A DNA stretch of 59,222 nt from Hydrogenophaga sp. A37 (GTDB lineage: Bacteria; Pseudomonadota; Gammaproteobacteria; Burkholderiales; Burkholderiaceae_C): the NCBI RefSeq assembly GCF_002001205.1, contig NZ_MUNZ01000061.1:1-59222 (forward strand), in the 5' to 3' direction. Shown here piece after piece: positions 1 to 59,222 of the stretch. A program made the translations under genes and the position numbers. The notes under the pieces were generated by a model. That model was not told the origin of the DNA, did no database searches, and saw only the letters and a program-made list of their open reading frames with translations. Each line of letters begins with the position of its first letter. The stretch's first letter is position 1.

Positions 1-2
1 AG

Positions 3-1247
3 CTGATCCAGCTGCGCTGGCTGGCCCTGTTCGGCCAGATCGCGACCGTCGAAGTCGCCTTCCACGGCATGGACATCCCCATCCCGCTGCAGCCCATGCT
101 CTGGGTGCTCGCGGGGCTGGCGGCGTTCAACCTGCTGTCGCAGCTGCGTTGCCGCAACCAGCGGCCCGTGACCAGCGTCGAGCTGCTGCTCACCCTGCTG
201 GTCGACGTGGGCGCGCTGACCGCTTTGCTCTACCTCAGCGGCGGCGCCACCAACCCCTTCGTGTTCCTGTTCCTGCTGCAGGTCATCCTCGGGGCGGTGC
301 TCCTGCCGGTCTGGGCCACCTGGGTGATGGTGGGCGTGACCACGCTGTGTTTTGCCGGGCTGGCGCTGCTGGCCCTGCCGCTGCCCCTGCCGCTCGACCA
401 CGACCGGGGCCTGGCCAGTCCCTACACCCAGGGCATGCTGATCTGTTTCGTCCTCAACGCCGTGCTGCTGGTGGTCTTCGTCACCCGCATCGCGGGCAAC
501 CTGCGCGAGCGCGACACGCGGCTGGCCCTGCTCAGGCAGCGCGCGGCCGAAGAAGACCACGTGGTGCGCATGGGGCTGCTGGCCTCGGGCGCGGCCCATG
601 AGCTGGGCACGCCGCTGTCGACGCTGGCCGTCATCCTGGGCGACTGGCAGCACCTGCCGCACTTCAGCTCCGAGCCCGAGCTGGCCAACGACGTGGCCGA
701 GATGCAGGCCCAGGTGGCGCGTTGCAAGTCCATCGTCAGCGGCATCCTGCTGTCGGCCGGCGAAGCGCGCGGGGAGTCGTCCGGCGAAACCACGGTCTGT
801 GCTTTTCTGGACCAGGTCGTGCAGGCCTGGCGCGAGCGCCGGCCCGGCGCGAACCTGCAGTACCACAACGGCTTCGGGCGCGACCTCCCCATGGTGGCCG
901 ACTCCGCGATCCAGCAGATGATCGGCAACGTGCTGGACAACGCACACGAGGCCTCGCCGGGCGCGGTGTGGTTCGAGGCCCGCCGTGAAAACGGCTTGCT
1001 GACGCTGACGGTCTGGGACCAGGGCCCGGGGTTCGCGCCCCACCTGCTGCCCCAGATCGGCAAGCCCTACCAGTCGAGCAAGGGGCACCCCGGTGGTGGA
1101 CTGGGGCTGTTCCTGGTGTTCAACGTCGCCCGCACACTGGGGGGCGCCGTGGCGGTGCGCAACCTCGACGAGGGCGGCGCCCAGGTGCGCATCACCCTGC
1201 CGCTGCTGGCCATCACCCTGCCCGAGGACGAGCCCCATGGCACCTGA
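3..1247 (+). CDS. regB: RegB/PrrB/ActS-family redox sensor histidine kinase (5' end cut by window edge)
   Basis: Membrane sensor kinase that phosphorylates RegA according to quinone-pool redox state. The reading frame is open to the first bases of the window, and the residues before the first ATG (69) match the family's LRW...GQ start region, so the gene begins upstream. Visible are several membrane helices, the GGATNPF heptad that in RegB forms the quinone site, the H-box around GAAHELGTPLST (His codon at 597-599), and a cysteine in QVARCKSI at the position of the redox-active cysteine of RegB. The N box (NVLDNAHEASP) and G boxes (DQGPGF, GGLGLFLVFN) of the ATPase domain follow. The last 11 bases overlap regA, implying translational coupling. 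Family assignment is firm; the regulon here is unknown, although RegBA controls terminal oxidases elsewhere and a caa3 cluster lies 7 kb away. Confidence 0.95.
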   Translation: MIQLRWLALFGQIATVEVAFHGMDIPIPLQPMLWVLAGLAAFNLLSQLRCRNQRPVTSVELLLTLLVDVGALTALLYLSGGATNPFVFLFLLQVILGAVLLPVWATWVMVGVTTLCFAGLALLALPLPLPLDHDRGLASPYTQGMLICFVLNAVLLVVFVTRIAGNLRERDTRLALLRQRAAEEDHVVRMGLLASGAAHELGTPLSTLAVILGDWQHLPHFSSEPELANDVAEMQAQVARCKSIVSGILLSAGEARGESSGETTVCAFLDQVVQAWRERRPGANLQYHNGFGRDLPMVADSAIQQMIGNVLDNAHEASPGAVWFEARRENGLLTLTVWDQGPGFAPHLLPQIGKPYQSSKGHPGGGLGLFLVFNVARTLGGAVAVRNLDEGGAQVRITLPLLAITLPEDEPHGT

Positions 1248-1788
1248 AGACACCCCGCCCAGTGAGCGCCTGCTGATCGTCGAAGACGACGCGGCCTTCG
1301 CGCGCACGCTGGCGCGCTCCTTCGAGCGCCGCGACCACGAGGTGCGGGTGGCCGCGAGCCACGAACAGTTGCTGGAGCAACTGCGCAGCTTCGCGCCGAC
1401 CCGGGCGGTGGTGGACCTGAAGCTGCAGGGCGAGGCCTCGGGCCTGGCCTGTGTGCGCACCCTGTTCGCGCACGACAGCAGCATGCTGATCGTGGTGCTG
1501 ACCGGTTTCGCCAGCATCGCCACCGCCGTGGAGGCGATCAAGCTCGGCGCCTGCCACTACCTGGCCAAGCCGTCCAACACCGACGACATCGAGGCCGCGT
1601 TCGGGCGGGCCGGAGGCACGACCGAGGTGGCGCTGACCAACCGCCCCAGCTCGATCAAGACGCTGGAGTGGGAGCGCATCCACCAGGTGCTGGCCGAGAC
1701 CGGTTTCAACATCTCGGAAACCGCCCGGCGCCTGGGCATGCACCGCCGCACCCTGGCCCGCAAGCTCGACAAGCAGCAGGTCAAGTAG
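1237..1788 (+). CDS. regA: RegA/PrrA/ActR-family response regulator
   Basis: DNA-binding response regulator partner of RegB. The 183-residue protein has an acidic pocket (LIVEDD), a phospho-acceptor Asp in VVDLKLQG, the conserved Thr/Lys region (LTGFAS, YLAKPS), and a short Fis-type helix-turn-helix (NISETARRLGMHRRTLARKL) that is nearly invariant in RegA proteins. The length is typical of RegA. The ATG at 1237 lies inside the end of regB, giving an 11-base overlap. A longer in-frame opening upstream is only a shadow of regB. Confidence 0.95.
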   Translation: MAPEDTPPSERLLIVEDDAAFARTLARSFERRDHEVRVAASHEQLLEQLRSFAPTRAVVDLKLQGEASGLACVRTLFAHDSSMLIVVLTGFASIATAVEAIKLGACHYLAKPSNTDDIEAAFGRAGGTTEVALTNRPSSIKTLEWERIHQVLAETGFNISETARRLGMHRRTLARKLDKQQVK

Positions 1789-1799
1789 GGCGAGTTCTG

Positions 1800-1932
1800 C
1801 ATGGCGCCGGAGCACCGCCTGGACCCATGAAGCGGTGCAGCCCAGCACCCCAGGGCACCGCCGGTCTGGCTTCGCCAGACGGCCAGTGCCGCCCCCTGGG
1901 GGGTAGCGCGAAGCGCTGCGGGGGGAGCACTT
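1800..1932. repeat. GC-rich intergenic repeat with hairpins
   Basis: Contains the module ccagacggccagtgccgccc followed by a G run and agcgcgaagcgct, with a strong stem gtctggc-ttc-gccagac at about 1864-1880. A close relative lies at 40135-40250 and a partial one at 33105-33180. It sits between the convergent regA and the lipoprotein gene and may act as a bidirectional terminator. Such modules are common between genes in Comamonadaceae. Confidence 0.7.
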
Positions 1933-1942
1933 TCACTGGGGA

Positions 1943-2557
1943 TCATTTCAACTTTTGGATCTCTTCGGGTGTGCCGTTCCAGATCTCGAAAAAGCCTTCG
2001 CTCTGTTTGACCTGCATCCAGGTGGACCACTTCGTGTGGGCCAGTGCCGGGTCGGCCACGGCGAGGTCGTTTTGTTCGACGCCGAGTGCGAGCGTGCCAC
2101 CGCGCTGGTAGCCCGGTTGGGCCTGGGCGCGACGCACCATGTTCTGGACGCGCTGCAGCTCGGCCTGGGTGGCGGGCGGCAGGCTGTAGACCAGCCAGCG
2201 GCGGCCAGGGCCGGGGGCGTCGAGGCCGAGCGTGGCGCCGCCGGTGCTGCTCATGGCCAGCGGCAGTTTTTTGTCCACCGGCTCAAAGGCCCCCGCCACC
2301 TTGGGCGTCAGCTTGAGCTGCAGATAGGGCACCGCAGCGGCCGGCGGCGTGAGGCGCGCGTCCACCTGCAGCGCCACCATGAAATGCGCCGGGTTGGCGT
2401 CGAGCATCTGGCCCGAGAGCTGGGCCAGGCGCGGCAGCGAGCGCAGCGGAATGCCGCTGCACGCGGCGAGGGCCGCGCCGGCCGCGAGCACCAGGCTGCG
2501 GCGGGTGAGGGAAGGCAAAGTTGAAGGCGAAATGGAGGGTGAAGGTGTGTGTGACAT
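1943..2557 (-). CDS. Hypothetical exported lipoprotein with twin-arginine-like N-terminus
   Basis: 204 residues from the ATG at 2557. The N-terminus is Ser/Pro-rich, followed by TRRSLVLAAGAALAAC, a hydrophobic signal ending in a lipobox (LAAC), so a lipid-anchored protein is likely. The mature part has no motif I recognise. It ends in a highly charged stretch (NGTPEEIQKLK). A start at 2602 in the same frame was rejected because it lies inside the promoter region. The gene is divergent from the DUF2975 gene and has a near-consensus sigma-70 promoter upstream (minus-strand -35 at 2616-2611, -10 at 2593-2588). Function unknown. Confidence 0.7.
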   Translation of the reverse strand: MSHTPSPSISPSTLPSLTRRSLVLAAGAALAACSGIPLRSLPRLAQLSGQMLDANPAHFMVALQVDARLTPPAAAVPYLQLKLTPKVAGAFEPVDKKLPLAMSSTGGATLGLDAPGPGRRWLVYSLPPATQAELQRVQNMVRRAQAQPGYQRGGTLALGVEQNDLAVADPALAHTKWSTWMQVKQSEGFFEIWNGTPEEIQKLK

Positions 2558-2578
2558 GGTGGGTGTAGCGCGGTTGAT

Positions 2579-2616
2579 TTGACAAAAATTATCATAAAAC
2601 AATAAAATATTGTCAA
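2579..2616. promoter_or_regulatory. Interleaved divergent sigma-70 promoters around a palindrome
   Basis: An AT-rich island in GC-rich DNA. Plus strand: TTGACA at 2579-2584 and TAAAAT at 2603-2608 (18-base spacer). Minus strand: TTGACA at 2616-2611 and GATAAT at 2593-2588 (17-base spacer). The two promoters overlap, so polymerase can probably occupy only one at a time. A perfect palindrome ACAATA-AAA-TATTGT (2599-2613) lies within both and is a natural operator for the small HTH protein encoded at 3231. Confidence 0.75.
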
Positions 2617-2667
2617 TCTACAATCATGAAACGCCAGCCGAAAGGTGTGGCGACTGGAGAAAACGCG

Positions 2668-3231
2668 ATGACCTCAAATACCCGCCCCCACACGGTTCCC
2701 TCACTGCAATCCGTGCGCCGCATCAGCCGCTGGATGGTCGCGGCTTGCTGGTTGATCTTGCTGCTCTTGCCCCTGGCGCTGGTGGGTTACTGGGCCACGG
2801 CGAGCGACGCCGTGCTGGCCGGCCACGCCAACCTGTCGGCCAGCGCCATTCAGGGGCCGCTGCTGCCCTGGCAGCGGCTGGCCGCGGGTGCGGTGATGGC
2901 GGTGCCCCTGGTGCTGCTGCTCATGGGCGTGTGGCAGGCGCGGCGCTGCTTCGAGATGTTTGCCCAGGGGCAGGTGTTCACCGCGCAGGCCACCCACCTG
3001 CTGCGGCGTTTTGCGGGCTGGGTGGCGTGGGCGGCGCTGGCCGCGCTGCTGGCGAGCTCGGTCACCTCGGTGCTGCTGACCCTGCACCACCCGTCCGGCA
3101 TGCGTCAGTTGGCGATCGGCGTCGGTTCCAACCACGTGTTCACGCTGTTCTTCGCCGGGCTGGTCTGGCTCATGGCCGCGGTGATCGGGCAGGGTCAGGC
3201 CATGGCCGAAGAAAACGAGGGCTTCGTCTGA
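2668..3231 (+). CDS. DUF2975-family integral membrane protein
   Basis: 187 residues with four predicted membrane helices, the first starting soon after an RRISRWM stretch. The arrangement and the downstream HTH partner match the DUF2975 membrane family, which is regularly encoded with a small Cro/CI-type regulator. The start at 2668 was chosen because GGAG (2656-2659) lies 8 bases upstream; in-frame ATG 2626 has no such site. The stop codon overlaps the start of the next gene (ATGA, 3229-3233). Role unknown; in such pairs the membrane protein may control the regulator. Confidence 0.8.
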   Translation: MTSNTRPHTVPSLQSVRRISRWMVAACWLILLLLPLALVGYWATASDAVLAGHANLSASAIQGPLLPWQRLAAGAVMAVPLVLLLMGVWQARRCFEMFAQGQVFTAQATHLLRRFAGWVAWAALAALLASSVTSVLLTLHHPSGMRQLAIGVGSNHVFTLFFAGLVWLMAAVIGQGQAMAEENEGFV

Positions 3232-3458
3232 TGCCCATCGTCGTGCAGCTGGACGTGATGCTGGCGCGGCGCAAGGTCAAGTCGCGCGACCTGGCCGAGT
3301 TCGTCGGCATCACCGAGGCCAACATGTCCTTGCTCAAGCAGGGCAAGGTCAAGGGCGTGCGTTTCGAGACGCTGGAAAAGATCTGCGAGTACCTGCAGTG
3401 CCAGCCGGGGGACTTGCTGGTGTTCGTACCTGCCGTTGAACCGCCGGTGGTGCCTTGA
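3231..3458 (+). CDS. Small Cro/CI (XRE)-type helix-turn-helix regulator
   Basis: 75 residues, almost entirely one HTH domain: a first helix (LDVMLARRKVKSRDLAEFVG), a recognition helix region (ITEANMSLLKQGKVKGV), and the C-terminal LEKICEYLQCQPGDLL typical of YozG-like regulators that accompany DUF2975 proteins. It is translationally coupled to the preceding membrane gene. It probably autoregulates through the palindrome at 2599-2613; that link is inference. Confidence 0.9.
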   Translation: MPIVVQLDVMLARRKVKSRDLAEFVGITEANMSLLKQGKVKGVRFETLEKICEYLQCQPGDLLVFVPAVEPPVVP

Positions 3459-4051
3459 GTGGGGCGTTTCGTTGCTTGCTCCTCGCGTGCCAAGGCCTGT
3501 GCGCTCAGGCCGCAGCGCTTGAGTGAGGCGGTCGGCGCGGTGCGCCGACTGCCCTGCGATGCTCGCGGCCGTGGCCCCGTCGCCAAACTCGCTGCGTTCG
3601 CTTCGCTCTCTCCGCTCAGACATGGCGACGAGTCAGATGACGAGGCGCGCTGCGCGCGCGGCCACGGCCCCTGCGCTTCTCGGCGCCTCACATGGCGCGC
3701 TGCGGCCTGAGCGCACACGCCTTGGCTGAAAAGGGGTTGGCACACCACCGTTGGAATATCCAAACGCTTGTTGCTGCGGCAGGCGCTGTGCGGTGGGGGC
3801 GACTTTCCGGGGTGGCTGTGTCCGCCCGTGTGGGGCCGGGCGCGCAAGTGCGCGCTTCGTCAACTGACTCGCGGCCACTGTCTGAACGGAGAGAGCGAAG
3901 CGAACGAAGAGAGTTTGGCCGCGCCGGCCCCACACGGGCGGACACAGCGAAGTCGGCGCAGCCGACCACCCCGGATGAGCCCCCGCCGCACAGCGCCTGC
4001 CGCAGCCGCAAGGAGCCGGATCTGCAAGGAGAAGTTGAGAGGCGAAACGCC
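3459..4051. repeat. Gene-free stretch made of nested long inverted repeats
   Basis: No credible gene. Two inverted-repeat pairs are visible. IR1: a 29-base arm at 3490-3518 and its reverse complement at 3697-3725, with one mismatch. IR2: an imperfect arm at 3773-3844 matched by 3921-4006, including the block gtgtccgcccgtgtggggcc. The centre of IR2 (about 3870-3920, gagagcgaagcgaacgaag) is an inverted copy of 3585-3635, inside IR1. Short open frames here are by-products of the repeats. The region separates the HTH gene from the convergent outer-membrane protein gene. Confidence 0.8.
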
Positions 4052-4597
4052 TCAGAAACGCAGACCCAGGTTCAGCGAATAGCCCTTCACACTGGCGCCG
4101 CCGCTGTCGAGGTAGTTCATGTGGTCCGCGCTCAGCGAGAGGTGGTCGGTGGGCATGAGGCGCAGCCCGAAGCCGTAAGACAGCTTCTTGTCCTCGCCCG
4201 AGCCCAGCCCCTGGAACGTCACCTTGGTGCGCGCCATGCCGACGCGGCCAAACAGCTCCACCGGGCCCAGGCCGAACTTCGGCGTCAGGTACACGCCATA
4301 CAGCTGGTTCACCTTGGCCGTGGTGCTGATGCCGCTGGAGCCGCTGTTCTTCACGCTGCTGCTCCGGGCGTTGAGGCCGCCGATGGCTTCAATCGCGAAG
4401 CTGTCAATGAGTTGAAAGCCCACCAGGCCACGCAACATCACCGGCTCGGCGGTGGCGCGCAGGCCGATCACCGGCACCGACAGGCCGAGCGACAGCGGCG
4501 AATAGCCGATCTCGCCGTAGACGCTCTGGGCGTGCGCCCACTGTGCGCTGCCGCTCGCGGCCAGCAGGGCCGCCATCACCAGGTGTTTTTTGTTCAT
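4052..4597 (-). CDS. Outer-membrane beta-barrel protein, small OmpA/OmpW-like
   Basis: 181 residues. A signal peptide (MNKKHLVMAALLAASG, cleavage after AHA) precedes alternating amphipathic strands with aromatic girdles (YGEIGYSPL, LYGVYLTPKFGL, YGFGLRLMPTD, LSLSADHMNYLDS) and a terminal strand ending in Phe (LNLGLRF), the signal for insertion by the BAM complex. The ATG at 4597 has GGAG nearby. The frame runs on far upstream, but that part is antisense to the kinase gene and was excluded. Ligand unknown. Confidence 0.85.
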   Translation of the reverse strand: MNKKHLVMAALLAASGSAQWAHAQSVYGEIGYSPLSLGLSVPVIGLRATAEPVMLRGLVGFQLIDSFAIEAIGGLNARSSSVKNSGSSGISTTAKVNQLYGVYLTPKFGLGPVELFGRVGMARTKVTFQGLGSGEDKKLSYGFGLRLMPTDHLSLSADHMNYLDSGGASVKGYSLNLGLRF

Positions 4598-4745
4598 GTT
4601 CGCTCCGCTGAAAATAGGGTTGACCGATTCTAGAAGCTGGCCCCCGCCTGATGTGGTGCCGGCGGCGGCTGGTGCTCTGGCTTCGATAATCGGTCTTTCC
4701 CAGGCGCCACGCCGCCGATGCCACCTCAATCCCCCTGGTCTTTGC

Positions 4746-6056
4746 ATGCACACCCTTGAACAACTGCGCAGCGGCGCGCTCGCCGGCACCCGATGGCTCG
4801 ACCTGAGCGCCGGCCTGACCGAGCTGCCGAACGAGGTGTTCGCACTGGCCGACACGCTGGAGGTGCTGAACCTCAGCGGCAACCGATTGACATCGCTGCC
4901 GCACGACCTGTCGCGCCTGCACCACTTGAAGATCGTCTTCTGCTCCGACAACCCGTTCACCGAACTGCCCGAGGTGCTGGGCGACTGCCCCGCTTTGCAA
5001 GTGGTGGGCTTCAAGGCCTGTGACATCCACCGCGTGTCCGGTGCCGCGCTGCCGCCGGCCCTGCGCTGGCTGATCCTGACCGACAACGCCATCGAGCACC
5101 TGCCCGACGCGCTGGGCGAGCGCCCGCTGATGCAAAAGCTCATGCTCGCGGGCAACCGCCTGAGCGCGCTGCCCGAGGGCCTGGCCCACGCCGGGCGCCT
5201 GGAGCTGCTGCGGCTCTCGGCCAACCGCTTCGAGCAGTTGCCCGCTTGGTTGACCGCGCTGCCTCGCCTGTCATGGCTGGCGCTCTCGGGCAACCCGCTG
5301 GGCTGGACCGTGCCCGCGCCAACACCCCTCCCTACGGTGCCGTGGGCCGATCTGCAGATTGGCGAGGCGCTGGGCGAAGGTGCGTCCGGCCGCATCTCGC
5401 GGGTGACGTTGGCGGGCCACGGGCAGGGGCTCGCGCTCAAGCTGTTCAAAGGCGCGGTCACCAGCGACGGTCTGCCCGAGCACGAGCTGGCGGGCAGCCT
5501 CGTGGCCGGCCAGCACCGGGCGCTCTGCACGCCGGTGGCCGAGCTGTCGGCGCACCCACAGGGCACGCCGGGCCTGCTGTTGCCGCTGATCCCGCCGGGG
5601 CATGTGCACCTGGCCGGGCCGCCCAGCATGGCCAGTTGCACGCGCGACGTGTACGCCGAGGGCTGGCGCATTGGCGCGGCGCAGGCGCTGCGCCTGGCCC
5701 GCACGGTGGCCGGCGCCGTGGCCCACCTGCACCTGCAAGGCGTGATGCACGGCGACCTGTACGCGCACAACATCCTGTGGGACCCACAGAGTGGTGATGC
5801 GATGCTGAGTGATTTCGGCGCGGCGACGCTGTTGCCCACCGACCGGCCAGCGCAGCGGCTGGCACTGCTGGCGCTGGAGGTGCGGGCTTTCGGTTGTCTG
5901 CTCGAAGAGCTGGTGGCGCATGCGCAGCGTGTGGCGGACGAGGCACCGGCCTGGGTCGTTCTGGAGGAGTTGGCGCGCGCCTGCCTGCAGACCGACCCGG
6001 CGCTGCGGCCCACCCTGGACGACGCGGTCCTGGCGCTGGAGCGGGTGGCCGCCTGA
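4746..6056 (+). CDS. Leucine-rich-repeat protein fused to a eukaryotic-type protein kinase domain
   Basis: 436 residues. Residues about 15-190 carry seven or eight LRR units (LEVLNLSGNRLTSLP, LQKLMLAGNRLSALP-like). From about residue 205 comes a protein kinase fold: a glycine loop (LGEGASGRISRV), an ATP lysine in LALKLFK (near 231), a catalytic loop HGDLYAHNIL (near 335) and DFG (near 356). The catalytic loop has HGD instead of HRD but keeps Asp and Asn. No membrane segment or signal peptide, so cytoplasmic. The activation-segment end is short and no clear APE motif is seen. It diverges from the outer-membrane protein gene. LRR-kinase fusions of this type occur in scattered proteobacteria; substrates are unknown. 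Confidence 0.9.
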   Translation: MHTLEQLRSGALAGTRWLDLSAGLTELPNEVFALADTLEVLNLSGNRLTSLPHDLSRLHHLKIVFCSDNPFTELPEVLGDCPALQVVGFKACDIHRVSGAALPPALRWLILTDNAIEHLPDALGERPLMQKLMLAGNRLSALPEGLAHAGRLELLRLSANRFEQLPAWLTALPRLSWLALSGNPLGWTVPAPTPLPTVPWADLQIGEALGEGASGRISRVTLAGHGQGLALKLFKGAVTSDGLPEHELAGSLVAGQHRALCTPVAELSAHPQGTPGLLLPLIPPGHVHLAGPPSMASCTRDVYAEGWRIGAAQALRLARTVAGAVAHLHLQGVMHGDLYAHNILWDPQSGDAMLSDFGAATLLPTDRPAQRLALLALEVRAFGCLLEELVAHAQRVADEAPAWVVLEELARACLQTDPALRPTLDDAVLALERVAA

Positions 6057-6192
6057 GCTGCCCGCGAAGGGGGACGCACCCCAAGGGCACTTGGGCGCGC
6101 CCTGTGCGATGGACAGGCATCGCGCTACAGTCGGCAGCACATCGCGCCAGGCCATCTTCAGGCCTTTTGGCGCGCCATCAAAAGGGGTTGAC

Positions 6193-6789
6193 ATGGTGTG
6201 GCTGGTTCTGGGTCTGGTGCTGTTTCTGGGCGTGCACAGCGTCTCCATCGTGTCGCCGGTGGGGCGCGACCGGCTGGTGGCGAAGATGGGCGAGGGCGGG
6301 TTCAAGGGCCTGTACTCCGTGGCCGCGGCCGTCGGGCTGGTGCTGATCGTCTGGGGCTACAGCCTGGCCCGCGAAAACCCGGTCATGCTCTACAGCCTGC
6401 CCGGTGGCTTCCGTCACCTGGCCGCGTTGCTCCTGCTGCCCGTCTTCGTGCTGCTGCTCGCGGCCTACCTGCCCGGGCGCATCCAGCGCGCGGCCAAACA
6501 CCCCATGCTGCTGGCCGTGAAGCTCTGGGCGCTGGCGCACCTGCTGGCCCAGTCGGTCACCGGCGGCACGCTGGCCGACGTGTTGTTGTTCGGCGGGTTT
6601 CTCGCCTGGGCCGTGGCCGACCGCATTTCGCTCAAGCGCCGCGCGCTGGCCGGCCTCACCCGCGCGGCACCTGCACTGCCCGGCAGCGGCGCCAACGACG
6701 CCATCGCCGTGATCGGTGGCCTGGCGCTCTACGGTCTCACGGTGATGTGGGCCCATGCAGCGCTGTTTGGCGTTCGTCCCTTCGGCTGA
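6193..6789 (+). CDS. nnrU: NnrU-family membrane protein
   Basis: 198 residues, six hydrophobic helices, with an early His in LFLGVHSVSIV and family-typical segments (GRDRLVAKMGEGGFKGLYS, KHPMLLAVKLWALAHLLA). NnrU proteins are linked to nitrite and nitric oxide metabolism in denitrifiers and share the fold of isoprenylcysteine methyltransferase-like membrane proteins. The start at 6193 has AAAGGGG upstream; a longer frame from 5809 overlaps the kinase gene and is not used. No denitrification genes are visible nearby, so the role here is open. Confidence 0.9.
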   Translation: MVWLVLGLVLFLGVHSVSIVSPVGRDRLVAKMGEGGFKGLYSVAAAVGLVLIVWGYSLARENPVMLYSLPGGFRHLAALLLLPVFVLLLAAYLPGRIQRAAKHPMLLAVKLWALAHLLAQSVTGGTLADVLLFGGFLAWAVADRISLKRRALAGLTRAAPALPGSGANDAIAVIGGLALYGLTVMWAHAALFGVRPFG

Positions 6790-6861
6790 CCCTGGGAAGG
6801 CCGGGAACCATGGGGCTCGCAAGGGCTCCCACCGCGATCACTTGAAACTCAGGAGAACCCC

Positions 6862-7962
6862 ATGACCCGTGCGTCCCTCATGGCCATCCCGCTGGCGCTG
6901 TTGTTTGCGACGGGCGCTAACGCCGCCAGCTTGCGCACCGAGGTGGTGGCCAGCGGCCTGCAAAACCCCTGGGGTCTGGCCTTCATCGACGGCGGTCGCA
7001 TGCTGGTCACCGAGCGGCCGGGGCGCATGCGCGTGGTCGCTGCCGACGGCACGCTGGGTGCCCCGCTCACGGGCGTGCCCAAGGTCGAGGCCCAGGGGCA
7101 GGGCGGCTTGCTCGACGTGATCACCGACAGCGGCTTCGCCCGCAACCGCACCATCTACTTCTGTTTCTCCGAGCCCGGCGCGGGCGGCAACTCCACCGCG
7201 CTGGCCTCGGCCCGCCTGTCCGACGACGCCACGGCGCTGGAGGGCGTGAGGGTGGTGTTCAGCCAGAAGCCGAAGTTCGCCAGCAAGGTGCACTTCGGCT
7301 GCCGCATCGTGGAGGGCAAAGACCACACGCTGTTCCTCACGCTGGGCGACCGCTTCGCCCGCAAGGACGACGCGCAAACCCTGGACAACCACCACGGCAA
7401 GGTGGTGCGCCTGCGCAAGGACGGCACGGCGCCGCCCGACAACCCCTTCACCACGCGCCCCGGCGCATTGCCCGAAATCTGGAGCTACGGCCACCGCAAC
7501 CTGCAGGGCGCGGCACTCGGCCCCGACGGCCGCTTCTGGACCAGCGAACACGGCCCGCAGGGCGGCGACGAAATCAACCACCCCGAGGCCGGCAAGAACT
7601 ACGGCTGGCCGGTCATCACCTACGGCGAAAACTACGGCGGCGGCCCCATCGGCCAGGGCATCACCACCCAGGCCGGCATGGAGCAACCGGTGCACTACTG
7701 GGTGCCGTCCATCGCGCCGTCGGGCATGGCCTTCATCACGAGCGAGCGTTACGGCAAGGCCTGGAAGGGCAGCATGCTGGTGGGTTCGCTGAAGTTCCAA
7801 TATGTGGCGCGGCTCACACTCAGCGGCACCAAGGTGGTGAAAGAAGAGAAGCTGTTGCCCGATCTCGGCAGCCGGGTGCGCGACGTGCGCGAAGGCCCCG
7901 ACGGCTTCATCTACCTGCTCACCGACGCACGCAACGGGCAGGTGTTGCGGCTGCTGCCCTGA
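6862..7962 (+). CDS. PQQ-dependent aldose sugar dehydrogenase (YliI/Asd type), periplasmic
   Basis: 366 residues. A signal peptide (cleavage after ANA, about residue 21) precedes a six-bladed beta-propeller of the soluble glucose/sorbosone dehydrogenase family: LQNPWGLAFI, MLVTERPGRMRVV, QGGLLDV, YGHRNLQG, SEHGPQGGDEIN and GKNYGWPVITYG are diagnostic, and HGPQGGDE forms part of the PQQ/Ca site. The length matches the family. AGGAGAA lies just before the ATG. It probably oxidises aldoses in the periplasm; the substrate cannot be read from sequence. No PQQ biosynthesis genes are in view. Confidence 0.9.
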   Translation: MTRASLMAIPLALLFATGANAASLRTEVVASGLQNPWGLAFIDGGRMLVTERPGRMRVVAADGTLGAPLTGVPKVEAQGQGGLLDVITDSGFARNRTIYFCFSEPGAGGNSTALASARLSDDATALEGVRVVFSQKPKFASKVHFGCRIVEGKDHTLFLTLGDRFARKDDAQTLDNHHGKVVRLRKDGTAPPDNPFTTRPGALPEIWSYGHRNLQGAALGPDGRFWTSEHGPQGGDEINHPEAGKNYGWPVITYGENYGGGPIGQGITTQAGMEQPVHYWVPSIAPSGMAFITSERYGKAWKGSMLVGSLKFQYVARLTLSGTKVVKEEKLLPDLGSRVRDVREGPDGFIYLLTDARNGQVLRLLP

Positions 7963-7988
7963 ACCCTTTAACGACCCCGCCTTTCACC

Positions 7989-8450
7989 ATGCTCCGCACC
8001 CTCAAAGACCTGTTCGATAGCTTCACCGCGCCCGCCGAGCAAGCGCCCGCCGCGCGCCAGCACACTGTGCAGCTGGCCACCGCCGTGCTGTTGGTGGAGG
8101 TGATCAAGGCCGACCCTGCCACCGGGCCCGATGAGCAGGCCGCGCTGTTCGCGGCGTTGACCACCAAGTTTGCATTGGCGCCCGACGAACTGGCGCGCCT
8201 GGTGGAACTGGCCGAGGCCACGGCCAAGGGCTTGTACGACTATCACCGCTTCACCAGCACCCTGAATGAACAGTTCAGCCAGGAGCAAAAAATTCAGGTG
8301 GTCGAGGCCATGTGGCAGATCGCCTTTGCCGACGGGCACCTCGACGTGCACGAGAACCACCTCATCAGCAAGGTCGCCGGCCTGCTGCACGTGACGCACG
8401 GTGAATACATCGCGGCCAAGCTGCACGCCAAGGCCGCCGCCGGTCAGTGA
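7989..8450 (+). CDS. TerB-like (tellurite-resistance B domain) protein
   Basis: 153 residues, all-helical, soluble. It has the TerB pattern of two acidic helical repeats: LLVEVIKADPATGPDE and AMWQIAFADGHLDVHENHLI, the latter being the usual A-DG-x-(D/E)-E metal-binding signature. It follows the dehydrogenase gene by 26 bases and could be cotranscribed. It is a different lineage from the TerB-like gene at 48079. Function in metal or envelope stress is inferred from the family only. Confidence 0.85.
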   Translation: MLRTLKDLFDSFTAPAEQAPAARQHTVQLATAVLLVEVIKADPATGPDEQAALFAALTTKFALAPDELARLVELAEATAKGLYDYHRFTSTLNEQFSQEQKIQVVEAMWQIAFADGHLDVHENHLISKVAGLLHVTHGEYIAAKLHAKAAAGQ

Positions 8451-8595
8451 GCGGCCATGGCAAGGTGCGGCGCGGAGGGCCTTGCAGGGCACTTCTCTGA
8501 GCGTCCCGTTCAAGGCAGAAACACCACGGAAGACAGTGCGCTGAACACCACTGCCGCCGCCGTGTTCGGCCGCCCGCTCGACCGCTTCATCGCCT

Positions 8596-11196
8596 TCACA
8601 CGCCGCTCCACGGCAGCATGCGCGGCAGCAGCAGGCCGGCCGCACCCTCGAGTGCGGCATACATGAAGAGGATGCGCAGCGCCTCCAGGGTCTTGTTGGC
8701 CGGGGCCGGCGCCAGGCCGCTCATCCAACGTGCCAGGTAGTAGCAGGCCGACAGCACGACCGCCGCGACGATGGTGCAATGCCAGGCCAACAGGGCATGG
8801 ATCGCCGCGCCTTGCCCGCTGGCATCGCCGCGCAGCCCGGCGTGCCACCAATCGAGACCGTCCACCACCAGCGCGGCCACGAGGCACACCATGCTCAGCG
8901 TCATTGCCGCGGCGCTGAGCCCGCTGCCGCGCTTGAACTTCGCCATCAGCGGCCGGGCCGCAAAGGCCAGGCCTGCCGCTGCACCCAGCAGCAACAGGCC
9001 GGGCAGCAGCGCGCCGCGCGGCGCAGCGACCGTCCACCCGTCGGGGTGGGCGCCGAACAGGTAAAGGTATGAAAACAGCGCCATCAGGAAGATCATTCCC
9101 AGCACGATGACCAGCAGCACCGCGGCCCACCAGCCGTGCGATGTTGGGCCGGTCACATAGGTCGGCAGCAGGATGCCCGCGCCTGCGTCGACCTGCTTCT
9201 GCGGCAGGTGGCGGTCGTTGCTCCAGACCCAGCGCATCAGGCACACGACGGTCAGCACGCCGCAGATGCCGCTCAGTGCCAAGGCCTTCACCGTCAGCAG
9301 CAGGAAGAAGCCCGCGGTGAAGAGTGCCGCCAGCAGCGGCCACCAGGAGGGCCCGGGCATGATCTGCACGTACTGCGGCTCCGCGCGCGAGCTGCTCGTG
9401 ATCAGCGTTTCGCGCGCGCCGGTGGCAGTGCCGGGCAGGAAGTAGCGCCCGGCCTCGACGTCCTCGCGCAGCCGGGCATCGGCCCACAAGGGCTCGAGGT
9501 CGCTGACGACAGGGATCGAACGCACCGCGTAGTTGCCGGTGGCCAGCCACTCCAGCGTGCCGCCCTGGTACACGTTGCGGGCGTTCCCCCCGACATTGGC
9601 TTGGCGGCCGTAACAGCGGATGGCGTCGATCAGGAACAGCAGCACCCCGGCCGCCATGATGAAGGCGCCCACGGTCGAGATGAGGTTGGGCAGCTCCCAG
9701 GCCCGGCCCGGCAGGTAGGTGTCGACGCGCCGCGGCATGCCCATCAGCCCGGTCAGGTGCATGGGCAGGAAGCAGACGTGCACGCCGACGAAATTGAGCC
9801 AGAAGACCCAGCGCCCTGTGCGTTCCGAGAGCTGCTGGCCGTTGATCATCGGCGTCCAGTAGTAGAGCCCGGCAAGCAGCGGGAACACCATGCCGCCGAT
9901 CAGCACGTAATGGAAGTGCGCGACGACGAAATAGCTGTCGTGGGCCTGGCCATCGAAAGCGACCAGGCCCACCATCACGCCCGTGAGGCCACCCATCACG
10001 AAGATGAGGATGCCGCCGACAAGAAACAGCGACGGCACGTTGCGCTGGACCTTGCCCGAGGCGAGCGTGGCGATCCACGCGAACACCTGGGCGCCGGCGG
10101 GAATCGCCACCGCCATGGACGCGGCCGAGAAATAGCCGGCCGACAGCCCGGGCAGGCCCACCGTGAACATGTGGTGGGCCCAGACCCCGAAGCTGATGAA
10201 ACCGGTGGCGATCAAGGCCAGCACGACGACCTCGTGGCCCACCAGCGGCTTCTGCGCGGCCGTGACGATCATGGTCGACAGCATGGCCGAGGCCGGGATG
10301 AAGATGATGTAGACGTCGGGGTGGCCGAAGAACCAGAACAGGTGCTGGTACAGCAGCGGGTCGCCGCCGCGCGTTGCGTCAAACAGCGGCCAGTTGAAGG
10401 CGCGCTCGAGTTCCAGCAGAAAGGTCACCATGATCATCGCCGGGAAGGCCAGGATGATCATCACGCCGAAGATCAGCACGGCCCAGGCGTAGACCGGCAT
10501 CTTCGAAAGCAGCATGCCCGGTGCGCGCGTGCGCAGCACGCCCACGATGAGCTCGATGGCGCCGGCAATCGCGCTGATCTCGATGAAGCCGATGCCCAGC
10601 AGCCAGAAGTCGGCGTTGATGCCCTTGGCGTAAACCCCGGAGCTGAGCGGCGGGTACATGAACCAGCCACCGCTGGGCGCCAGGCTGAAGAAGATCGAAC
10701 AGAAGAAGACGACTCCACCGATCAGGTAGGCCCAGTACGAGTATGCCGACAGCCGCGGGAACGGCAGGTCGCGCGCCGCAATCATCTGCGGCAAGAGCAG
10801 CACCGCGATGGCCTCGACGGCCGGCACGGCGAACAGGAACATCATCACCGAGCCGTGCATCGTGAACAGCTGGTGGTAAGTCTCCTGCGGCACCACGCCC
10901 GCCAGCGGCGCGGCCAGTTGCACCCGCATCACCAGCGCCAGGATGCCGGCGGCGACGAAGAAGCCGAAGGCCGTGACGATGTACAGGAAGCCGATGAAGT
11001 TGTTATTGACGGCGCTGAAGGCGCGCCACCCTGTGGGCGTTTCCCAGACCTTTTTCAGGGTGTCCAACTCTTCGGGCGGCCTGTCGCCTTGGGTGGGAAA
11101 ACGTTCGTAGAGCCGCGCGTCGAAGCCGGTCTCCGACGGCGCAGCCGCTGCGTCGGCGACAGCACCCACCACGCCCGGGGGAACGCTGCGGCTCAC
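8596..11196 (-). CDS. ctaD: Cytochrome c oxidase subunit I fused to a subunit III domain (caa3 type)
   Basis: 866 residues. The subunit I part has the heme a His in TMHGSVMMF, the CuB ligands in GHPDVY and WAHHMF, and the heme a/a3 pair in HFHYVLIGG. After about residue 590 a further block of membrane helices (FLMALFSYLYLFG, LLAWHCTIV) corresponds to subunit III, a fusion also known from caa3 oxidases. The Glu of GHPEVY, the proton-channel gate in A1 oxidases, is Asp here (GHPDVY). The start is GTG at 11196, overlapping the stop of coxB (GTGA); there is no in-frame ATG at the right place. The longer upstream frame is antisense or out-of-frame noise over coxB. Confidence 0.93.
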   Translation of the reverse strand: MSRSVPPGVVGAVADAAAAPSETGFDARLYERFPTQGDRPPEELDTLKKVWETPTGWRAFSAVNNNFIGFLYIVTAFGFFVAAGILALVMRVQLAAPLAGVVPQETYHQLFTMHGSVMMFLFAVPAVEAIAVLLLPQMIAARDLPFPRLSAYSYWAYLIGGVVFFCSIFFSLAPSGGWFMYPPLSSGVYAKGINADFWLLGIGFIEISAIAGAIELIVGVLRTRAPGMLLSKMPVYAWAVLIFGVMIILAFPAMIMVTFLLELERAFNWPLFDATRGGDPLLYQHLFWFFGHPDVYIIFIPASAMLSTMIVTAAQKPLVGHEVVVLALIATGFISFGVWAHHMFTVGLPGLSAGYFSAASMAVAIPAGAQVFAWIATLASGKVQRNVPSLFLVGGILIFVMGGLTGVMVGLVAFDGQAHDSYFVVAHFHYVLIGGMVFPLLAGLYYWTPMINGQQLSERTGRWVFWLNFVGVHVCFLPMHLTGLMGMPRRVDTYLPGRAWELPNLISTVGAFIMAAGVLLFLIDAIRCYGRQANVGGNARNVYQGGTLEWLATGNYAVRSIPVVSDLEPLWADARLREDVEAGRYFLPGTATGARETLITSSSRAEPQYVQIMPGPSWWPLLAALFTAGFFLLLTVKALALSGICGVLTVVCLMRWVWSNDRHLPQKQVDAGAGILLPTYVTGPTSHGWWAAVLLVIVLGMIFLMALFSYLYLFGAHPDGWTVAAPRGALLPGLLLLGAAAGLAFAARPLMAKFKRGSGLSAAAMTLSMVCLVAALVVDGLDWWHAGLRGDASGQGAAIHALLAWHCTIVAAVVLSACYYLARWMSGLAPAPANKTLEALRILFMYAALEGAAGLLLPRMLPWSGV

Positions 11197-12185
11197 TTCA
11201 ACGACTCCATGTACGCGGCCAGCGCGTTGAGCTCTGCGGCCTGCAGCGAGCGGTAGGCAGGCATGCGGTTGTTGGGCTTGATCGACTGGCTGTCGCCGAT
11301 CCAGCCGATCAGCGTGCCGCGGTTGTTCGGCAGGATGCCGGCGCCCAGCGACTGACGCGAACCGACGTGCGTCAGGTCGGGACCCGACAAGCCCTGCGCG
11401 GTGGTGCCGGCGACGCGGTGGCACGCAGCGCAGCCGACCTCACCGAAGAGCTGGCGGCCGCGTTGCACCTCGTCGTGGGCGGCTGCCGCGGCCGGGGCGG
11501 GCTGGGCTTGCTGGCGCGCCAGCCGCGCATCGCGCCAGCGTTGCCATTCGGCAGGTTCATGGGCCACGACCACGAAGCCCATCAGCGAATGCGCCCCGCC
11601 GCAGAACTCGGCGCATTGCCCGCCGTAGACGCCCGCCTGGTCGGCCTGCAGCTTGAGCCGGTTGGTGCGGCCGGGGATCATGTCCATCTTGCCGCCGAGC
11701 TTGGGCACCCAGAAGCTGTGGATCACGTCTTCGGACACCATGTCGACGACCACAGGGCGGCCGACCGGGATGTGCAGTTCGTTGGCATCGGCATGGAGCT
11801 CCTTGCCCGCCGCATCGAGGTAGGACACGCGCCACCAGTAGATGTTGCCGGACACGCGCATGCGCAACTCGTCGCCCTGGATCGTCGTCATCCCGGCGAC
11901 CATCACCGTGCCCCAGGCCAGCAGCACCAACAGCACGCCGGACGGGACGATCAGCCCGAACCACTTGACGACACCCTCGCCACCGAGCCTGGCGCGCAGT
12001 TCATCGCTGCCGTACAGCGCCACCCACAAGGCCGCGCAGACCAGTACGAAGATCAGCGTGAACAGCGCGATCAGCACCCAGGCCAGCGTGGTGACCGTGT
12101 TCGAGAACGGGCCGTGCGGATCGAGCACCGGCGGCGGCCAGCCGCTCAAGGCCTCAGCGAGGCTGGAGGAGATAGGCTGTGACAT
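11193..12185 (-). CDS. coxB: Cytochrome c oxidase subunit II with C-terminal cytochrome c domain
   Basis: 330 residues. Two N-terminal membrane helices (about 28-50 and 75-100), then a periplasmic cupredoxin domain with the CuA site CAEFCGGAHSLM (about 187-198), then a class I cytochrome c domain with CAACH (about 248-252) and a likely Met ligand in NNRMPAY. This is the caa3 layout, in which subunit II carries its own electron-entry heme. The gene starts inside the upstream cytochrome gene (32-base overlap) and its stop overlaps the ctaD start, so the three are coupled. Confidence 0.95.
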   Translation of the reverse strand: MSQPISSSLAEALSGWPPPVLDPHGPFSNTVTTLAWVLIALFTLIFVLVCAALWVALYGSDELRARLGGEGVVKWFGLIVPSGVLLVLLAWGTVMVAGMTTIQGDELRMRVSGNIYWWRVSYLDAAGKELHADANELHIPVGRPVVVDMVSEDVIHSFWVPKLGGKMDMIPGRTNRLKLQADQAGVYGGQCAEFCGGAHSLMGFVVVAHEPAEWQRWRDARLARQQAQPAPAAAAAHDEVQRGRQLFGEVGCAACHRVAGTTAQGLSGPDLTHVGSRQSLGAGILPNNRGTLIGWIGDSQSIKPNNRMPAYRSLQAAELNALAAYMESLK

Positions 12186-12567
12186 CGCGGGCTTCCTGAT
12201 CGGTCATCACCATGGCCGGCATGGCCGTCCCGGGCACCAGTGCCGGGGCGTTTCTCACGAACTGCATCAACACGCCGGGCTGGTTGGGCAGCCGTCCGGC
12301 GATCAGGCCCTGGCGCCCGAAGCCTTCCAGTGACGGCCCGAGTCCGCCGCGCGGCCAGGTCACGTCGGGGAAGGTGTGGCAGGCCACACAGCCCTTGTCG
12401 GCCACGAGCTGCCGACCGTTTGCAGGGCTGGCATCGCCCAGCGTCGGTGTGCGGTCGGGCGGGCCATCGCAGGCCACGAGGCTGAGGCAGGCCAGCATCA
12501 GCCACCGGCCGGAATTGCCCCCGCAACCACCGCCGGATTTTTGCCTGAACGATGATCTGGTTTCCAT
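12154..12567 (-). CDS. Monoheme c-type cytochrome lipoprotein
   Basis: 137 residues. A hydrophobic segment ends in a lipobox (LSLVAC, Cys near residue 33), followed by a cytochrome c domain with CVACH and a Met ligand in GTAMPAMVM. It probably feeds electrons to the CuA/heme c subunit. It is first in the coxB-ctaD transcription unit and overlaps coxB by 32 bases. The assigned ATG (12567) shares its bases with the start of the divergent diheme cytochrome (CATG, 12565-12568); a later start at 12501 is possible. Confidence 0.88.
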   Translation of the reverse strand: METRSSFRQKSGGGCGGNSGRWLMLACLSLVACDGPPDRTPTLGDASPANGRQLVADKGCVACHTFPDVTWPRGGLGPSLEGFGRQGLIAGRLPNQPGVLMQFVRNAPALVPGTAMPAMVMTDQEARDVTAYLLQPR

Positions 12568-13252
12568 GCGACATCCGTCATTGCTGAATCAGCACCGGCC
12601 CGCGTACCGCGGTGGGCTGTTGCTGGCCTGGTGCGCCATGGGGTTGGCGACGGCGTGCACCGATCGCACCACCAGCAGCGACGACCGCTGGGGCCGCGGT
12701 GGCGAGCTGATCGCGATGAGCGGTGGCGAAGGCGGCGCGCGCTACGCCTGCGCCACCTGCCACGGCGTGCGTGGCGAGGGCAATGGTTTCGATGCGCCGC
12801 GCCTGGCCGGGCTGCCGGCGGGCTACCTGCAGAAGCAGATGGAAGACTACGCCGCGGGCTTGCGGCCGCACGAGGTGATGCGCGACGTGGCGCGCTTTCT
12901 CGACAGCCACGAACGCGTGCGGGTGGCCAACCATTACGCCGCCCTGCCGCCGCAGGCCTTGCCGCCCGCCACACACGAAGCCATCGACGCGGCGACCCCG
13001 GGGCTGTACGCCCGTGCATGTCAGCAGTGCCATGGCGTCGAAGGGGTCGGCACCGCGAACGGGCCGCCGTTGAACGCCCAGCCGGCCTTCTACCTGACCC
13101 AGCAACTGCAGGACTGGCAGGTGTCGAAGCGGCGCAATGACGGCAGTCATGTGATGTTGAAGGTGGCGCAGCAGCTCCAGCCCGAGGCGCTCAGGCAGTT
13201 GAGCCTTTATCTGGCGCAGATCCCACCACGCCGGGCACTTGCGGACCGTTGA
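12566..13252 (+). CDS. Diheme cytochrome c lipoprotein (cytochrome c4-like), embedded opposite to its neighbours
   Basis: 228 residues. The N-terminus MRHPSLL...LLLAWCAMGLATAC is a lipoprotein signal. Two heme sites follow, CATCHG and CQQCHG, each at the start of a c-type domain, as in cytochrome c4. The gene runs on the plus strand between minus-strand genes: its start codon overlaps the start of the neighbouring cytochrome by 2 bases, and its end overlaps the cytochrome b561 gene by 62 bases. There is therefore no room for a separate promoter. It may shuttle electrons between the b561 protein and the oxidase; that is inference. Confidence 0.88.
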   Translation: MRHPSLLNQHRPAYRGGLLLAWCAMGLATACTDRTTSSDDRWGRGGELIAMSGGEGGARYACATCHGVRGEGNGFDAPRLAGLPAGYLQKQMEDYAAGLRPHEVMRDVARFLDSHERVRVANHYAALPPQALPPATHEAIDAATPGLYARACQQCHGVEGVGTANGPPLNAQPAFYLTQQLQDWQVSKRRNDGSHVMLKVAQQLQPEALRQLSLYLAQIPPRRALADR

Positions 13253-13838
13253 GATCGAACATCGAAGGCAGGACCTTGTCCCGCTTGACCAGGTAGTGCA
13301 GCACGGCTGCGCCGGCATGGCCCGGAATGGCCAGCGCCGTGATCCAGACGATCCAGACATGCGCCGTCGCGGCCCCCTGCATCAGGCGGTGCTGCAGGCC
13401 CTCTGACAACTGGTCGAAGGGCAGGTTGGGAAACGGCACCACCCCCGCAATCGACAACGGCAGGTCGCTGGGCAGCGTGGACCACATGACCCAGCCGCTG
13501 ATCGGCAACGCGAAAAAACTGAAATAGAACCAAGCTTGCAGCATGCGGCTGGCCTTGCCCGCCAACGAGGCCTCGTCCACGTTGTCCGGGGCGCCGAGCT
13601 GGCTGCGCCAGAAGAAGCGCAGCGTGCCCAGCAGCATGATCGTCAGGCCGACCTCGGTGTGGATCTGGTAGCCGACGTGCTTGTCGCCCCCCACCGGTTG
13701 CCAGCCCAGGTACCAGCCATGGGCCAGCTGGAAGAGCATCAGCGCCGCCATGACCCAGTGGAAAGCGACGCCAATCGGCGAGTACAGGCCGCGCCGGTGG
13801 TAGCCCTCGGCCCATTCGATGGCGGCAATCAGGTTCAT
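13191..13838 (-). CDS. Cytochrome b561-type membrane protein
   Basis: 215 residues with four helices. Histidines suited to bis-His heme b ligation occur in VAFHWVMAALMLFQLAHGWYLG, in the IHTEVGLTIMLLG helix, and in ATAHVWIVW plus PGHAGAAVLHYL. It matches the prokaryotic cytochrome b561 family, which moves electrons from quinol or to periplasmic carriers. The ATG (13838) overlaps the ctaG stop (ATGA). Its 3' end overlaps the convergent diheme cytochrome by 62 bases. Confidence 0.9.
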   Translation of the reverse strand: MNLIAAIEWAEGYHRRGLYSPIGVAFHWVMAALMLFQLAHGWYLGWQPVGGDKHVGYQIHTEVGLTIMLLGTLRFFWRSQLGAPDNVDEASLAGKASRMLQAWFYFSFFALPISGWVMWSTLPSDLPLSIAGVVPFPNLPFDQLSEGLQHRLMQGAATAHVWIVWITALAIPGHAGAAVLHYLVKRDKVLPSMFDLNGPQVPGVVGSAPDKGSTA

Positions 13839-14599
13839 GCCGCCTCGACCCGCCAGCCACGCGCACGTTCGGCGTCCATCCAGCGCCAGCCGATCCACAT
13901 CGCCGCGGCCAGGTAGGCGATGCTGCCCGGCGCCCACATCAAGATGCCGGCCAGTTGCTGGTCTTGCAGGGGCGAGACACCCCAGCTCAGCGCCGACGCG
14001 AAGTGCGGGGCATACAGCGGCCGCCCTGCGAAGGTGATCAAGGCGCCCAGCAGCCCCATCGACACCGTCGTGGCCAGGATGGCGCCCATCGCGGCGACCG
14101 CGCCGGCCCCACGCACCGCGACCCAGAAGGCCACCGCGCTGGCCAGCAGGGTGAATTGCATCAGCGCGTAGATACCGTCCGACGACAGGGCGGCCGCATA
14201 GGGCGCCGGCGCATGCCAGGTCCAGATGGTTACCGCGGCGACGGCCGTGGCGCTCCACAGCGACATCGGCAGACGCCGCAGCCAGGGCGCCAACCCGAAC
14301 GCCAGCAACGGCGCCATCACCAGCACCAGCGCGATGTGATGGACCACCCGCACGGTGAAGAATGCCGAGCTCAGGGCACACAGCGGTGACACGTAGAGCA
14401 CGACCGTGAGCGCCCACGCAGCACGCAGGCTCAGCAGCCGACTGCGCGTGAGGTCGGGACCCACGGACACGCGCCACAGCGCCAGGGCCAGCAGCAGCAG
14501 GCCAGCGCCGAGCACCGGGTCCAGGTTCCAGCGGCTCAGCCAGATCTCTGGGCCGGGCGCCTCGCCGCAGTAGGGGACCCACCGCCTGAGTTCATCCAT
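13835..14599 (-). CDS. ctaG: CtaG-family (caa3 type) cytochrome oxidase assembly factor
   Basis: 254 residues with seven helices. Family features include the early WNLDP segment, VVHHIALVLVMAPLLAFG, WHAP and the C-terminal DQQLAGILMW. This is the Bacillus-type CtaG, which assists CuB/caa3 assembly and is unrelated to Cox11. A very strong ribosome site (GGAGGA) precedes the ATG. It opens the minus-strand run ctaG-cytochrome b561. The 140 bases upstream (14600-14739) hold its promoter region; no consensus boxes stood out. Confidence 0.88.
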   Translation of the reverse strand: MDELRRWVPYCGEAPGPEIWLSRWNLDPVLGAGLLLLALALWRVSVGPDLTRSRLLSLRAAWALTVVLYVSPLCALSSAFFTVRVVHHIALVLVMAPLLAFGLAPWLRRLPMSLWSATAVAAVTIWTWHAPAPYAAALSSDGIYALMQFTLLASAVAFWVAVRGAGAVAAMGAILATTVSMGLLGALITFAGRPLYAPHFASALSWGVSPLQDQQLAGILMWAPGSIAYLAAAMWIGWRWMDAERARGWRVEAA

Positions 14600-14739
14600 G
14601 GCTGTTCCTCCAATGGGGGTGCGAGCCCGGCCCGGGCGGCGACCCCATGTGCATCACACCACGGAGAGAGATGGCGCACTGTTCGGTGGCGAACAGATGT
14701 TTGCCCAACCATCGCAGGGTCGTCGACGCCTGCCTGGGT

Positions 14740-15783
14740 TCAATGCTGCGATCGGATGGCAGCCTGCTCAGGGAAGGTGTCTCCAAAGAGCTGTAGCGCC
14801 GGGCCGTTCAAGGCATTGAGCAGCTCTCTGGGCTCGACCGCTTGTGCCACGGTCAGTGCGCCACTGCGCTGATACGACGGATCCATCAATCGCCACGCGA
14901 GCTCGGTCACGATCGGGGCCGTCACGGCATAGATGTCTTGCCCTCGAACGCCTGCAGACCGGATGGATCCGCCTTGGGTGAGGCGCACCACCAGTTCGAA
15001 TCGCTGGGCCGAGCGCCCCAGTTCGTCGGTCGCCACGGGAGACGGCGTCGACGCATCACGGATATCGGCCAGCGCCGAGCGGTTGAGCAGCGAGCGCACT
15101 TCTCTGACCTGGAGGTGGTGGGCCAGCGTGATGATCTCGCTGAAGGGCATTTCAACCATGGCCTGTCTGCCCAATGGCGGTGAGAACGTCCAGTCCTGTG
15201 CTTCATTCGAGGGTTGAAACGGTGACAAACGGCCGTCCTTCACGACCACGCGCGGAGCCTTGTTGCGCTCACCGGTTTTGCGCGTTCCCTCCGTGGGCCA
15301 CCAGTGATCGAGACCGATGGCAATCGTGATCTCGTCAATGGTCCCCTCGCTTCCCAGCGCGCTGGCCAGAAGGTCGGCCAGTCCGCCATAGAAGGCCGCC
15401 GCGGGCACCACCACACGACCGGCTTGACGTGCTGGCTCGTCGAGCTCAGCCAACGTGGATTGCGCGCTCGGCTGCTCTGCCGTGACGTCGATGTAGTGGC
15501 ACTTGGCGTTCAGCGCCGCACGCGCCACTGCCGCGGCAGTGTCCAGAAACGGGCCCGCGCAGTTGATGACGACCTGGCAGCCCGCAAATGCCTGCTCAAG
15601 GCTGTTCAGATCATCCATCGCTGCGGTGCGGCGAACGACGTGGGGCAGCAAGGCGTCCAGTCGCGCGGCGTCGCGCCCGACAGCGACGACCGACAACCCT
15701 CGGCGCAACAACGCTTGAACAACGAATTGACCCGTGTGACCCGTGGCACCAACCACCGCGACGCACTTGTTGACGACATTCAT
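14740..15783 (-). CDS. Saccharopine dehydrogenase-like NAD(P)-binding oxidoreductase
   Basis: 347 residues. An N-terminal Rossmann fold with VAVVGATGHTGQFVVQALLRRG, then INCAGPFLDT and YIDVTAE, is the pattern of saccharopine-dehydrogenase-like or trans-acting-enoyl-reductase-like proteins. No saccharopine-specific residues could be assigned, and the context does not suggest lysine metabolism. The gene diverges from a TetR gene across a 64-base region with two operator copies, so it is almost certainly the regulated target. Substrate unknown. Confidence 0.85.
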   Translation of the reverse strand: MNVVNKCVAVVGATGHTGQFVVQALLRRGLSVVAVGRDAARLDALLPHVVRRTAAMDDLNSLEQAFAGCQVVINCAGPFLDTAAAVARAALNAKCHYIDVTAEQPSAQSTLAELDEPARQAGRVVVPAAAFYGGLADLLASALGSEGTIDEITIAIGLDHWWPTEGTRKTGERNKAPRVVVKDGRLSPFQPSNEAQDWTFSPPLGRQAMVEMPFSEIITLAHHLQVREVRSLLNRSALADIRDASTPSPVATDELGRSAQRFELVVRLTQGGSIRSAGVRGQDIYAVTAPIVTELAWRLMDPSYQRSGALTVAQAVEPRELLNALNGPALQLFGDTFPEQAAIRSQH

Positions 15784-15801
15784 GAGAAGCTCCTTAAAAA
15801 A

Positions 15802-15847
15802 GATACAGACCTGTCTGTAGTTCTTAGATTACAGACAGGTCTGTATC
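15802..15847. promoter_or_regulatory. Double TetR-type operator between divergent genes
   Basis: Two 16-base sites, TACAGACCTGTCTGTA (15804-15819) and TACAGACAGGTCTGTA (15830-15845), are each a near palindrome (TACAGA-N4-TCTGTA) and are exact reverse complements of each other, separated by 10 bases. With one flanking T/A and C/G pair they form a larger perfect inverted repeat. The right site ends 2 bases before the TetR start codon, so bound repressor would block its own transcription as well as that of the dehydrogenase. Confidence 0.9.
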
Positions 15848-16540
15848 ATGTCAAGCATGAAAACAAAACCTGTTTCGCTGCGCACTGGAGACGGATTGCG
15901 CACAGAACGCCCCAGCGGGGCGCCGAGGCGTCGACTCATCGCCCAAGCTGAAGGCACTTCGGCGGCCGAGCCGGCGCTCGATGTCCGCGACCGCATTCTG
16001 GAAACCGCTTCTCGCCTGTTCTATGAACGCGGCGTCCGAGCGGTCGGCGTCGATCTGGTCGTGCTGGAGGCCGCCGTGGCAAAAACCAGCCTGTACCGGT
16101 ACTTCCCGACCAAGGACGATCTCATCGTCGCGTTCCTGGAGAAGGAAGACATCGAGTTCTGGGCGCAGTGGAGCCGTGTTGCCGCGCAGTTCCCCGGCGA
16201 TCCCCTGGGGGAGCTGGATGCGCACATGCGCTGGATCGGCGAGCGCCTGGCCCGCTCCAACTACCGCGGCTGTCCTCAGATCAACGTGGCTGCCGAGTTC
16301 GCCGAGCAGGATCACCCCTCACGCCAGGTGTCACGGCGACACATGCATGATCTGCGCGAGCGCCTGCTGCACATTGCGCAGCAGCTGAAAGTTGCACAGC
16401 CCGACCAGCTCGCGGCCCAACTCGCCGTGTTCGTGAACGGCGCATTTGTGAGTTCAGGACTGCTCAACGCTGAAGAGGCAACGGCCGTGTTGCAAGCCGC
16501 GGTGAAAGCGTTGGTCGCTGGGGCACGCGGGGAAGCGTGA
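15848..16540 (+). CDS. TetR-family transcriptional repressor
   Basis: 230 residues. A disordered basic N-terminus of about 45 residues precedes the TetR HTH (RILETASRLFYERGVRAVGVDLVV...TSLYRYFPTKDDLIVAFL). The C-terminal ligand domain has the NYRGCPQINVAAEF segment of a common subfamily of dehydrogenase/hydrolase regulators. The start is uncertain: ATG 15848 directly abuts the operator and has no ribosome site, and ATG 15857 is equally bare, so a leaderless message is likely. Its 3' part was duplicated and lies as a fragment at 16934-17027. Confidence 0.92.
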   Translation: MSSMKTKPVSLRTGDGLRTERPSGAPRRRLIAQAEGTSAAEPALDVRDRILETASRLFYERGVRAVGVDLVVLEAAVAKTSLYRYFPTKDDLIVAFLEKEDIEFWAQWSRVAAQFPGDPLGELDAHMRWIGERLARSNYRGCPQINVAAEFAEQDHPSRQVSRRHMHDLRERLLHIAQQLKVAQPDQLAAQLAVFVNGAFVSSGLLNAEEATAVLQAAVKALVAGARGEA

Positions 16541-16565
16541 GCGCGGCGCTTCCCATCTGGAGGCC

Positions 16566-16880
16566 CTAGGTCGCGTCTCTGCCAGGCAGCTGAACGGGAG
16601 TTGCCGAATAGATGGCGATGCTCGGCGCCTCTGTGGCAAGACCTGCGAGGGCACGTGCAAAGGCTCTCGATGCAGGAACTTTGAAGTGCTCCCAAAGTGC
16701 CGCTTCACTTGACCACTGTTCCACGAACACAAGGCGTGACGGGTTTTCGGTGTCTTTGTGGACGGCATGCGCAATGCAACCTGGCTCCGCTCGTGATCGA
16801 TCAACGTGCGCTTGACTGAGAGCGAGAGCTTCTGACACACCACCTTCTTTCACGAGAACGCTGCCGAGTACGAGGATCAT
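16566..16880 (-). CDS. Antibiotic biosynthesis monooxygenase (ABM)-domain protein
   Basis: 104 residues forming a single ABM dimeric alpha/beta barrel: an N-terminal strand (MILVLGSVLVKEG), then RAEPGCIAHAVHKD and LVFVEQWSSEAALWEHFK, the signature of YgiN/putative quinol monooxygenase proteins. The start at 16880 begins exactly at the domain; the frame continues upstream across the hydrolase gene but that part is noise. It is convergent with TetR (25-base gap). Small cofactor-free oxygenases of this type often act on quinols or reactive aldehydes; the substrate is unknown. Confidence 0.88.
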   Translation of the reverse strand: MILVLGSVLVKEGGVSEALALSQAHVDRSRAEPGCIAHAVHKDTENPSRLVFVEQWSSEAALWEHFKVPASRAFARALAGLATEAPSIAIYSATPVQLPGRDAT

Positions 16881-16933
16881 TCGATGTGCTCCAAGTGGGG
16901 AAACGGTGATTCTGCGCTTGCGAGCGCTTCGAA

Positions 16934-17027
16934 CGATCAGCTCGCGGCCCAACTCGCCGTGTTTGTGAACGGGGTATTTGAGTTCGGGACTGCTCAACGC
17001 CGAAGAGGCAACGGCCGTGTTGCGAGC
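16934..17027 (+). pseudogene. Duplicated, frameshifted 3' fragment of the neighbouring TetR gene
   Basis: About 94 bases that match 16401-16495 of the intact TetR gene at roughly nine bases in ten, covering the codons for DQLAAQLAVFVNG to the AEEATAV region. A 2-base loss (tttgtgag to tttgag) breaks the frame after VFEF. No HTH part or start is present, so it cannot make a regulator. It lies just beyond the ABM gene, so that gene is bracketed by homologous sequence. Confidence 0.85.
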
Positions 17028-17162
17028 CCGCGCGGTGGCGAGCGGTGCGCCCAGTGTGCGATAGCGCACGGACCCCGTGCCGCAGGCGCCTAGCATCACG
17101 CGCATGCGCGCCATGCCCTTGTCGCCCACCTTGCTGCGCGCCCTTGAAGCAGGAGATTGCCC

Positions 17163-18038
17163 ATGGATACCAGCGTGCGACACCGCCGCATGGCGGTCGG
17201 CAAAGTGGAGACGTTCTATCGCGAAGCAGGTCCGGACGGTGCACCGGTCCTGTTGCTTCCGCATGGATACCCCTGTTCCTCTTACGAATTCCGCAACCTG
17301 TTGCCGCGCTTGGCCGATCGCTGGCGGCTCATCGCACCGGACTGCCCGGGCGCCGGGTACAGCGACACGCCCGAGGCGTTCGACTACAGCTTCGACGGCT
17401 ACGCCGAGTGTCTGGACCACTTCGTGCGCGAACTCGGCGTGAATCGCTTCGTCCTCTATCTGCACGATTTCGGATCGCCCATCGGTGCCCGTCTGGCCAT
17501 TCGAGCGCCCGAGCGTGTCGTGGCGCTCATCATTCAAAACGGCGACATCCCCTACGAGGATGCGCTGGGCCCGAAGTACGCGGAGATCGAGAAGACCTGG
17601 GCGCTCCCGGCCCCCGAGATGCGCGCGGCTCTGGCTGAATCGATCCGTGAAGAGACGTTCAAGGCGGAGTTTCTGAACGCGGTCGGGCCGGCGCTTGCGG
17701 AGCGAATTCCGCCCGACCTGTGGAAACTTCACTGGTCGCTGATGACGCCGAGGCGGCGGGACATCGCGGTCAAGCTGATCGCAGGCCTGAAGGAGAACCG
17801 GGCCTGGTTTCCGCAACACCGCCAATACCTCAGCAAGCATCGCCCGCCCACGCTGATCGTCTGGGGACCGCACGACGCGTACATGCCCGAGAAGTCGGCC
17901 CGCGCCTACCTGCGTGACCTGCCCGACGCCGAGCTGCACTTGCTCGACGGCGGCCATTGGTTGCTGGAGACCCACCTCGATGAGGTGGTGGGGCTTGTTC
18001 GCGACTTCCTCGGACGCATTCACCAGCATCCTGCTTAG
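17163..18038 (+). CDS. Alpha/beta-fold hydrolase with Asp nucleophile (haloalkane dehalogenase/epoxide hydrolase type)
   Basis: 291 residues. The oxyanion motif HGYP (about residue 36), the nucleophile elbow in LHDFGSPIG (Asp near 103, where esterases have Ser), an acid candidate in GPHDAYMP, and the catalytic His in DGGHWLLETH form a hydrolase triad of the dehalogenase/epoxide hydrolase branch. A helical cap lies between. The start at ATG 17163 fits CAGGAG at 17150-17155; an in-frame TTG at 17157 is less likely. The stop codon TAG lies in the target-site copy of the adjacent MITE-like element, so the C-terminus may have been altered by that insertion. Confidence 0.88.
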   Translation: MDTSVRHRRMAVGKVETFYREAGPDGAPVLLLPHGYPCSSYEFRNLLPRLADRWRLIAPDCPGAGYSDTPEAFDYSFDGYAECLDHFVRELGVNRFVLYLHDFGSPIGARLAIRAPERVVALIIQNGDIPYEDALGPKYAEIEKTWALPAPEMRAALAESIREETFKAEFLNAVGPALAERIPPDLWKLHWSLMTPRRRDIAVKLIAGLKENRAWFPQHRQYLSKHRPPTLIVWGPHDAYMPEKSARAYLRDLPDAELHLLDGGHWLLETHLDEVVGLVRDFLGRIHQHPA

Positions 18039-18203
18039 GGCAACGCTGAATAAGTCCCTCGTGGCGCGGGCATCCTGCTCTCGGGCGGTCTGCCGCGTTG
18101 CAAAGCCTCGCCGGGCCACCTGGCCCGTCTGCGTTTTGCGCCTTGCAGCCCATCCCGACAGCAGGCGCCCGCATCCACGGGGACTTGTTCAGCGTCGCCT
18201 TAG
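18035..18203. mobile_element. MITE-like imperfect palindrome with TTAG target-site duplication
   Basis: A 161-base element (18039-18199) is a near-complete imperfect palindrome. Its ends GGCAACGCTGAATAAGTCC and GGCGACGCTGAACAAGTCC (inverted) differ at two positions, and the pairing continues to a central GGGCCAC...GGCCC core. It is flanked by TTAG on both sides (18035-18038 and 18200-18203). TTAG fits the YTAR target of IS5-group elements. No transposase is encoded, so it would be non-autonomous. Confidence 0.75.
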
Positions 18204-18242
18204 CCGGCCCCTCGAGGTCTTGGTGCTGTCGGATTCTGGGGA

Positions 18243-19553
18243 TCAAGCATCCCTCGCCAAGCGCAGCCCGCTGAACTGCCAGCGTGCGTCGGTCGGGAAG
18301 AAGTTGCGGTAGCTGGCGCGGATGTGCTCGCGTGGTGTGGCGCAGGAGCCGCCGCGCAGCACCATCTGATTGACCATGAATTTGCCGTTGTATTCGCCCA
18401 CCGCGCCGGCCCAGGGCCGGTAGCCGGGGTAGGGCAGGTAGGCGCTGGCGGTCCATTCCCACACGTCGCCGCCCATCTGCTGCAGACCGGCGCCGCTGCG
18501 CGAAAGTGGCATGGGGTGCAGCGCGCCGCTCTCCAGAAAATTGCCCTGGGTGTGCAGCGCGGTGCCGAGGGTTTGCGCCGCGTGTTCCCACTCGGCTTCG
18601 GTGGGCAGGCGGATCGGTTCGCTGGTTTGTTCGGCGTGCCAGCGGGCGTAGGCGTCGGCCTCGAACCAGCTGATGTGCACCACCGGCGTGCGCGGGTCGA
18701 TGGGCACGCGCCCGTGCAGGGTGAAGTTGGTCCAGCCGCCTTGCCGCGCCGGGTCGCCGTCTCGCCGCCAGTACAGCGGCGCTTCGAGCTGATGGGTGCG
18801 CACCCAGTCCCAGCCCGCGGCCATCCACCAGCGCGGGTCGCGGTAGCCACCGTCGTCCATGAAGGCCAGCCATTCGCCGTGGGTCACCGGGCGTGTGGCC
18901 AGCGCGTGGGGCGGCAGCAGCAGCTCGTGGCGTGGGCTTTCGTTGTCGAAGGCAAAGCCGTCTCCGGTGTGGCCCATGTGCGCGGTGCCGCCGGGAAACG
19001 CCACCCAGTCCATGGGCGCGGCGACCACGCTGCTGAGCGGCCACTGCGGGTGATAGGCCGGGTTCAGCGGGTTCATGGCCAGCAGGTGTTTGAGGTCCGT
19101 GAGCAGCAGTTCCTGGTGTTGTTGCTCGTGCTGCAGGCCCAGTTCCAGGAGCGTGTTCAGCTCGTCGTTGGATGTGTGCCGCAGCAGGGCGTCGATGCGC
19201 GCGTCCACCTGCGCCCGCCAGGCCTTGACCTCGGCCAGGCCCGGGCGCGTGATCATGCCGCGTTGCGCGCGGGGATGTTGATCACCCACGCCCTGGTAGT
19301 AGCTGTTGAACAGCATGCGGAAGGCGGGGTGAAAGGGCCGGAAGCCGGGCTCGAAACGCTCGAGGATGAATGTCTCGAAGAACCAGGTCACGTGGGCCAG
19401 ATGCCACTTGGTGGGGCTGGCGTCGAGCATGGACTGCACCTGGCAGTCGGCCTCGCTCAAGGGGGCGGCCAGCGCCAGGGTCGTCGCGCGAACCTGTGCG
19501 TAGCGCTGGGCCAGCGTGCTGGCGTTGAGGTGGTGGCGAGGCTGTGTGTTCAT
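18243..19553 (-). CDS. egtB: Ergothioneine biosynthesis sulfoxide synthase EgtB
   Basis: 436 residues. Non-heme-iron enzyme joining hercynine to a cysteine-type thiol through oxygen-dependent C-S bond formation. The N-terminal DinB-like part has the iron ligands HLAHVTWFFETF and the HEQQHQE motif; the C-terminal FGE-sulfatase domain shows VHISWFEADAYARW, LPTEAEWEHAAQ, GDVWEWTASAY and VLRGGSC. The ATG at 19553 has GGGGAG upstream; the frame extension to 19634 is not used. It lies downstream of the transporter block on the same strand, with 180 bases between. EgtD, its partner, is at 23377. It is distinct from the SenA paralogue at 24990. Confidence 0.93.
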   Translation of the reverse strand: MNTQPRHHLNASTLAQRYAQVRATTLALAAPLSEADCQVQSMLDASPTKWHLAHVTWFFETFILERFEPGFRPFHPAFRMLFNSYYQGVGDQHPRAQRGMITRPGLAEVKAWRAQVDARIDALLRHTSNDELNTLLELGLQHEQQHQELLLTDLKHLLAMNPLNPAYHPQWPLSSVVAAPMDWVAFPGGTAHMGHTGDGFAFDNESPRHELLLPPHALATRPVTHGEWLAFMDDGGYRDPRWWMAAGWDWVRTHQLEAPLYWRRDGDPARQGGWTNFTLHGRVPIDPRTPVVHISWFEADAYARWHAEQTSEPIRLPTEAEWEHAAQTLGTALHTQGNFLESGALHPMPLSRSGAGLQQMGGDVWEWTASAYLPYPGYRPWAGAVGEYNGKFMVNQMVLRGGSCATPREHIRASYRNFFPTDARWQFSGLRLARDA

Positions 19554-19733
19554 GGTGTGTCTCCCCGGTGGGTGCCGCTGGTGATGCCGTCCTTGTCTCG
19601 CGGGAGGGGCGGCCCATGGCGTTGATCGCAACAAGCTTTGGCACCTTACGCCACCTCAGGCCGTGCCACCAAATGCGGGCCCATCACCCCAACGGCGGCG
19701 AGGGCGATGCGCCCGCCGCGCGGCCCAGGGGGT

Positions 19734-20561
19734 TCAGCGGGTCATCCAGCGCCGTGCGCCCAGGCTGGCCGCATCCACCAGCGCCACCAGCAGCAGCATC
19801 GCGCCGAGGATGGTGGCGGTCTTGCCCATGTGGAACAGGCCCATGTGAAAGGCCAGCAATGCGCCCAGGCCCCCGGCGCCCACCACGCCCAGCACGGCGG
19901 CGGCGCGGATGTTGTTTTCCCAGCGGTAGAGCGTGTAGCTCATGAGCTGCGGCAGCACCTGCGGCAAGGTGGCATAGAGGAACACGCGGCCGTTGCCCAC
20001 GCCCTGCGTGCGCAGGGAATCGCCCGGGCCGGGCGGCGCATTTTCCATCGCTTCAGCAAACAGGCGGCCCAGCACGCCGGTGGTGTGCAGCGCCAGCGCC
20101 AGCGTGCCGGCCAGCGGCCCGAGTCCGGCCGAGATCAGCAGCAGCGCGGCCCACACCAGCTCGGGAATGCTGCGCAACGCGTTGAGCAGCAGGCGCGTGG
20201 GCGCGCGGCCCCAGGCGGTGTGCGCTTCATGCAGCCGGCTCGCCGGCAGCGCCAGCGCCAGCCCGGCCACCGCGGCGAGCAGGGTGCCCAGCGCCGACAT
20301 GGCCAGCGTTTCCCAGGCCGCGACCGCCACCTTGTTCAGGAAGGCGGGTGAGGTGTCGGCCGGAAAAAATTCACCGAGAAAGCGGCCCATGCTCTGCGCC
20401 GCTTCCAGCGAGAAGAACTGCGCCCACTGCAGATCCAGCGACCAGAAGCTGGCCACCACCAGCACCAGCAGGCTCGCCATGAACCAGCAGGCCTTGCAGC
20501 GCGCGCTGAACAGCGGCGGCGGCAGTTTGTAGGGCGGGTTGGCGGCTGGGGGCGGCATCAT
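19734..20561 (-). CDS. PhnE-type ABC transporter permease (second of pair)
   Basis: 275 residues with about six helices. The conserved permease loop is in RWENNIRAAAVLGVVGAGGLGALL, the hallmark of phosphonate-type (PhnE) permeases. ATG 20561 (followed by a second ATG) lies 4 bases after the stop of the first permease gene, so the two are coupled. Together with the ATPase and binding protein it makes a complete importer. The substrate is judged from context (see the binding protein). Confidence 0.88.
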   Translation of the reverse strand: MMPPPAANPPYKLPPPLFSARCKACWFMASLLVLVVASFWSLDLQWAQFFSLEAAQSMGRFLGEFFPADTSPAFLNKVAVAAWETLAMSALGTLLAAVAGLALALPASRLHEAHTAWGRAPTRLLLNALRSIPELVWAALLLISAGLGPLAGTLALALHTTGVLGRLFAEAMENAPPGPGDSLRTQGVGNGRVFLYATLPQVLPQLMSYTLYRWENNIRAAAVLGVVGAGGLGALLAFHMGLFHMGKTATILGAMLLLVALVDAASLGARRWMTR

Positions 20562-20565
20562 GGTG

Positions 20566-21402
20566 TCACCCCAGGGCCTTGCGCAGCCACGCACTGATGC
20601 GGTCGGCGAGTGCGACGAGCGCCATGAACACCAGCAGCATGGTGGCCACCTCGCCGCCGCTGAACATCTTCATCGAGTTGTCCATCTGCTGGCCCAGGCC
20701 GCCCGCGCCCACGAAGCCCAGCACCACGGAGGATCGGATCGCGCACTCCCAGCGGTACACGGTGTAGCTGGTGAGCTCGGCCGCGCTGGCCGGCAGCAGG
20801 CCGTAGAAGAAGGCCTGCAGGCGCCCCGCACCGTTGCGCAGCAGCGTCTCGGTGGCATGGGTCTCGCCGCTCTCCAGGATCTCGCCATACACCTTGCCCA
20901 GCATGCCGCCGTAGGTGAGCGCGATGGCCAGCACGCCGGCCGTGGGGCCGAGGCCGACCACGCGCACGAACACCAGCGCCCAGACCAGCTCGGGGATGCT
21001 GCGCAGCACGATCAGCCCCCAGCGCACCGCTTGCCGCAGCCAGAACGGCCCGCGCGCCATGCGGCCCGAGAGTGCCGAGATCGAGAGCACCCGCGTGGAC
21101 AGCAGCGTGAACGGCACCGCCAGCACCAGCGCCAGCGTGATGCCCGCGGTGGCCATGGCCACGGTGCGCCAGGTTTCTTGCGCCACCAGAGCCAAGAACT
21201 CGCCACTGTGCGCCAGCGGCCAGAAACTCGCGAGGAAGTGGCCGCTGACCTTCAGGCTCTCGGGTTCCAGCATCACCCAGGGTTTGAACTCCGTGGCCAC
21301 CAGCAGTGGCCACAGCAGGACGAGACAGGCACCGCTCCAGAACAGGCGCGAAAGCCAGGCCGGGTCGCGCGTGGGCGCGGTGCGCAAGCTCATGGCCGTC
21401 AT
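20566..21402 (-). CDS. PhnE-type ABC transporter permease (first of pair)
   Basis: 278 residues with six helices and the loop RWECAIRSSVVLGFVGAGGLGQQM. Sequence resemblance to the next permease (SIPELVWA and VVGLGPTAGVLA versus SIPELVWA and SAGLGPLAGTLA) shows an old duplication giving a heterodimeric channel. GGGAG lies 9 bases before the ATG. The upstream gap to the ATPase gene contains a short GC-rich repeat (21429-21466). Confidence 0.88.
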   Translation of the reverse strand: MTAMSLRTAPTRDPAWLSRLFWSGACLVLLWPLLVATEFKPWVMLEPESLKVSGHFLASFWPLAHSGEFLALVAQETWRTVAMATAGITLALVLAVPFTLLSTRVLSISALSGRMARGPFWLRQAVRWGLIVLRSIPELVWALVFVRVVGLGPTAGVLAIALTYGGMLGKVYGEILESGETHATETLLRNGAGRLQAFFYGLLPASAAELTSYTVYRWECAIRSSVVLGFVGAGGLGQQMDNSMKMFSGGEVATMLLVFMALVALADRISAWLRKALG

Positions 21403-21428
21403 GCAAACGGGCTCCCGGCAAGGCTTTT

Positions 21429-21466
21429 CCCCCTCGCCCCACTGGGGAGAGGGTTGGGGTGAGGGG
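21429..21466. repeat. CCCTCNCCCC...GGGGTGAGGGG palindromic intergenic repeat
   Basis: A GC-rich inverted repeat (ccctcgcccc, actggggagaggg, ttggggtgagggg) between the ATPase and permease genes. The same family occurs inside the permease gene at 57032-57117. It can form a stem in RNA and may tune expression of the distal permease genes. Confidence 0.7.
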
Positions 21467-21492
21467 CGTGCCGGGCTGCCGTGATCATGGGT

Positions 21493-22323
21493 TCACCGGC
21501 AGTGCATGACCACAGGTGGTGGTGTGGGTGGCGAGCGTGCGTCCGCCGGGGCGGGACCATGCAGCTCGTCTTCATGTTGGTCGTACAGCGCGGCCAGGTG
21601 CTCGCGCGTGACCTGCGCCGCCGGCAGGTCGAAGGCCAGCGCGCCGTCGCGCAGGCCCACGATGCGGGGGAAGTGTTCAAGCGCCACCTCCACCTGGTGC
21701 AGCGTGGTCACCAGCGTGGCACCGCGCTCGCGCGCACCCGTCAGCAAGGTGTGAATGGCCTGCCGCGCACGCGACGGGTCCAGCGCCGACAAGGGCTCAT
21801 CAATCAACCACAGCGAGGCCGGCGCGAGCAGCGCCCGCGCCAGACCCACGCGCTGGCGCTCGCCGCCCGAGAGCCGGTCCACCCGCTCGAACAGTTTGTC
21901 GGCCAGGTCGAAGCGGTCCAGCGCCTCGAAGGCCGCAGGAATCTCCGCCGGGTAGAACAGCGAACGCAGGCTCTGCCACAGGCCCATGGCCGGCAGGCGA
22001 CCGGCCAGCACGGACGTCACCACGCGCTGGCGCGGCGGCAGCGGGGGCACCTGCGGCGCGAGGAACAGCCGCCCGCGCTGGCGCTGCAACTCGGCGCGCG
22101 GCAGCTGCCAGGGATCTTGCCCGTCCAGCCGCAGCGAGCCGGTGGCCGGCGGCAGCGCGCAGGCCAGCACCTGCAGCAGCGTGGTCTTGCCGGCGCCCGA
22201 GGGGCCGATCACGGCCACCTGTTCGCCCGCGGCCACGCTCAGGGTGAGCGCCTGGAGGGCCGGCGCCACACCCGCGCGCGCCGCCGGGTGGCGGGCGCTG
22301 GCACCTTGCAGCTGAATGTTCAA
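21493..22323 (-). CDS. PhnC-type ABC transporter ATP-binding protein
   Basis: 276 residues with Walker A GPSGAGKTT, signature LSGGERQRVGLARAL, Walker B LWLIDEPLSALD, and the switch His in TTLHQVEVAL. It resembles phosphonate/phosphite-type importer ATPases. The start is taken as TTG (22323), 16 bases after the binding-protein stop; there is no early in-frame ATG, and GTG alternatives would lie inside the upstream gene. The C-terminus is extended by a Pro-rich tail. Confidence 0.88.
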   Translation of the reverse strand: MNIQLQGASARHPAARAGVAPALQALTLSVAAGEQVAVIGPSGAGKTTLLQVLACALPPATGSLRLDGQDPWQLPRAELQRQRGRLFLAPQVPPLPPRQRVVTSVLAGRLPAMGLWQSLRSLFYPAEIPAAFEALDRFDLADKLFERVDRLSGGERQRVGLARALLAPASLWLIDEPLSALDPSRARQAIHTLLTGARERGATLVTTLHQVEVALEHFPRIVGLRDGALAFDLPAAQVTREHLAALYDQHEDELHGPAPADARSPPTPPPVVMHCR

Positions 22324-22339
22324 GCGGCCAGGCCCGTGG

Positions 22340-23215
22340 TCACAGCAGCTCGGCGCTGCGTGCGGCGGCTTCGATGCCCTTGTAGTTTTCGGCCTTGGTC
22401 GGCACGAACTTCGTGGCGCGCTGCAACTCCAGAATTTCTTTGCCTTCGGGCGTGGCCTTGGTGAGCGAGGTCAGCGCATCGACCAGCTTCTGGCGCGTGG
22501 CGGCGGGCATGTCGGCGTGTACCGACCAGTTGTAGTCAAAGTAGGGCGGGGTGGTGTAGATCACGCGCACCTGGGTGGGGTCGACCTTCTTGTCGGCCAC
22601 GAACTTTTCCCACACCGAGATGTTGAGCGCGCCGCCCTGTACCTTGCCCGAGGCGACGGCCGCGATGGTCGCGTCGTGCGCGCCGCTGAAGGCCACGCGC
22701 TTGAAGTCTTTCTCGGGGTTGATGCCCTGCTGCAGCAGGAAGCTGCGCGGCATCAGGTGGCCACTGGTGGAGCTCTGTGAACCGAAGGACACGTCTTTGC
22801 CCTTGAGGTCGGCCAGGCTGTTGATGGCTGGGTCGCTGGTGATGAAGACGGACTTGAATTTCTCGTCTTCCTCGCGCTGCACCAGCGGGATCACCTTGCC
22901 GCCCGAGCGCACGTTGGCCTGCACAAACGTGAAGCCACCGAACCAGGCCATGTCCACCTTCTTGTTGACCAGGGCTTCTACCGAAGCAGCGTAGTCGGTC
23001 ACGGGGGTGAACTCGACCTTCATGCCGAGCTTGGATTCGAGGTACTTCACCAGCGGTGCGGCCTTGCGCGCCAGCTCGGTGGGTGATTCGTCGGGGATCG
23101 CGGTGACGCGAAAGACGGCCTGGGCCTGGGCCAGGCCTGTGAAGGCGGTGCCGGCGGCGAGCACGGCGCAGGTCAAGAGTGCGCGTTTGGTGCTGGAGAA
23201 AAAGCGGGTGGTCAT
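22340..23215 (-). CDS. PhnD-type periplasmic binding protein, putative selenium-oxyanion importer component
   Basis: 291 residues. A signal peptide (cleavage after AQA) is followed by a phosphonate-binding-type fold: FRVTAIPDESPTEL, YLESKLGMKVEFTPVTDY, VDMAWFGGFTFVQA, DVSFGSQSSTSGHLMPR and NISVWEKFV. A subfamily with this IPDE-x-P-TEL start is annotated as a putative selenate-transport component because it co-occurs with selenium genes; that is my recollection of the family plus the context here, not a measured substrate. First gene of the importer operon, divergent from egtD. Phosphonate or phosphite remains the alternative. Confidence 0.85.
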   Translation of the reverse strand: MTTRFFSSTKRALLTCAVLAAGTAFTGLAQAQAVFRVTAIPDESPTELARKAAPLVKYLESKLGMKVEFTPVTDYAASVEALVNKKVDMAWFGGFTFVQANVRSGGKVIPLVQREEDEKFKSVFITSDPAINSLADLKGKDVSFGSQSSTSGHLMPRSFLLQQGINPEKDFKRVAFSGAHDATIAAVASGKVQGGALNISVWEKFVADKKVDPTQVRVIYTTPPYFDYNWSVHADMPAATRQKLVDALTSLTKATPEGKEILELQRATKFVPTKAENYKGIEAAARSAELL

Positions 23216-23320
23216 GGGTATCCGATCAAGAGGGATGGGGAGCGCGTATTAAACCGCGCCGCTGCGCGCCCCAGCTGCGTGGGGGGCTTGATGCAGGCCC
23301 TGGTCAGAAAGGTCTTTGAG

Positions 23321-23339
23321 CGACGGCGCAGCGCCGTCG
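23321..23339. promoter_or_regulatory. Perfect palindrome in the importer/egtD divergent region
   Basis: CGACGGCGC-A-GCGCCGTCG, 9-base arms with a 1-base centre, lies about 40 bases before the egtD start and about 105 bases from the importer start, followed by an AT-rich tttataaag. The one-base spacer makes a protein operator more likely than an RNA hairpin. The regulator is unknown. Confidence 0.5.
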
Positions 23340-23376
23340 GTTTATAAAGCGGTGCACCTTTCGCGCTGTCCCTGCC

Positions 23377-24378
23377 ATGCACAAGCCACCCCCCGCACCT
23401 CATTTCGTGCAATTGCACCAGACCGACCACGCGGCCGTGCGGGCCGAGCTGGCGGCGGGTTTGTTGGCGCATCCGCCTCACGCTTCGCCCAAGTTCTTCT
23501 ACGACGCGCTGGGTTCGCGCCTGTTTGACGCCATCACCGAACTGGCCGAGTACTACCCCACCCGCACCGAGGCCGCCCTCTTTGCGCAACACGGCGCGGA
23601 CATGGCGCAGCGCGTGCCGGCGGGCGTGGTGCTGATCGACCTGGGCGCGGGCAATTGCGCCAAGGCCGCCAGCCTGTTTGCGGTGCTGCGGCCGACCGCC
23701 TATGTGGCGGTGGACATTTCGGTGGACTACCTGCGCGGGGCCATGGGCCAACTGCAGCAGCGGCACCCCGAACGGCCCATGTTGGGCCTGGGCATGGACT
23801 TCTCCAGCGAGCTGGCCTTGCCGCCTGCTGCCACCGAGTGGCTGGCGCGCCACGAGCTCGGCGGCGCGCCGCGCTGCGTGTTCTACCCCGGCTCCAGCAT
23901 CGGCAACTTCAACCCCATCGACGCCCTGGCCCTGCTGCGCCAGGCGCGCGCCGTGTGCGCCGAGGGCGGGCCCGGCGGCGGCCTCCTGATCGGCGTGGAC
24001 CGCGTGAAGGACAAGGCTGTTCTGGAGCCCGCCTACGACGACCCGCTGGGCGTCACCGCCGCTTTCAACCGCAACCTGCTGTTGCACACCAACGCCTTGC
24101 TCGGTGCCGACTTCGCGCCCGCGCGCTGGCAGCACGTGGCGTTCTTCAATGAGACCGAATCGCGCATCGAGATGCACCTGCAAGCCAACGGCGCGCAGAC
24201 CGTGCGCTGGCCCGGCGGCGAGCGCGCCTTTGTCGACGGCGAGCGGCTGCACACCGAGAACTCCTACAAGTGGGCGCCGGCCGATTTCGATGGGCTGCTG
24301 CGCGAAGCGGGTTTTGGCCCAGCCCAACACTGGACCGACCCGCAAGGGTGGTTCAGTGTGTTCTGGGCGCCGGTGTGA
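23377..24378 (+). CDS. egtD: L-histidine N-alpha-methyltransferase EgtD
   Basis: 333 residues, typical length. It trimethylates histidine to hercynine using SAM. Motifs: ASPKFFYDALGSRLFDAIT, the ITELAEYYPTRTE segment that shapes the histidine site, SAM motif LIDLGAGNCAKA, FYPGSSIGNFNP, and the C-terminal E-x-SYKW signature (HTENSYKW). Hercynine is the shared acceptor for EgtB and SenA, so this gene serves both branches. It is divergent from the importer operon and followed by two cysteine-rich peptide genes on the same strand. Confidence 0.96.
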   Translation: MHKPPPAPHFVQLHQTDHAAVRAELAAGLLAHPPHASPKFFYDALGSRLFDAITELAEYYPTRTEAALFAQHGADMAQRVPAGVVLIDLGAGNCAKAASLFAVLRPTAYVAVDISVDYLRGAMGQLQQRHPERPMLGLGMDFSSELALPPAATEWLARHELGGAPRCVFYPGSSIGNFNPIDALALLRQARAVCAEGGPGGGLLIGVDRVKDKAVLEPAYDDPLGVTAAFNRNLLLHTNALLGADFAPARWQHVAFFNETESRIEMHLQANGAQTVRWPGGERAFVDGERLHTENSYKWAPADFDGLLREAGFGPAQHWTDPQGWFSVFWAPV

Positions 24379-24450
24379 GATGTTGAAAACCATGTTTGCG
24401 CCATGTGCATGGGCTCGGTCGCTTCCACTGCCTGCACTACAGTTCGCGGC

Positions 24451-24735
24451 ATGCGCACGCTGATCAAACTCCTGCTCGTGCTGTCGCTCTGGTGGTCGGC
24501 GGTGGCGCCTGCCGTGGCGGCGGCCATGGGCTGCTGCGAACCCGACACGCCCTGTTGCCTGGTGCAGGGCCTGGGCCGTGGCTGCGCGGTGTGCCCGCCC
24601 GCCGCGCTCCACGTGAGCGCCACACAGCAGCCTGTGGGCGAGACAGGCAGACACAGCGCCCCTGTGGTCTGGGTGGCTTTTCAGCTGAGCGAAGGCATTG
24701 ACGACATCTGGCGCCCGCCCATGGTGCTGCGCTGA
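24451..24735 (+). CDS. Small exported cysteine-rich protein A
   Basis: 94 residues. MRTLIKLLLVLSLWW...AVAAA is a clear signal peptide; the next 25 residues hold six cysteines in the pattern GCCEPDTPCCLVQG...GCAVC, followed by an uncharged tail. No known domain was recognised. An in-frame ATG at 24403 exists, but 24451 begins exactly at the signal peptide. It shares the PCCL motif with the next gene, suggesting joint function, for example binding of a soft metal or selenium/sulfur species. Some copper-related small proteins look similar. Function unknown. Confidence 0.7.
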   Translation: MRTLIKLLLVLSLWWSAVAPAVAAAMGCCEPDTPCCLVQGLGRGCAVCPPAALHVSATQQPVGETGRHSAPVVWVAFQLSEGIDDIWRPPMVLR

Positions 24736-24772
24736 TGCCTTTGTCTGTTGTTCAACTTACCTGGAAACGATC

Positions 24773-24910
24773 ATGAAAAACCCATTTGCCAAGGCGGTGT
24801 CCGCCATCGCATTGCTCACCTTGTCCGCCAAAGCCATGGCCGCCACCACGGCCGCCTGCTGCGTGGCCGGCGCCCTGTGCTGCCTGGGTGGCATGCCCTG
24901 CTGCCTGTAA
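24773..24910 (+). CDS. Tiny exported cysteine-rich peptide B (three CC pairs)
   Basis: 45 residues. MKNPFAKAVSAIALLTLSAKAMA is a signal peptide; the mature peptide would be only about 22 residues with three Cys-Cys pairs spaced by six and five residues, ending in PCCL at the C-terminus. It lies 37 bases after peptide A and 21 bases before a strong hairpin terminator, so it looks expressed as the end of an egtD-peptide unit. It could be a metal- or selenium-binding peptide or a modified-peptide precursor; no modification enzyme is recognisable nearby. Confidence 0.65.
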   Translation: MKNPFAKAVSAIALLTLSAKAMAATTAACCVAGALCCLGGMPCCL

Positions 24911-24931
24911 ACACGGCGGCTGACTGATCGG

Positions 24932-24961
24932 GGCCCGGCCTGTGGCAACACAGGCCGGGCC
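24932..24961. terminator. Bidirectional hairpin terminator
   Basis: A perfect 13-base stem GGCCCGGCCTGTG (24932-24944), loop GCAA, CACAGGCCGGGCC (24949-24961), then ttgtcattt. It lies between the plus-strand peptide B gene and the convergent senA gene and can serve both. Confidence 0.88.
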
Positions 24962-24989
24962 TTGTCATTTGAGAGATTCGATCATTGCG

Positions 24990-26222
24990 TCAGGCCTGCA
25001 CGCTGCGGAACCCGGCCACGATGTCGTTGCGCTCGGGGGTGAAGTAGTTGCGGTACTGCGGGTGGCGCATGCGCGGCGCGGTGGCGAAGCTCGCGCCCTT
25101 GAGCACTGGGCGGCCGTCGAACCACGGCTGCGAATAGTCCACATAGGGGTGCGGCGCAAAGCCGGGGAAGGGCGCGAAGGGGCTGGCGGTCCACTCCCAC
25201 ACGCGGCCCCATTCGAACCCGGGGACTTGCGCCGCCACTTCCCACTCGGCCTCGGTCGGCAGGCGCCGCCCGGCCCAGGCGCACCAGGCCTGCGCCTCGA
25301 ACGCGCTGAGGTGGCTGGCCGGGGCGGCCGGGTCCAGCGCTTGCCAGCGGCCAAAAACCTGCTGCTCCCAGCCCTGCGCGCCCTGCCGCAGGTAGCGCGG
25401 CGCAAGCCGCTCCTGCGAGAGGCGCCAGATCCAGCCCGGTGCGCCCCAGAAGCGGCGTTGCGCGTAAGAGCCGCTGTCGATGAACGGCAGAAACTGCGCC
25501 CAGGTGACGGGCTGCGCGTCGATCTCGAAGGCGTTGACGGCCACACCGTGTGTACCGAGTTCGTTGTCAAACGCAAAGCCGGAGCCGCTGCGGCCCAGCG
25601 GCCAGTCGGTGGAGGCGATCTGCAGCGGGGGTTGGCGTGCGCGCGTCGAGGAAGCCGGGCAAGCGACCATCGGATCAAAGCCCAGCGTCTGCGCCATGTA
25701 CACCGCGGCCTCGGCGTGCATGTCTTCGTGGAACAGCGCGAGGCGAAAGAAGTACAGGCCGTTGTCGTCTTCGGGCGCGTCGGCGAGCAAGGCCAGCGTG
25801 TCGCTCAGGCTGGCCACGAGGTCGGCGCGCACGGCGTCGGCATCGGGCAGGTTCAGCCGCCAGCGCGCGTCGTGCGGCACCTCGCTGGAGTTGTAGAGCG
25901 CGTCGGCGTCCACCCCGTGTGCGGCCTGTCGTGCCGCGCTGCGCGGGGCCAGCGGGTCGGCGTTCACGCCCCGATGGCGCTGCGGGTTTCGCGCCAACCA
26001 CCAGTCGGCAAACCAGCCGATGTGGCCCAGTTCCCACAGCGGCGGGTTCAGCTCGGGCGTGCAGGGCACGCGCAGGTCGGGGCCGAGCGCGGCCTCGTGG
26101 GCGGCCAGCAGCGCCAGGCTGCGCGCGCGTGTATCACGCAGTGCGTCGGCCAGCCACACCTTGCCGCCGCAGCGCGCGGATTCGGCATCGGACACAATCG
26201 CTGACGTCAGGCTCAGACCCAT
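24990..26222 (-). CDS. senA: Selenoneine synthase SenA (EgtB paralogue)
   Basis: 410 residues. Iron-dependent enzyme that joins hercynine to a selenosugar with C-Se bond formation, on the way to selenoneine. The N-terminal iron-binding part shows LWELGHIGWFADWW and FHEDMHAEAAVY (HEDMHAE in place of the HEQQHQE of EgtB); the C-terminal FGE-sulfatase part has LPTEAEWEVAAQ, RVWEWTASPFAPFPGF and VLKGASFATA. Its identity as SenA rather than EgtB rests on divergence from the EgtB at 18243 and on the adjacent senB. Start at 26222, preceded by AGAGGG 7 bases upstream; it overlaps the senB start by 2 bases on the opposite strand. Confidence 0.92.
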   Translation of the reverse strand: MGLSLTSAIVSDAESARCGGKVWLADALRDTRARSLALLAAHEAALGPDLRVPCTPELNPPLWELGHIGWFADWWLARNPQRHRGVNADPLAPRSAARQAAHGVDADALYNSSEVPHDARWRLNLPDADAVRADLVASLSDTLALLADAPEDDNGLYFFRLALFHEDMHAEAAVYMAQTLGFDPMVACPASSTRARQPPLQIASTDWPLGRSGSGFAFDNELGTHGVAVNAFEIDAQPVTWAQFLPFIDSGSYAQRRFWGAPGWIWRLSQERLAPRYLRQGAQGWEQQVFGRWQALDPAAPASHLSAFEAQAWCAWAGRRLPTEAEWEVAAQVPGFEWGRVWEWTASPFAPFPGFAPHPYVDYSQPWFDGRPVLKGASFATAPRMRHPQYRNYFTPERNDIVAGFRSVQA

Positions 26223-27201
26223 GAAAAAACCCTCTGTGTGCATCGTCACCCCGGCCTTCGCCGACGCCAACAACGGCAACTGGCAGACCGCGCACCGCTG
26301 GGCCCAGATGCTTCGCGCGCATTATGCGGTTCGCCTGGCGAAGCAATGGCCCGACTCGAATGTCACCGACGACGGCACGGACATCCTGATCGCGCTGCAC
26401 GCGCGGCGCTCGGCCGCCAGCGTGGCCGCCTGGGCGCAGGCGCACCCGCACCAACCGCTGGTGCTCGCCCTCACCGGCACCGACCTCTACCGCGACATCC
26501 AGAGCGACCCAATCGCGCAGCGCTCGCTGGCGCTGGCGCACCGGCTCATCGTGCTGCAGGAGCTTGGTCCCATGGCCTTGCCCGAATCTCTGCGAGGCAA
26601 ATGCCGGGTGGTGTTTCAGTCCAGCACACGGCGCGCCACCCTGCCCAAGACCCGCGCCCACCTGCGCGCGCTCACGGTGGGCCATCTGCGCGACGAAAAG
26701 TCGCCGCAGACCCTGTTTGAAGCGGCACGGCTGATCGGCCCCGATGAGGGCATCTTCATTGACCACATCGGCGGGGCGCTGGACCCTGCGCTGGGCGATT
26801 CCGCGCGCCAGACCGCGGCCGATTGCCCGCACTACCGCTGGCTCGGCAACCAGCCCCACGCCGCCACACGCGCGCGCATCCAGCGCGCCCATGTGCTGGT
26901 GCACGCCAGCCGCATGGAAGGCGGCGCCCACGTGATCATGGAGGCCGCGCTCTGCGGCACGCCGGTGCTGGCCTCGCGCATCGACGGCAATGTGGGCATG
27001 CTGGGCGTCGACTACGCGGGTTACTTTCCCCTGGGCGACGCCGCTGCTCTCACCGCCCTGCTGCGCACTGCGCGCGAAGACCAGGCTCGCGGCGGTGGGT
27101 GGCTCACCGACATGCAAACGTTATGTCTGGCGCGCTCGGCACGCTTTGAACCGGACGCCGAGCGCGCTGCCTTGTTGTCCCTGCTGGCCGAGCTGACCTG
27201 A
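26221..27201 (+). CDS. senB: Selenosugar synthase SenB
   Basis: 326 residues, a GT-B glycosyltransferase relative. It starts with the family-typical VCIVTPAFADANNGNWQTAHRW and has ALTGTDLYRDI, TVGHLRDEKSPQTLF and the C-terminal donor-site region ASRMEGGAHVIMEAALCGTPVLAS. SenB transfers selenium from selenophosphate to a UDP-sugar to make the selenosugar used by SenA. The start ATG lies within the CATG shared with senA. Selenophosphate would come from the SelD at 30657, 3.5 kb downstream on the same strand. Confidence 0.93.
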   Translation: MKKPSVCIVTPAFADANNGNWQTAHRWAQMLRAHYAVRLAKQWPDSNVTDDGTDILIALHARRSAASVAAWAQAHPHQPLVLALTGTDLYRDIQSDPIAQRSLALAHRLIVLQELGPMALPESLRGKCRVVFQSSTRRATLPKTRAHLRALTVGHLRDEKSPQTLFEAARLIGPDEGIFIDHIGGALDPALGDSARQTAADCPHYRWLGNQPHAATRARIQRAHVLVHASRMEGGAHVIMEAALCGTPVLASRIDGNVGMLGVDYAGYFPLGDAAALTALLRTAREDQARGGGWLTDMQTLCLARSARFEPDAERAALLSLLAELT

Positions 27202-27385
27202 CAAGATCCCGGGCATGTGCTTGTCCGGCGCGACCCGGATGCATTACCCTCTCACGGTTCTTCGAGTGCAGCGCCACTTCCGGCCCCATCGCCCATCCGC
27301 GTGTGCCACACCCCTGCCTCTTCACCGCAGGTGCGCTCAAGACACATCCCCACCCATCCATCCATCCTTTACCTGGATCTGCGCC

Positions 27386-28522
27386 ATGACCCAACCCACC
27401 CCCGCCCAAACCCTGCTGAACACCCTTGACGGTGTGGTCACCACCGTCATCGACGCCGCCGCCATCGAGACCGACAAGCTGGGCCAATTTCCCGCCAGCA
27501 GCCTGGCCGCCCTGCGCAGCGCCGGCCTGCTGGGCCTGATCAGCGACGCCACCGTGGGCGGTGCCGGCGGTGACATGGGCCACGCCAGCCGCGCGGTGCG
27601 CCGCATCGCGCAGTCCTGCCCGTCTACCGCCATGATCCTGGCCATGCACTACAGCGCCGTGGCCGTGATCGAGAAGTTCGGTGACGAAGCCACCCGCAAG
27701 GCCATCGCCGCCGGCCAGCACCTGAGCACGCTGGCGTTTTCCGAGGCCGGTTCGCGCAGCCACTTCTGGGCCCCCACCAGCACCGCCCGCGCCGACGGCG
27801 CTGACGCCGTGCTCGATGCGAGCAAGAGCTGGGTCACCGCCGCCGGCCACGCCGATTCCTACGTGTGGTCCAGCCAACCGCTGGCCGCCACCGGTGCCAG
27901 CAGCATCTGGCTGATGCCGCGCGAGACAGCCGGCCTCTCCACCGTGGCGCCGTTTGACGGCCTGGGCCTGCGCGGCAACGCCTCGTCGCCGGTGCGCGCC
28001 GAGGGCGTGCGCCTGCCGCTGACCGCGATGTTGGGGGCCGATGGTGGCGGGTTTGACGTGATGATGGGCACGGTGCTGCCCTGGTTCTCGGTGCTCAACG
28101 CCTCGGGCTCGGTGGGCATGATGGACGGCGCGATCACCCGCGCTGCGGCCCACGTCAACGCCACCCGCTTTGCCCACCTGGGCACCAGCATCGCCGAGCT
28201 GCCCACGGCCCGCGCCTACATCGCCCGCGCCAAGATCCAGGCCGACAGCGCCGCCGTGCTGCTGGACGACACCATCGCCGCCATCGCCGGCGCGCGGGCC
28301 GACACCATGCTGCGCGTGCTGCAGGTCAAGGCCCACGCGGCCGAGTCCGCCCTGCAGGTCACCGACCTCGCCATGCGGGTCTGCGGCGGTGCTGCCTTCC
28401 GCAAGGAGGTGGGCGTCGAGCGACTGTTCCGTGATGCGCGCGCGGCCTCCGTGATGGCGCCCACGTCCGATGTGCTCTACGATTTCATCGGCAAGGCCAC
28501 ACTGGGCATGGACCTGTTCTGA
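27386..28522 (+). CDS. Acyl-CoA-dehydrogenase-like flavoprotein of unknown substrate
   Basis: 378 residues with acyl-CoA dehydrogenase fold: an N-terminal helical domain (AALRSAGLLGLI), the middle domain flavin segment (LSTLAFSEAGSRSHFW), and a C-terminal helical domain ending RVCGGAAFRKEVGVERLFRDARAASVMAPTSD. In classical members the catalytic Glu lies in the Y-E-G-T segment near this point; here it reads MAPTSD, so that base is missing. This favours a flavin monooxygenase-like or otherwise altered enzyme. Start ATG 27386; the frame from 27215 is not supported. First of a tight four-gene run ending in selD; 184 bases separate it from senB. Confidence 0.85.
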   Translation: MTQPTPAQTLLNTLDGVVTTVIDAAAIETDKLGQFPASSLAALRSAGLLGLISDATVGGAGGDMGHASRAVRRIAQSCPSTAMILAMHYSAVAVIEKFGDEATRKAIAAGQHLSTLAFSEAGSRSHFWAPTSTARADGADAVLDASKSWVTAAGHADSYVWSSQPLAATGASSIWLMPRETAGLSTVAPFDGLGLRGNASSPVRAEGVRLPLTAMLGADGGGFDVMMGTVLPWFSVLNASGSVGMMDGAITRAAAHVNATRFAHLGTSIAELPTARAYIARAKIQADSAAVLLDDTIAAIAGARADTMLRVLQVKAHAAESALQVTDLAMRVCGGAAFRKEVGVERLFRDARAASVMAPTSDVLYDFIGKATLGMDLF

Positions 28523-28548
28523 ACACCCACCACTGAAAAGGACACCGC

Positions 28549-29412
28549 ATGTCGCAAACACTCGTGCTGGGCGCCGTCGCCTACGCGCCCAAGGTCGTCA
28601 CCATCTGGGAAGGCTTCAAGGAATTTTTCGTCCGCAACGGCCTGCCCTTCGACTTCATCCTCTACTCCAACTACGAGCGCCAGGTCGAGGCGCAGTTCAG
28701 CGGTGAGGTGCACGTCGCCTGGAACTCGCCGCTGGCCTGGCTGCGCGCCGAGCGCATGGCCAAAGCGCGCGGCCTGTCGGACCAGGTGCGCGCCATCGCC
28801 ATGCGCGACACCGACTGCGACCTGACCTCGGTCATCGTGGTGCGCACCGGTGCCGGCATCAACACGCTGGCCGACCTGCGCGGCAAACGCATCGGCGTCG
28901 GTGCCATCGACTCGCCGCAGGCCACGCTGATCCCGCTGCAGTGGCTGCGTGAGCAGGGCATCGACCCCGACACCGCGCTCACCGTGGTGCGCCACGACGT
29001 GCTGGGCGGCAAACACGGTGACCACGTCGGCGGCGAGCGCGACGCGGCGCGTGCCCTGGTCGCGGGCGAGGTGGATGCGGCGGTGATGATCGACGGCAAC
29101 CACCTGCAGTTCACGCAGGAAGGCACCTTGCCCGCCGGCCGCAGCACGGTGCTGGCGCGCACGCCGGCCTTCGACCACTGCAACTTCACCACCAGCCCGG
29201 GCGCGCCCGCCGACCTGATGGCGCGTTTCGAGACCCTGGTGCGCGCCATGTCGTTCGACGACCCGCAGGTGCGCCCGCTGCTGGAGCTCGAAGGCCTGCG
29301 CGAATGGAAAGACGGCCGCACCAGCGGCTATGCCTGGCTCGACCGCGCCGTGGACGCATCCCGCTTTTACGATGCGCAGGGCAACATCACCGCCCATGAC
29401 TACCGCTACTGA
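28549..29412 (+). CDS. PhnD-like solute-binding-fold protein without signal peptide
   Basis: 287 residues with the two-lobe fold of phosphonate-type binding proteins: LVLGAVAYAPKVVTIWEGF, VEAQFSGEVHVAWNSPLAWL, INTLADLRGKRIGVGAIDSPQAT and AARALVAGEVDAAVMIDG. There is no signal peptide; residue 2 onward is already the first strand, so it should stay in the cytoplasm. It may bind a small-molecule substrate or cofactor for the neighbouring oxygenases, or act as an enzyme. Its end overlaps the next gene by 17 bases, implying coupled synthesis. Ligand unknown. Confidence 0.85.
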   Translation: MSQTLVLGAVAYAPKVVTIWEGFKEFFVRNGLPFDFILYSNYERQVEAQFSGEVHVAWNSPLAWLRAERMAKARGLSDQVRAIAMRDTDCDLTSVIVVRTGAGINTLADLRGKRIGVGAIDSPQATLIPLQWLREQGIDPDTALTVVRHDVLGGKHGDHVGGERDAARALVAGEVDAAVMIDGNHLQFTQEGTLPAGRSTVLARTPAFDHCNFTTSPGAPADLMARFETLVRAMSFDDPQVRPLLELEGLREWKDGRTSGYAWLDRAVDASRFYDAQGNITAHDYRY

Positions 29413-30613
29413 CACCGCCACCAGCGGCCCGGTGCTCGACCTGGGCGCGCTGGGCATGGACACCGGCGCCCACGTGCTGGTGGCCCACGCCCTGCGCCAG
29501 CGCGACCCGGCGCTGGCGCTGCGCGTGCGCGGCAGCCACCCCGAGCTGGGTGTGCACCTGAGCGGCTGGTGCCGCAAGCGCGGCCTGACCGTGACCAGCC
29601 AGGACGGCGAACACCGCATCGCGCCCGGCCCGGGCGAAGCGCAGCGCTGGCGCGGCGCGCAGCGGGCCGGCGCGTCCGACCCCGGCGCGCCCGGCGCGGT
29701 TGTGGCCCAGCCCAACGCCCGCTGGGGTGTGGCCGCGCGCGGCGCGCTGGTGGAGGCCGGCGCGCCCGAGTTCCATTTTCCGCTGTCCGACAAAGCCGCG
29801 CTCTGGGCCGACGACGCGGCGCGCCTCTACGCCGCCGCCGTCGCCGCCCAGTGGGACCCCAACAAGGCCATCGACTGGGCAACGCCCTTCGAACTGCCCG
29901 ACGAGGTGGAAGACGCCGTCGTCCAGGTGATGACCTATCTGGTGGAAAACGAAAACGCCGCCCTGCTGGTGCCGGCGCGTTTTCTCGGCCAGATGCACCC
30001 GCACTTCCGCGAGGTGTTGCAGTGCCTGGCGATCACGATTGCCGACGAGGCGCGGCACGTCGAGGTCTTCACGCGGCGCATCACGCTCAAGGGCCGTGGC
30101 CCGGCGCTGTCCACCGCCGGCGCGCAGGCCTCGCTCAAGACCCTGTTCGACGAGCCCGAGTTTTCGGTGGCGTCGTTCCTGTTGTCGGTGCTGGGCGAAG
30201 GCACCTTTGTGAACCTGCTGAACTTCCTCAACACCTACGCGCCCGATCCGGTCACGCGCCAGATCTGCCGCCTGGCCAGCCGTGACGAGGCGCGCCACGT
30301 GGCTTTCGGCATGTCGCACCTCGCCTGGCAGATGGCGCAGGACCCGGACCTTAAACACCGCCTGAACGCGGCGGTCGAGCGGCGCTACGACGAACTCGCC
30401 AGCACCGACGGCCTGAACGAAGAGGTGTTCGACGCGCTGATCCTGCTGGCCGCCGGCGCCTTCACGCCCGAGGCCGTGGCCACAGGCTACGAACGGGTGC
30501 AGCGCCTGAAGCAGGAAATGGCCGACGGCCGGCGCGCGCGCCTGGCCAAGCTGGGCTTCGCGCCCGAAGCGGCGCAGGCCCTGGCCGAGCGCCACACCCG
30601 CAACTTCATGTGA
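29396..30613 (+). CDS. TusA-like domain fused to a ferritin-like diiron oxygenase domain
   Basis: 405 residues. The N-terminal 80 residues (VLDLGALGMDTGAHVLVAHAL, SHPELGVHLSGWCRKRGLTV) follow the TusA/SirA pattern, but the catalytic CPxP is replaced by MDTG; a Cys remains in GWCRKRG. From about residue 160 comes a four-helix diiron domain with E in VENENA, ExxH in ADEARHVEVF, E in LGEGTFVN and ExxH in RDEARHVAFG, the full set of iron ligands. The TusA call is by pattern and is less sure than the diiron call. It overlaps the preceding gene by 17 bases and is followed by selD after 43 bases. Confidence 0.82.
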   Translation: MTTATDTATSGPVLDLGALGMDTGAHVLVAHALRQRDPALALRVRGSHPELGVHLSGWCRKRGLTVTSQDGEHRIAPGPGEAQRWRGAQRAGASDPGAPGAVVAQPNARWGVAARGALVEAGAPEFHFPLSDKAALWADDAARLYAAAVAAQWDPNKAIDWATPFELPDEVEDAVVQVMTYLVENENAALLVPARFLGQMHPHFREVLQCLAITIADEARHVEVFTRRITLKGRGPALSTAGAQASLKTLFDEPEFSVASFLLSVLGEGTFVNLLNFLNTYAPDPVTRQICRLASRDEARHVAFGMSHLAWQMAQDPDLKHRLNAAVERRYDELASTDGLNEEVFDALILLAAGAFTPEAVATGYERVQRLKQEMADGRRARLAKLGFAPEAAQALAERHTRNFM

Positions 30614-30656
30614 GCCGACGCGCTCCTTCGCTCTTTCATTTACCGCACTCGATCCT

Positions 30657-31730
30657 ATGAACACCTCCACCACCCCCGCGCAGACCCAACCCCGCCTCAC
30701 CAGCCTCTCGCACGGCGGCGGCTGCGGCTGCAAGATCGCGCCCGGCGTGCTGAGCGAAATCCTCAAAGGCACGTCGGCCATGCCCATGCCCAAAGAGCTG
30801 CTGGTCGGCATCGAGACGGCCGACGACGCGGCGGTCTACCAGCTCAACGATGAGCAGGCGCTGATCGCGACCACCGACTTCTTCATGCCCATCGTGGACG
30901 ACCCCTACGAGTTCGGCCGCATCGCCGCCACCAACGCCATCAGCGACGTCTACGCCATGGGCGGCACGCCCATCATGGCGCTGGCCCTGGTCGGCATGCC
31001 GATTGCTGTGCTCAGCACCGAGACCATCGGCAAGATCCTGCAAGGCGGGCAGGACGTGTGCCGCGCCGCCGGCATCCCCATCGCGGGCGGCCACACCATC
31101 GACTCGGTCGAACCCATCTATGGCCTGGTCGCCATGGGGCTGATCCATCCCAAGCGCGTCAAGCGCAACGCCGACGCGCAGGTGGGCGACCGCCTGATCC
31201 TCGGCAAACCCATTGGTGTGGGCGTGCTCTCGGCCGCGCTGAAGAAAGACGCGCTGCCCGCCGAGGGCTACGCGCAGATGATCGCCAACACCACCAAGCT
31301 CAACACACCCGGCCCCGATCTGGCCAAGCTCGACGGCGTGCACGCGCTGACCGACATCACCGGCTTCGGTCTCGCCGGCCACGTTCTGGAGATGGCGCGC
31401 GGCTCCAACACCACGGTGCAGATCAACATGGCGCGTGTGCCGCTGATCACCGGCGTGCGCGAGCTCGCCGCCCAAGGCATGGTCACCGGCGCCAGCGGCC
31501 GCAACTGGGCGGCGTATGGCCACGAGGTGCGCCTGGGCGCCAACCTGGAGCCGGTGGACCAGGCTCTGCTGTCCGACCCGCAAACCAGCGGCGGCCTGCT
31601 CGTGGCCTGCGCACCCGAGGCGGTGGCCGAGGTACTGGCGGTCTTTGCGCGCCACGGCTTTTCAGAAGCGGCCGAGGTGGGTGAGATCGTGAAAGCCGAG
31701 GCCGATGGCGTGCGGCTTCGGGTGGCGTGA
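30657..31730 (+). CDS. selD: Selenide, water dikinase (selenophosphate synthetase; SelD/SenC role)
   Basis: 357 residues. Makes selenophosphate from selenide and ATP. The glycine-rich N-terminus HGGGCGCKI keeps the catalytic Cys (residue 23) and Lys (26) seen in E. coli SelD, followed by DDAAVYQL, TDFFMPIVDDPYEFGRIAATNAISDVYAMGG and AGGHTIDS, all canonical. It is a full-length Cys-type enzyme. In this window its obvious consumer is SenB; no selenocysteine (selA, selB, selC) or tRNA-selenation (selU) genes are present, so wider roles cannot be judged. Last gene of the flavoprotein-binding protein-diiron run. Confidence 0.96.
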   Translation: MNTSTTPAQTQPRLTSLSHGGGCGCKIAPGVLSEILKGTSAMPMPKELLVGIETADDAAVYQLNDEQALIATTDFFMPIVDDPYEFGRIAATNAISDVYAMGGTPIMALALVGMPIAVLSTETIGKILQGGQDVCRAAGIPIAGGHTIDSVEPIYGLVAMGLIHPKRVKRNADAQVGDRLILGKPIGVGVLSAALKKDALPAEGYAQMIANTTKLNTPGPDLAKLDGVHALTDITGFGLAGHVLEMARGSNTTVQINMARVPLITGVRELAAQGMVTGASGRNWAAYGHEVRLGANLEPVDQALLSDPQTSGGLLVACAPEAVAEVLAVFARHGFSEAAEVGEIVKAEADGVRLRVA

Positions 31731-31757
31731 GCGTGTTGTGAACCGATGAGGTACCCC

Positions 31758-32426
31758 ATGAAAAACTGGCTGAAAGACAACCGCGGTTTTCTGGTGCTGA
31801 TGCTGTGTTTCGGTGTTTTCCGAACCGCCATCGCCGACTGGAACCCCGTGCCCTCGGGCTCGATGAGGCCGACCATCCTCGAAGGCGACGTGGTGCTGGT
31901 GAACCGTCTGGCCTACGACCTCAAGGTCCCGCTGACCGGCGTGGCCGTGGCGCGGCTGGGTGAGCCCCGGCGCGGCGACATCGTGACCTTCGATTCGCCG
32001 CAAGACGGCACCCGCCTGATCAAGCGGCTGGTGGCCTTGCCGGGTGATGTGGTGGCGCTGCGCGACGGTGTGCTGTCCATCAACGGCTTGGATGCGGACT
32101 ATGCCGACGTGCGCGAGGTGCTGGACTTCCTGGCGCCTGGCATGAACGTGCCGGCGACGCGCGCGACCGAGCGCACTGCCGACAGCGAACGCACCGTGCA
32201 GTACCTCAACGGCATGGACAACCACCGCAGCTTTGGCCCGGTGGGGGTGCCGGCGGACCACTACTTCATGCTGGGCGACAACCGGGACAACAGCGGCGAC
32301 TCCCGCTTTTTTGGCCCGGTGCCCCGCGCGCTGCTGATCGCCCGCGCCGAGCGCATCCTGGTGTCGGCCGACATCACGGCGAACTGGATGCCGCGCTGGG
32401 AACGTTTCGTTTCCCGCTTGCAATGA
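31758..32426 (+). CDS. lepB: Signal peptidase I
   Basis: 222 residues. One N-terminal membrane segment (FLVLMLCFGVFRTAIA), the catalytic Ser in PSGSMRPT, the general-base Lys in TRLIKRLVALPGD, and box E GDNRDNSGDSRFFGPV. Shorter than the main LepB of many Proteobacteria because the second helix is absent. Start ATG 31758 with GAGGT upstream (the alternative 31746 overlaps that site). A second, housekeeping LepB may exist elsewhere. Confidence 0.93.
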   Translation: MKNWLKDNRGFLVLMLCFGVFRTAIADWNPVPSGSMRPTILEGDVVLVNRLAYDLKVPLTGVAVARLGEPRRGDIVTFDSPQDGTRLIKRLVALPGDVVALRDGVLSINGLDADYADVREVLDFLAPGMNVPATRATERTADSERTVQYLNGMDNHRSFGPVGVPADHYFMLGDNRDNSGDSRFFGPVPRALLIARAERILVSADITANWMPRWERFVSRLQ

Positions 32427-32472
32427 CGTTCTCGCTGACAGGCCTTTTTTCATTGGAACCCCGGAGTTTTTC

Positions 32473-33102
32473 ATGACCCTCTCCACCTGGCTGCTGTACG
32501 TGGCCGCCGTCTTTGTGCTCACCGTCACGCCCGGCCCGGCAGTGCTCATGTGCGTGTCCACCTCGGTGAACCTCGGGCCGCGCAAGGCCATGGTCACCTC
32601 GCTCGGCAGCACCTCGGCGGTGGTCGGGCTCATGGCCTTGTCGGCGCTCGGTCTGGGTGCGCTGCTCGCGGCGTCCGAGCTGTTGTTCAGCGCGCTGAAA
32701 TGGGCCGGCGCCGCTTACCTGGCCTACCTCGGCGTGCGCGCGCTGCTCGCCCCGGCGTCGGACATCCGCGTCTCGGGCGGCGCCGCTGCGGCGCGCACGT
32801 CCCGGCTGTTTGCGCAGGGTTTTCTGGTGGGCCTGAGCAACCCCAAGGCGCTGCTGTTTTTCGGCGCGCTGTTCCCGCAGTTTCTCGACCCGACCGCGCC
32901 GCAGGGCATGCAGTTTCTGGTACTGGGCGCGACCTTCGTGTTCTTCGAACTGGGCTGGCTCACCGTGTACGCGCTGAGCGCGTCGCGCGCCCAGCGCTGG
33001 CTGCAACGGCCGCACCGCGCGCGCCAGTTCAACCGGCTGACCGGCGTGGTGTTCCTGCTCGCGGCCGGCCTGCTGGCCTCAGCCAAGCGGCAGCCGGCCT
33101 AG
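32473..33102 (+). CDS. LysE/RhtB-family amino-acid exporter
   Basis: 209 residues with six helices. The family signature TPGPAVLMCVSTSVNLGPRKAM is near the N-terminus, and GFLVGLSNPKALLFFGALFPQFLDP is in the fourth helix region. Exports an amino acid or related metabolite; substrate unpredictable. It is followed by a GC-rich repeat and then an unrelated methyltransferase gene. Confidence 0.92.
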   Translation: MTLSTWLLYVAAVFVLTVTPGPAVLMCVSTSVNLGPRKAMVTSLGSTSAVVGLMALSALGLGALLAASELLFSALKWAGAAYLAYLGVRALLAPASDIRVSGGAAAARTSRLFAQGFLVGLSNPKALLFFGALFPQFLDPTAPQGMQFLVLGATFVFFELGWLTVYALSASRAQRWLQRPHRARQFNRLTGVVFLLAAGLLASAKRQPA

Positions 33103-33104
33103 GA

Positions 33105-33180
33105 TGAAACAAGCCCCACGCTCGCTTCGTTCGCTGCCCCTTGAGGGGGCGCGTCAGCGGCTTCGGGCGGCCGGGCGCCA
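33105..33180. repeat. Intergenic repeat, Comamonadaceae-type
   Basis: atgaaacaagccccacgctc followed by gcttcgttcgctgcccctt, a ggggg core and a gcggcttcgggcggcc tail. It has the same building blocks as the elements at 1800 and 40135. Confidence 0.6.
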
Positions 33181-33185
33181 CTGAC

Positions 33186-33653
33186 ATGAGCGCCCGCTGG
33201 CTGGAACTCAGAATTCCGCCACCGGTGGTGGGGCTGGTGGTGGCTGTGGCCATGTGGTTCCTGGCGGCGCTGGGGCCGGCGCTGGCGGTCCCCGACACGG
33301 TGCGCCTTTGGCTGGCCCTGGCCATCGCAGGCGTCGGCGGCTGCTTCGACCTGTCGGGCCTGATCGCCTTCGTGCGCCGCCACACCACGGTGAATCCGCT
33401 CAAGCCCAGCAACACCTCGGCGCTGGTCACCAGCGGCGTCTACCGCATCACACGCAACCCCATGTACGTCGGCATGGCCTGCCTGCTCGCGGCCTGGGCG
33501 GTGTGGCTCGGCGCGCTGTGGCCCTGGCTGGGGCCGGTGGCCTTTGTGATCTACATCACCCGCTTCCAGATTCGCCCCGAAGAACGCGCGTTGACCGCGC
33601 TGTTTGGCGAGGCCTACACCCAATACGCCATGCGCGTTCGCCGCTGGCTCTGA
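33186..33653 (+). CDS. Isoprenylcysteine carboxyl methyltransferase-like membrane protein
   Basis: 155 residues with four helices. The core motif RITRNPMYVGMACLLAAWAVW and the C-terminal PEERALTALFGEAYTQYAMRVRRWL match the SAM-binding half of ICMT/PEMT-type membrane methyltransferases. The start at 33186 lies just after the repeat; the longer frame begins inside the repeat. Likely a phospholipid or small-isoprenoid methyltransferase; substrate unknown. Confidence 0.9.
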   Translation: MSARWLELRIPPPVVGLVVAVAMWFLAALGPALAVPDTVRLWLALAIAGVGGCFDLSGLIAFVRRHTTVNPLKPSNTSALVTSGVYRITRNPMYVGMACLLAAWAVWLGALWPWLGPVAFVIYITRFQIRPEERALTALFGEAYTQYAMRVRRWL

Positions 33654-33666
33654 CACCCCTGATGCC

Positions 33667-34365
33667 ATGAACCCCACACCCCGCATCCTCGTCTTCGACA
33701 TCTTCGGCACCGTGGTCGACTGGCACGGCAGCATCGTGCGCGAAGTGGGCCGACGCTTTCCGGCGGTGAATGCCGACGCCTTCGCACTGGCCTGGCGTGC
33801 GGGTTATCAGCCAGCGATGGAGGGTGTGCGGTCTGGCGGGCGTGACTGGGTCAAGCTCGACGCCCTGCACCGCGACATCCTCGACAGTCTGTTGCCGCGC
33901 TTCGGGCTCGATGGTCTGAGCGACGCCGACCGCGTCGACCTCAACCGCGTCTGGTACCGGCTCGACCCCTGGCCCGACAGCGTGGCCGGCCTCACGCGCC
34001 TCAAGGCACGCTTCACGATCTGCAGCCTCTCCAACGGCAACCTGGGCTTGCTCACCGACATGGCCAAGCGCGCCGGCCTGCCCTGGGACTGCGTGCTCAG
34101 CGCCGAGGTGTTTCGCGCCTACAAGCCCGACCCGCGCGTGTACCTCGGCGCGGCCGAGGTGTTCGACCTCGCCCCGGCCGAGGTGATGATGGTCGCCGCG
34201 CACCACGACGACCTCGCCGCCGCCCGCGCCAACGGCCTGCAGACCGCCTACATCGAACGCCCGCTGGAGTTCGGCGCCGGGCAGCCGAAAGACGTGTCGC
34301 CCGACCCGGCCAACACGCTGCACGCGCGCGATCTGCTCCACATGGCGAACCAGCTCGGCTGCTGA
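33667..34365 (+). CDS. Type II haloacid dehalogenase (HAD superfamily)
   Basis: 232 residues. Motif I is FDIFGTVVDW with the nucleophile Asp (FDxFGT is usual for haloacid dehalogenases rather than DxD phosphatases). Motif II Ser/Asn lies in SLSNGN, motif III Lys in AYKPDPRVY, and motif IV in MVAAHHDDLAAA. Such proteins hydrolyse (S)-2-haloacids or related compounds. It lies 13 bases after the methyltransferase gene on the same strand. Confidence 0.9.
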   Translation: MNPTPRILVFDIFGTVVDWHGSIVREVGRRFPAVNADAFALAWRAGYQPAMEGVRSGGRDWVKLDALHRDILDSLLPRFGLDGLSDADRVDLNRVWYRLDPWPDSVAGLTRLKARFTICSLSNGNLGLLTDMAKRAGLPWDCVLSAEVFRAYKPDPRVYLGAAEVFDLAPAEVMMVAAHHDDLAAARANGLQTAYIERPLEFGAGQPKDVSPDPANTLHARDLLHMANQLGC

Positions 34366-34409
34366 GACCGCGGGTTTGAACCGATCACGGTTGCCCGCGA
34401 AAAGGTGAA

Positions 34410-34431
34410 AATATCAGCATTTACTGATATT
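34410..34431. promoter_or_regulatory. Palindromic operator candidate before the rhodanese gene
   Basis: AATATCAG-N6-CTGATATT, perfect 8-base arms, centred 22 bases before the start codon. AT-rich dyads of this kind before rhodanese/metallo-beta-lactamase genes are often targets of ArsR-type sulfide or persulfide sensors; the sensor is not encoded here. Confidence 0.6.
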
Positions 34432-34442
34432 CAAACCATCCC

Positions 34443-34907
34443 ATGAATTTCCGCACGCTCGCGCTCGCCGCCCTCACCGCCTGCTCCCTGCTGCTGGCCC
34501 CCGCCGCCCACGCCGACAACAAGGCCATCGCCGTCGACGAGATGGAGGCGTATCTCGAATTCGTGGACTACGGCGGTGGCGTGATCTTTGCCGAGCAGAT
34601 CCCTGCCGACGAGTGGAAAAAAATGATCGTCATCGACGCGCGCGACGCAGGCCAGTTCGCCAAGGGCCACATCCCCGGCGCGATCCACATGGACTGGCGC
34701 CAGGTGCTGGCCAAGCGCAACACCATCCCCAAAGACAAACCCGTGCTGATCTACTGCAACACCGGTTCGCTCTCGGCCCAGGCCGGATTCGCCATGCGCG
34801 TGGCAGGCTGGGACAACCTGCGCATCCTGCAAGGCGGCATGGAAGAGTGGAAAGCCAAGGGCGGTTTCGACGCTGCGGCCAAAGCCACCGCACCCGCCAA
34901 ACACTGA
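34443..34907 (+). CDS. Periplasmic single-domain rhodanese
   Basis: 154 residues. A signal peptide (cleavage after AHA) and one rhodanese domain with the persulfide-forming Cys in VLIYCNTGSLSAQAG and the domain signature GHIPGAIHMDW. It transfers sulfane sulfur. It sits behind a palindromic operator candidate and is followed after 30 bases by an exported metallo-beta-lactamase-fold protein, a common pairing in periplasmic sulfur handling. It could also handle selenium equivalents, but nothing in the sequence shows that. Confidence 0.9.
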   Translation: MNFRTLALAALTACSLLLAPAAHADNKAIAVDEMEAYLEFVDYGGGVIFAEQIPADEWKKMIVIDARDAGQFAKGHIPGAIHMDWRQVLAKRNTIPKDKPVLIYCNTGSLSAQAGFAMRVAGWDNLRILQGGMEEWKAKGGFDAAAKATAPAKH

Positions 34908-34937
34908 CACCACACCGACGTGCACAAGGAGTTCCCC

Positions 34938-35927
34938 ATGCTGGCCTGGCTTCATTCCGGGGTGCGGAAGCTGTCCCGCACCGTTGCTGGAGGCGCTTCG
35001 GCGCTGCTGCTGTTGACGGTTTCTGCGGTGGGCGCAGCACAGCCAGCGCCCGAGATGACCCTCCAGAAGGTCGGCCCCAACACCTACTACGTGCAAGGTC
35101 TGGCCGCGCTGGGCTCGCCGAAGAACCAGAACTTCATCAGCAACGCCGGTTTCGTGATCGCGCCGCAGGGTGTGGTGGTGATCGACGCGCTGGGCTCGCC
35201 CGCGCTGGCGCAGCGCCTGCTGAGCAAGATCGCCGAGCTCACCCCCAAGCCGGTCACGCACGTGCTCGTGACCCACTACCACGCCGACCACATCTACGGC
35301 CTGCAGGCCTTCAAGGCCCAGGGCGCGCAGATCATCGCCCACAGCGCCGCGCGCGAGTACCTCCATTCGGAGACGGCCCAACAGCGGCTGGAGGCCTCGC
35401 GCATCGAGCTGGCGCCCTGGGTGAATGCCCAGACCCGGCTGGTGCCCGCCGACCGTTGGCTCGACGGCTCCACCACATTGGAGCTGGCCGGCGCGCGCTT
35501 TGTGGTCGAACAGGTGGGGCCGTCGCACACGCCGGAAGACCTGGCGATCCACGTGCCGGGAGAGCGTGTGCTGTTTGCGGGCGATCTCATCTTCAGCGGG
35601 CGCCTGCCCTTTGTGGGCAAAGCCAACAGCGACCAGTGGATCAGCGCGCTCAGCCGCCTGCTCAGCTTTGAAGCGCTGGCCGTGGTGCCCGGTCACGGCG
35701 CAGCGTCCACCGACCCGCGCAAGGACATCGGCGTCATCCGCGACTACCTCGGCTACCTGCGCCGCACCATGGGCCAGGCGTCGGAAGCGATGGTGCCGTT
35801 TGAAGAGGCCTACGCCAGCACCGACTGGAGCGCCTGGGCACACATGCCCATGTTCCCGTTCGCCAACCGCATGAACGCCTACAACACCTACCTGCTCATG
35901 GAGCAGGAGGGCCTGCGCGGCAAATGA
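34938..35927 (+). CDS. Exported metallo-beta-lactamase-fold hydrolase (SoxH-like)
   Basis: 329 residues. A signal region (residues about 10-40) precedes an MBL domain with VTHYHADHIYG, further ligands in GPSHTPEDLAIH and FAGDLIFSG, and the last His in VPGHGAAST, a complete two-metal site. It resembles SoxH/quinoprotein-relay MBL proteins. AAGGAG (34925-34930) supports ATG 34938; an upstream GTG at 34920 is less likely. Probably cotranscribed with the rhodanese and under the same operator. Confidence 0.9.
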   Translation: MLAWLHSGVRKLSRTVAGGASALLLLTVSAVGAAQPAPEMTLQKVGPNTYYVQGLAALGSPKNQNFISNAGFVIAPQGVVVIDALGSPALAQRLLSKIAELTPKPVTHVLVTHYHADHIYGLQAFKAQGAQIIAHSAAREYLHSETAQQRLEASRIELAPWVNAQTRLVPADRWLDGSTTLELAGARFVVEQVGPSHTPEDLAIHVPGERVLFAGDLIFSGRLPFVGKANSDQWISALSRLLSFEALAVVPGHGAASTDPRKDIGVIRDYLGYLRRTMGQASEAMVPFEEAYASTDWSAWAHMPMFPFANRMNAYNTYLLMEQEGLRGK

Positions 35928-35953
35928 AGCCACGCCTTGGCTGAGCGAGCCGG

Positions 35954-36364
35954 CTATTCCAGCCGGACCAGGATGTCGCGGTAGGCCGCCGCGATCAGCG
36001 CGTCAAGTGCTGCCTCATCGACGGGCCGGCCGGGCCGCAGCTTCACATGCCGCATGCGCTTGCCCGTGCCTTCCAGCAGACCCGTCGGATCGGGCAGCGC
36101 TACGCCGTGAAAGAAGCCGATGTTGACGTGCGCCTTGAAGGCGCCGACGTAGGCGAACGGTGCGTCTTGCACGCACACCGTGGCGAAGCCGTCGTGCATC
36201 AGTTCCCGCACGCCGGCGCCACATTCCCGAAGGCGCTGGAACCCTGCCTGCGCGAGGGCGCCCAGCTCGCCCGACACGCCGTTGAGCCAGGCGTCCACGG
36301 CAGGGTCGTGTTCCACGGCGCCGGTAAAGCGGAGCCATGCGAATGGGGTGTGATCGGGTGTCAT
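35954..36364 (-). CDS. DUF1801-domain protein (first of tandem pair by position)
   Basis: 136 residues, single DUF1801 (YdhG-like) domain: LMHDGFATVCVQDAPFAYVGAFKAHVNIGFFHGVALPDP and LRPGRPVDEAALDALIAAAY. Translationally coupled to the upstream DUF1801 gene (4-base ATGA overlap at 36361-36364). Soluble, function not established for the family. Confidence 0.85.
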   Translation of the reverse strand: MTPDHTPFAWLRFTGAVEHDPAVDAWLNGVSGELGALAQAGFQRLRECGAGVRELMHDGFATVCVQDAPFAYVGAFKAHVNIGFFHGVALPDPTGLLEGTGKRMRHVKLRPGRPVDEAALDALIAAAYRDILVRLE

Positions 36365-36786
36365 CCGCCGGCTGGATAGCGGCGCTGAAGATCGGCCACG
36401 GCCTCGGCCACCAGTTGCTCCAGCACCTTCAGGTCAACGTCTGCAAGCCGCTTGACGTACAGGCAGCCCTTGGTCGCCTTGTGCTTGCCCAGTTGGCTGA
36501 GCAGGCGTTCCCGGCCCTCAACGCATGCGGAGATGTAGATGGCGAATTCGTTCTTGCGGAACGCAAACCCGGTGAGGGCCGCATCGCCCTGTTGGCCGCT
36601 GGCGTAGCGGTAGTGGTAGGTGCCGAAGCCGATGATGCTCGGCCCCCACATGGCCGGCGCCTGGCCGGTGACCTTGTGCATCAGCGCAATGAGCGTTTCG
36701 GCGTCCTGGCGCTGCGCCTCGCTGGCCACCGCGCCGATGTGCGCCTCGACGCTGGCGCCGGTGGGGCGGGTCTTGGTCTCGGCCAT
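36361..36786 (-). CDS. DUF1801-domain protein
   Basis: 141 residues, a different DUF1801 lineage: HKVTGQAPAMWGPSIIGFGTYHYRYASGQQGD, FRKNEFAIYIS, LGKHKATKGCLYVKRLADVD. The start at 36786 was chosen because it opens the conserved region; the longer frame to 36840 overlaps the next gene. Operon with the DUF1801 gene below and probably the small hypothetical gene above. Confidence 0.88.
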   Translation of the reverse strand: MAETKTRPTGASVEAHIGAVASEAQRQDAETLIALMHKVTGQAPAMWGPSIIGFGTYHYRYASGQQGDAALTGFAFRKNEFAIYISACVEGRERLLSQLGKHKATKGCLYVKRLADVDLKVLEQLVAEAVADLQRRYPAGG

Positions 36787-36790
36787 CGGA

Positions 36791-37114
36791 CTAGGCCTGG
36801 GGCTGCGCCGCCTTGATCTGCCGGACCGCCGAGACATCACCCAGGAACACCTGCAACACGTCCCGCTCTTTCGGCGTGAGGTCCTTGCTGTCCAGCAGCT
36901 TCATCTTGTTCACGATCAGCTCCAGCGCCTCGGCAATGTGCCCGATCTGCCGGCCATAACTGCCCACCTTGTCGAGCGCGGCCTGCTCCACGGACGGGTT
37001 GGACGAGCTGCCCAGGTTCACATTGAACAGGTGGAACTGCCAGTTCGGCAGGATGGGCTGTGAGAGGTTGGTGGGTGCCAACTGCCACGTCAAGGGCACA
37101 GAGACTTGCTGCAT
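36791..37114 (-). CDS. Hypothetical protein, 107 residues
   Basis: Not recognised. Soluble; an N-terminal beta-like half (VPLTWQLAPTNLSQPILPNWQFHLFNVNLG) and a C-terminal helical, partly coiled-coil half (IAEALELIVNKMKLLDSK). GGAGCGA lies before the ATG. Four bases separate its stop from the DUF1801 gene start, so it belongs to that operon. Confidence 0.75.
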   Translation of the reverse strand: MQQVSVPLTWQLAPTNLSQPILPNWQFHLFNVNLGSSSNPSVEQAALDKVGSYGRQIGHIAEALELIVNKMKLLDSKDLTPKERDVLQVFLGDVSAVRQIKAAQPQA

Positions 37115-37210
37115 GGTTCGCTCCTGTCGGGTTGAGATGGTGACAAGTGAAGCAGAAACAGTGCCATGAAGGGGCGCCGCCTTCCCCCAAGCGGGGGGCG
37201 CCCTGACAGA

Positions 37211-37603
37211 TCAGCCGCCGACCGGCGTGCACAGCTCCACCAGGATGCCGTCCGGGCAGCGCAGGTACGACACGACCTGCCCCCAGGGCTTCTGAGATGG
37301 CGCCGCCATCTCGTGCGCGCCGGCCGCCAAGGCCTTGGCGTGCGCCGCCGGCACATCGCCCGTGACCAGCGCGATCTCAAAACCCAGTGGCTGCGGGGAG
37401 GTGTCTGCGTGCACATGCCCGCCCGCGAAGTTCATGTCGCCCAGCTCGTGGGCCGCGAACGACAGCGTGGTCTCGCCCGTGTCGAGCTCGCCGTAGGTGC
37501 CGCTCTCGTGCAGGAACTTGGATTGCAGCCCGAAGGCCTGCCCGAAGAAGGCCAGGGAGGCGGCGACGTCGGGGACGTAGGTGATGGTGTAGCCGAGTTT
37601 CAT
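37211..37603 (-). CDS. VOC-family (glyoxalase/bleomycin-resistance fold) protein
   Basis: 130 residues, one VOC module: YTITYVPDVAASLAFFGQAFG, LDTGETTLSFAAHE, GFEIALVTGDVPAAHAKALAAGA and RCPDGILVELCTPV with the C-terminal Glu metal ligand. It may be a lyase or dioxygenase-like protein or a drug-binding protein. Starts 4 bases inside the end of the upstream hypothetical gene (ATGA). Confidence 0.9.
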   Translation of the reverse strand: MKLGYTITYVPDVAASLAFFGQAFGLQSKFLHESGTYGELDTGETTLSFAAHELGDMNFAGGHVHADTSPQPLGFEIALVTGDVPAAHAKALAAGAHEMAAPSQKPWGQVVSYLRCPDGILVELCTPVGG

Positions 37604-38151
37604 GGGACGTCTTTGATTGATTTGGAAGTTGGACTCAACGTTTGAGTCGCGCGTGGTGCCGGCATGGCTAGCGCTATGTGTTCGGCTTCAGCTCGTACCA
37701 GCTCAATTGCGCGGTGGGTTCGTAGGAGCTGCAGCGAAAACCAGTTGTGGTCCATGATTTCATTCACCACGAGCTTGACCTGACCTGATGTCGGTTTTGA
37801 GAACTTCACGAGCCGCAATGGGAACCCGTTGGGGGTGCCAAGGATCCGGCCGTGTGCGATGGCATCACGGATGTCTACAAGGGAAACGTTCAAGATCTGT
37901 GCGTCCTTTGCTTCCATATGACGGTTGAAGCGCCTGCAAAGCGTGGCGAGATCTGAGTAGTCAGTAAGTGCGTCGACAGAGATCATCGTTCCGATTGTCA
38001 TGCTCTCAAAGTCAAGCCGCGAGGTCGGACGCTGGGCGGATTCAAGCTTCAAAAGAACAACCCGCAGCCATGTCTCGAGTGACTGGAAGTTGTGAACCAA
38101 CTTTCCAAGATTGGAGCTGTGTTCGGCGGCGTTCATCTTGGCCCTTGGCAT
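37600..38151 (-). CDS. Hypothetical helical protein with RxxxxH motif, in lower-GC DNA
   Basis: 183 residues. Not assigned to a family. Mostly helical; contains VSLVDIRDAIAHGRILG, an R-x4-H motif reminiscent of HEPN-type ribonuclease or cytosolic helper proteins. Hand counts of four lines give about 47-55% GC, well below the 65-73% of neighbours, suggesting acquisition. ATG 38151 or 38136 could be the start. It is coupled to the VOC gene by a 4-base overlap. A defence or antitoxin-like role is possible but not shown. Confidence 0.7.
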   Translation of the reverse strand: MPRAKMNAAEHSSNLGKLVHNFQSLETWLRVVLLKLESAQRPTSRLDFESMTIGTMISVDALTDYSDLATLCRRFNRHMEAKDAQILNVSLVDIRDAIAHGRILGTPNGFPLRLVKFSKPTSGQVKLVVNEIMDHNWFSLQLLRTHRAIELVRAEAEHIALAMPAPRATQTLSPTSKSIKDVP

Positions 38152-38173
38152 TTTTTGCTCATTGATGCAATGT

Positions 38174-39331
38174 TCACCCCACCCCCACCGTGTACTTCGC
38201 CATGAACGCCCGATCAATCCGGTCTTTCCATGCCCAGGCCCAGGCGCCCTCGGCGTGCAGCGGGCCCCAGCTGGCAATGGCGTGGCCGGCGCCGCAGGAC
38301 AGGAGGTTGAGCGTGTTCTTGGGCGGGTGGTGCGGTTTGAGCGCGCTGCCTTCGTGGGCGGCCAGCAGGTTGGCGGCCAGGGGCGGGCCGGCGCGCACCG
38401 CGTAGACGCCGCTCTTGGGGTGCGGCACGTCGGCCCGGGTGGCCACGTCGCCGGCCGCGAACACGTTGGGGTGGCTGCTGCTTTGCTGGTATTCGTTGAC
38501 GAGCACGTACCCGGTCTCGGACAGCGCCAGGCCGCTGCCTTGCAGCCAGGCGGGGGCGTGGGTGCCGATGGCGAGCAGGGGCAGGTCGCAGGCCAGTTCG
38601 GAGCCGCCGCCCAGCCGCACCACGCCGTGGTCCATGCCCACGCAGGTGTCGCGCAGCACGGTGATGCCCAGCGCTTTCAGCCGGCGCAGCACGCGCCGCT
38701 GAACACCGGGGGCGTAGTTCGCCGCGGGTTCGGGGCCACCAGTGATGAGCGTGAAGCGCGCCCCGGCGGCGCCGTGCAGGCGCAGGCACTGTTCGGCCGC
38801 GAACAGCAACTCGAGGCCGGCCGCGCCGGCGCCGACCACCGCGATGGAGAGTGGCCGCAGGACGGCCTGGGCCATCACCTGGGGCCAGAGGGTGGCGAAA
38901 ACCTCAATGGGCCGCACGATCAGGGCGTGTGCCGGGGCGCCGGGCATGTCGGCTTCGAGCCGGGTGCGGTCGATGACGGCGCCGGTGTCGATGGACAGCA
39001 GTTGGTAGGGCAGCTCGGGCGGCAGCGTCTGGCCTTTGCCGGTGGGGCTGAGCTGCACCTTCTGCTGGGTGGCGTCGAGCCCGGTGCAGCGCCCCCGCAG
39101 CCACTTGGCCCCGGCCGCCTTCACCAGCGGCTCCAGGGGAATCTGGCAGTCTTCGGCGCTGTAGCGGCCCGCGACCAGGCCGGGCGTCATGCCGCTGTAG
39201 GTCTGGTAGGGGTAGGGCGTGAGGACGGTGACGTCGAGGTCGGCGGGGCGGTTCTGCGCCAGTCGGGCCAGCACCTGCACATGGGCATGGCCGGCGCCGA
39301 GCAGGAGGAGCTTGTTGATTCCGTGGTGCAT
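38174..39331 (-). CDS. FAD/NAD(P) oxidoreductase of the type fused to SelD in some organisms
   Basis: 385 residues. NDH-2-like two-dinucleotide fold: LLLLGAGHAHVQVLARLA at the N-terminus (first FAD motif with GHAHV), TPYPYQTYSGMTPGLVAGRYSAED, second dinucleotide motif IAVVGAGAAGLELLFA, and VFAAGDVATRADVPHP. The GHAHV start plus Y-SGM-PGL-AG block is characteristic of the domain that precedes SelD in fusion proteins of cyanobacteria and algae. Here it is free-standing, 6.4 kb from selD. It may reduce a selenium or sulfur species; inference from family. GGAG lies 8 bases before the start. Confidence 0.85.
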   Translation of the reverse strand: MHHGINKLLLLGAGHAHVQVLARLAQNRPADLDVTVLTPYPYQTYSGMTPGLVAGRYSAEDCQIPLEPLVKAAGAKWLRGRCTGLDATQQKVQLSPTGKGQTLPPELPYQLLSIDTGAVIDRTRLEADMPGAPAHALIVRPIEVFATLWPQVMAQAVLRPLSIAVVGAGAAGLELLFAAEQCLRLHGAAGARFTLITGGPEPAANYAPGVQRRVLRRLKALGITVLRDTCVGMDHGVVRLGGGSELACDLPLLAIGTHAPAWLQGSGLALSETGYVLVNEYQQSSSHPNVFAAGDVATRADVPHPKSGVYAVRAGPPLAANLLAAHEGSALKPHHPPKNTLNLLSCGAGHAIASWGPLHAEGAWAWAWKDRIDRAFMAKYTVGVG

Positions 39332-39357
39332 GGGCTCCGATGGTACGGGTTGCGACT

Positions 39358-40113
39358 TCAGGGGCCGGTCGCGCCCCAGTGCAGATCGCTCACCCAGCCC
39401 AGGCTGTTGCTGGCGGTGTTGTCGCCGTCCGCGCCGATCAGCACGGTGTTGACCTTGGGCAGCTCGGCTGGCGGGGTCTGCGCGCCCTGGGGCAGCTCGT
39501 CGGCAAACAGGGCCACGAAGTCTTGCGCGAGGTCGCGGTTTTCCGCGACCCACTGGCCGGTGGGGGTTTCGCTGCCGCGCAGGCTGATGTAGCGCATGCG
39601 GCGCGAGTAGGGGTTGGCGCCTTGCAGGCCGGCGACGTGGCCGCTGTCCCAGACGTAGCAGAGCGTGGCCGCCGGCAGGGGCTCGCCGCTCACGCTGCGC
39701 GCCAGCCGCAGCAGGGTGCGCTCGACGAAGGGCACGCGCTCCAGTGGGTGGTTGAACATCACGCAGACCTTGAGCGCTGCGTCGTCGCCGGCCTTGGTGG
39801 TGAGGTCGGGCGCGGTCTTGCCGCCCGAGAGCGGCTGGTCCAGCCGCCAGCGCCACCGCAGGCGGGCAGGGGGCACGTTGTCCATGTCGTGCACCAGGCC
39901 GCCGTAGGAAGAGGCGGTGAGCACCCGGAGTGCCGACTGCTCGTCTGCCTTGCCGGCGTCGAACTGGGTGGCCGGCAGGTCGGCCTTTTTCTTGGGGAAG
40001 CCGACGAAGCGCCAGTCGGGGTTGAGCGCACCCTCGGCCTGCAGCAAGGGCGGCAGCGTTTGGGCGCCAGCGGCCAGCGGGATGAGCGCGCAGAGCGCCA
40101 GCAGGCGGTGCAT
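39358..40113 (-). CDS. DUF3047 exported protein
   Basis: 251 residues. A signal peptide (cleavage after AGA) and the DUF3047 pattern: WRFVGFPKKKADLPATQF, LRVLTASSYGGLVHDM, LRWRWRLDQPL, DLTTKAGDDAALKVCVMF and SLRGSETPTGQW. Periplasmic; likely a carbohydrate-binding-like beta sandwich. It lies between the SelD-type oxidoreductase and DUF547 genes on the same strand. Function unknown. Confidence 0.88.
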   Translation of the reverse strand: MHRLLALCALIPLAAGAQTLPPLLQAEGALNPDWRFVGFPKKKADLPATQFDAGKADEQSALRVLTASSYGGLVHDMDNVPPARLRWRWRLDQPLSGGKTAPDLTTKAGDDAALKVCVMFNHPLERVPFVERTLLRLARSVSGEPLPAATLCYVWDSGHVAGLQGANPYSRRMRYISLRGSETPTGQWVAENRDLAQDFVALFADELPQGAQTPPAELPKVNTVLIGADGDNTASNSLGWVSDLHWGATGP

Positions 40114-40134
40114 GTCAGTTTTCCACTGCGCCGG

Positions 40135-40250
40135 AGCACCACCCGCTGCGCATGAAACAACGCCACCCAGAGGCACCGCCGGGCCGGCTTTGCCGGACGG
40201 CCAGTGCCGCCCCTTGGGGGGTGACGCGAAGCGGCGCGGGGGGTGTTTCA
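40135..40250. repeat. GC-rich intergenic repeat, copy related to 1800-1932
   Basis: Shares the blocks gaggcaccgccgggccggc, gacggccagtgccgcccc, ggggggtgacgcgaagc and a flanking tgaaac with the copy at 1800-1932. The part from 40171 can fold into two hairpins. Confidence 0.7.
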
Positions 40251-40252
40251 TC

Positions 40253-41068
40253 CTAGCGGCCCGCGTCATTGAGTGACCAGTCATAGTCGAGAAAGCCCAC
40301 GCCCAGCGTCTTTGCCTTCAGCGCGGCCCGCTCGGCGGGCAGGTCGCTCAGCTGTTCGGCGTGCTTCGCGAACACGTCTTCCACCTGCTTGAAGCCGCCG
40401 CGGCCCTGCTCGAAGTCTTCGCGGAACCACTTGAAGATGCTGCTGACCTCGACCTGGTTGCCCTTGACGCGGTTGCGCGTGCGGTCGCCCAGGAAGCGGC
40501 GCATGCCGTCGTCGAGCTGGGCTTCGAGCTTGGCGGCGGTGAAGGCCTCGTCGCGCAGCGCCGGGCAGCCGACGCTGGCGCAGTTGACGGCGGCGTGCAC
40601 GCGCGGTTCGTTGTAGCGCGGGCGCAGCTGTTCGTGTTCGATCCAGTCGAGGTGGCGCTGTTCGCCGAGCAGGGTGAAGAACTTTTTCTTCCAGGCTGAC
40701 TGCACGAAGGAACCCAGGTCTTTGATGGACTTCAGGTTGGGGTATTTCGTGAGGATGAGTTCGACCGTGAAGGCGTTGTAGGCGTTGATGAGAAAGGCCA
40801 TCTGCTGGGGTTTGCTCCAGCCGTCGAAGCTGGCCCGGGGCACGGCGCTGAAGGTGTCGAGCACGGCCTTGAGCGCGGCGCGGTCGGTGGCGAAGCCCTT
40901 GTAGTTCGCGCGCGACTGCTTGCCGTCGGGCAGCCAGTGCACGTGCTTTTTGAGCAGCGCGTCCCAGGCGGCGTAACCGTGGTCAAACGGGGTCTGGGCG
41001 GGGAGGGTGAGCGGGGCGAAGGTGGCTGCAGCGGCGAGCGCCGTGATGAAGCGTCGGCGGGTGTTCAT
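40253..41068 (-). CDS. DUF547 exported protein
   Basis: 271 residues. A Tat-like signal (NTRRRFITALAAAATF, cleavage after LPA) and the DUF547 core: KPQQMAFLINAYNAFTVELIL, WIEHEQLRPRY, VHAAVNCASVGCPALRDEAF and FLDYDWSLND. The NCxSxGCP cysteines and adjacent His suggest a cysteine-based or metal-based active site of the papain-like kind. Encoded directly before the DUF3047 gene and after the TVP38-flavoprotein gene, all on one strand. Role unproven. Confidence 0.9.
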   Translation of the reverse strand: MNTRRRFITALAAAATFAPLTLPAQTPFDHGYAAWDALLKKHVHWLPDGKQSRANYKGFATDRAALKAVLDTFSAVPRASFDGWSKPQQMAFLINAYNAFTVELILTKYPNLKSIKDLGSFVQSAWKKKFFTLLGEQRHLDWIEHEQLRPRYNEPRVHAAVNCASVGCPALRDEAFTAAKLEAQLDDGMRRFLGDRTRNRVKGNQVEVSSIFKWFREDFEQGRGGFKQVEDVFAKHAEQLSDLPAERAALKAKTLGVGFLDYDWSLNDAGR

Positions 41069-41111
41069 GAAAGATGGACTCCGTTTCGGCCCACAAGGTT
41101 CAAGCGATGGG

Positions 41112-43274
41112 TCAACCACGGCGCCAGTCGTGAAACTTCTTCACCCAGGCCAGCAGCTTTTCTGGCTGGTGCGCGCGCTTCCATTCACCGGCCACGTACT
41201 TGTTGGCCTCGGCCAGCGTGGGGTAGGTGTGGATGGTACCGAGCACCTTGTTCAGGCCCAGGCTGTGTTTCATGGCCATCACGTACTCGGCCAGCAGGTC
41301 GCCCGCGTGCGTGCCGACGATGGTCACGCCCAGGATGGTGTCCTTGCCCGGCACGGTGAGCACCTTCACGAAGCCGTGCGCTTCGCTGTCGGCGATGGCG
41401 CGGTCGAGGTCGTCAATGCCGTACTTCGTGACCTCGTAGGGGATCTTCTTTTCTTTGGCGTCCTGCTCGTTCAGCCCCACGCGCGCGACCTCGGGCGCGA
41501 TGAAGGTCGCCCAGGGGATCACCGAGTAGTCGGCCTTGAAGCGTTTGAAATCGCCGAACAGCGCGTTCACCGCGGCGTACCAGGCCTGGTGCGCGGCCAC
41601 GTGGGTGAACTGGTAGGGCCCGGCCACGTCGCCGGCGGCGTAGATGTTGGGGTAGATGGTCTGCAGGTACTCGTTGGTCTCCACCGTCTTGTTCGTCGGG
41701 ATGCCCAGTTCTTCGAGGCCGTAGCCGGTCAACCGCGCCACGCGGCCGACGGCGCAGATGAGCTGGTCGAAGGGGATGTGCTTCTCGGCGCCGCCGTGTT
41801 CAACGATCAGCGCCTTCTCGCCGTTCACGAGCTCGCAGCGCAGCGCCTTGTGGCCGGTGAGCACCGCCACGCCGTCGGCTTCCAGCGAGGCCTTGGCGAG
41901 CGCCGAGACCTCTTCGTCTTCGCGGATCATGATGCGCGGCGCCATCTCCACCTGCGTCACCTGCGCGCCCAGCCGCGCAAAAGCCTGCGCCAGTTCGCAG
42001 CCAATCGGGCCGCCGCCCAGCACCACGAGTCGTTTCGGTACTTCGTCGAGCTTTGCGAACGCGTCCCACAGCGTGTCGCTGGTCACGTAGCCCACCTCAT
42101 CGAGCCCCGGCAGCGGCGGCACGAAGGGGCGGGCGCCGGCGGCGATCACGATGCTGCGCGCGGTGAGCGTTTGTGTGCCACCGCCGTTCAGCGCGATCTC
42201 CACCGTCCACGGGTTCACCAGCTTGGCATAGCCTTGCAGCACCTCCACGCCCAGGCCGGTGTAGCGCTCGATGCTGTCGTGTGGCTCGATGGCGGCGATC
42301 ACGTCGTGGATGCGCTGCATCACGGCCTTGAAGCTGAAGATGGGCGTCGCATCGTTCAAGCCGTAGTTCGCGCCGTGGCGCATCTGGTGCGCGAGCGTGG
42401 CGCTCTTGATCAGCGCCTTGCTCGGCACGCAGCCGTAGTTCAGGCAGTCGCCGCCCATCTTGTGCGCCTCGATCAGCGTCACCTGGGCCTTCACGGCGGC
42501 GGCGATGTAGGCCGACACCAGGCCGCCCGCGCCCGCGCCGATCACGATCAGGTTGCGGTCGAACTTGGCCGGGCGCACGCTGGCCCATCGCGCGTACACC
42601 TTGCGCTTCTGCACCGCCTCGACGATCTTGCGAGCGATCAGCGGGAACAGGCCCAGCAGCACAAAGCTGCCCAGCAGACCGGGGCTGAGAATGCCCTGGA
42701 GCGATTCGAGCTGGCCGAGCTGCGTGCCGGCATTCACATACACGGCGGTGCCCGCCAGCATGCCGAGCTGGCTGACCCAGTAAAACGTCCAGGCCTTCAT
42801 CTTGGTCAGGCCCATCAGCAGGTTGATCACGAAGAAGGGCACGACCGGGATCAGGCGCAGCGTGAACAGGTAGAACGCGCCGTCTTTCTGGATGCCCTTG
42901 TCCATGTCGGCCAGGCGCTGGCCGAAGCGGCTTTGCACGCTGTCGCGCAGCAGGAAGCGCGCGGTCAGAAAGGCCAGCGTCGCGCCGATGCTGGAGGCGA
43001 ACGACACGATCAGCAGGCCCCAGCCCAGGCCGAAGATGGCGCCGCCGGCCAGTGTGACGATGGTGGCGCCGGGCAGCGAGAGCGCGGTGACCGCCACATA
43101 GACCAGAAAGTAGCCCAGCGCCAGCTGCAGCGGCCGCTGCTCGCGAAGTTCAGCGAACGTGGCCTGGCTTTCCTTGAGGAAGTCGAGGCTGAAGTAGCGG
43201 CCCAGACCGAAAGCGAAGAAGGCCACAATGCCCAGCAGAACCACGAGCAGCAACAAGATTTTCCGGATGCCCAC
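41112..43274 (-). CDS. TVP38/TMEM64 membrane domain fused to a mercuric-reductase-like flavoprotein
   Basis: 720 residues. N-terminal 230 residues: a DedA-superfamily TVP38/TMEM64 domain (GATIVTLAGGAIFGLGWG, LTRFLL-like, LRLIPVVPFFVINLLMGLT). C-terminal part: pyridine nucleotide-disulfide oxidoreductase with FAD motif VIGAGAGGLVSAYIA, redox pair MGGDCLNYGCVPSKALI, NAD motif VLGGGPIGCELA, YAAGDVAG and the His-Glu end (HTYPTLAEA). There is no extra MerA-type CC at the C-terminus. Start GTG 43274 with AAAGGA upstream; earlier in-frame codons overlap the divergent gene. It could be a membrane-tethered disulfide, metal or selenium reductase; substrate unknown. Confidence 0.9.
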   Translation of the reverse strand: MGIRKILLLLVVLLGIVAFFAFGLGRYFSLDFLKESQATFAELREQRPLQLALGYFLVYVAVTALSLPGATIVTLAGGAIFGLGWGLLIVSFASSIGATLAFLTARFLLRDSVQSRFGQRLADMDKGIQKDGAFYLFTLRLIPVVPFFVINLLMGLTKMKAWTFYWVSQLGMLAGTAVYVNAGTQLGQLESLQGILSPGLLGSFVLLGLFPLIARKIVEAVQKRKVYARWASVRPAKFDRNLIVIGAGAGGLVSAYIAAAVKAQVTLIEAHKMGGDCLNYGCVPSKALIKSATLAHQMRHGANYGLNDATPIFSFKAVMQRIHDVIAAIEPHDSIERYTGLGVEVLQGYAKLVNPWTVEIALNGGGTQTLTARSIVIAAGARPFVPPLPGLDEVGYVTSDTLWDAFAKLDEVPKRLVVLGGGPIGCELAQAFARLGAQVTQVEMAPRIMIREDEEVSALAKASLEADGVAVLTGHKALRCELVNGEKALIVEHGGAEKHIPFDQLICAVGRVARLTGYGLEELGIPTNKTVETNEYLQTIYPNIYAAGDVAGPYQFTHVAAHQAWYAAVNALFGDFKRFKADYSVIPWATFIAPEVARVGLNEQDAKEKKIPYEVTKYGIDDLDRAIADSEAHGFVKVLTVPGKDTILGVTIVGTHAGDLLAEYVMAMKHSLGLNKVLGTIHTYPTLAEANKYVAGEWKRAHQPEKLLAWVKKFHDWRRG

Positions 43275-43338
43275 GACCGTTCCTTTGTGTTGTTGTTGAG
43301 TCGCCGAAGCTGCGACATTCTTACACCGGGAGCACAAG

Positions 43339-44100
43339 ATGATCAGACAAGCCATCGGGCGTGCGCTGGCGCACTACTTGTCCAAGCCGGGCCGGTCGGC
43401 GGCCGTCGGCTTTCCGACCGACCAGCGCCTGCTGGCCGCGGCGCTGCGCCCGGCCGATGTGGTGCTGGTCGAGGGCACCACGCGCGTGAGCACCGCGATC
43501 AAGTACCTGACGCAATCAACCTGGTCGCACGCTGCGCTCTGCGTCGGCCCTTTGCGGCCGGGTGGCCCGCTGATGGTGGTGGAGGCGGACATTCGCGAGG
43601 GCGTGCGCGCCGTGCCCCTGAGCACCTACGCGGGCCTGCACTGCCGCATCTGCCGGCCCGCCAGCCTTCGCATCGATGAGGCACAGGCGGTCTGCCGCTT
43701 CGCGGTGCAGCGCATCGGCCACCGCTACGACCTGAAGAACATCCTGGACCTCGCCCGCTACCTGTTTCCGACGCCGCCGGTGCCGGTGCGCTGGCGACGG
43801 CGTCTGCTGTCCATCGGCAGCGGCGACCCCACGCGCGCCATCTGCTCCACGCTGATTGCGCAGGCCTTCGAGTCGGTGCTCTACCCCATCTTGCCGATCG
43901 TCGAAGAGACCGCGACCGACGACCCGAGCTGCGCAGACTGCGTGCGTCAGGTGCTGCATGTGCGCCACCACAGCCTGTTCACGCCGCGCGATTTCGACGT
44001 GTCGCCCTATTTCGAGGTGGTCAAACCCACGCTGGCCGCGGGCTTTGACCACCACGCGCTCGAATGGTCGCCTTCGGCCAGGGCGACGCTGGAAGTTTGA
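43339..44100 (+). CDS. YiiX/YebB-like permuted papain-fold (NlpC/P60-type) hydrolase
   Basis: 253 residues. Permuted NlpC/P60 layout with His first and Cys later: DVVLVEGTTRVSTAIKYLTQSTWSHAALCVG (catalytic His) and RAICSTLIAQAFESV (catalytic Cys), plus RYDLKNILDLARYLFP. No signal peptide, though an amphipathic N-terminus. Members act on amide bonds in peptidoglycan or lipids. Divergent from the flavoprotein gene; 64 bases between hold both promoters. Confidence 0.85.
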   Translation: MIRQAIGRALAHYLSKPGRSAAVGFPTDQRLLAAALRPADVVLVEGTTRVSTAIKYLTQSTWSHAALCVGPLRPGGPLMVVEADIREGVRAVPLSTYAGLHCRICRPASLRIDEAQAVCRFAVQRIGHRYDLKNILDLARYLFPTPPVPVRWRRRLLSIGSGDPTRAICSTLIAQAFESVLYPILPIVEETATDDPSCADCVRQVLHVRHHSLFTPRDFDVSPYFEVVKPTLAAGFDHHALEWSPSARATLEV

Positions 44101-44145
44101 CCGCATCGGTGGTGGGCGTCACGGCCTTCGGGTTATGGTGGGTTC

Positions 44146-46869
44146 ATGCGACCCGACACCCATGCCTTGCCCCCGCCCGCCACCGATGACCTTCCGTCGC
44201 ACTGGCACGCGCAGGCGGCTGACCAGGTGTTGCGCCACCTGGAGAGTTCTTCGCTGGGTCTGACGGGCGCTGAAGCCGCGACACGCCTGGCCCAACACGG
44301 CCCCAACCGGCTGAGCGGCGCACCGCGCCCCGGCGGGCTGCGCCGCTTCGTCGGGCAGTTCCACAACCTGCTGATCTACACCCTGCTGGCCGCGGCGGCC
44401 ATCACTGTCTGGCTCGGCGACTACGTGGACGCGGCGGTGATCTTCGGCGTGGTGCTGATCAACGCGGTGATCGGTTTCATTCAGGAGGGCAAGGCCGAGC
44501 GCGCGCTCGAAGCCGTGCACGCCATGTTGGCGAGCCGGGCCATGGTGCTGCGCGACGGCGAGCACCACGAGATCGACGCGGCCGAGCTGGTGCCCGGCGA
44601 CGTGGTGCTGATCGAGTCCGGCACCCGCGTGCCGGCCGACCTGCGCCTGCTCTCGGCCAAGAACCTGCGCATCGACGAATCAGCGCTCACCGGTGAATCT
44701 GTCCCGGTGGACAAAGACCCCGCACCGGTGGCCGACGCAGCGCCGTTGGCCGAGCGCGGCGGCATGGCCTACGCCGGCACGGTGGTGGCCGTGGGACAGG
44801 GCGCGGGCCTGGTGGTGGCCACCGCCGGGCACACCGAGATCGGCCGCATCGGGCGCCTGGTGTCGGGGGTGCAGAGCCTGGCCACGCCGCTCACGCGCCG
44901 GCTCGACCAGTTCGCGCGGCAGATCACCTTCTTCATCGGGCTGGTGAGCGTGGCCACGTTTCTGTGGGGCAGCCGGGTGGGCGGCCTGCCGCCGCTGGAC
45001 ATCTTTCTCGCCGTGGTCGGCCTGGCCGTGGCCGCCATCCCCGAAGGCCTGCCCGCCATTGTCACCATCACGCTCGCCATCGGCACCGCCGCCATGGCCC
45101 GCCAGCGCGCCATCGTGCGCCGCCTGCCCGCCGTGGAAACGCTGGGCTCGGTGGGCGTGATCTGCACCGACAAAACCGGCACGCTCACCAAGAATGAAAT
45201 GACCGCCGTGCGCCTGTTGCTGCCGGGCCAGCGCGTGGATGTGAGCGGCGCCGGCTATGCGCCCGAGGGTGGCTTCCACGCGGACGGCCAGGCCATCGAG
45301 TCCGAACAGAACGACGGTCTGATGCGCCTCGCGCGCTGCGCCCTGCTGTGCAACGACGCGCAGTTGCACCACAGCGAGGCCGGCGGCTGGGCGCTGGCCG
45401 GCGACCCCACCGAGGGCGCGCTGATCACGCTCGCGCGCAAGGCCGGGCTGGACCCCGCGCAGGAGGCCGCGCGCACGCCGCGCATCGACAGCATCCCGTT
45501 CGAATCCGAACAGCGCTACATGGCCACGCTGCACCACGACCACGCGGGCCACGTGTTCGCCCTGCTCAAGGGGGCGCCCGAGCAGGTGCTGGCGCTGTGC
45601 GTGCAAGACGCATCGGGCCGGGCGCTGGACGAAGCCGCGTGGCATGCGCGCATGGACGCCGCTGCGGGCGAGGGCCAGCGCGTGCTCGCGCTCGCCGAGT
45701 GCGAGCTGCCCGCCGGCACGCGCGAGCTGGCCACCAGCGACATCACGCCGCGCTTCACCCTGCTCGGGCTCGTGGGCCTGATGGACCCGCCGCGCCCCGA
45801 GGCCGTGGCCGCGGTGGCCGAGTGCCAGGCGGCCGGTGTGCGCGTGGTCATGATCACCGGCGACCACGCCACCACGGCCGCCGCCATCGGCGCCAGCCTG
45901 GGCCTGCGCGACGGACAGCCCCTCAGCGGCACGGAAATCGACACGCTGGACGACGCGGCCCTGAGCGCGCGGCTGGCGCAGACCGACGTGATCGCCCGCG
46001 CCAGCCCCGAACACAAGCTGCGCCTGGTGGCCAACCTGCAGGCCGGTGGGCAGCTCGTGGCCATGACCGGCGACGGCGTGAACGACGCGCCCGCGCTCAA
46101 GGCGGCCGACATCGGCGTGGCCATGGGCCAGCGCGGCACCGACGCCGCGCGCGAAGCGGCCGACCTCGTGCTCACCGACGACAACTTCGCAGCAATAGCA
46201 ATCGCGGTGCGCGAGGGGCGCACGGTGTTCGACAACATCAAGAAGTCGCTGCTCTTCATCCTGCCCACCAACGGCGGCGAAGCGGGCCTGATCCTCATCG
46301 CCGTGTTCGCCGGCCTCGCCATGCCGGTCACGGCCGGGCAGATCCTGTGGGTCAACATGGTCACCAGCATCACGCTGGACATGGCGCTCGCCTTTGAGCC
46401 CGCCGAAGACGGCGTGATGCGCCGCCCACCGCGCCCGGCCAGCGAACCGCTGATCACGCGCCTGCTGTTCATGCGCGTGGTCTACGTGAGCCTGCTCATG
46501 ATGGGCGCGTGCTTCTGGGTCTACCACTGGGAGCTGGGTCGCGGCAACGGCCTCGACGTGGCGCGCACCGCCGTGGTCAACATGCTGGTGATGAGCGAGG
46601 TGTTCTACCTCTTCAACGTGCGCCACTTCACCGCCAGCGCCTGGCGCCGGGAGACCCTCACCGGCAACCGCATCGCGGTCTGGGCCTGCGCCGTCACGCT
46701 GGTGCTGCAGGCCCTGTTCACCTACGCGTCGCCGATGCAGGCGCTGTTTGGCACGGCGGCGCTGGACGCCTGGTCGTGGGCGCTGATCGTCGCGCTGGCA
46801 AGCGGCAAGTTTGTGTTGGTGGAGCTGGAGAAGGCCGTGCTGCGGCGGATGGGCATCCAGCGCATGTGA
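44146..46869 (+). CDS. P-type cation ATPase (P2A, Ca2+/Mg2+-type)
   Basis: 907 residues, full length. N-terminal cation-ATPase domain, actuator TGES (LTGESVPVD), PEGL in helix M4 (VAAIPEGLPAIVTITLAIG), phosphorylation motif DKTGTLT, hinge MITGDHATTA and TGDGVNDAPALK, then C-terminal helices with NMVTSITLDMALAFEP. No heavy-metal CPC motif, so Ca2+, Mg2+ or Mn2+ is more likely than Cu or Cd. It lies next to a CadR/CDF pair but shows no such metal-binding signature. Confidence 0.93.
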   Translation: MRPDTHALPPPATDDLPSHWHAQAADQVLRHLESSSLGLTGAEAATRLAQHGPNRLSGAPRPGGLRRFVGQFHNLLIYTLLAAAAITVWLGDYVDAAVIFGVVLINAVIGFIQEGKAERALEAVHAMLASRAMVLRDGEHHEIDAAELVPGDVVLIESGTRVPADLRLLSAKNLRIDESALTGESVPVDKDPAPVADAAPLAERGGMAYAGTVVAVGQGAGLVVATAGHTEIGRIGRLVSGVQSLATPLTRRLDQFARQITFFIGLVSVATFLWGSRVGGLPPLDIFLAVVGLAVAAIPEGLPAIVTITLAIGTAAMARQRAIVRRLPAVETLGSVGVICTDKTGTLTKNEMTAVRLLLPGQRVDVSGAGYAPEGGFHADGQAIESEQNDGLMRLARCALLCNDAQLHHSEAGGWALAGDPTEGALITLARKAGLDPAQEAARTPRIDSIPFESEQRYMATLHHDHAGHVFALLKGAPEQVLALCVQDASGRALDEAAWHARMDAAAGEGQRVLALAECELPAGTRELATSDITPRFTLLGLVGLMDPPRPEAVAAVAECQAAGVRVVMITGDHATTAAAIGASLGLRDGQPLSGTEIDTLDDAALSARLAQTDVIARASPEHKLRLVANLQAGGQLVAMTGDGVNDAPALKAADIGVAMGQRGTDAAREAADLVLTDDNFAAIAIAVREGRTVFDNIKKSLLFILPTNGGEAGLILIAVFAGLAMPVTAGQILWVNMVTSITLDMALAFEPAEDGVMRRPPRPASEPLITRLLFMRVVYVSLLMMGACFWVYHWELGRGNGLDVARTAVVNMLVMSEVFYLFNVRHFTASAWRRETLTGNRIAVWACAVTLVLQALFTYASPMQALFGTAALDAWSWALIVALASGKFVLVELEKAVLRRMGIQRM

Positions 46870-46893
46870 GGACCGCCGAAGCGGTGCTGCCGC

Positions 46894-47319
46894 TCAGCCC
46901 GGGTGGCATGCGCAGGCTTCGCCGTGCGCCGCCGCCACCAGCTCGTGCAGGATGCCGCACTCGCCGCCTTCGTGTTCACCCTTGCATCGCGCACGCAGCT
47001 GCACCAGCTGCCGCTCCAGCGCGCGCATGCTTTTGAGCCGCGCCCGCACACGGCTGAGCTGTTCGTCCACCAGCTGGTCCACGTCGAGGCAGTGCTGCGC
47101 CGGGTCGTCCACGAAGGCCAGCAGGCGCTTGATGTCTGACAAGGGCATGTCGAGCGCGCGGCAGTGGCGGATGAACGACAGCCGCTCCAGGTGCGGCCCT
47201 GCGTAGTCGCGGTAGCCGTTGTCCGAGCGCGCCGGGGCGGGCAGCAGCCGTTCCTTTTCGTAGAAGCGGATCGTCTCCACGTCCACACCCGTGGCCTGGC
47301 TCAGTTCCTTGATGCGCAT
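46894..47319 (-). CDS. cadR: CadR/PbrR-type MerR-family Cd(II)/Pb(II)-responsive regulator
   Basis: 141 residues. MerR HTH (MRIKELSQATGVDVETIRFYEKERLLP), a dimerisation helix, and metal cysteines in ARCKGEHEGGECGI with a C-terminal HGEACACHPG tail. This matches Cd/Pb sensors, including the extra His/Cys tail that fine-tunes CadR. Start at ATG 47319, at the conserved MRIKEL. It is divergent from the CDF exporter, with a typical MerR promoter between. Confidence 0.92.
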   Translation of the reverse strand: MRIKELSQATGVDVETIRFYEKERLLPAPARSDNGYRDYAGPHLERLSFIRHCRALDMPLSDIKRLLAFVDDPAQHCLDVDQLVDEQLSRVRARLKSMRALERQLVQLRARCKGEHEGGECGILHELVAAAHGEACACHPG

Positions 47320-47347
47320 GGTGAAAACCTGTGTTCGAGAAAGGGTG

Positions 47348-47378
47348 TTGACACTGTAGCGGCTCCAGGGTTTCCAAT
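47348..47378 (+). promoter_or_regulatory. MerR-type promoter of the CDF gene
   Basis: TTGACA at 47348-47353, an imperfect dyad ACTGTAGCGGCTCCAGGGT covering the spacer, and TCCAAT (47373-47378) as -10 after a 19-base spacer. The over-long spacer with a central dyad is the classic MerR/CadR arrangement, in which metal-bound regulator untwists the promoter. Confidence 0.8.
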
Positions 47379-47402
47379 CAAACCATTCGAAAGGAAAACC
47401 CC

Positions 47403-48059
47403 ATGTCTGCCCACTGCTGCGAACACGACACACCGAAACCTGCGGCCCTCGTCAACCTGCCGCGTTACCGCCGCATCCTCTGGGTCGCGATGCTGGTCAA
47501 TGCGGCCATGCTGGTGGTGGAGCTGGCCGCAGGCTACCGCTCGGGCTCGGTCTCGTTGCTGGCCGATGCCATCGACTTCGGGGGTGACGCGCTGAACTAC
47601 GGTGTGTCGCTGGCGGTGCTCTCGGCGGCGCTGGCCTGGCGCGCGCGCGCCGCCATGTTGAAGGCGGTCAGCATGGTGGCGTTTGGTCTGTTTGTGTTGG
47701 GCCGGGCGCTCTGGAGCCTGTGGAGCGGCCAGGTGCCCGAGGCCATGACCATGGGCCTGGTGGGCATGCTCGCGCTGGGCGCCAACCTGGCCGTGGCCTG
47801 GATGCTCTACGCCTTTCGAGAAGGCGATGCCAACATGCGCAGCGTGTGGCTCTGCACCCGCAACGACGCCATCGGCAACATCGCCGTGATGCTCGCGGCG
47901 CTGGGGGTGTTGGGCACCGGCACCGCCTGGCCCGACCTGCTGGTGGCCACGCTCATGGCGGCCCTGGCGGTGCGCGGGGGCTGGCAGGTCTGGCGCCAGG
48001 CGCGTGGTGAGCTGGGGGCCGATGACGGCCACGGGCATTCACCAGGCCATACCCACTGA
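47403..48059 (+). CDS. CDF-type (cation diffusion facilitator) metal exporter
   Basis: 218 residues with six helices. Metal sites in SLLADAIDFGGDALNYGVS (helix II HD/DxxD-type variant) and TRNDAIGNIAVMLAALG (helix V). N-terminal SAHCCEHD and C-terminal DDGHGHSPGHTH metal-binding ends. Lacks the cytoplasmic C-terminal domain of larger CDFs. Regulated by the adjacent CadR. Cd, Zn or Pb export is expected from the regulator class. Confidence 0.9.
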   Translation: MSAHCCEHDTPKPAALVNLPRYRRILWVAMLVNAAMLVVELAAGYRSGSVSLLADAIDFGGDALNYGVSLAVLSAALAWRARAAMLKAVSMVAFGLFVLGRALWSLWSGQVPEAMTMGLVGMLALGANLAVAWMLYAFREGDANMRSVWLCTRNDAIGNIAVMLAALGVLGTGTAWPDLLVATLMAALAVRGGWQVWRQARGELGADDGHGHSPGHTH

Positions 48060-48078
48060 CCGGGCCGGGGCCTTGGCT

Positions 48079-48531
48079 TCAGCCGCCTGCGGTGAGTTCG
48101 CGCACCACGTTGGCCACCGACTCGGCGTCGGGCAGGTGCGAGAGAGCGCCGATCAGTTCGTCGCGCACCTGGCCCAGCAGCGCCTCGAAGCGCTCGGCGT
48201 CCACGTTCAGGGCGGTGGCGTAGGACTGCACCAGGGCACGTTCTTCGGCGCTCAGTTGACCATCGGCGTAGCCGGTCATCAGGCACATCAGCACCACGGT
48301 GTCGGCCACTTCCGCCGGGCTACCGGCCATGGCCTGGGCGTCGAAGCTGTGGGTGTCCGACAGCATGGCCGCCGTGGTCGGCATGTCGGCCTGGCGCGAG
48401 TTCTCGTAGAACTGGCCGATCAGCGCCGCTTCGGCGGGGTGGATGCCGTCCACCAGGGCCACGGACAACATGGCCTGGGTGAGCTGGATGACCTGGGTGG
48501 CGCTCAGGTTCTGGTCTTGGATCGGGTGCAT
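48079..48531 (-). CDS. TerB-domain protein, last gene of the PspA/AAA+ operon
   Basis: 150 residues, TerB-like helical fold: MLSVALVDGIHPAEAALIGQFYE and LMCLMTGYADGQLSAEERALV carry the two acidic signature loops. Soluble. Starts 38 bases after the AAA+ gene stop. TerB domains are envelope-stress and tellurite-linked adaptors; pairing with PspA and an ATPase suggests a membrane-surface role. Confidence 0.85.
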   Translation of the reverse strand: MHPIQDQNLSATQVIQLTQAMLSVALVDGIHPAEAALIGQFYENSRQADMPTTAAMLSDTHSFDAQAMAGSPAEVADTVVLMCLMTGYADGQLSAEERALVQSYATALNVDAERFEALLGQVRDELIGALSHLPDAESVANVVRELTAGG

Positions 48532-48569
48532 GGGAGGCTCCTTGTGTAGGGGGTCTGCGGGTCAGCGGA

Positions 48570-50411
48570 TCAACGGGTCAAGGCGCGCCGTTTGGCGGCG
48601 ATCAGGTTGCTCTGGATGTCGGCGATGGCCATGTCGCGGTAGCGCTTGGGCAGCATGGAGCGGCGCGAAGTCTCTGACACCGCGAGCAGCTCCATGAACT
48701 CGATCATGTCGCGCTCCTGCGGTGGCATGAAGTCGGCTGCGGCCTGATTCAGTGCATCGGCGTTCAGCGGCGTGGCCTGGTTGCGCGCCAGCTCCACGGC
48801 CAGCAGCGAGAGCGCTTCGAGGTCGGCGTTGGAGTAGCCGGTCAGGGTGTCGCACAGGGTCAGCAACTCTTCCATGCTCGCCACACAGGGCTCTTCGTAG
48901 CGCGAGAGCACGGCCTGCAAGACCTGCACGCGCTCGGCCGCGGTGTCGCAATAGAAGAACGGGATCTTGCGGTCGAGCCGGCCGGGGCGCTTGATGTCGC
49001 TGTCGAGTTTGTCGGGCCGGTTGGTCATCATCACGAACAGCACCTGGCCGCGGTTCTCGGTCTCGGCCATGAACTCTTTGAGCCGCGCGATCACGCGCGA
49101 GCTGGTGCCGCCGTCGCTGTCTTCGCCGCCGCCGTTGCCGAAGCTGCGGTCGCCTTCGTCGATGATCACGGCGATGGGGCCCATGGCCTTGACGGTGGCG
49201 AGCACGCGCTCCAGGTTGGCCTCGGTGGAACCGACCCACTTGGAGCGGAAGTTCTTCAGCGCCACGGCCGACAGGCCCGCTTCTTTCAGGAAGGCCTTGA
49301 TCACGAAGGTCTTGCCCGAGCCCATGGGGCCGACCGCGAGCAGGCCCATGGGTGTCAGCGTGGTTTCGCCGGCCTTGAGGTTCTTGGCGATGGCCATCAG
49401 CTCGTGCTTGATGTGCTCATGCCCGCCCACCGACGAGAGGCCGTGTTTGGGCTCGATGAACTCGATCAGGCCCGCGCACTCCTTCTCGATCATCTCGCGC
49501 TTGCGCGCGTGGATGACCTTGAGCACCTCCTGGTCGGCATCGCCCTCGGGCAGGGTCTTGCCGGGCTCGATCAGGCGCGTGATTTCGGCGGGCGTCATGC
49601 CGGCGGTGATGGTGGCCAGCGTGTCGGCGCGGGCTACCGCGTCGGGCGTGCCTTCAAGCAGCTTGCCGATCAGCGCGCGGCGCTCGGCCTCGCTCAGGCC
49701 ATGGCCCTTGGTGCCCGCCAGGATGTTGGCGAGCTGCACGGTGCGCAGGCCGCTGGTGCGCTCGGAGAACAGCTCGACCTGGTGCTCGCTGAGCTTGGGC
49801 GCGAAAAAGCCAATGACCTTTTTGCGCAGCGGCAGGTCGGGCATGGGGATTTCAATCGCCGCCACCTTGGGATTGGACAGCAGGCCCGGGTTGATCGCGT
49901 TGAGCGACTCGGTGATCAGCACGACGATGTTGTCGCCCTGGGTCAGCGTCTGGTCCAGCGACCAGCGGTGGAACACCAAGTAGGTCTGGCGGTCGGTCTG
50001 CGCCATGAAGCTCGGGTCGCCGGCGGGCAGCAGCGCGTCGGCGTAGGGCACGATGACGGCGGTGGACGGCTGCGCGCGCATGCGCTGCTCCAGCGCATGC
50101 AGCGAGGCCAGCAGGTCGGGCTCGGTGCCTTCCTCGGCCTGGCGCAGCAGCGCGCGCTGCTTGTCTTCGCTCGTCCCCGAGAGCACCCGGATGCCGCGCT
50201 CCAGGCTCACCTCGCACACGTGCTGCTTGGTGTCTTTGAACAGCTCTTCGACCAGGAAGGCGCCGAGGTTGTGCAGCTTGTCACCGACCAGGTAGTTGTC
50301 GAAGACGTTGCGGTAGAGCACGAAGGTGGACGCTTCGCCCGCCAGGTACTTCTGCCGCAGGACCTCGGCCCAGCGCGGCAGCTCGTGGCGGGGGGATGCG
50401 GGTGCGTTCAT
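48570..50411 (-). CDS. AAA+ ATPase encoded beside PspA
   Basis: 613 residues. An N-terminal AAA-like region without Walker motifs (about 1-300: [36 protein letters not shown]) is followed by a complete AAA+ core: Walker A GPMGSGKT (about 361-368), Walker B AVIIDEGD, sensor 1 MMTNRPD and arginine finger [11 protein letters not shown], then a helical lid. The core resembles classical FtsH/Vps4-type AAA modules. Lies 12 bases after pspA, so the two proteins are probably made together. A remodeller of PspA-type polymers is a reasonable hypothesis. Confidence 0.9.
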
Positions 50412-50423
50412 GCGTTGTGAGGC

Positions 50424-51134
50424 TCAGAGTGTTTTGGTGGGCGCAGCCTGCGCGGCGGCGCGGGCCTGCTTCATGGCTTCGAGCTGGGCCTTGGCCGTCA
50501 CGCTGCCGCTGCTCTGACGCAGCTTGTTGAGGCGCACGTCCAGGTCGGAGTTCTGCAGTTCGGCGCCCAGGCTGGCCTGCGCCACCTGGCCCTTGATGTG
50601 GTCGCGCACGGCGCCCAGTGCCTGCACTTCGGCGTCCACCGACAGACCGTCGAGCTGGCCCTGGATCTTGATGCGGGCTTGAGCGCTGTGCATCTGCGCC
50701 AGCATGCGCTCTTTCTCGGCCTTGAGCTTGTCGATCTCGGACTTCACCTGGATCAGCGAGTCCTTGGCGTTGTCGGCGTCGGCGGTGGCCTGGGCCGCGT
50801 CGGCGCGCAGCTCGGTGAGCGCCGCGTCCAGCGTGTTCTTCTTCTGAATCAGCACCACGGCGAGGTCGTCCTGGTTGGTGGCCATCGCCGCTTCCAGGTC
50901 GTTGGTCACGGCAGCGAGTTCACGCTCGTGCGCTTCCAGGCGCGAGGTGATGTCCTGGCGGCGCGCGATGATGGCGCCGGTGGCGGCCTTGAGCTGGGTG
51001 TACTTCTGGATCATCGAAGCGATCGCGTTCTGGTAGGCGATCTCGGGGTGCTCTTTCTCGATGTCCGAGACCCAGAGGGAGATGAAGCCGGTCCAGAGGT
51101 TGGCGAGGCGGGCGAAGATTGCGTTGTTGGCCAT
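50424..51134 (-). CDS. pspA: PspA/IM30-family membrane-remodelling protein
   Basis: 236 residues, almost all long helices and coiled coil: [24 protein letters not shown] is the conserved amphipathic start of the family, followed by heptads to about residue 190 and a flexible AAPTKTL tail. PspA polymers resemble ESCRT-III and bind stressed inner membrane. No pspF or pspBC genes are nearby; instead the partners are an AAA+ ATPase and TerB. Confidence 0.9.
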
Positions 51135-51176
51135 GGGAAGCTCCTGGTTGAAAGCGGGGGGAGTTGAGGGTGGGGT

Positions 51177-52046
51177 TCAGTTTTTCTGGCGTTGCGCGGC
51201 CTGGCGGACGGCCGCGCTGGGCATGCTGCCCGAGGCGCTGGCGCGCGGTGCCTTGTGGCCGAAGGTGGCAAGGTCGGCGTCGTCGAACTCGGCGGCCACC
51301 TCTTCGGCGATGCGCAGGCGCGAGAGCGAGTCTTCGAGCTTGCTGCCCATGTCGGTGGCGTAAGGCGAGGTGATCACCAGCTGGTACACCTCTTCCATCT
51401 TGTCGGGCATGGCGACCAGCGTGGCTTCGAGTGCGCTGCGCCGCACCGCGAGGCGGCGCGAGCGGTTCAGCACCTCGGTGTATTCGGCGAGCGTGGCGCG
51501 CAGCTGCCGCGCCTCTTCGTCGCCCAGCGCGGGGTTGCGCAGCTGCGCCTCGACGTTGGCGATGCGGCGGTTCACCTGGTCTTCGCTGGTGTGGTCTTTG
51601 CGCCGGCGCAGCGAGGCGTTGACCGCGCAGAGGCCGAGGTAGTCCACCGTGAGCGTGTCGAGTTTTTCCACGTCCTGCCGCGTCAGTGTGGTTTGCCGGT
51701 CGCCCGCTGTCTGGTAGAGCGCCTGCACGCGCTCCCACATGTGCTGGTAGGTGCTGAGCGCGTCGGTCTCGCCGCGGTCGCGCAGCTCGGCGATCAGCAA
51801 CTGGCGCCGCTGGCTGAGGCTCTGGTGGTGGGCCTCGCGGTCCACCCAGGCCTTGAACGACGGCAGGCTCGGCACCATCAGCGCCGCCAAAATTTCGGTG
51901 CCCGCCGCCAGCGTGCCGACCAGCGCCAGGCCCGCGAGGCCCATGGGGATGGACGCAAAAATCGCCACCACGCCGGCCGCCAGCAAGGCGGTGCGGTTGG
52001 CGGGATGGCGTAGGAAGGCGCCCAGGTAGGAAGGCTTGTCGCTCAA
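51177..52046 (-). CDS. Hypothetical membrane protein with long coiled coil
   Basis: 289 residues. Two adjacent hydrophobic segments (about 18-55: TALLAAGVVAIFASIPMG, GLALVGTLAAGTEILAALM) anchor a large soluble region rich in Arg/Glu helices (ELRDRGETDALSTYQHMWERVQAL, NRRIANVEAQLRNP). No family recognised. It may tether the PspA/ATPase assembly to the inner membrane. Gap of 42 bases to pspA. Confidence 0.82.
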   Translation of the reverse strand: MSDKPSYLGAFLRHPANRTALLAAGVVAIFASIPMGLAGLALVGTLAAGTEILAALMVPSLPSFKAWVDREAHHQSLSQRRQLLIAELRDRGETDALSTYQHMWERVQALYQTAGDRQTTLTRQDVEKLDTLTVDYLGLCAVNASLRRRKDHTSEDQVNRRIANVEAQLRNPALGDEEARQLRATLAEYTEVLNRSRRLAVRRSALEATLVAMPDKMEEVYQLVITSPYATDMGSKLEDSLSRLRIAEEVAAEFDDADLATFGHKAPRASASGSMPSAAVRQAAQRQKN

Positions 52047-52086
52047 GGTCGTGGGGCCAGTGTCATTTGCGGATTCACTGGCGTTT

Positions 52087-53658
52087 TCATTTGGCGAAGC
52101 GCGACCAGATGCGGTTGATCTCCTGTTCGTCCTGCTCGGACAGCACCGGGATCGGCGACGAGCGGCTCAGCGAGGTGGTGCTGGGCACCACGGCCGGGTT
52201 GCTCTTCACGCTCTCGCTCATGAATTCGCCGGCCTTGAGGTTGGCGTTGGCGTACCCCACGGTGTTGGACACCTTGGCGATCACCTGGGGCCGCATCAGG
52301 TAGTCGATGAACTGGTGCGCGCCGCGCTTGTTTTTGGCGTTGGTCGGCACCGCCATGGCGTCGATGGCGAGCAGTCCACCGTCGGCCGGCACGCGGTACT
52401 CGACCGCGCCGCGCGACTTGGTCTGGGCCTGCACCGCATCGCCCGAGAAACCGATGGCCACACAGATCTTGCCGTTGGCCAGCGAGTCGATGAACTGGTC
52501 GGTGGGGATGACTTTGACCGTGCCCACGAGGCGCTCCATCACCTTCTCGGCGGCCGCGACGGACGCGCGACCATTCCACTTGGGTTGTCCGCCGGCCATG
52601 GCCGCGAGCGGGAGCACGTCGGACGCCGAATCGACCACGCCGATGCCACACGACTGGAAGCGCTTGGCGATGGCCGGGTCGAACACGGTGGCGAGCGCGT
52701 CCATGGTGTGGCCGGGGAAGGCCTTGCTGGTGAGCTTGGGGTTCCAGGCGATGCCGACCGTGTACCACATGTAGGGCAGGCTGTAGGCGCCGTCCTTGTC
52801 CCAGGCGCGCAGGGTCGCGTCCACGCGCGGGTCGATGTTGTTCAGGTTTTTGAGGCTGGCTTTGTCGAGTTTGCCGAGCAGGCCCTTGGCCGCCATGCCG
52901 GGCACGGCGTTGGCGGTGGGGAACACCACGTCGTAGGGCGTGCCGCCTGCGCCCAGGCGGGCCTGCAGGTCGTCGTTGTCCGCGAAGATGTCGTAGACCA
53001 CGCGGATGTTGAATTCCTTCTCGAAGTCCTGCAGCACGCTGGGCTCGATGTAGTCGGGCCAGTTGAGCACCCGCACCGTTTCCTTGGCGCCTGCGCCCGC
53101 GCCGTTCACCGCACGGCGCAGGTTCATCAGCACGGTCGAGGTGATCAGGCCATCCACGCTCACACCCTGCGATTCCTGAAAGGCCTCGGTGGCCACCTGC
53201 GTCTGCGGGCCGAAGGTGCCGTCCAGCGGGCCGGCGTTGAAGCCCAGCTTGCCCAGCAGGATCTGAGCCTCGCGCAGGCCCTGCGCGTCGACGATCTTTT
53301 CTTTGCCTTTGTAGTTGCCGCTGGACCAGTTTTGGCTGGTCCAGATGTGGCGGCGGATGGCGTTGAGCAGCGCGTCGTTGACCTCGCTGGCGGGTGCCGT
53401 GCCGGTGCGGGCGGCGAAGGCGCGCATGGCGTCCAGCGTGGCGGGGGTCAGCGTGCCAGACGGTGTTTCGCGCAGCAGGCCGAGGCGGGCCAGCAGGCGC
53501 TGCGCCGATTCCACCTTGGCGTTGCGCGCACCGGCCGGTGCGGCGGTGGGGGCTTTGGGCTCGGCGGTGCCGAAGACGAAGCCCTGGGCTTGGGCGGTGC
53601 TCGACAGCCAGAGACCACCCAACAGGGCGGTGGCGAGGGCAATGGGACGGAGGTTCAT
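52087..53658 (-). CDS. Polyamine-type binding protein with N-terminal peptidoglycan-binding-like repeats
   Basis: 523 residues. A signal peptide (cleavage after AQA), then two repeats resembling PG_binding_1 (SAQRLLARLGLL...LDAMRAF and AQILLGKLGFNAGPLDGTFGPQTQVATEAFQ), then a PotD/PotF fold from about 195: VRVLNWPDYIEPSVLQDFEKEF, YDIFADNDDLQARL, PYDVVFPTAN, LPYMWYTVGIAWNP. No cognate permease is encoded. The combination points to a periplasmic ligand sensor tied to the wall, feeding the PspA/AAA+ module. Confidence 0.87.
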   Translation of the reverse strand: MNLRPIALATALLGGLWLSSTAQAQGFVFGTAEPKAPTAAPAGARNAKVESAQRLLARLGLLRETPSGTLTPATLDAMRAFAARTGTAPASEVNDALLNAIRRHIWTSQNWSSGNYKGKEKIVDAQGLREAQILLGKLGFNAGPLDGTFGPQTQVATEAFQESQGVSVDGLITSTVLMNLRRAVNGAGAGAKETVRVLNWPDYIEPSVLQDFEKEFNIRVVYDIFADNDDLQARLGAGGTPYDVVFPTANAVPGMAAKGLLGKLDKASLKNLNNIDPRVDATLRAWDKDGAYSLPYMWYTVGIAWNPKLTSKAFPGHTMDALATVFDPAIAKRFQSCGIGVVDSASDVLPLAAMAGGQPKWNGRASVAAAEKVMERLVGTVKVIPTDQFIDSLANGKICVAIGFSGDAVQAQTKSRGAVEYRVPADGGLLAIDAMAVPTNAKNKRGAHQFIDYLMRPQVIAKVSNTVGYANANLKAGEFMSESVKSNPAVVPSTTSLSRSSPIPVLSEQDEQEINRIWSRFAK

Positions 53659-53689
53659 GGGAATCCTTTGAATCAGACGGCGCGAAGGC

Positions 53690-54172
53690 TCACTGGCCGG
53701 GCGCGAAACAGATGGTGTTGCGGGACTGGGCCAGCTGAAAGAGCTTGGCGGCGGCGTCCTGGTCGGCTTTGATGCCGCCCTGGCCCTTGAGCGTCATCTC
53801 GCCCAGGTGGCAGGCCGCACCGGCGTCGCCGCCCTTGACCGCTTGCTCAAGATGGGAGCGCGCCTCGGCGAAATCGCCGTTCTCCATGAGCTTGCGGCCT
53901 TGCGCTGCGTGATCGGCCGGCGACAGACCGAACGCGCCGTTGTTGCTGACGGCCGCGGGCGTTTCGCTGGGGGCCGGCGGCGTGCTCGGCGGCGTCGAGG
54001 TCACGCTGCTGGCGGGCGTTTCCGATGGGGTCGGGCTGGGGTTGGTCGTGGTGGACGCAGGCTCTGCGGGGCCGAAGCCGTCTTTGAGCGCGAAGTTCCA
54101 CACGGCCGAGGCCATGGCGCCGATCACGGCGAGGCCGATCAGGCCTTTGGAAAGGGGGGTCAAGCTGGCCAT
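53690..54172 (-). CDS. SEL1-like/TPR-type small anchored protein
   Basis: 160 residues. One N-terminal membrane segment (LIGLAVIGAMASAVWNFAL), a Thr/Ser/Pro-rich linker (about 50-90), and a SEL1-like helix pair (DHAAQGRKLMENGDFAEARSHLEQAVKGGDAGAACHLGEM). Likely a periplasmic adaptor. Starts 4 bases after the preceding gene's stop and is 31 bases before the binding-protein gene. Confidence 0.8.
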   Translation of the reverse strand: MASLTPLSKGLIGLAVIGAMASAVWNFALKDGFGPAEPASTTTNPSPTPSETPASSVTSTPPSTPPAPSETPAAVSNNGAFGLSPADHAAQGRKLMENGDFAEARSHLEQAVKGGDAGAACHLGEMTLKGQGGIKADQDAAAKLFQLAQSRNTICFAPGQ

Positions 54173-54176
54173 GGGG

Positions 54177-54842
54177 TCATTCCTTGGGGGCGACGGGCGC
54201 ACCGAACTGCGCCGAGAGGTTTTGCAATTGCTGGCCGAGTTGCGACAGGCTGGCGAGCTGTCCGGCGGTGTGTTCGCGGGCGGCCTGGAGCTGGGCTTCC
54301 TGGCGGGCGATGTCCTGGGCGGCGCGGGCCACCTCGCGGTTCATCAGGGCGTCGAGCTCAGACATCTGCTGGCGGATGTCGCCCACCACCTTGTCGCGCT
54401 TGGCTGTCACGGTCTCGATCCGCGCCAGCGTGTCGCGCTCCAGCGCCTGCAGGTTGAGCTGCAGCAGCTCGGCGTGCATCGACAGCGCCTGGGCCTTGGT
54501 TTGCGCGTCGGCCAGCGGGTCTTCGATGGTCCACGACTCGTCGGCCGCGTCCATGGCCTGGATGGCCATCAACCGGGTGCCGGGGTCCATCGCGCTCAGG
54601 CCCTCGATCAGCCGCAGCAGGCGCTCGGCGGGGTAGAGCGACGGCGGCACGCCGGCCTGGGCGTAGATGTCGTCGAGTTTCAGGGGGGTGCCGATGGTCG
54701 GCATGGTGGCTTCGGGTGGTGGCGCCACGCCGGGCTCCTCTGCCGGAACCGGGGCAGGCGGCGCTGGGGACGCAGCGTCGTCGTGGGACGTGTCCATGCG
54801 CACCAGCCCTGCCTTCTCCAGAAAGCCCATCACGCCCTTCAT
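54177..54842 (-). CDS. Coiled-coil protein, first gene of the PspA/AAA+ operon
   Basis: 221 residues. A short N-terminal helix (MKGVMGFLEKAGLV), a Pro/Ala-rich segment, a domain around DDIYAQAGVPPSLYPAERLLRLIEGLSAMDP, and a long coiled coil (about 120-210: ERDTLARIETVTAKRDKVVG). Soluble. GGAGAACAAG before the ATG supports 54842 as start. No family recognised; helical content fits an interaction partner of PspA. Confidence 0.78.
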   Translation of the reverse strand: MKGVMGFLEKAGLVRMDTSHDDAASPAPPAPVPAEEPGVAPPPEATMPTIGTPLKLDDIYAQAGVPPSLYPAERLLRLIEGLSAMDPGTRLMAIQAMDAADESWTIEDPLADAQTKAQALSMHAELLQLNLQALERDTLARIETVTAKRDKVVGDIRQQMSELDALMNREVARAAQDIARQEAQLQAAREHTAGQLASLSQLGQQLQNLSAQFGAPVAPKE

Positions 54843-54994
54843 GTCTTGTTCTCCAGCATGGTGTTCATACGCAGTGCCTCCGCACAAGGGTTCCCTGATG
54901 GACGCGCCGTTGGGCGGCCCGGGCGAACCTCGCAGGGAGTTTACGGCAACGCTGGAGCGGATTGAGGGCTGGATTCGGGCTCCGACGCCATCTC

Positions 54995-55014
54995 GCCCGC
55001 CGGGAAGGGCGGGC
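54995..55014 (-). terminator. Hairpin after the ynjF-type gene
   Basis: GCCCGCC (54995-55001) and GGCGGGC (55008-55014) with a 6-base loop lie directly after the stop codon of the phosphatidyltransferase gene. No T run, so factor-independent termination is uncertain. Confidence 0.5.
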
Positions 55015-55620
55015 TCAGCGGAACCGCTGCCAGCCCCAGCCGATGCGCAACACGATCGTGATGCCGCACAGCACCGCGAAGCCATAGGCAATGTGGGGGA
55101 ACCACTGTGGCCAGAGGCACATGGCGGCGAAGGCGGTGATGGTCTCCGTCGCTTCGGTCAGGCCGCCGAGAAAGTAGAAGCTCTTGTCCGGGAATGCCGC
55201 CGACTGCAGTTGCCGCTTCTCGGCCACAGCCGCGAAGGCCAGGAAGCTGCTGCCGGTGCCGATGAAGCTGGCCAGCAGCACGGCAGCGGGCAGGGCGTTG
55301 GCGGCCGGGTCGGCCAGCGCAAAGGCCAGCGGGATGGCGGCGTAGAACAGGAAGTCGAGCGTGATGTCGAGAAAGCCGCCCCGGTCGGTGGGCTGGGTTG
55401 CGCGGGCCGCGGCGCCGTCGAGCCCGTCCATCAGGCGAGAGAGCAGCAGCAGCGCCAGACCCGGCAGGTACTGCTGGAAGGCGATGGCCACCGCCGCCGC
55501 CATGCCGATGGCGAAACCGGCGACGCTGATCGCATCGGCCCCCACGCCCAAGCGCACGAGGCCGCGCGCAGCCATCGACAGGAGCGGTCGCAGCGCCTGT
55601 TGCACGGCCTTATCCAGCAT
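55015..55620 (-). CDS. ynjF: CDP-alcohol phosphatidyltransferase, YnjF-like
   Basis: 201 residues with six helices. The CDP-alcohol signature is in LMDGLDGAAARATQPTDRGGFLDITLDFL, with the Asp residues that bind metal. It resembles E. coli YnjF, and the gene order supports this. Makes or exchanges a phospholipid head group; alcohol unknown. Overlaps the ATPase gene by 11 bases. Confidence 0.88.
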   Translation of the reverse strand: MLDKAVQQALRPLLSMAARGLVRLGVGADAISVAGFAIGMAAAVAIAFQQYLPGLALLLLSRLMDGLDGAAARATQPTDRGGFLDITLDFLFYAAIPLAFALADPAANALPAAVLLASFIGTGSSFLAFAAVAEKRQLQSAAFPDKSFYFLGGLTEATETITAFAAMCLWPQWFPHIAYGFAVLCGITIVLRIGWGWQRFR

Positions 55621-56260
55621 GGGCCAGCTCCAAGACGAGGGCCGGGTCGGCGATGTCGGCCGCATCGTGCGTCACCAGCACGGCCGGGATGTGGCGCTCG
55701 CGGAGGTGTTCGAACACGAAGGAGCGGAATTGGTCGCGCAATGTGGCGTCGAGCTTGGAAAAAGGCTCGTCGAGCAGCAGCGCTTTGGGACTCGCGAGCA
55801 GGGCGCGCATCAGCGCGACGCGGGCTCGCTGCCCACCCGAGAGCGTGGCCGGGTCGCGCGCTCCGTAGCCTTGCAGGCCCGCTTCTTCCAGCGCCTGCTG
55901 CACCTGCGCCAGCCGCTGCGCGCGTGGACCGGGCGGCACGGCGAACAGCAGGTTCTCGGCCACGGTCATGTGGGCGAAGAGCAGGGCGTCTTGGAACAGC
56001 AGGCCGATGCCGCGTTGGGCGGTGGGCTGGTGGGTGATGTCATCTCCGTTGAGCCGGACCGCGCCCGTGCAGCGCAGCGCCTGCGCACCTTCGGCCACAC
56101 TGCCCAGCGTGCCGGCGATGGCCGCGAGCACCGAGCTTTTGCCGCTGCCGCTGGCACCCATGAGCGTGAGAATCTGGCCCGGTCGCACCTCGAAACGCAG
56201 GTCTCGCACCAACGTGCCTTGCGCGCTGCCGAGGGTGGCAATGTGGACCGAGAGTGTCAT
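55610..56260 (-). CDS. ynjD: ABC transporter ATPase, YnjD-like
   Basis: 216 residues, compact. Walker A GASGSGKSS, signature LSGGQRARVALMRAL, Walker B ALLLDEPFSKLD, switch His in LVTHDAADI. Short ATPase as in thiamine-type (ThiQ) and YnjD importers. Overlaps the permease stop by 4 bases (ATGA at 56257-56260). Confidence 0.9.
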   Translation of the reverse strand: MTLSVHIATLGSAQGTLVRDLRFEVRPGQILTLMGASGSGKSSVLAAIAGTLGSVAEGAQALRCTGAVRLNGDDITHQPTAQRGIGLLFQDALLFAHMTVAENLLFAVPPGPRAQRLAQVQQALEEAGLQGYGARDPATLSGGQRARVALMRALLASPKALLLDEPFSKLDATLRDQFRSFVFEHLRERHIPAVLVTHDAADIADPALVLELAHAG

Positions 56261-57969
56261 GTGTTGGCGACTTTAAATCGGCGCGGCCTGCCCAAGTAGG
56301 CGGCGACGCCGAAGGCCAGCACCGGCAGCAGAAACTGCAGCCACCCGTAGGCGCTGGTGAGCGAGCGCTGCGCACCGGCTGCGAGCGTGACGGCTTCGGT
56401 GGTGACGCTGGAGAAGCGGCCGGCACCGACATAGAGCGTCGGCAGGTACTGCGCCACGCTGACCGCGAAGCCCACGGCGGCGCTGCTGGCCAGCGCGCGG
56501 CGCAGCAGCGGCCATTTGACGCTCAGCAAGAAGCGCCAGCGACCGTGACCAAGGCTGGCGCTGAGCGTTGCGCAGCGCGGATCAAAACCGAGGTAGGCGG
56601 GTGAGAGCGCAATCAGCACATAGGGCAGCACCATCAGCGTGTGAGCGAACAGCAAGCCGGACCACTGACCTTCGATGCGCAGCGTGAGCGCAAAGCTGTA
56701 CATCCCCACCACCCACAACACGGCGGGCAGCACCAGCGGCAGGTGGAGCAGGGGACGCAGGGTGTTGTCCCAGTGGCGCGGGGCGAGTTCTAGCCAGGCC
56801 ACGCACCAGGCCAGCGCCAGCGCAGCGGATGAGAGCGCGAGGAGCAGCGTGGTGGCGAGGGTGCTGCGGCTGGACCACACGCTGTGCCAGGCCTGGCCGG
56901 TCAACGCTTCGGGCCAGAGCGCGGGGAAGGGCCAGATACCGGCGATGCTGCCGACGGCGAGGGTGAGCAGGATGGCGGCGTATAGACCTGCCAGCAACAG
57001 GGCTGCCAGGGGAAGCGGGTGGGCGCGCGGGCCCTCACCCCTGCTCTCTCCCAGGGGGAGAGGGGGTAAGACATGGCGTCGGCCTGCACCCTTGTCCTCA
57101 CCCTGGGGGAGGGCAGGCAAGGCGCCTCGCTCGCCGTTGCCTTGGCGCGCGCCGCGCATGGCCATGGCTTGCAGTGCACGCCAGACCAGCACACACACCA
57201 GCACCACGATGGCCAGCACGCCCCCTGCCGCCGCCCCCTGCGCGTTGGTGGTGAGATCGGCGTCCTGCAGCCACTGCCAGGCCAGCACCGCCAGCGTGGG
57301 GGGCGAGGCGGGGCCGATGACCAGCGCCACGTCCACGACGGTGAGGCCGTAGGCCAGCACCGCGAGCAGGGGCCAGAACAGGCGCGGCGCCAACTGCGGC
57401 CAGACCACGCGCCAGTACGCGCGCTGCGGGCTGTAGCCCAGCGTCTGTGCCAACGCGTGTTCGGCGCGCCAGCGCTGGCGCAGGTCGTCGCGCTGCAGCT
57501 GGGTGGCGGCGGTCCAGAGCAGGAAGGGGATTTCTTTGGCGGTCAGCGCGGCGATCAGGCCCAGGCCCCAGGGATCTTGCGTGGTCGGCCAGGGGGGGGG
57601 GAATTCAAAGCCGGTGAGCCAGGGCGAGAACGCGCGCAGCAGCCAGCCGCTGGGGGCGAGCAGAAACGCCAGGCCGATGGCAAACGCCGCGTGCGGCGTG
57701 GCCAGCATCGCCGGCAGGCCGCGCAGCAAACGATCGAGCGATTGCCGGACGAAACCTTGAGCCAGCAGCGCTGCGGCGCCCCACCAGGCGAGCGTGGTGG
57801 AGGCCAGGCCGGTCCACAAGCTGTAGGCCAGGGCACGTGTCCACTGCGGGTCGTGCCAGAGCGCGCCCCAGGCGCTGGCGTCGAACAAAGCACCGAGCGC
57901 CAGCGCTGCTGTGGCCAGCAGCGGCAGGGCCGCCATCAGCAGCAGGGTGGCGGCGACCACACGGCGCAT
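56257..57969 (-). CDS. ynjC: ABC transporter permease with two fused halves, YnjC-like
   Basis: 570 residues, about twelve helices in two permease halves, each with the EAA-type loop (WRAEHALAQTLGYSPQRAYWRVVWPQL in the first; SASLGHGRWRFLLSVKWPLL in the second). The linker between halves (GALPALPQGEDKGAG to LPLGESRGEGPRAHP) is encoded by a GC-rich repeat at 57032-57117, an in-frame insertion that leaves the helices intact. Start ATG 57969; the longer frame overlaps the binding-protein gene. Confidence 0.9.
   Translation of the reverse strand: MRRVVAATLLLMAALPLLATAALALGALFDASAWGALWHDPQWTRALAYSLWTGLASTTLAWWGAAALLAQGFVRQSLDRLLRGLPAMLATPHAAFAIGLAFLLAPSGWLLRAFSPWLTGFEFPPPWPTTQDPWGLGLIAALTAKEIPFLLWTAATQLQRDDLRQRWRAEHALAQTLGYSPQRAYWRVVWPQLAPRLFWPLLAVLAYGLTVVDVALVIGPASPPTLAVLAWQWLQDADLTTNAQGAAAGGVLAIVVLVCVLVWRALQAMAMRGARQGNGERGALPALPQGEDKGAGRRHVLPPLPLGESRGEGPRAHPLPLAALLLAGLYAAILLTLAVGSIAGIWPFPALWPEALTGQAWHSVWSSRSTLATTLLLALSSAALALAWCVAWLELAPRHWDNTLRPLLHLPLVLPAVLWVVGMYSFALTLRIEGQWSGLLFAHTLMVLPYVLIALSPAYLGFDPRCATLSASLGHGRWRFLLSVKWPLLRRALASSAAVGFAVSVAQYLPTLYVGAGRFSSVTTEAVTLAAGAQRSLTSAYGWLQFLLPVLAFGVAAYLGRPRRFKVANT
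57032..57117. repeat. GC-rich palindromic repeats inside a coding sequence
   Basis: Two copies of the CCCTCACCC...GGGGGAGAGGG family (57032-57070 and 57096-57117) lie within the permease linker; the intergenic relative is at 21429-21466. Confidence 0.75.
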
Positions 57970-57982
57970 GGACTGCGGAGGG

Positions 57983-59212
57983 TCAGGTCCCACCGTACCG
58001 GCGGGTCCATTCCTTCTCCAGGGGATCAACCCACGACGCATGCGGCTCGGGCAGCGCGGGTGCGGTCTGCTTCACCTGGCCGGGCAGCGGCGTGGCATTG
58101 AACAATGCGCGTTCGGCGACGGGCAAACGATTGACGTCCAGCACCGTGGGGTCGCCCCAATGCGCGATGTCGGCCTTGCGTGCCTGGGCCTTGGGCGAAA
58201 GCAGGAAGTTGGCGACCACCATCGCGCCGGCGCGGGCCTGGGCGTTGTAGGGGATGGCGACGAAGTGCGTGTTGCCCACGGTGCCTTTGGCGAACTGCCA
58301 GCTGTACACGGTGGCGGGCAGGCGCTTGGCCACGATCTCGTTGGCCGCGTCGTTGGGGTTGAAGGTGATGGCCAGCAGCAGCTCGCCGTCACTCACCATC
58401 TGGCGGATGGCGCCGGCGTTGGCCGGGAACTGCTTGCCACCGCGCCACAGGTGGGGGTGCAGCGCATCGAGGTAGGCCCACAGCGGCGCGGTGACGGCGG
58501 CAGAGGCCTCGGCGGTGAACGGACGGGCCAGCGTGGCGGCATCGTGCGTGTGCTCCAGCAGCGCCTGCTTGACGAAGGTGGTGCCGTGGAAGGCGGGCGG
58601 GCGCGGGTAGCTGATGCGGCCGGGCTGCTGGCGGGCCAGGGCCAGCAATTCGGCGGTGTTCTGCGGTGGTTGCGGCAGGCGTTTGCTGTCGGCAAAGAAG
58701 GTGAGTTGCGCCATGCCCCAGGGCGATTCCAGCCCGTCGGTGGGCACGGAAAAATCGTTCAGCGTGGTGGGCTTGCCGGTGGTGTCCACATGGGCGAAGT
58801 TCGGCAGGGTCTGGGCGAAGGGCGCGCCCAGCAGGCCGTCGCGTTTCATCGCGGCGAAGTTCTCGCCGTTGATCCAGATCAGGTCCACCGTGCCTTCGCC
58901 GAGCTGGCGGCCAGCGGTTTTCTCGGCGCGCACGCGTTTGACCACATCGGCCGCGTCGCTGACCTTCACATGTTCCAGCTTCACACCGTGCGTGGCCTGA
59001 AGCTCACCCGCGGCCCACTGGATGTAGGCGTTGATCGGCTCGCTGCCGGCCCAGGCGTTGAAGTACACGGTCTGGCCACGCGCGGCCCGTTCGATGTCGG
59101 TCCAGGCGGCCGCAGCGGTCTGCGCCCAGGCGGGTGGCAGTGCGCTGCCGGTGGCGGCGCCAGCGGCGAGCAGGAGGTGGCGGCGGGTGAGGGCGTGTGT
59201 GGGGGTGGGCAT
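57983..59212 (-). CDS. ynjB: Periplasmic binding protein, YnjB-like
   Basis: 409 residues. Tat-type signal (TRRHLLLAAGAATG, cleavage after AWA), then the YnjB/iron-or-thiamine-type fold: GQTVYFNAWAGSEPINAYIQWAA, GTVDLIWINGENFAAMKRDGLL, DFSVPTDGLESPWGMAQLTFFAD and FNPNDAANEIVAKRLPATVYSW. First gene of the operon (followed by ynjC after 13 bases). ATG 59212; an in-frame TTG lies 6 bases upstream. The promoter is cut off by the window end. Substrate unknown, as for E. coli YnjB. Confidence 0.9.
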   Translation of the reverse strand: MPTPTHALTRRHLLLAAGAATGSALPPAWAQTAAAAWTDIERAARGQTVYFNAWAGSEPINAYIQWAAGELQATHGVKLEHVKVSDAADVVKRVRAEKTAGRQLGEGTVDLIWINGENFAAMKRDGLLGAPFAQTLPNFAHVDTTGKPTTLNDFSVPTDGLESPWGMAQLTFFADSKRLPQPPQNTAELLALARQQPGRISYPRPPAFHGTTFVKQALLEHTHDAATLARPFTAEASAAVTAPLWAYLDALHPHLWRGGKQFPANAGAIRQMVSDGELLLAITFNPNDAANEIVAKRLPATVYSWQFAKGTVGNTHFVAIPYNAQARAGAMVVANFLLSPKAQARKADIAHWGDPTVLDVNRLPVAERALFNATPLPGQVKQTAPALPEPHASWVDPLEKEWTRRYGGT

Positions 59213-59222
59213 CGTCAAAGGG

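What the first reader, a model, noticed from the sequence alone, without database searches (positions are those of the whole stretch)
27386..31730. Four-gene run: altered acyl-CoA dehydrogenase, cytoplasmic binding protein, TusA-diiron fusion, selD
Tightly spaced genes, one pair overlapping, end in selD. The flavoprotein lacks the usual catalytic Glu segment, the binding protein has no signal peptide, and the third protein joins a TusA-like domain to a diiron oxygenase. Two redox enzymes plus a ligand-binding protein beside selenophosphate synthetase do not fit Sec, selenouridine or selenoneine synthesis. They could release selenide (or sulfide) from an organic compound by oxidation, or build another selenometabolite.
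Basis: inference. Interest (0 to 1): 0.85.

Follow-up and report, generated by a model that had tools for sequence, protein, structure and literature searches.

The report
Three-gene selenium-scavenging module
A little-studied set of three genes keeps company with selenium genes across many bacteria and is predicted to free selenium from an organic compound and feed it to SelD, the enzyme that activates selenium, so it could explain how such bacteria obtain this trace element.

Summary
Window 27386-31730 carries an acyl-CoA-dehydrogenase-fold flavoprotein without the catalytic Glu, a phosphonate-type binding protein without a leader, a TusA-like/diiron fusion and selD. The first three form one module: in 84 of 84 loci holding all three they lie on one strand within 5 kb. 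The link is to selenium, not to selenoneine. Selenium genes lie within 10 kb in 26 of 80 loci, about 2 expected. In Variovorax the trio sits between selA and selB. SelD is in 48 of 50 trio genomes. In the window's family, selA is in 9 of 10 trio genomes against 59 of 240 others. Trio genomes without selA have selenoneine genes, mnmH beside selD, or only selD found. What they share is selenophosphate, so I place the trio at or before SelD. My committed, untested reading is oxidative release of selenium from an organic compound. Against strict selenium specificity, a Mycobacterium-like genome without SelD keeps the first two genes beside a radical-SAM protein. The substrate is unknown. The papers searched did not describe this module.

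The parts
27386..28522 (+). Gene 1: acyl-CoA-dehydrogenase-fold flavoprotein without the catalytic Glu (MAPTSDV segment)
   Evidence: (NF049984 Rv1679 family 381.8 bits, cut-off 600)
28549..29412 (+). Gene 2: binding-protein-fold protein without signal peptide; His210-Cys211 invariant in 91 of 91 rows
   Evidence: (NF049985 Rv1680 family 235 bits, cut-off 400)
29396..30613 (+). Gene 3: TusA-like domain (about residues 11-77, no CPxP) fused to a diiron oxygenase-fold domain (about residues 144-402)
30657..31730 (+). Gene 4: selenophosphate synthetase SelD (SenC)
   Evidence: TIGR00476 437 bits, cut-off 125
26221..27201 (+). SenB, selenosugar synthase (neighbour, uses the SelD product)
   Evidence: TIGR04348 431 bits, cut-off 300
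24990..26222 (-). SenA, selenoneine synthase (neighbour)
   Evidence: NF041186 516 bits, cut-off 420
23377..24378 (+). EgtD, histidine N-methyltransferase making hercynine (neighbour)
   Evidence: TIGR03438 345 bits, cut-off 290.9
22340..23215 (-). Periplasmic binding protein of a putative selenate ABC transporter (neighbour)
   Evidence: TIGR04553 402.5 bits, cut-off 250
19734..22323 (-). Permease-like genes and ATPase (21493-22323) of the same putative ABC transporter
   Evidence: ATPase only; the permeases were not scanned; homologs adjoin the same binding protein in four Variovorax loci

Best explanation
The three genes at 27386-30613 form a conserved module that travels with selenium-using genes and is predicted to release selenium oxidatively from an organic selenium compound and hand it, likely as selenide, to SelD. 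Shown: the module and its gene order; its genomic link with selD, selA, selB, formate dehydrogenase, mnmH and here senAB; the lost catalytic Glu; the complete diiron ligand set; the missing leader; and the missing CPxP Cys. Inferred: the binding-protein-fold gene 2 captures a small anionic or organic selenium compound inside the cell, with invariant His210-Cys211 predicted at the ligand site. The base-less flavoprotein would act as an oxygen-using or other oxidising enzyme, of the DszC/SfnC kind, rather than on acyl-CoA. The diiron domain would hydroxylate carbon next to selenium so that the C-Se bond breaks, with the TusA-like domain as docking or carrier part. SelD would then make selenophosphate for selenocysteine, selenouridine or, here, selenoneine. 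The selenium link itself I hold at about 0.9; the supply-to-SelD step at about 0.55; the exact oxidative chemistry at about 0.3.
Against: 54 of 80 loci show no selenium gene in the held flank; 25 of these have under 9 kb on one side, 29 do not. SelD is so common in the window's family (230 of 250) and in the Actinomycetota sample (109 of 158) that its co-occurrence there says little, and the class sample is a loose background for genomes of several phyla. A Mycobacterium-like genome (G709) has genes 1 and 2 beside a radical-SAM third gene and no SelD at E 1e-50. Gene 3 is in only 10 of 250 family genomes although 230 have SelD, so most SelD users there do without it. One Actinomycetota locus (L105) has genes 1 and 2 and SelD in the genome, but no gene 3 beside them. 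The substrate and every chemical step are unproven. For the window's gene 2 itself the selenate model (45.5 bits) is not better than the phosphate/phosphonate model (56.3 bits). An acidic residue (Asp121) that aligns with the anion-binding loop argues against a plain dianion as ligand.
Confidence: 0.4

Rival explanations
1. The trio builds an unknown selenium metabolite or cofactor downstream of SelD, as SenA and SenB do.
For: selD ends the run in the window and follows the trio in Xenophilus, Lampropedia (after a second flavoprotein gene) and Hydrogenophaga relatives. Two oxidative enzymes and a carrier-like domain suit biosynthesis. G040 and G076 have trio and SelD, but neither SelA nor SenB was found.
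Against: In eight of 80 loci the trio stands between selA and selB, an odd place for an independent metabolite; within the family it tracks selA. MnmH elsewhere in G040 and G076 was not searched.
Confidence: 0.2
2. The trio handles a sulfur (or other) compound; the selenium link is indirect, for example keeping sulfur away from selenium enzymes or salvaging sulfur.
For: A Mycobacterium-like genome keeps genes 1 and 2 beside a radical-SAM third gene without SelD. The flavoprotein also scores with SfnB, DszC and sulfinopropanoyl-CoA desulfinase models, all far below their cut-offs. A taurine-type ABC binding protein lies upstream in one Lampropedia locus (L061).
Against: Selenium genes are the recurrent neighbours and the diiron form has SelD in 48 of 50 genomes.
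Confidence: 0.15
3. The trio serves formate dehydrogenase or its molybdenum cofactor, not selenium.
For: Formate dehydrogenase genes lie within 10 kb in 16 of 80 loci and fdhD in 8. fdhD, a MobB-like and a MoaA-like gene follow selD in Lampropedia (the last two named by eye only).
Against: Formate dehydrogenase is a usual Sec protein, so it comes with selA. The window genome and seven of the 50 others have SelD but no SelA, some with senAB or mnmH instead.
Confidence: 0.08
4. The trio detoxifies, stores or senses excess selenium rather than supplying it.
For: Fits any selenium user; a cytoplasmic binding protein could buffer a toxic species; oxidative enzymes could detoxify selenols. All of this is inference.
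Against: No regulator, efflux or selenite-reduction gene was among the nine recurrent neighbours annotated. Its rarity among SelD-bearing relatives (10 of 250) fits use of a special source better than a general safety device, but does not exclude it.
Confidence: 0.12

Closest known systems
Rv1679/Rv1680/Rv1681 families of NCBIfam (NF049984, NF049985, NF049973)
   Same: Same flavoprotein and same leaderless binding-protein-like partner side by side, with a third gene next to them.
   Different: The window pair scores below both cut-offs (381.8 of 600; 235 of 400). The third protein has a diiron domain where the Rv1681 family has radical SAM; their N-termini are only weakly alike. The family names state no selenium link or function.
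Selenoneine (sen) pathway SenA-SenB-SenC
   Same: SenA, SenB and SelD (SenC) are neighbours in this window.
   Different: The published pathway needs three enzymes only (PMC9814287 whole text; PMC10891094 passages); the trio lies away from sen genes in all 80 loci examined.
YedF, YedE, DUF3343, LysR_Se selenium candidates (PMC5322559)
   Same: Also found by neighbourhood of selenium genes; YedF also has a TusA/SirA-like domain (passages).
   Different: YedF keeps CPxP and has a DsrE domain; gene 3 has no CPxP and carries a diiron domain instead.
DszC/SfnB-type acyl-CoA-dehydrogenase-fold sulfur enzymes
   Same: Same fold; DszC (4doy) among the solved relatives. That these too lack the acyl-CoA base is recalled.
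   Different: Far below their family cut-offs; substrate unknown.
VlmB, AurF, aldehyde-deformylating oxygenase, R2lox diiron enzymes
   Different: 15-22% identity to the VlmB, deformylating oxygenase and R2lox chains; fused to a TusA-like domain.

Membership tests
Acyl-CoA dehydrogenase | Three-domain flavoprotein fold (PF02771, PF02770, PF00441) | tested here: met
   all three above gathering score
Acyl-CoA dehydrogenase | Catalytic Glu at the MCAD/SCAD position | tested here: not met
   YEGTSEI of 2vig aligns with MAPTSDV; Ala 92, Gly 6 of 98 rows
Rv1679 family (NF049984) | Score over curated cut-off 600 | tested here: not met
   381.8 bits; the L109 homolog passes with 637.6
Rv1680 SBP-like family (NF049985) | Score over curated cut-off 400 | tested here: not met
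   235 bits; the L109 homolog passes with 493.1
Rv1681 radical SAM family (NF049973) | Radical SAM domain | tested here: not met
   gene 3 has no radical SAM match in NCBIfam at E 0.01 or Pfam at E 0.1; its matches are R2lox, AurF and DUF455 models
ABC transporter substrate-binding protein | Type II binding-protein fold (PF12974) | tested here: met
ABC transporter substrate-binding protein | Export signal | tested here: not met
   chain starts at the mature start of the secreted relative; a simple hydrophobicity scan alone did not separate the two clearly
TusA sulfurtransferase | CPxP catalytic Cys | tested here: not met
   0 of 91 rows (tblastn-trimmed, first 120 residues)
TusA sulfurtransferase | TusA profile match (PF01206) | tested here: inconclusive
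   no hit for the window copy; hits in 16 of 18 aligned relatives at E up to 1, best 5e-6
AurF-like diiron oxygenase (PF11583) | Gathering score and diiron ligands E, ExxH, E, ExxH | tested here: met
   34.0 bits, cut-off 29.6; E186 (or E184), E218/H221, E268, E298/H301 conserved; metal content not tested
Selenoneine (sen) pathway | Gene travels with senA/senB | tested here: not met
   SenB in 10 of 50 trio genomes; sen genes near the trio in none of 80 loci, only in the window
YedF selenium protein (TIGR03527) | Profile match (SirA plus DsrE domains) | tested here: not met
   not among NCBIfam matches of gene 3 at E 0.01
Selenium-use genes (new module) | Diiron trio occurs in genomes with SelD | tested here: met
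   48 of 50, both misses MAGs; the related pair with radical SAM occurs in G709 without SelD
Organoselenium-releasing enzyme | Releases inorganic selenium from an organic substrate | not testable with these tools
   needs biochemistry

The most novel reading that the evidence does not exclude
A dedicated selenium-scavenging machine inside the cell: a leaderless binding protein captures an organic selenium compound and presents it to a base-less acyl-CoA-dehydrogenase-fold flavoenzyme and a TusA-like/diiron oxygenase that cut the C-Se bond with oxygen and pass selenide straight to SelD. In a mycobacterial version a radical-SAM enzyme takes the place of the diiron enzyme.
Probability: 0.3. Interest if true: 0.88.

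Novelty: categorically new. Interest (0 to 1): 0.72.

Why it matters
How bacteria gather trace selenium and bring it to SelD is open: a 2022 review says that no high-affinity selenium transport system had been identified (PMC9312934, passages). A conserved three-gene module inserted in Sec operons, and present with selenoneine or selenouridine users when Sec is absent, makes the supply step directly testable. It also gives a context to three NCBI families (Rv1679, Rv1680, Rv1681) whose names carry no function.

Tried and rejected
Rejected: (1) an ordinary acyl-CoA dehydrogenase, because the base is absent in every aligned row. (2) A TusA sulfur relay, because there is no CPxP Cys; Cys59 is common (83 of 91) but not invariant. 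(3) A sen-specific role, because sen genes are near the trio in none of the 80 loci and SenB is in 10 of 50 genomes. (4) A plasmid-borne trait: no match among the plasmid records at E 1e-40.

Led nowhere: no Rfam match at gathering score and no tRNA in the window. Paper searches for Rv1679 with Rv1680 and for Rv1681 with radical SAM gave 0 papers. Searches gave listings in which I saw nothing on this module by title and abstract start;'s one paper I saw passages, which do not mention it. The library holds open-licence papers only; the original sen paper (Nature 2022) was not read. Structural matches to unlisted families are not excluded.

Mended on a second look: my first reading that the mycobacterial-type third gene shares the TusA-like domain of gene 3 rested on one alignment. 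Tested again it is weak: tblastn of gene 3 does not find it; Pfam TusA E 0.032, 14.5 bits under the cut-off of 28.6; a pairwise score of 58 against 35 +/- 5 for 300 shuffles, none as high, but hhalign gives no support (probability 1.7%).

The expected 1.8-2.7 comes from a simple random-placement model that I set up with 5-6 selenium loci per genome. Marker thresholds by identity miss distant selenium genes, for example the formate dehydrogenase subunit beside the trio in Streptomyces L063/L111. For SelD, SelA and SenB I took 50 of the 80 loci, chosen by hand before the search, dropping mostly congeners and short contigs. Alignments of 98 and 91 rows contain some duplicate genes from overlapping loci.
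Full report
WHAT IS THERE. The gaps are 26 bases, a 17-base overlap and 43 bases. Upstream lie SenB (26221-27201), SenA (24990-26222, minus), EgtD (23377-24378), a putative selenate-type ABC transporter (19734-23215, minus) and EgtB (18243-19634, minus). So the stretch from about 18 to 32 kb is a selenium and ergothioneine island in a genome of 5.55 Mb. Its closest relative among the named loci is a Hydrogenophaga MAG, L004.

ONE MODULE. By their titles they span beta- and gamma-proteobacteria, Acidobacteria, Myxococcota, Planctomycetota, Rokubacteria, Actinomycetota and others. Of these 80, gene 2 is found in 79 and gene 1 in 75; of the five without gene 1, two begin at or near gene 3. With 12 further stretches, some of them the same loci again, all 84 loci that hold the three genes at 75% coverage or more have them on one strand within 5 kb; 79 have the window's order. 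One Actinomycetota locus (L105) has genes 1 and 2 without gene 3.

SELENIUM LINK. Within 10 kb of gene 3, 26 of 80 loci hold a selenium gene; of the 52 loci with at least 9 kb on both sides, 23 do. Random placement of 5-6 selenium loci would give about 1.8-2.7 of 80. In four of five Variovorax loci the order is fdoG (with an in-frame TGA in L026), fdoH, fdoI, fdhE, selA, gene 1, gene 2, gene 3, selB, then selD, a selenate-type ABC transporter and mnmH; the fifth stops at selB. selA-trio-selB stands in eight of 80 loci and selA-selB-trio in four. In Xenophilus and in Comamonadaceae ALPHA2B selD follows gene 3. In an unnamed Actinomycetota genome (L110) a trio only 34-41% identical lies next to selB, selA and selD. 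Of nine proteins that I annotated from the recurrent neighbour clusters, eight were selA, selB, formate dehydrogenase subunits, fdhE, fdhD or mnmH and one was an SDR found in seven loci.

GENOME LEVEL. I took 50 of the 80 loci for genome searches. SelD is over cut-off in 48 of 50; the two misses are MAGs. Of the ten records whose titles do not name a beta-proteobacterium, nine have SelD; five of those SelDs carry one in-frame TGA. Background: SelD in 56 of 232 class genomes, but 230 of 250 in the window's family and 109 of 158 in Actinomycetota, so inside those groups SelD alone proves little. The sharper test is selA: in the family sample it is in 68 of 250, in 9 of the 10 trio genomes and in 59 of the other 240, Fisher p = 4e-5, or 1.4e-4 after dropping one congener. 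Relatedness is not corrected for. Across the 50, SelA is in 42 and SenB in 10. The window genome has no SelA; it has senAB and selD. Other trio genomes without SelA have SenB (G044, G060, G087), MnmH beside SelD (G051, G057), or only SelD found (G040, G076); the Delftia MAG G054 has none of SelD, SelA and SenB. The one thing shared is selenophosphate. That is why I place the trio at or before SelD rather than after it.

AGAINST. In the Actinomycetota sample gene 2 homologs occur in 7 of 158 genomes; six have SelD, one (G709) has not at E 1e-50. G709 looks like a Mycobacterium by a PPE-type gene, which is my reading of the sequence. Its pair passes the Rv1679 and Rv1680 cut-offs, and the third gene is an Rv1681-family radical SAM protein (537.6 bits, cut-off 380). 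Its first 60-70 residues look TusA-like (Pfam E 0.032, below cut-off) and align with gene 3 better than 300 of 300 shuffles, but hhalign gives no support. So a related module exists without SelD, perhaps for sulfur, with radical SAM where the window has diiron. Also, 54 of 80 loci show no selenium gene nearby, and most SelD users in the family lack gene 3.

HOW IT LIKELY WORKS. Two oxidative catalysts with different oxygen needs in the same place of the module suggest the same bond-breaking job done with oxygen (diiron) or without (radical SAM). Together with a binding-protein fold of the oxyanion group and a base-less flavoprotein of the DszC/SfnC fold, the reading that I commit to is oxidative cleavage of an organic selenium compound, feeding SelD. 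Each of these chemical steps is inference. Rival readings (a new metabolite, a sulfur role, formate dehydrogenase maturation, detoxification) are listed with their tests.

KNOWN OR NEW. Four comparative-genomics papers on selenium genes were searched by terms (passages seen): 'acyl-CoA' and 'ferritin' do not occur in any of the four main texts, 'TusA' not in the three where I asked. [quoted passage not shown] PMC2432076 names a SirA-like protein, HP1 and HP2. Paper searches showed nothing on this module. The original sen paper was not available; its highlight (PMC9814287, whole text) names only SenA, SenB and SenC. NCBI has family names for the mycobacterial counterparts, without function. I therefore call the module new as a selenium system, built of known folds.

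Noticed in passing
window 24773-24910 (+), upstream ORF 24403-24735: A 45-residue exported-looking peptide ending in three Cys-Cys pairs between EgtD and SenA; the ORF before it also has Cys-Cys pairs. A scan for ORFs with three such pairs in L117, L026, L041, L121 and L122 gave one unlikely ORF in L121 and none in the others.
   Followed up: partly
window 18243-19634 (-) and 24990-26222 (-): The island encodes both EgtB (570 bits) and SenA (516 bits) with one EgtD, so ergothioneine and selenoneine would share hercynine.
   Followed up: no
L109 7697-8695 (-): Rv1681-family radical SAM protein with a weakly TusA-like N-terminus beside homologs of genes 1 and 2: a possible diiron/radical-SAM swap on one carrier-like domain.
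   Followed up: partly
L061 11236-12351, L114 10471-11586: Lampropedia loci carry a flavoprotein gene of the same family between gene 3 and selD besides the one upstream; L061 also has a taurine-type ABC binding protein upstream.
   Followed up: no
Actinomycetota sample: Many SelD genes there carry one in-frame TGA, as expected for Sec-containing SelD.
   Followed up: no
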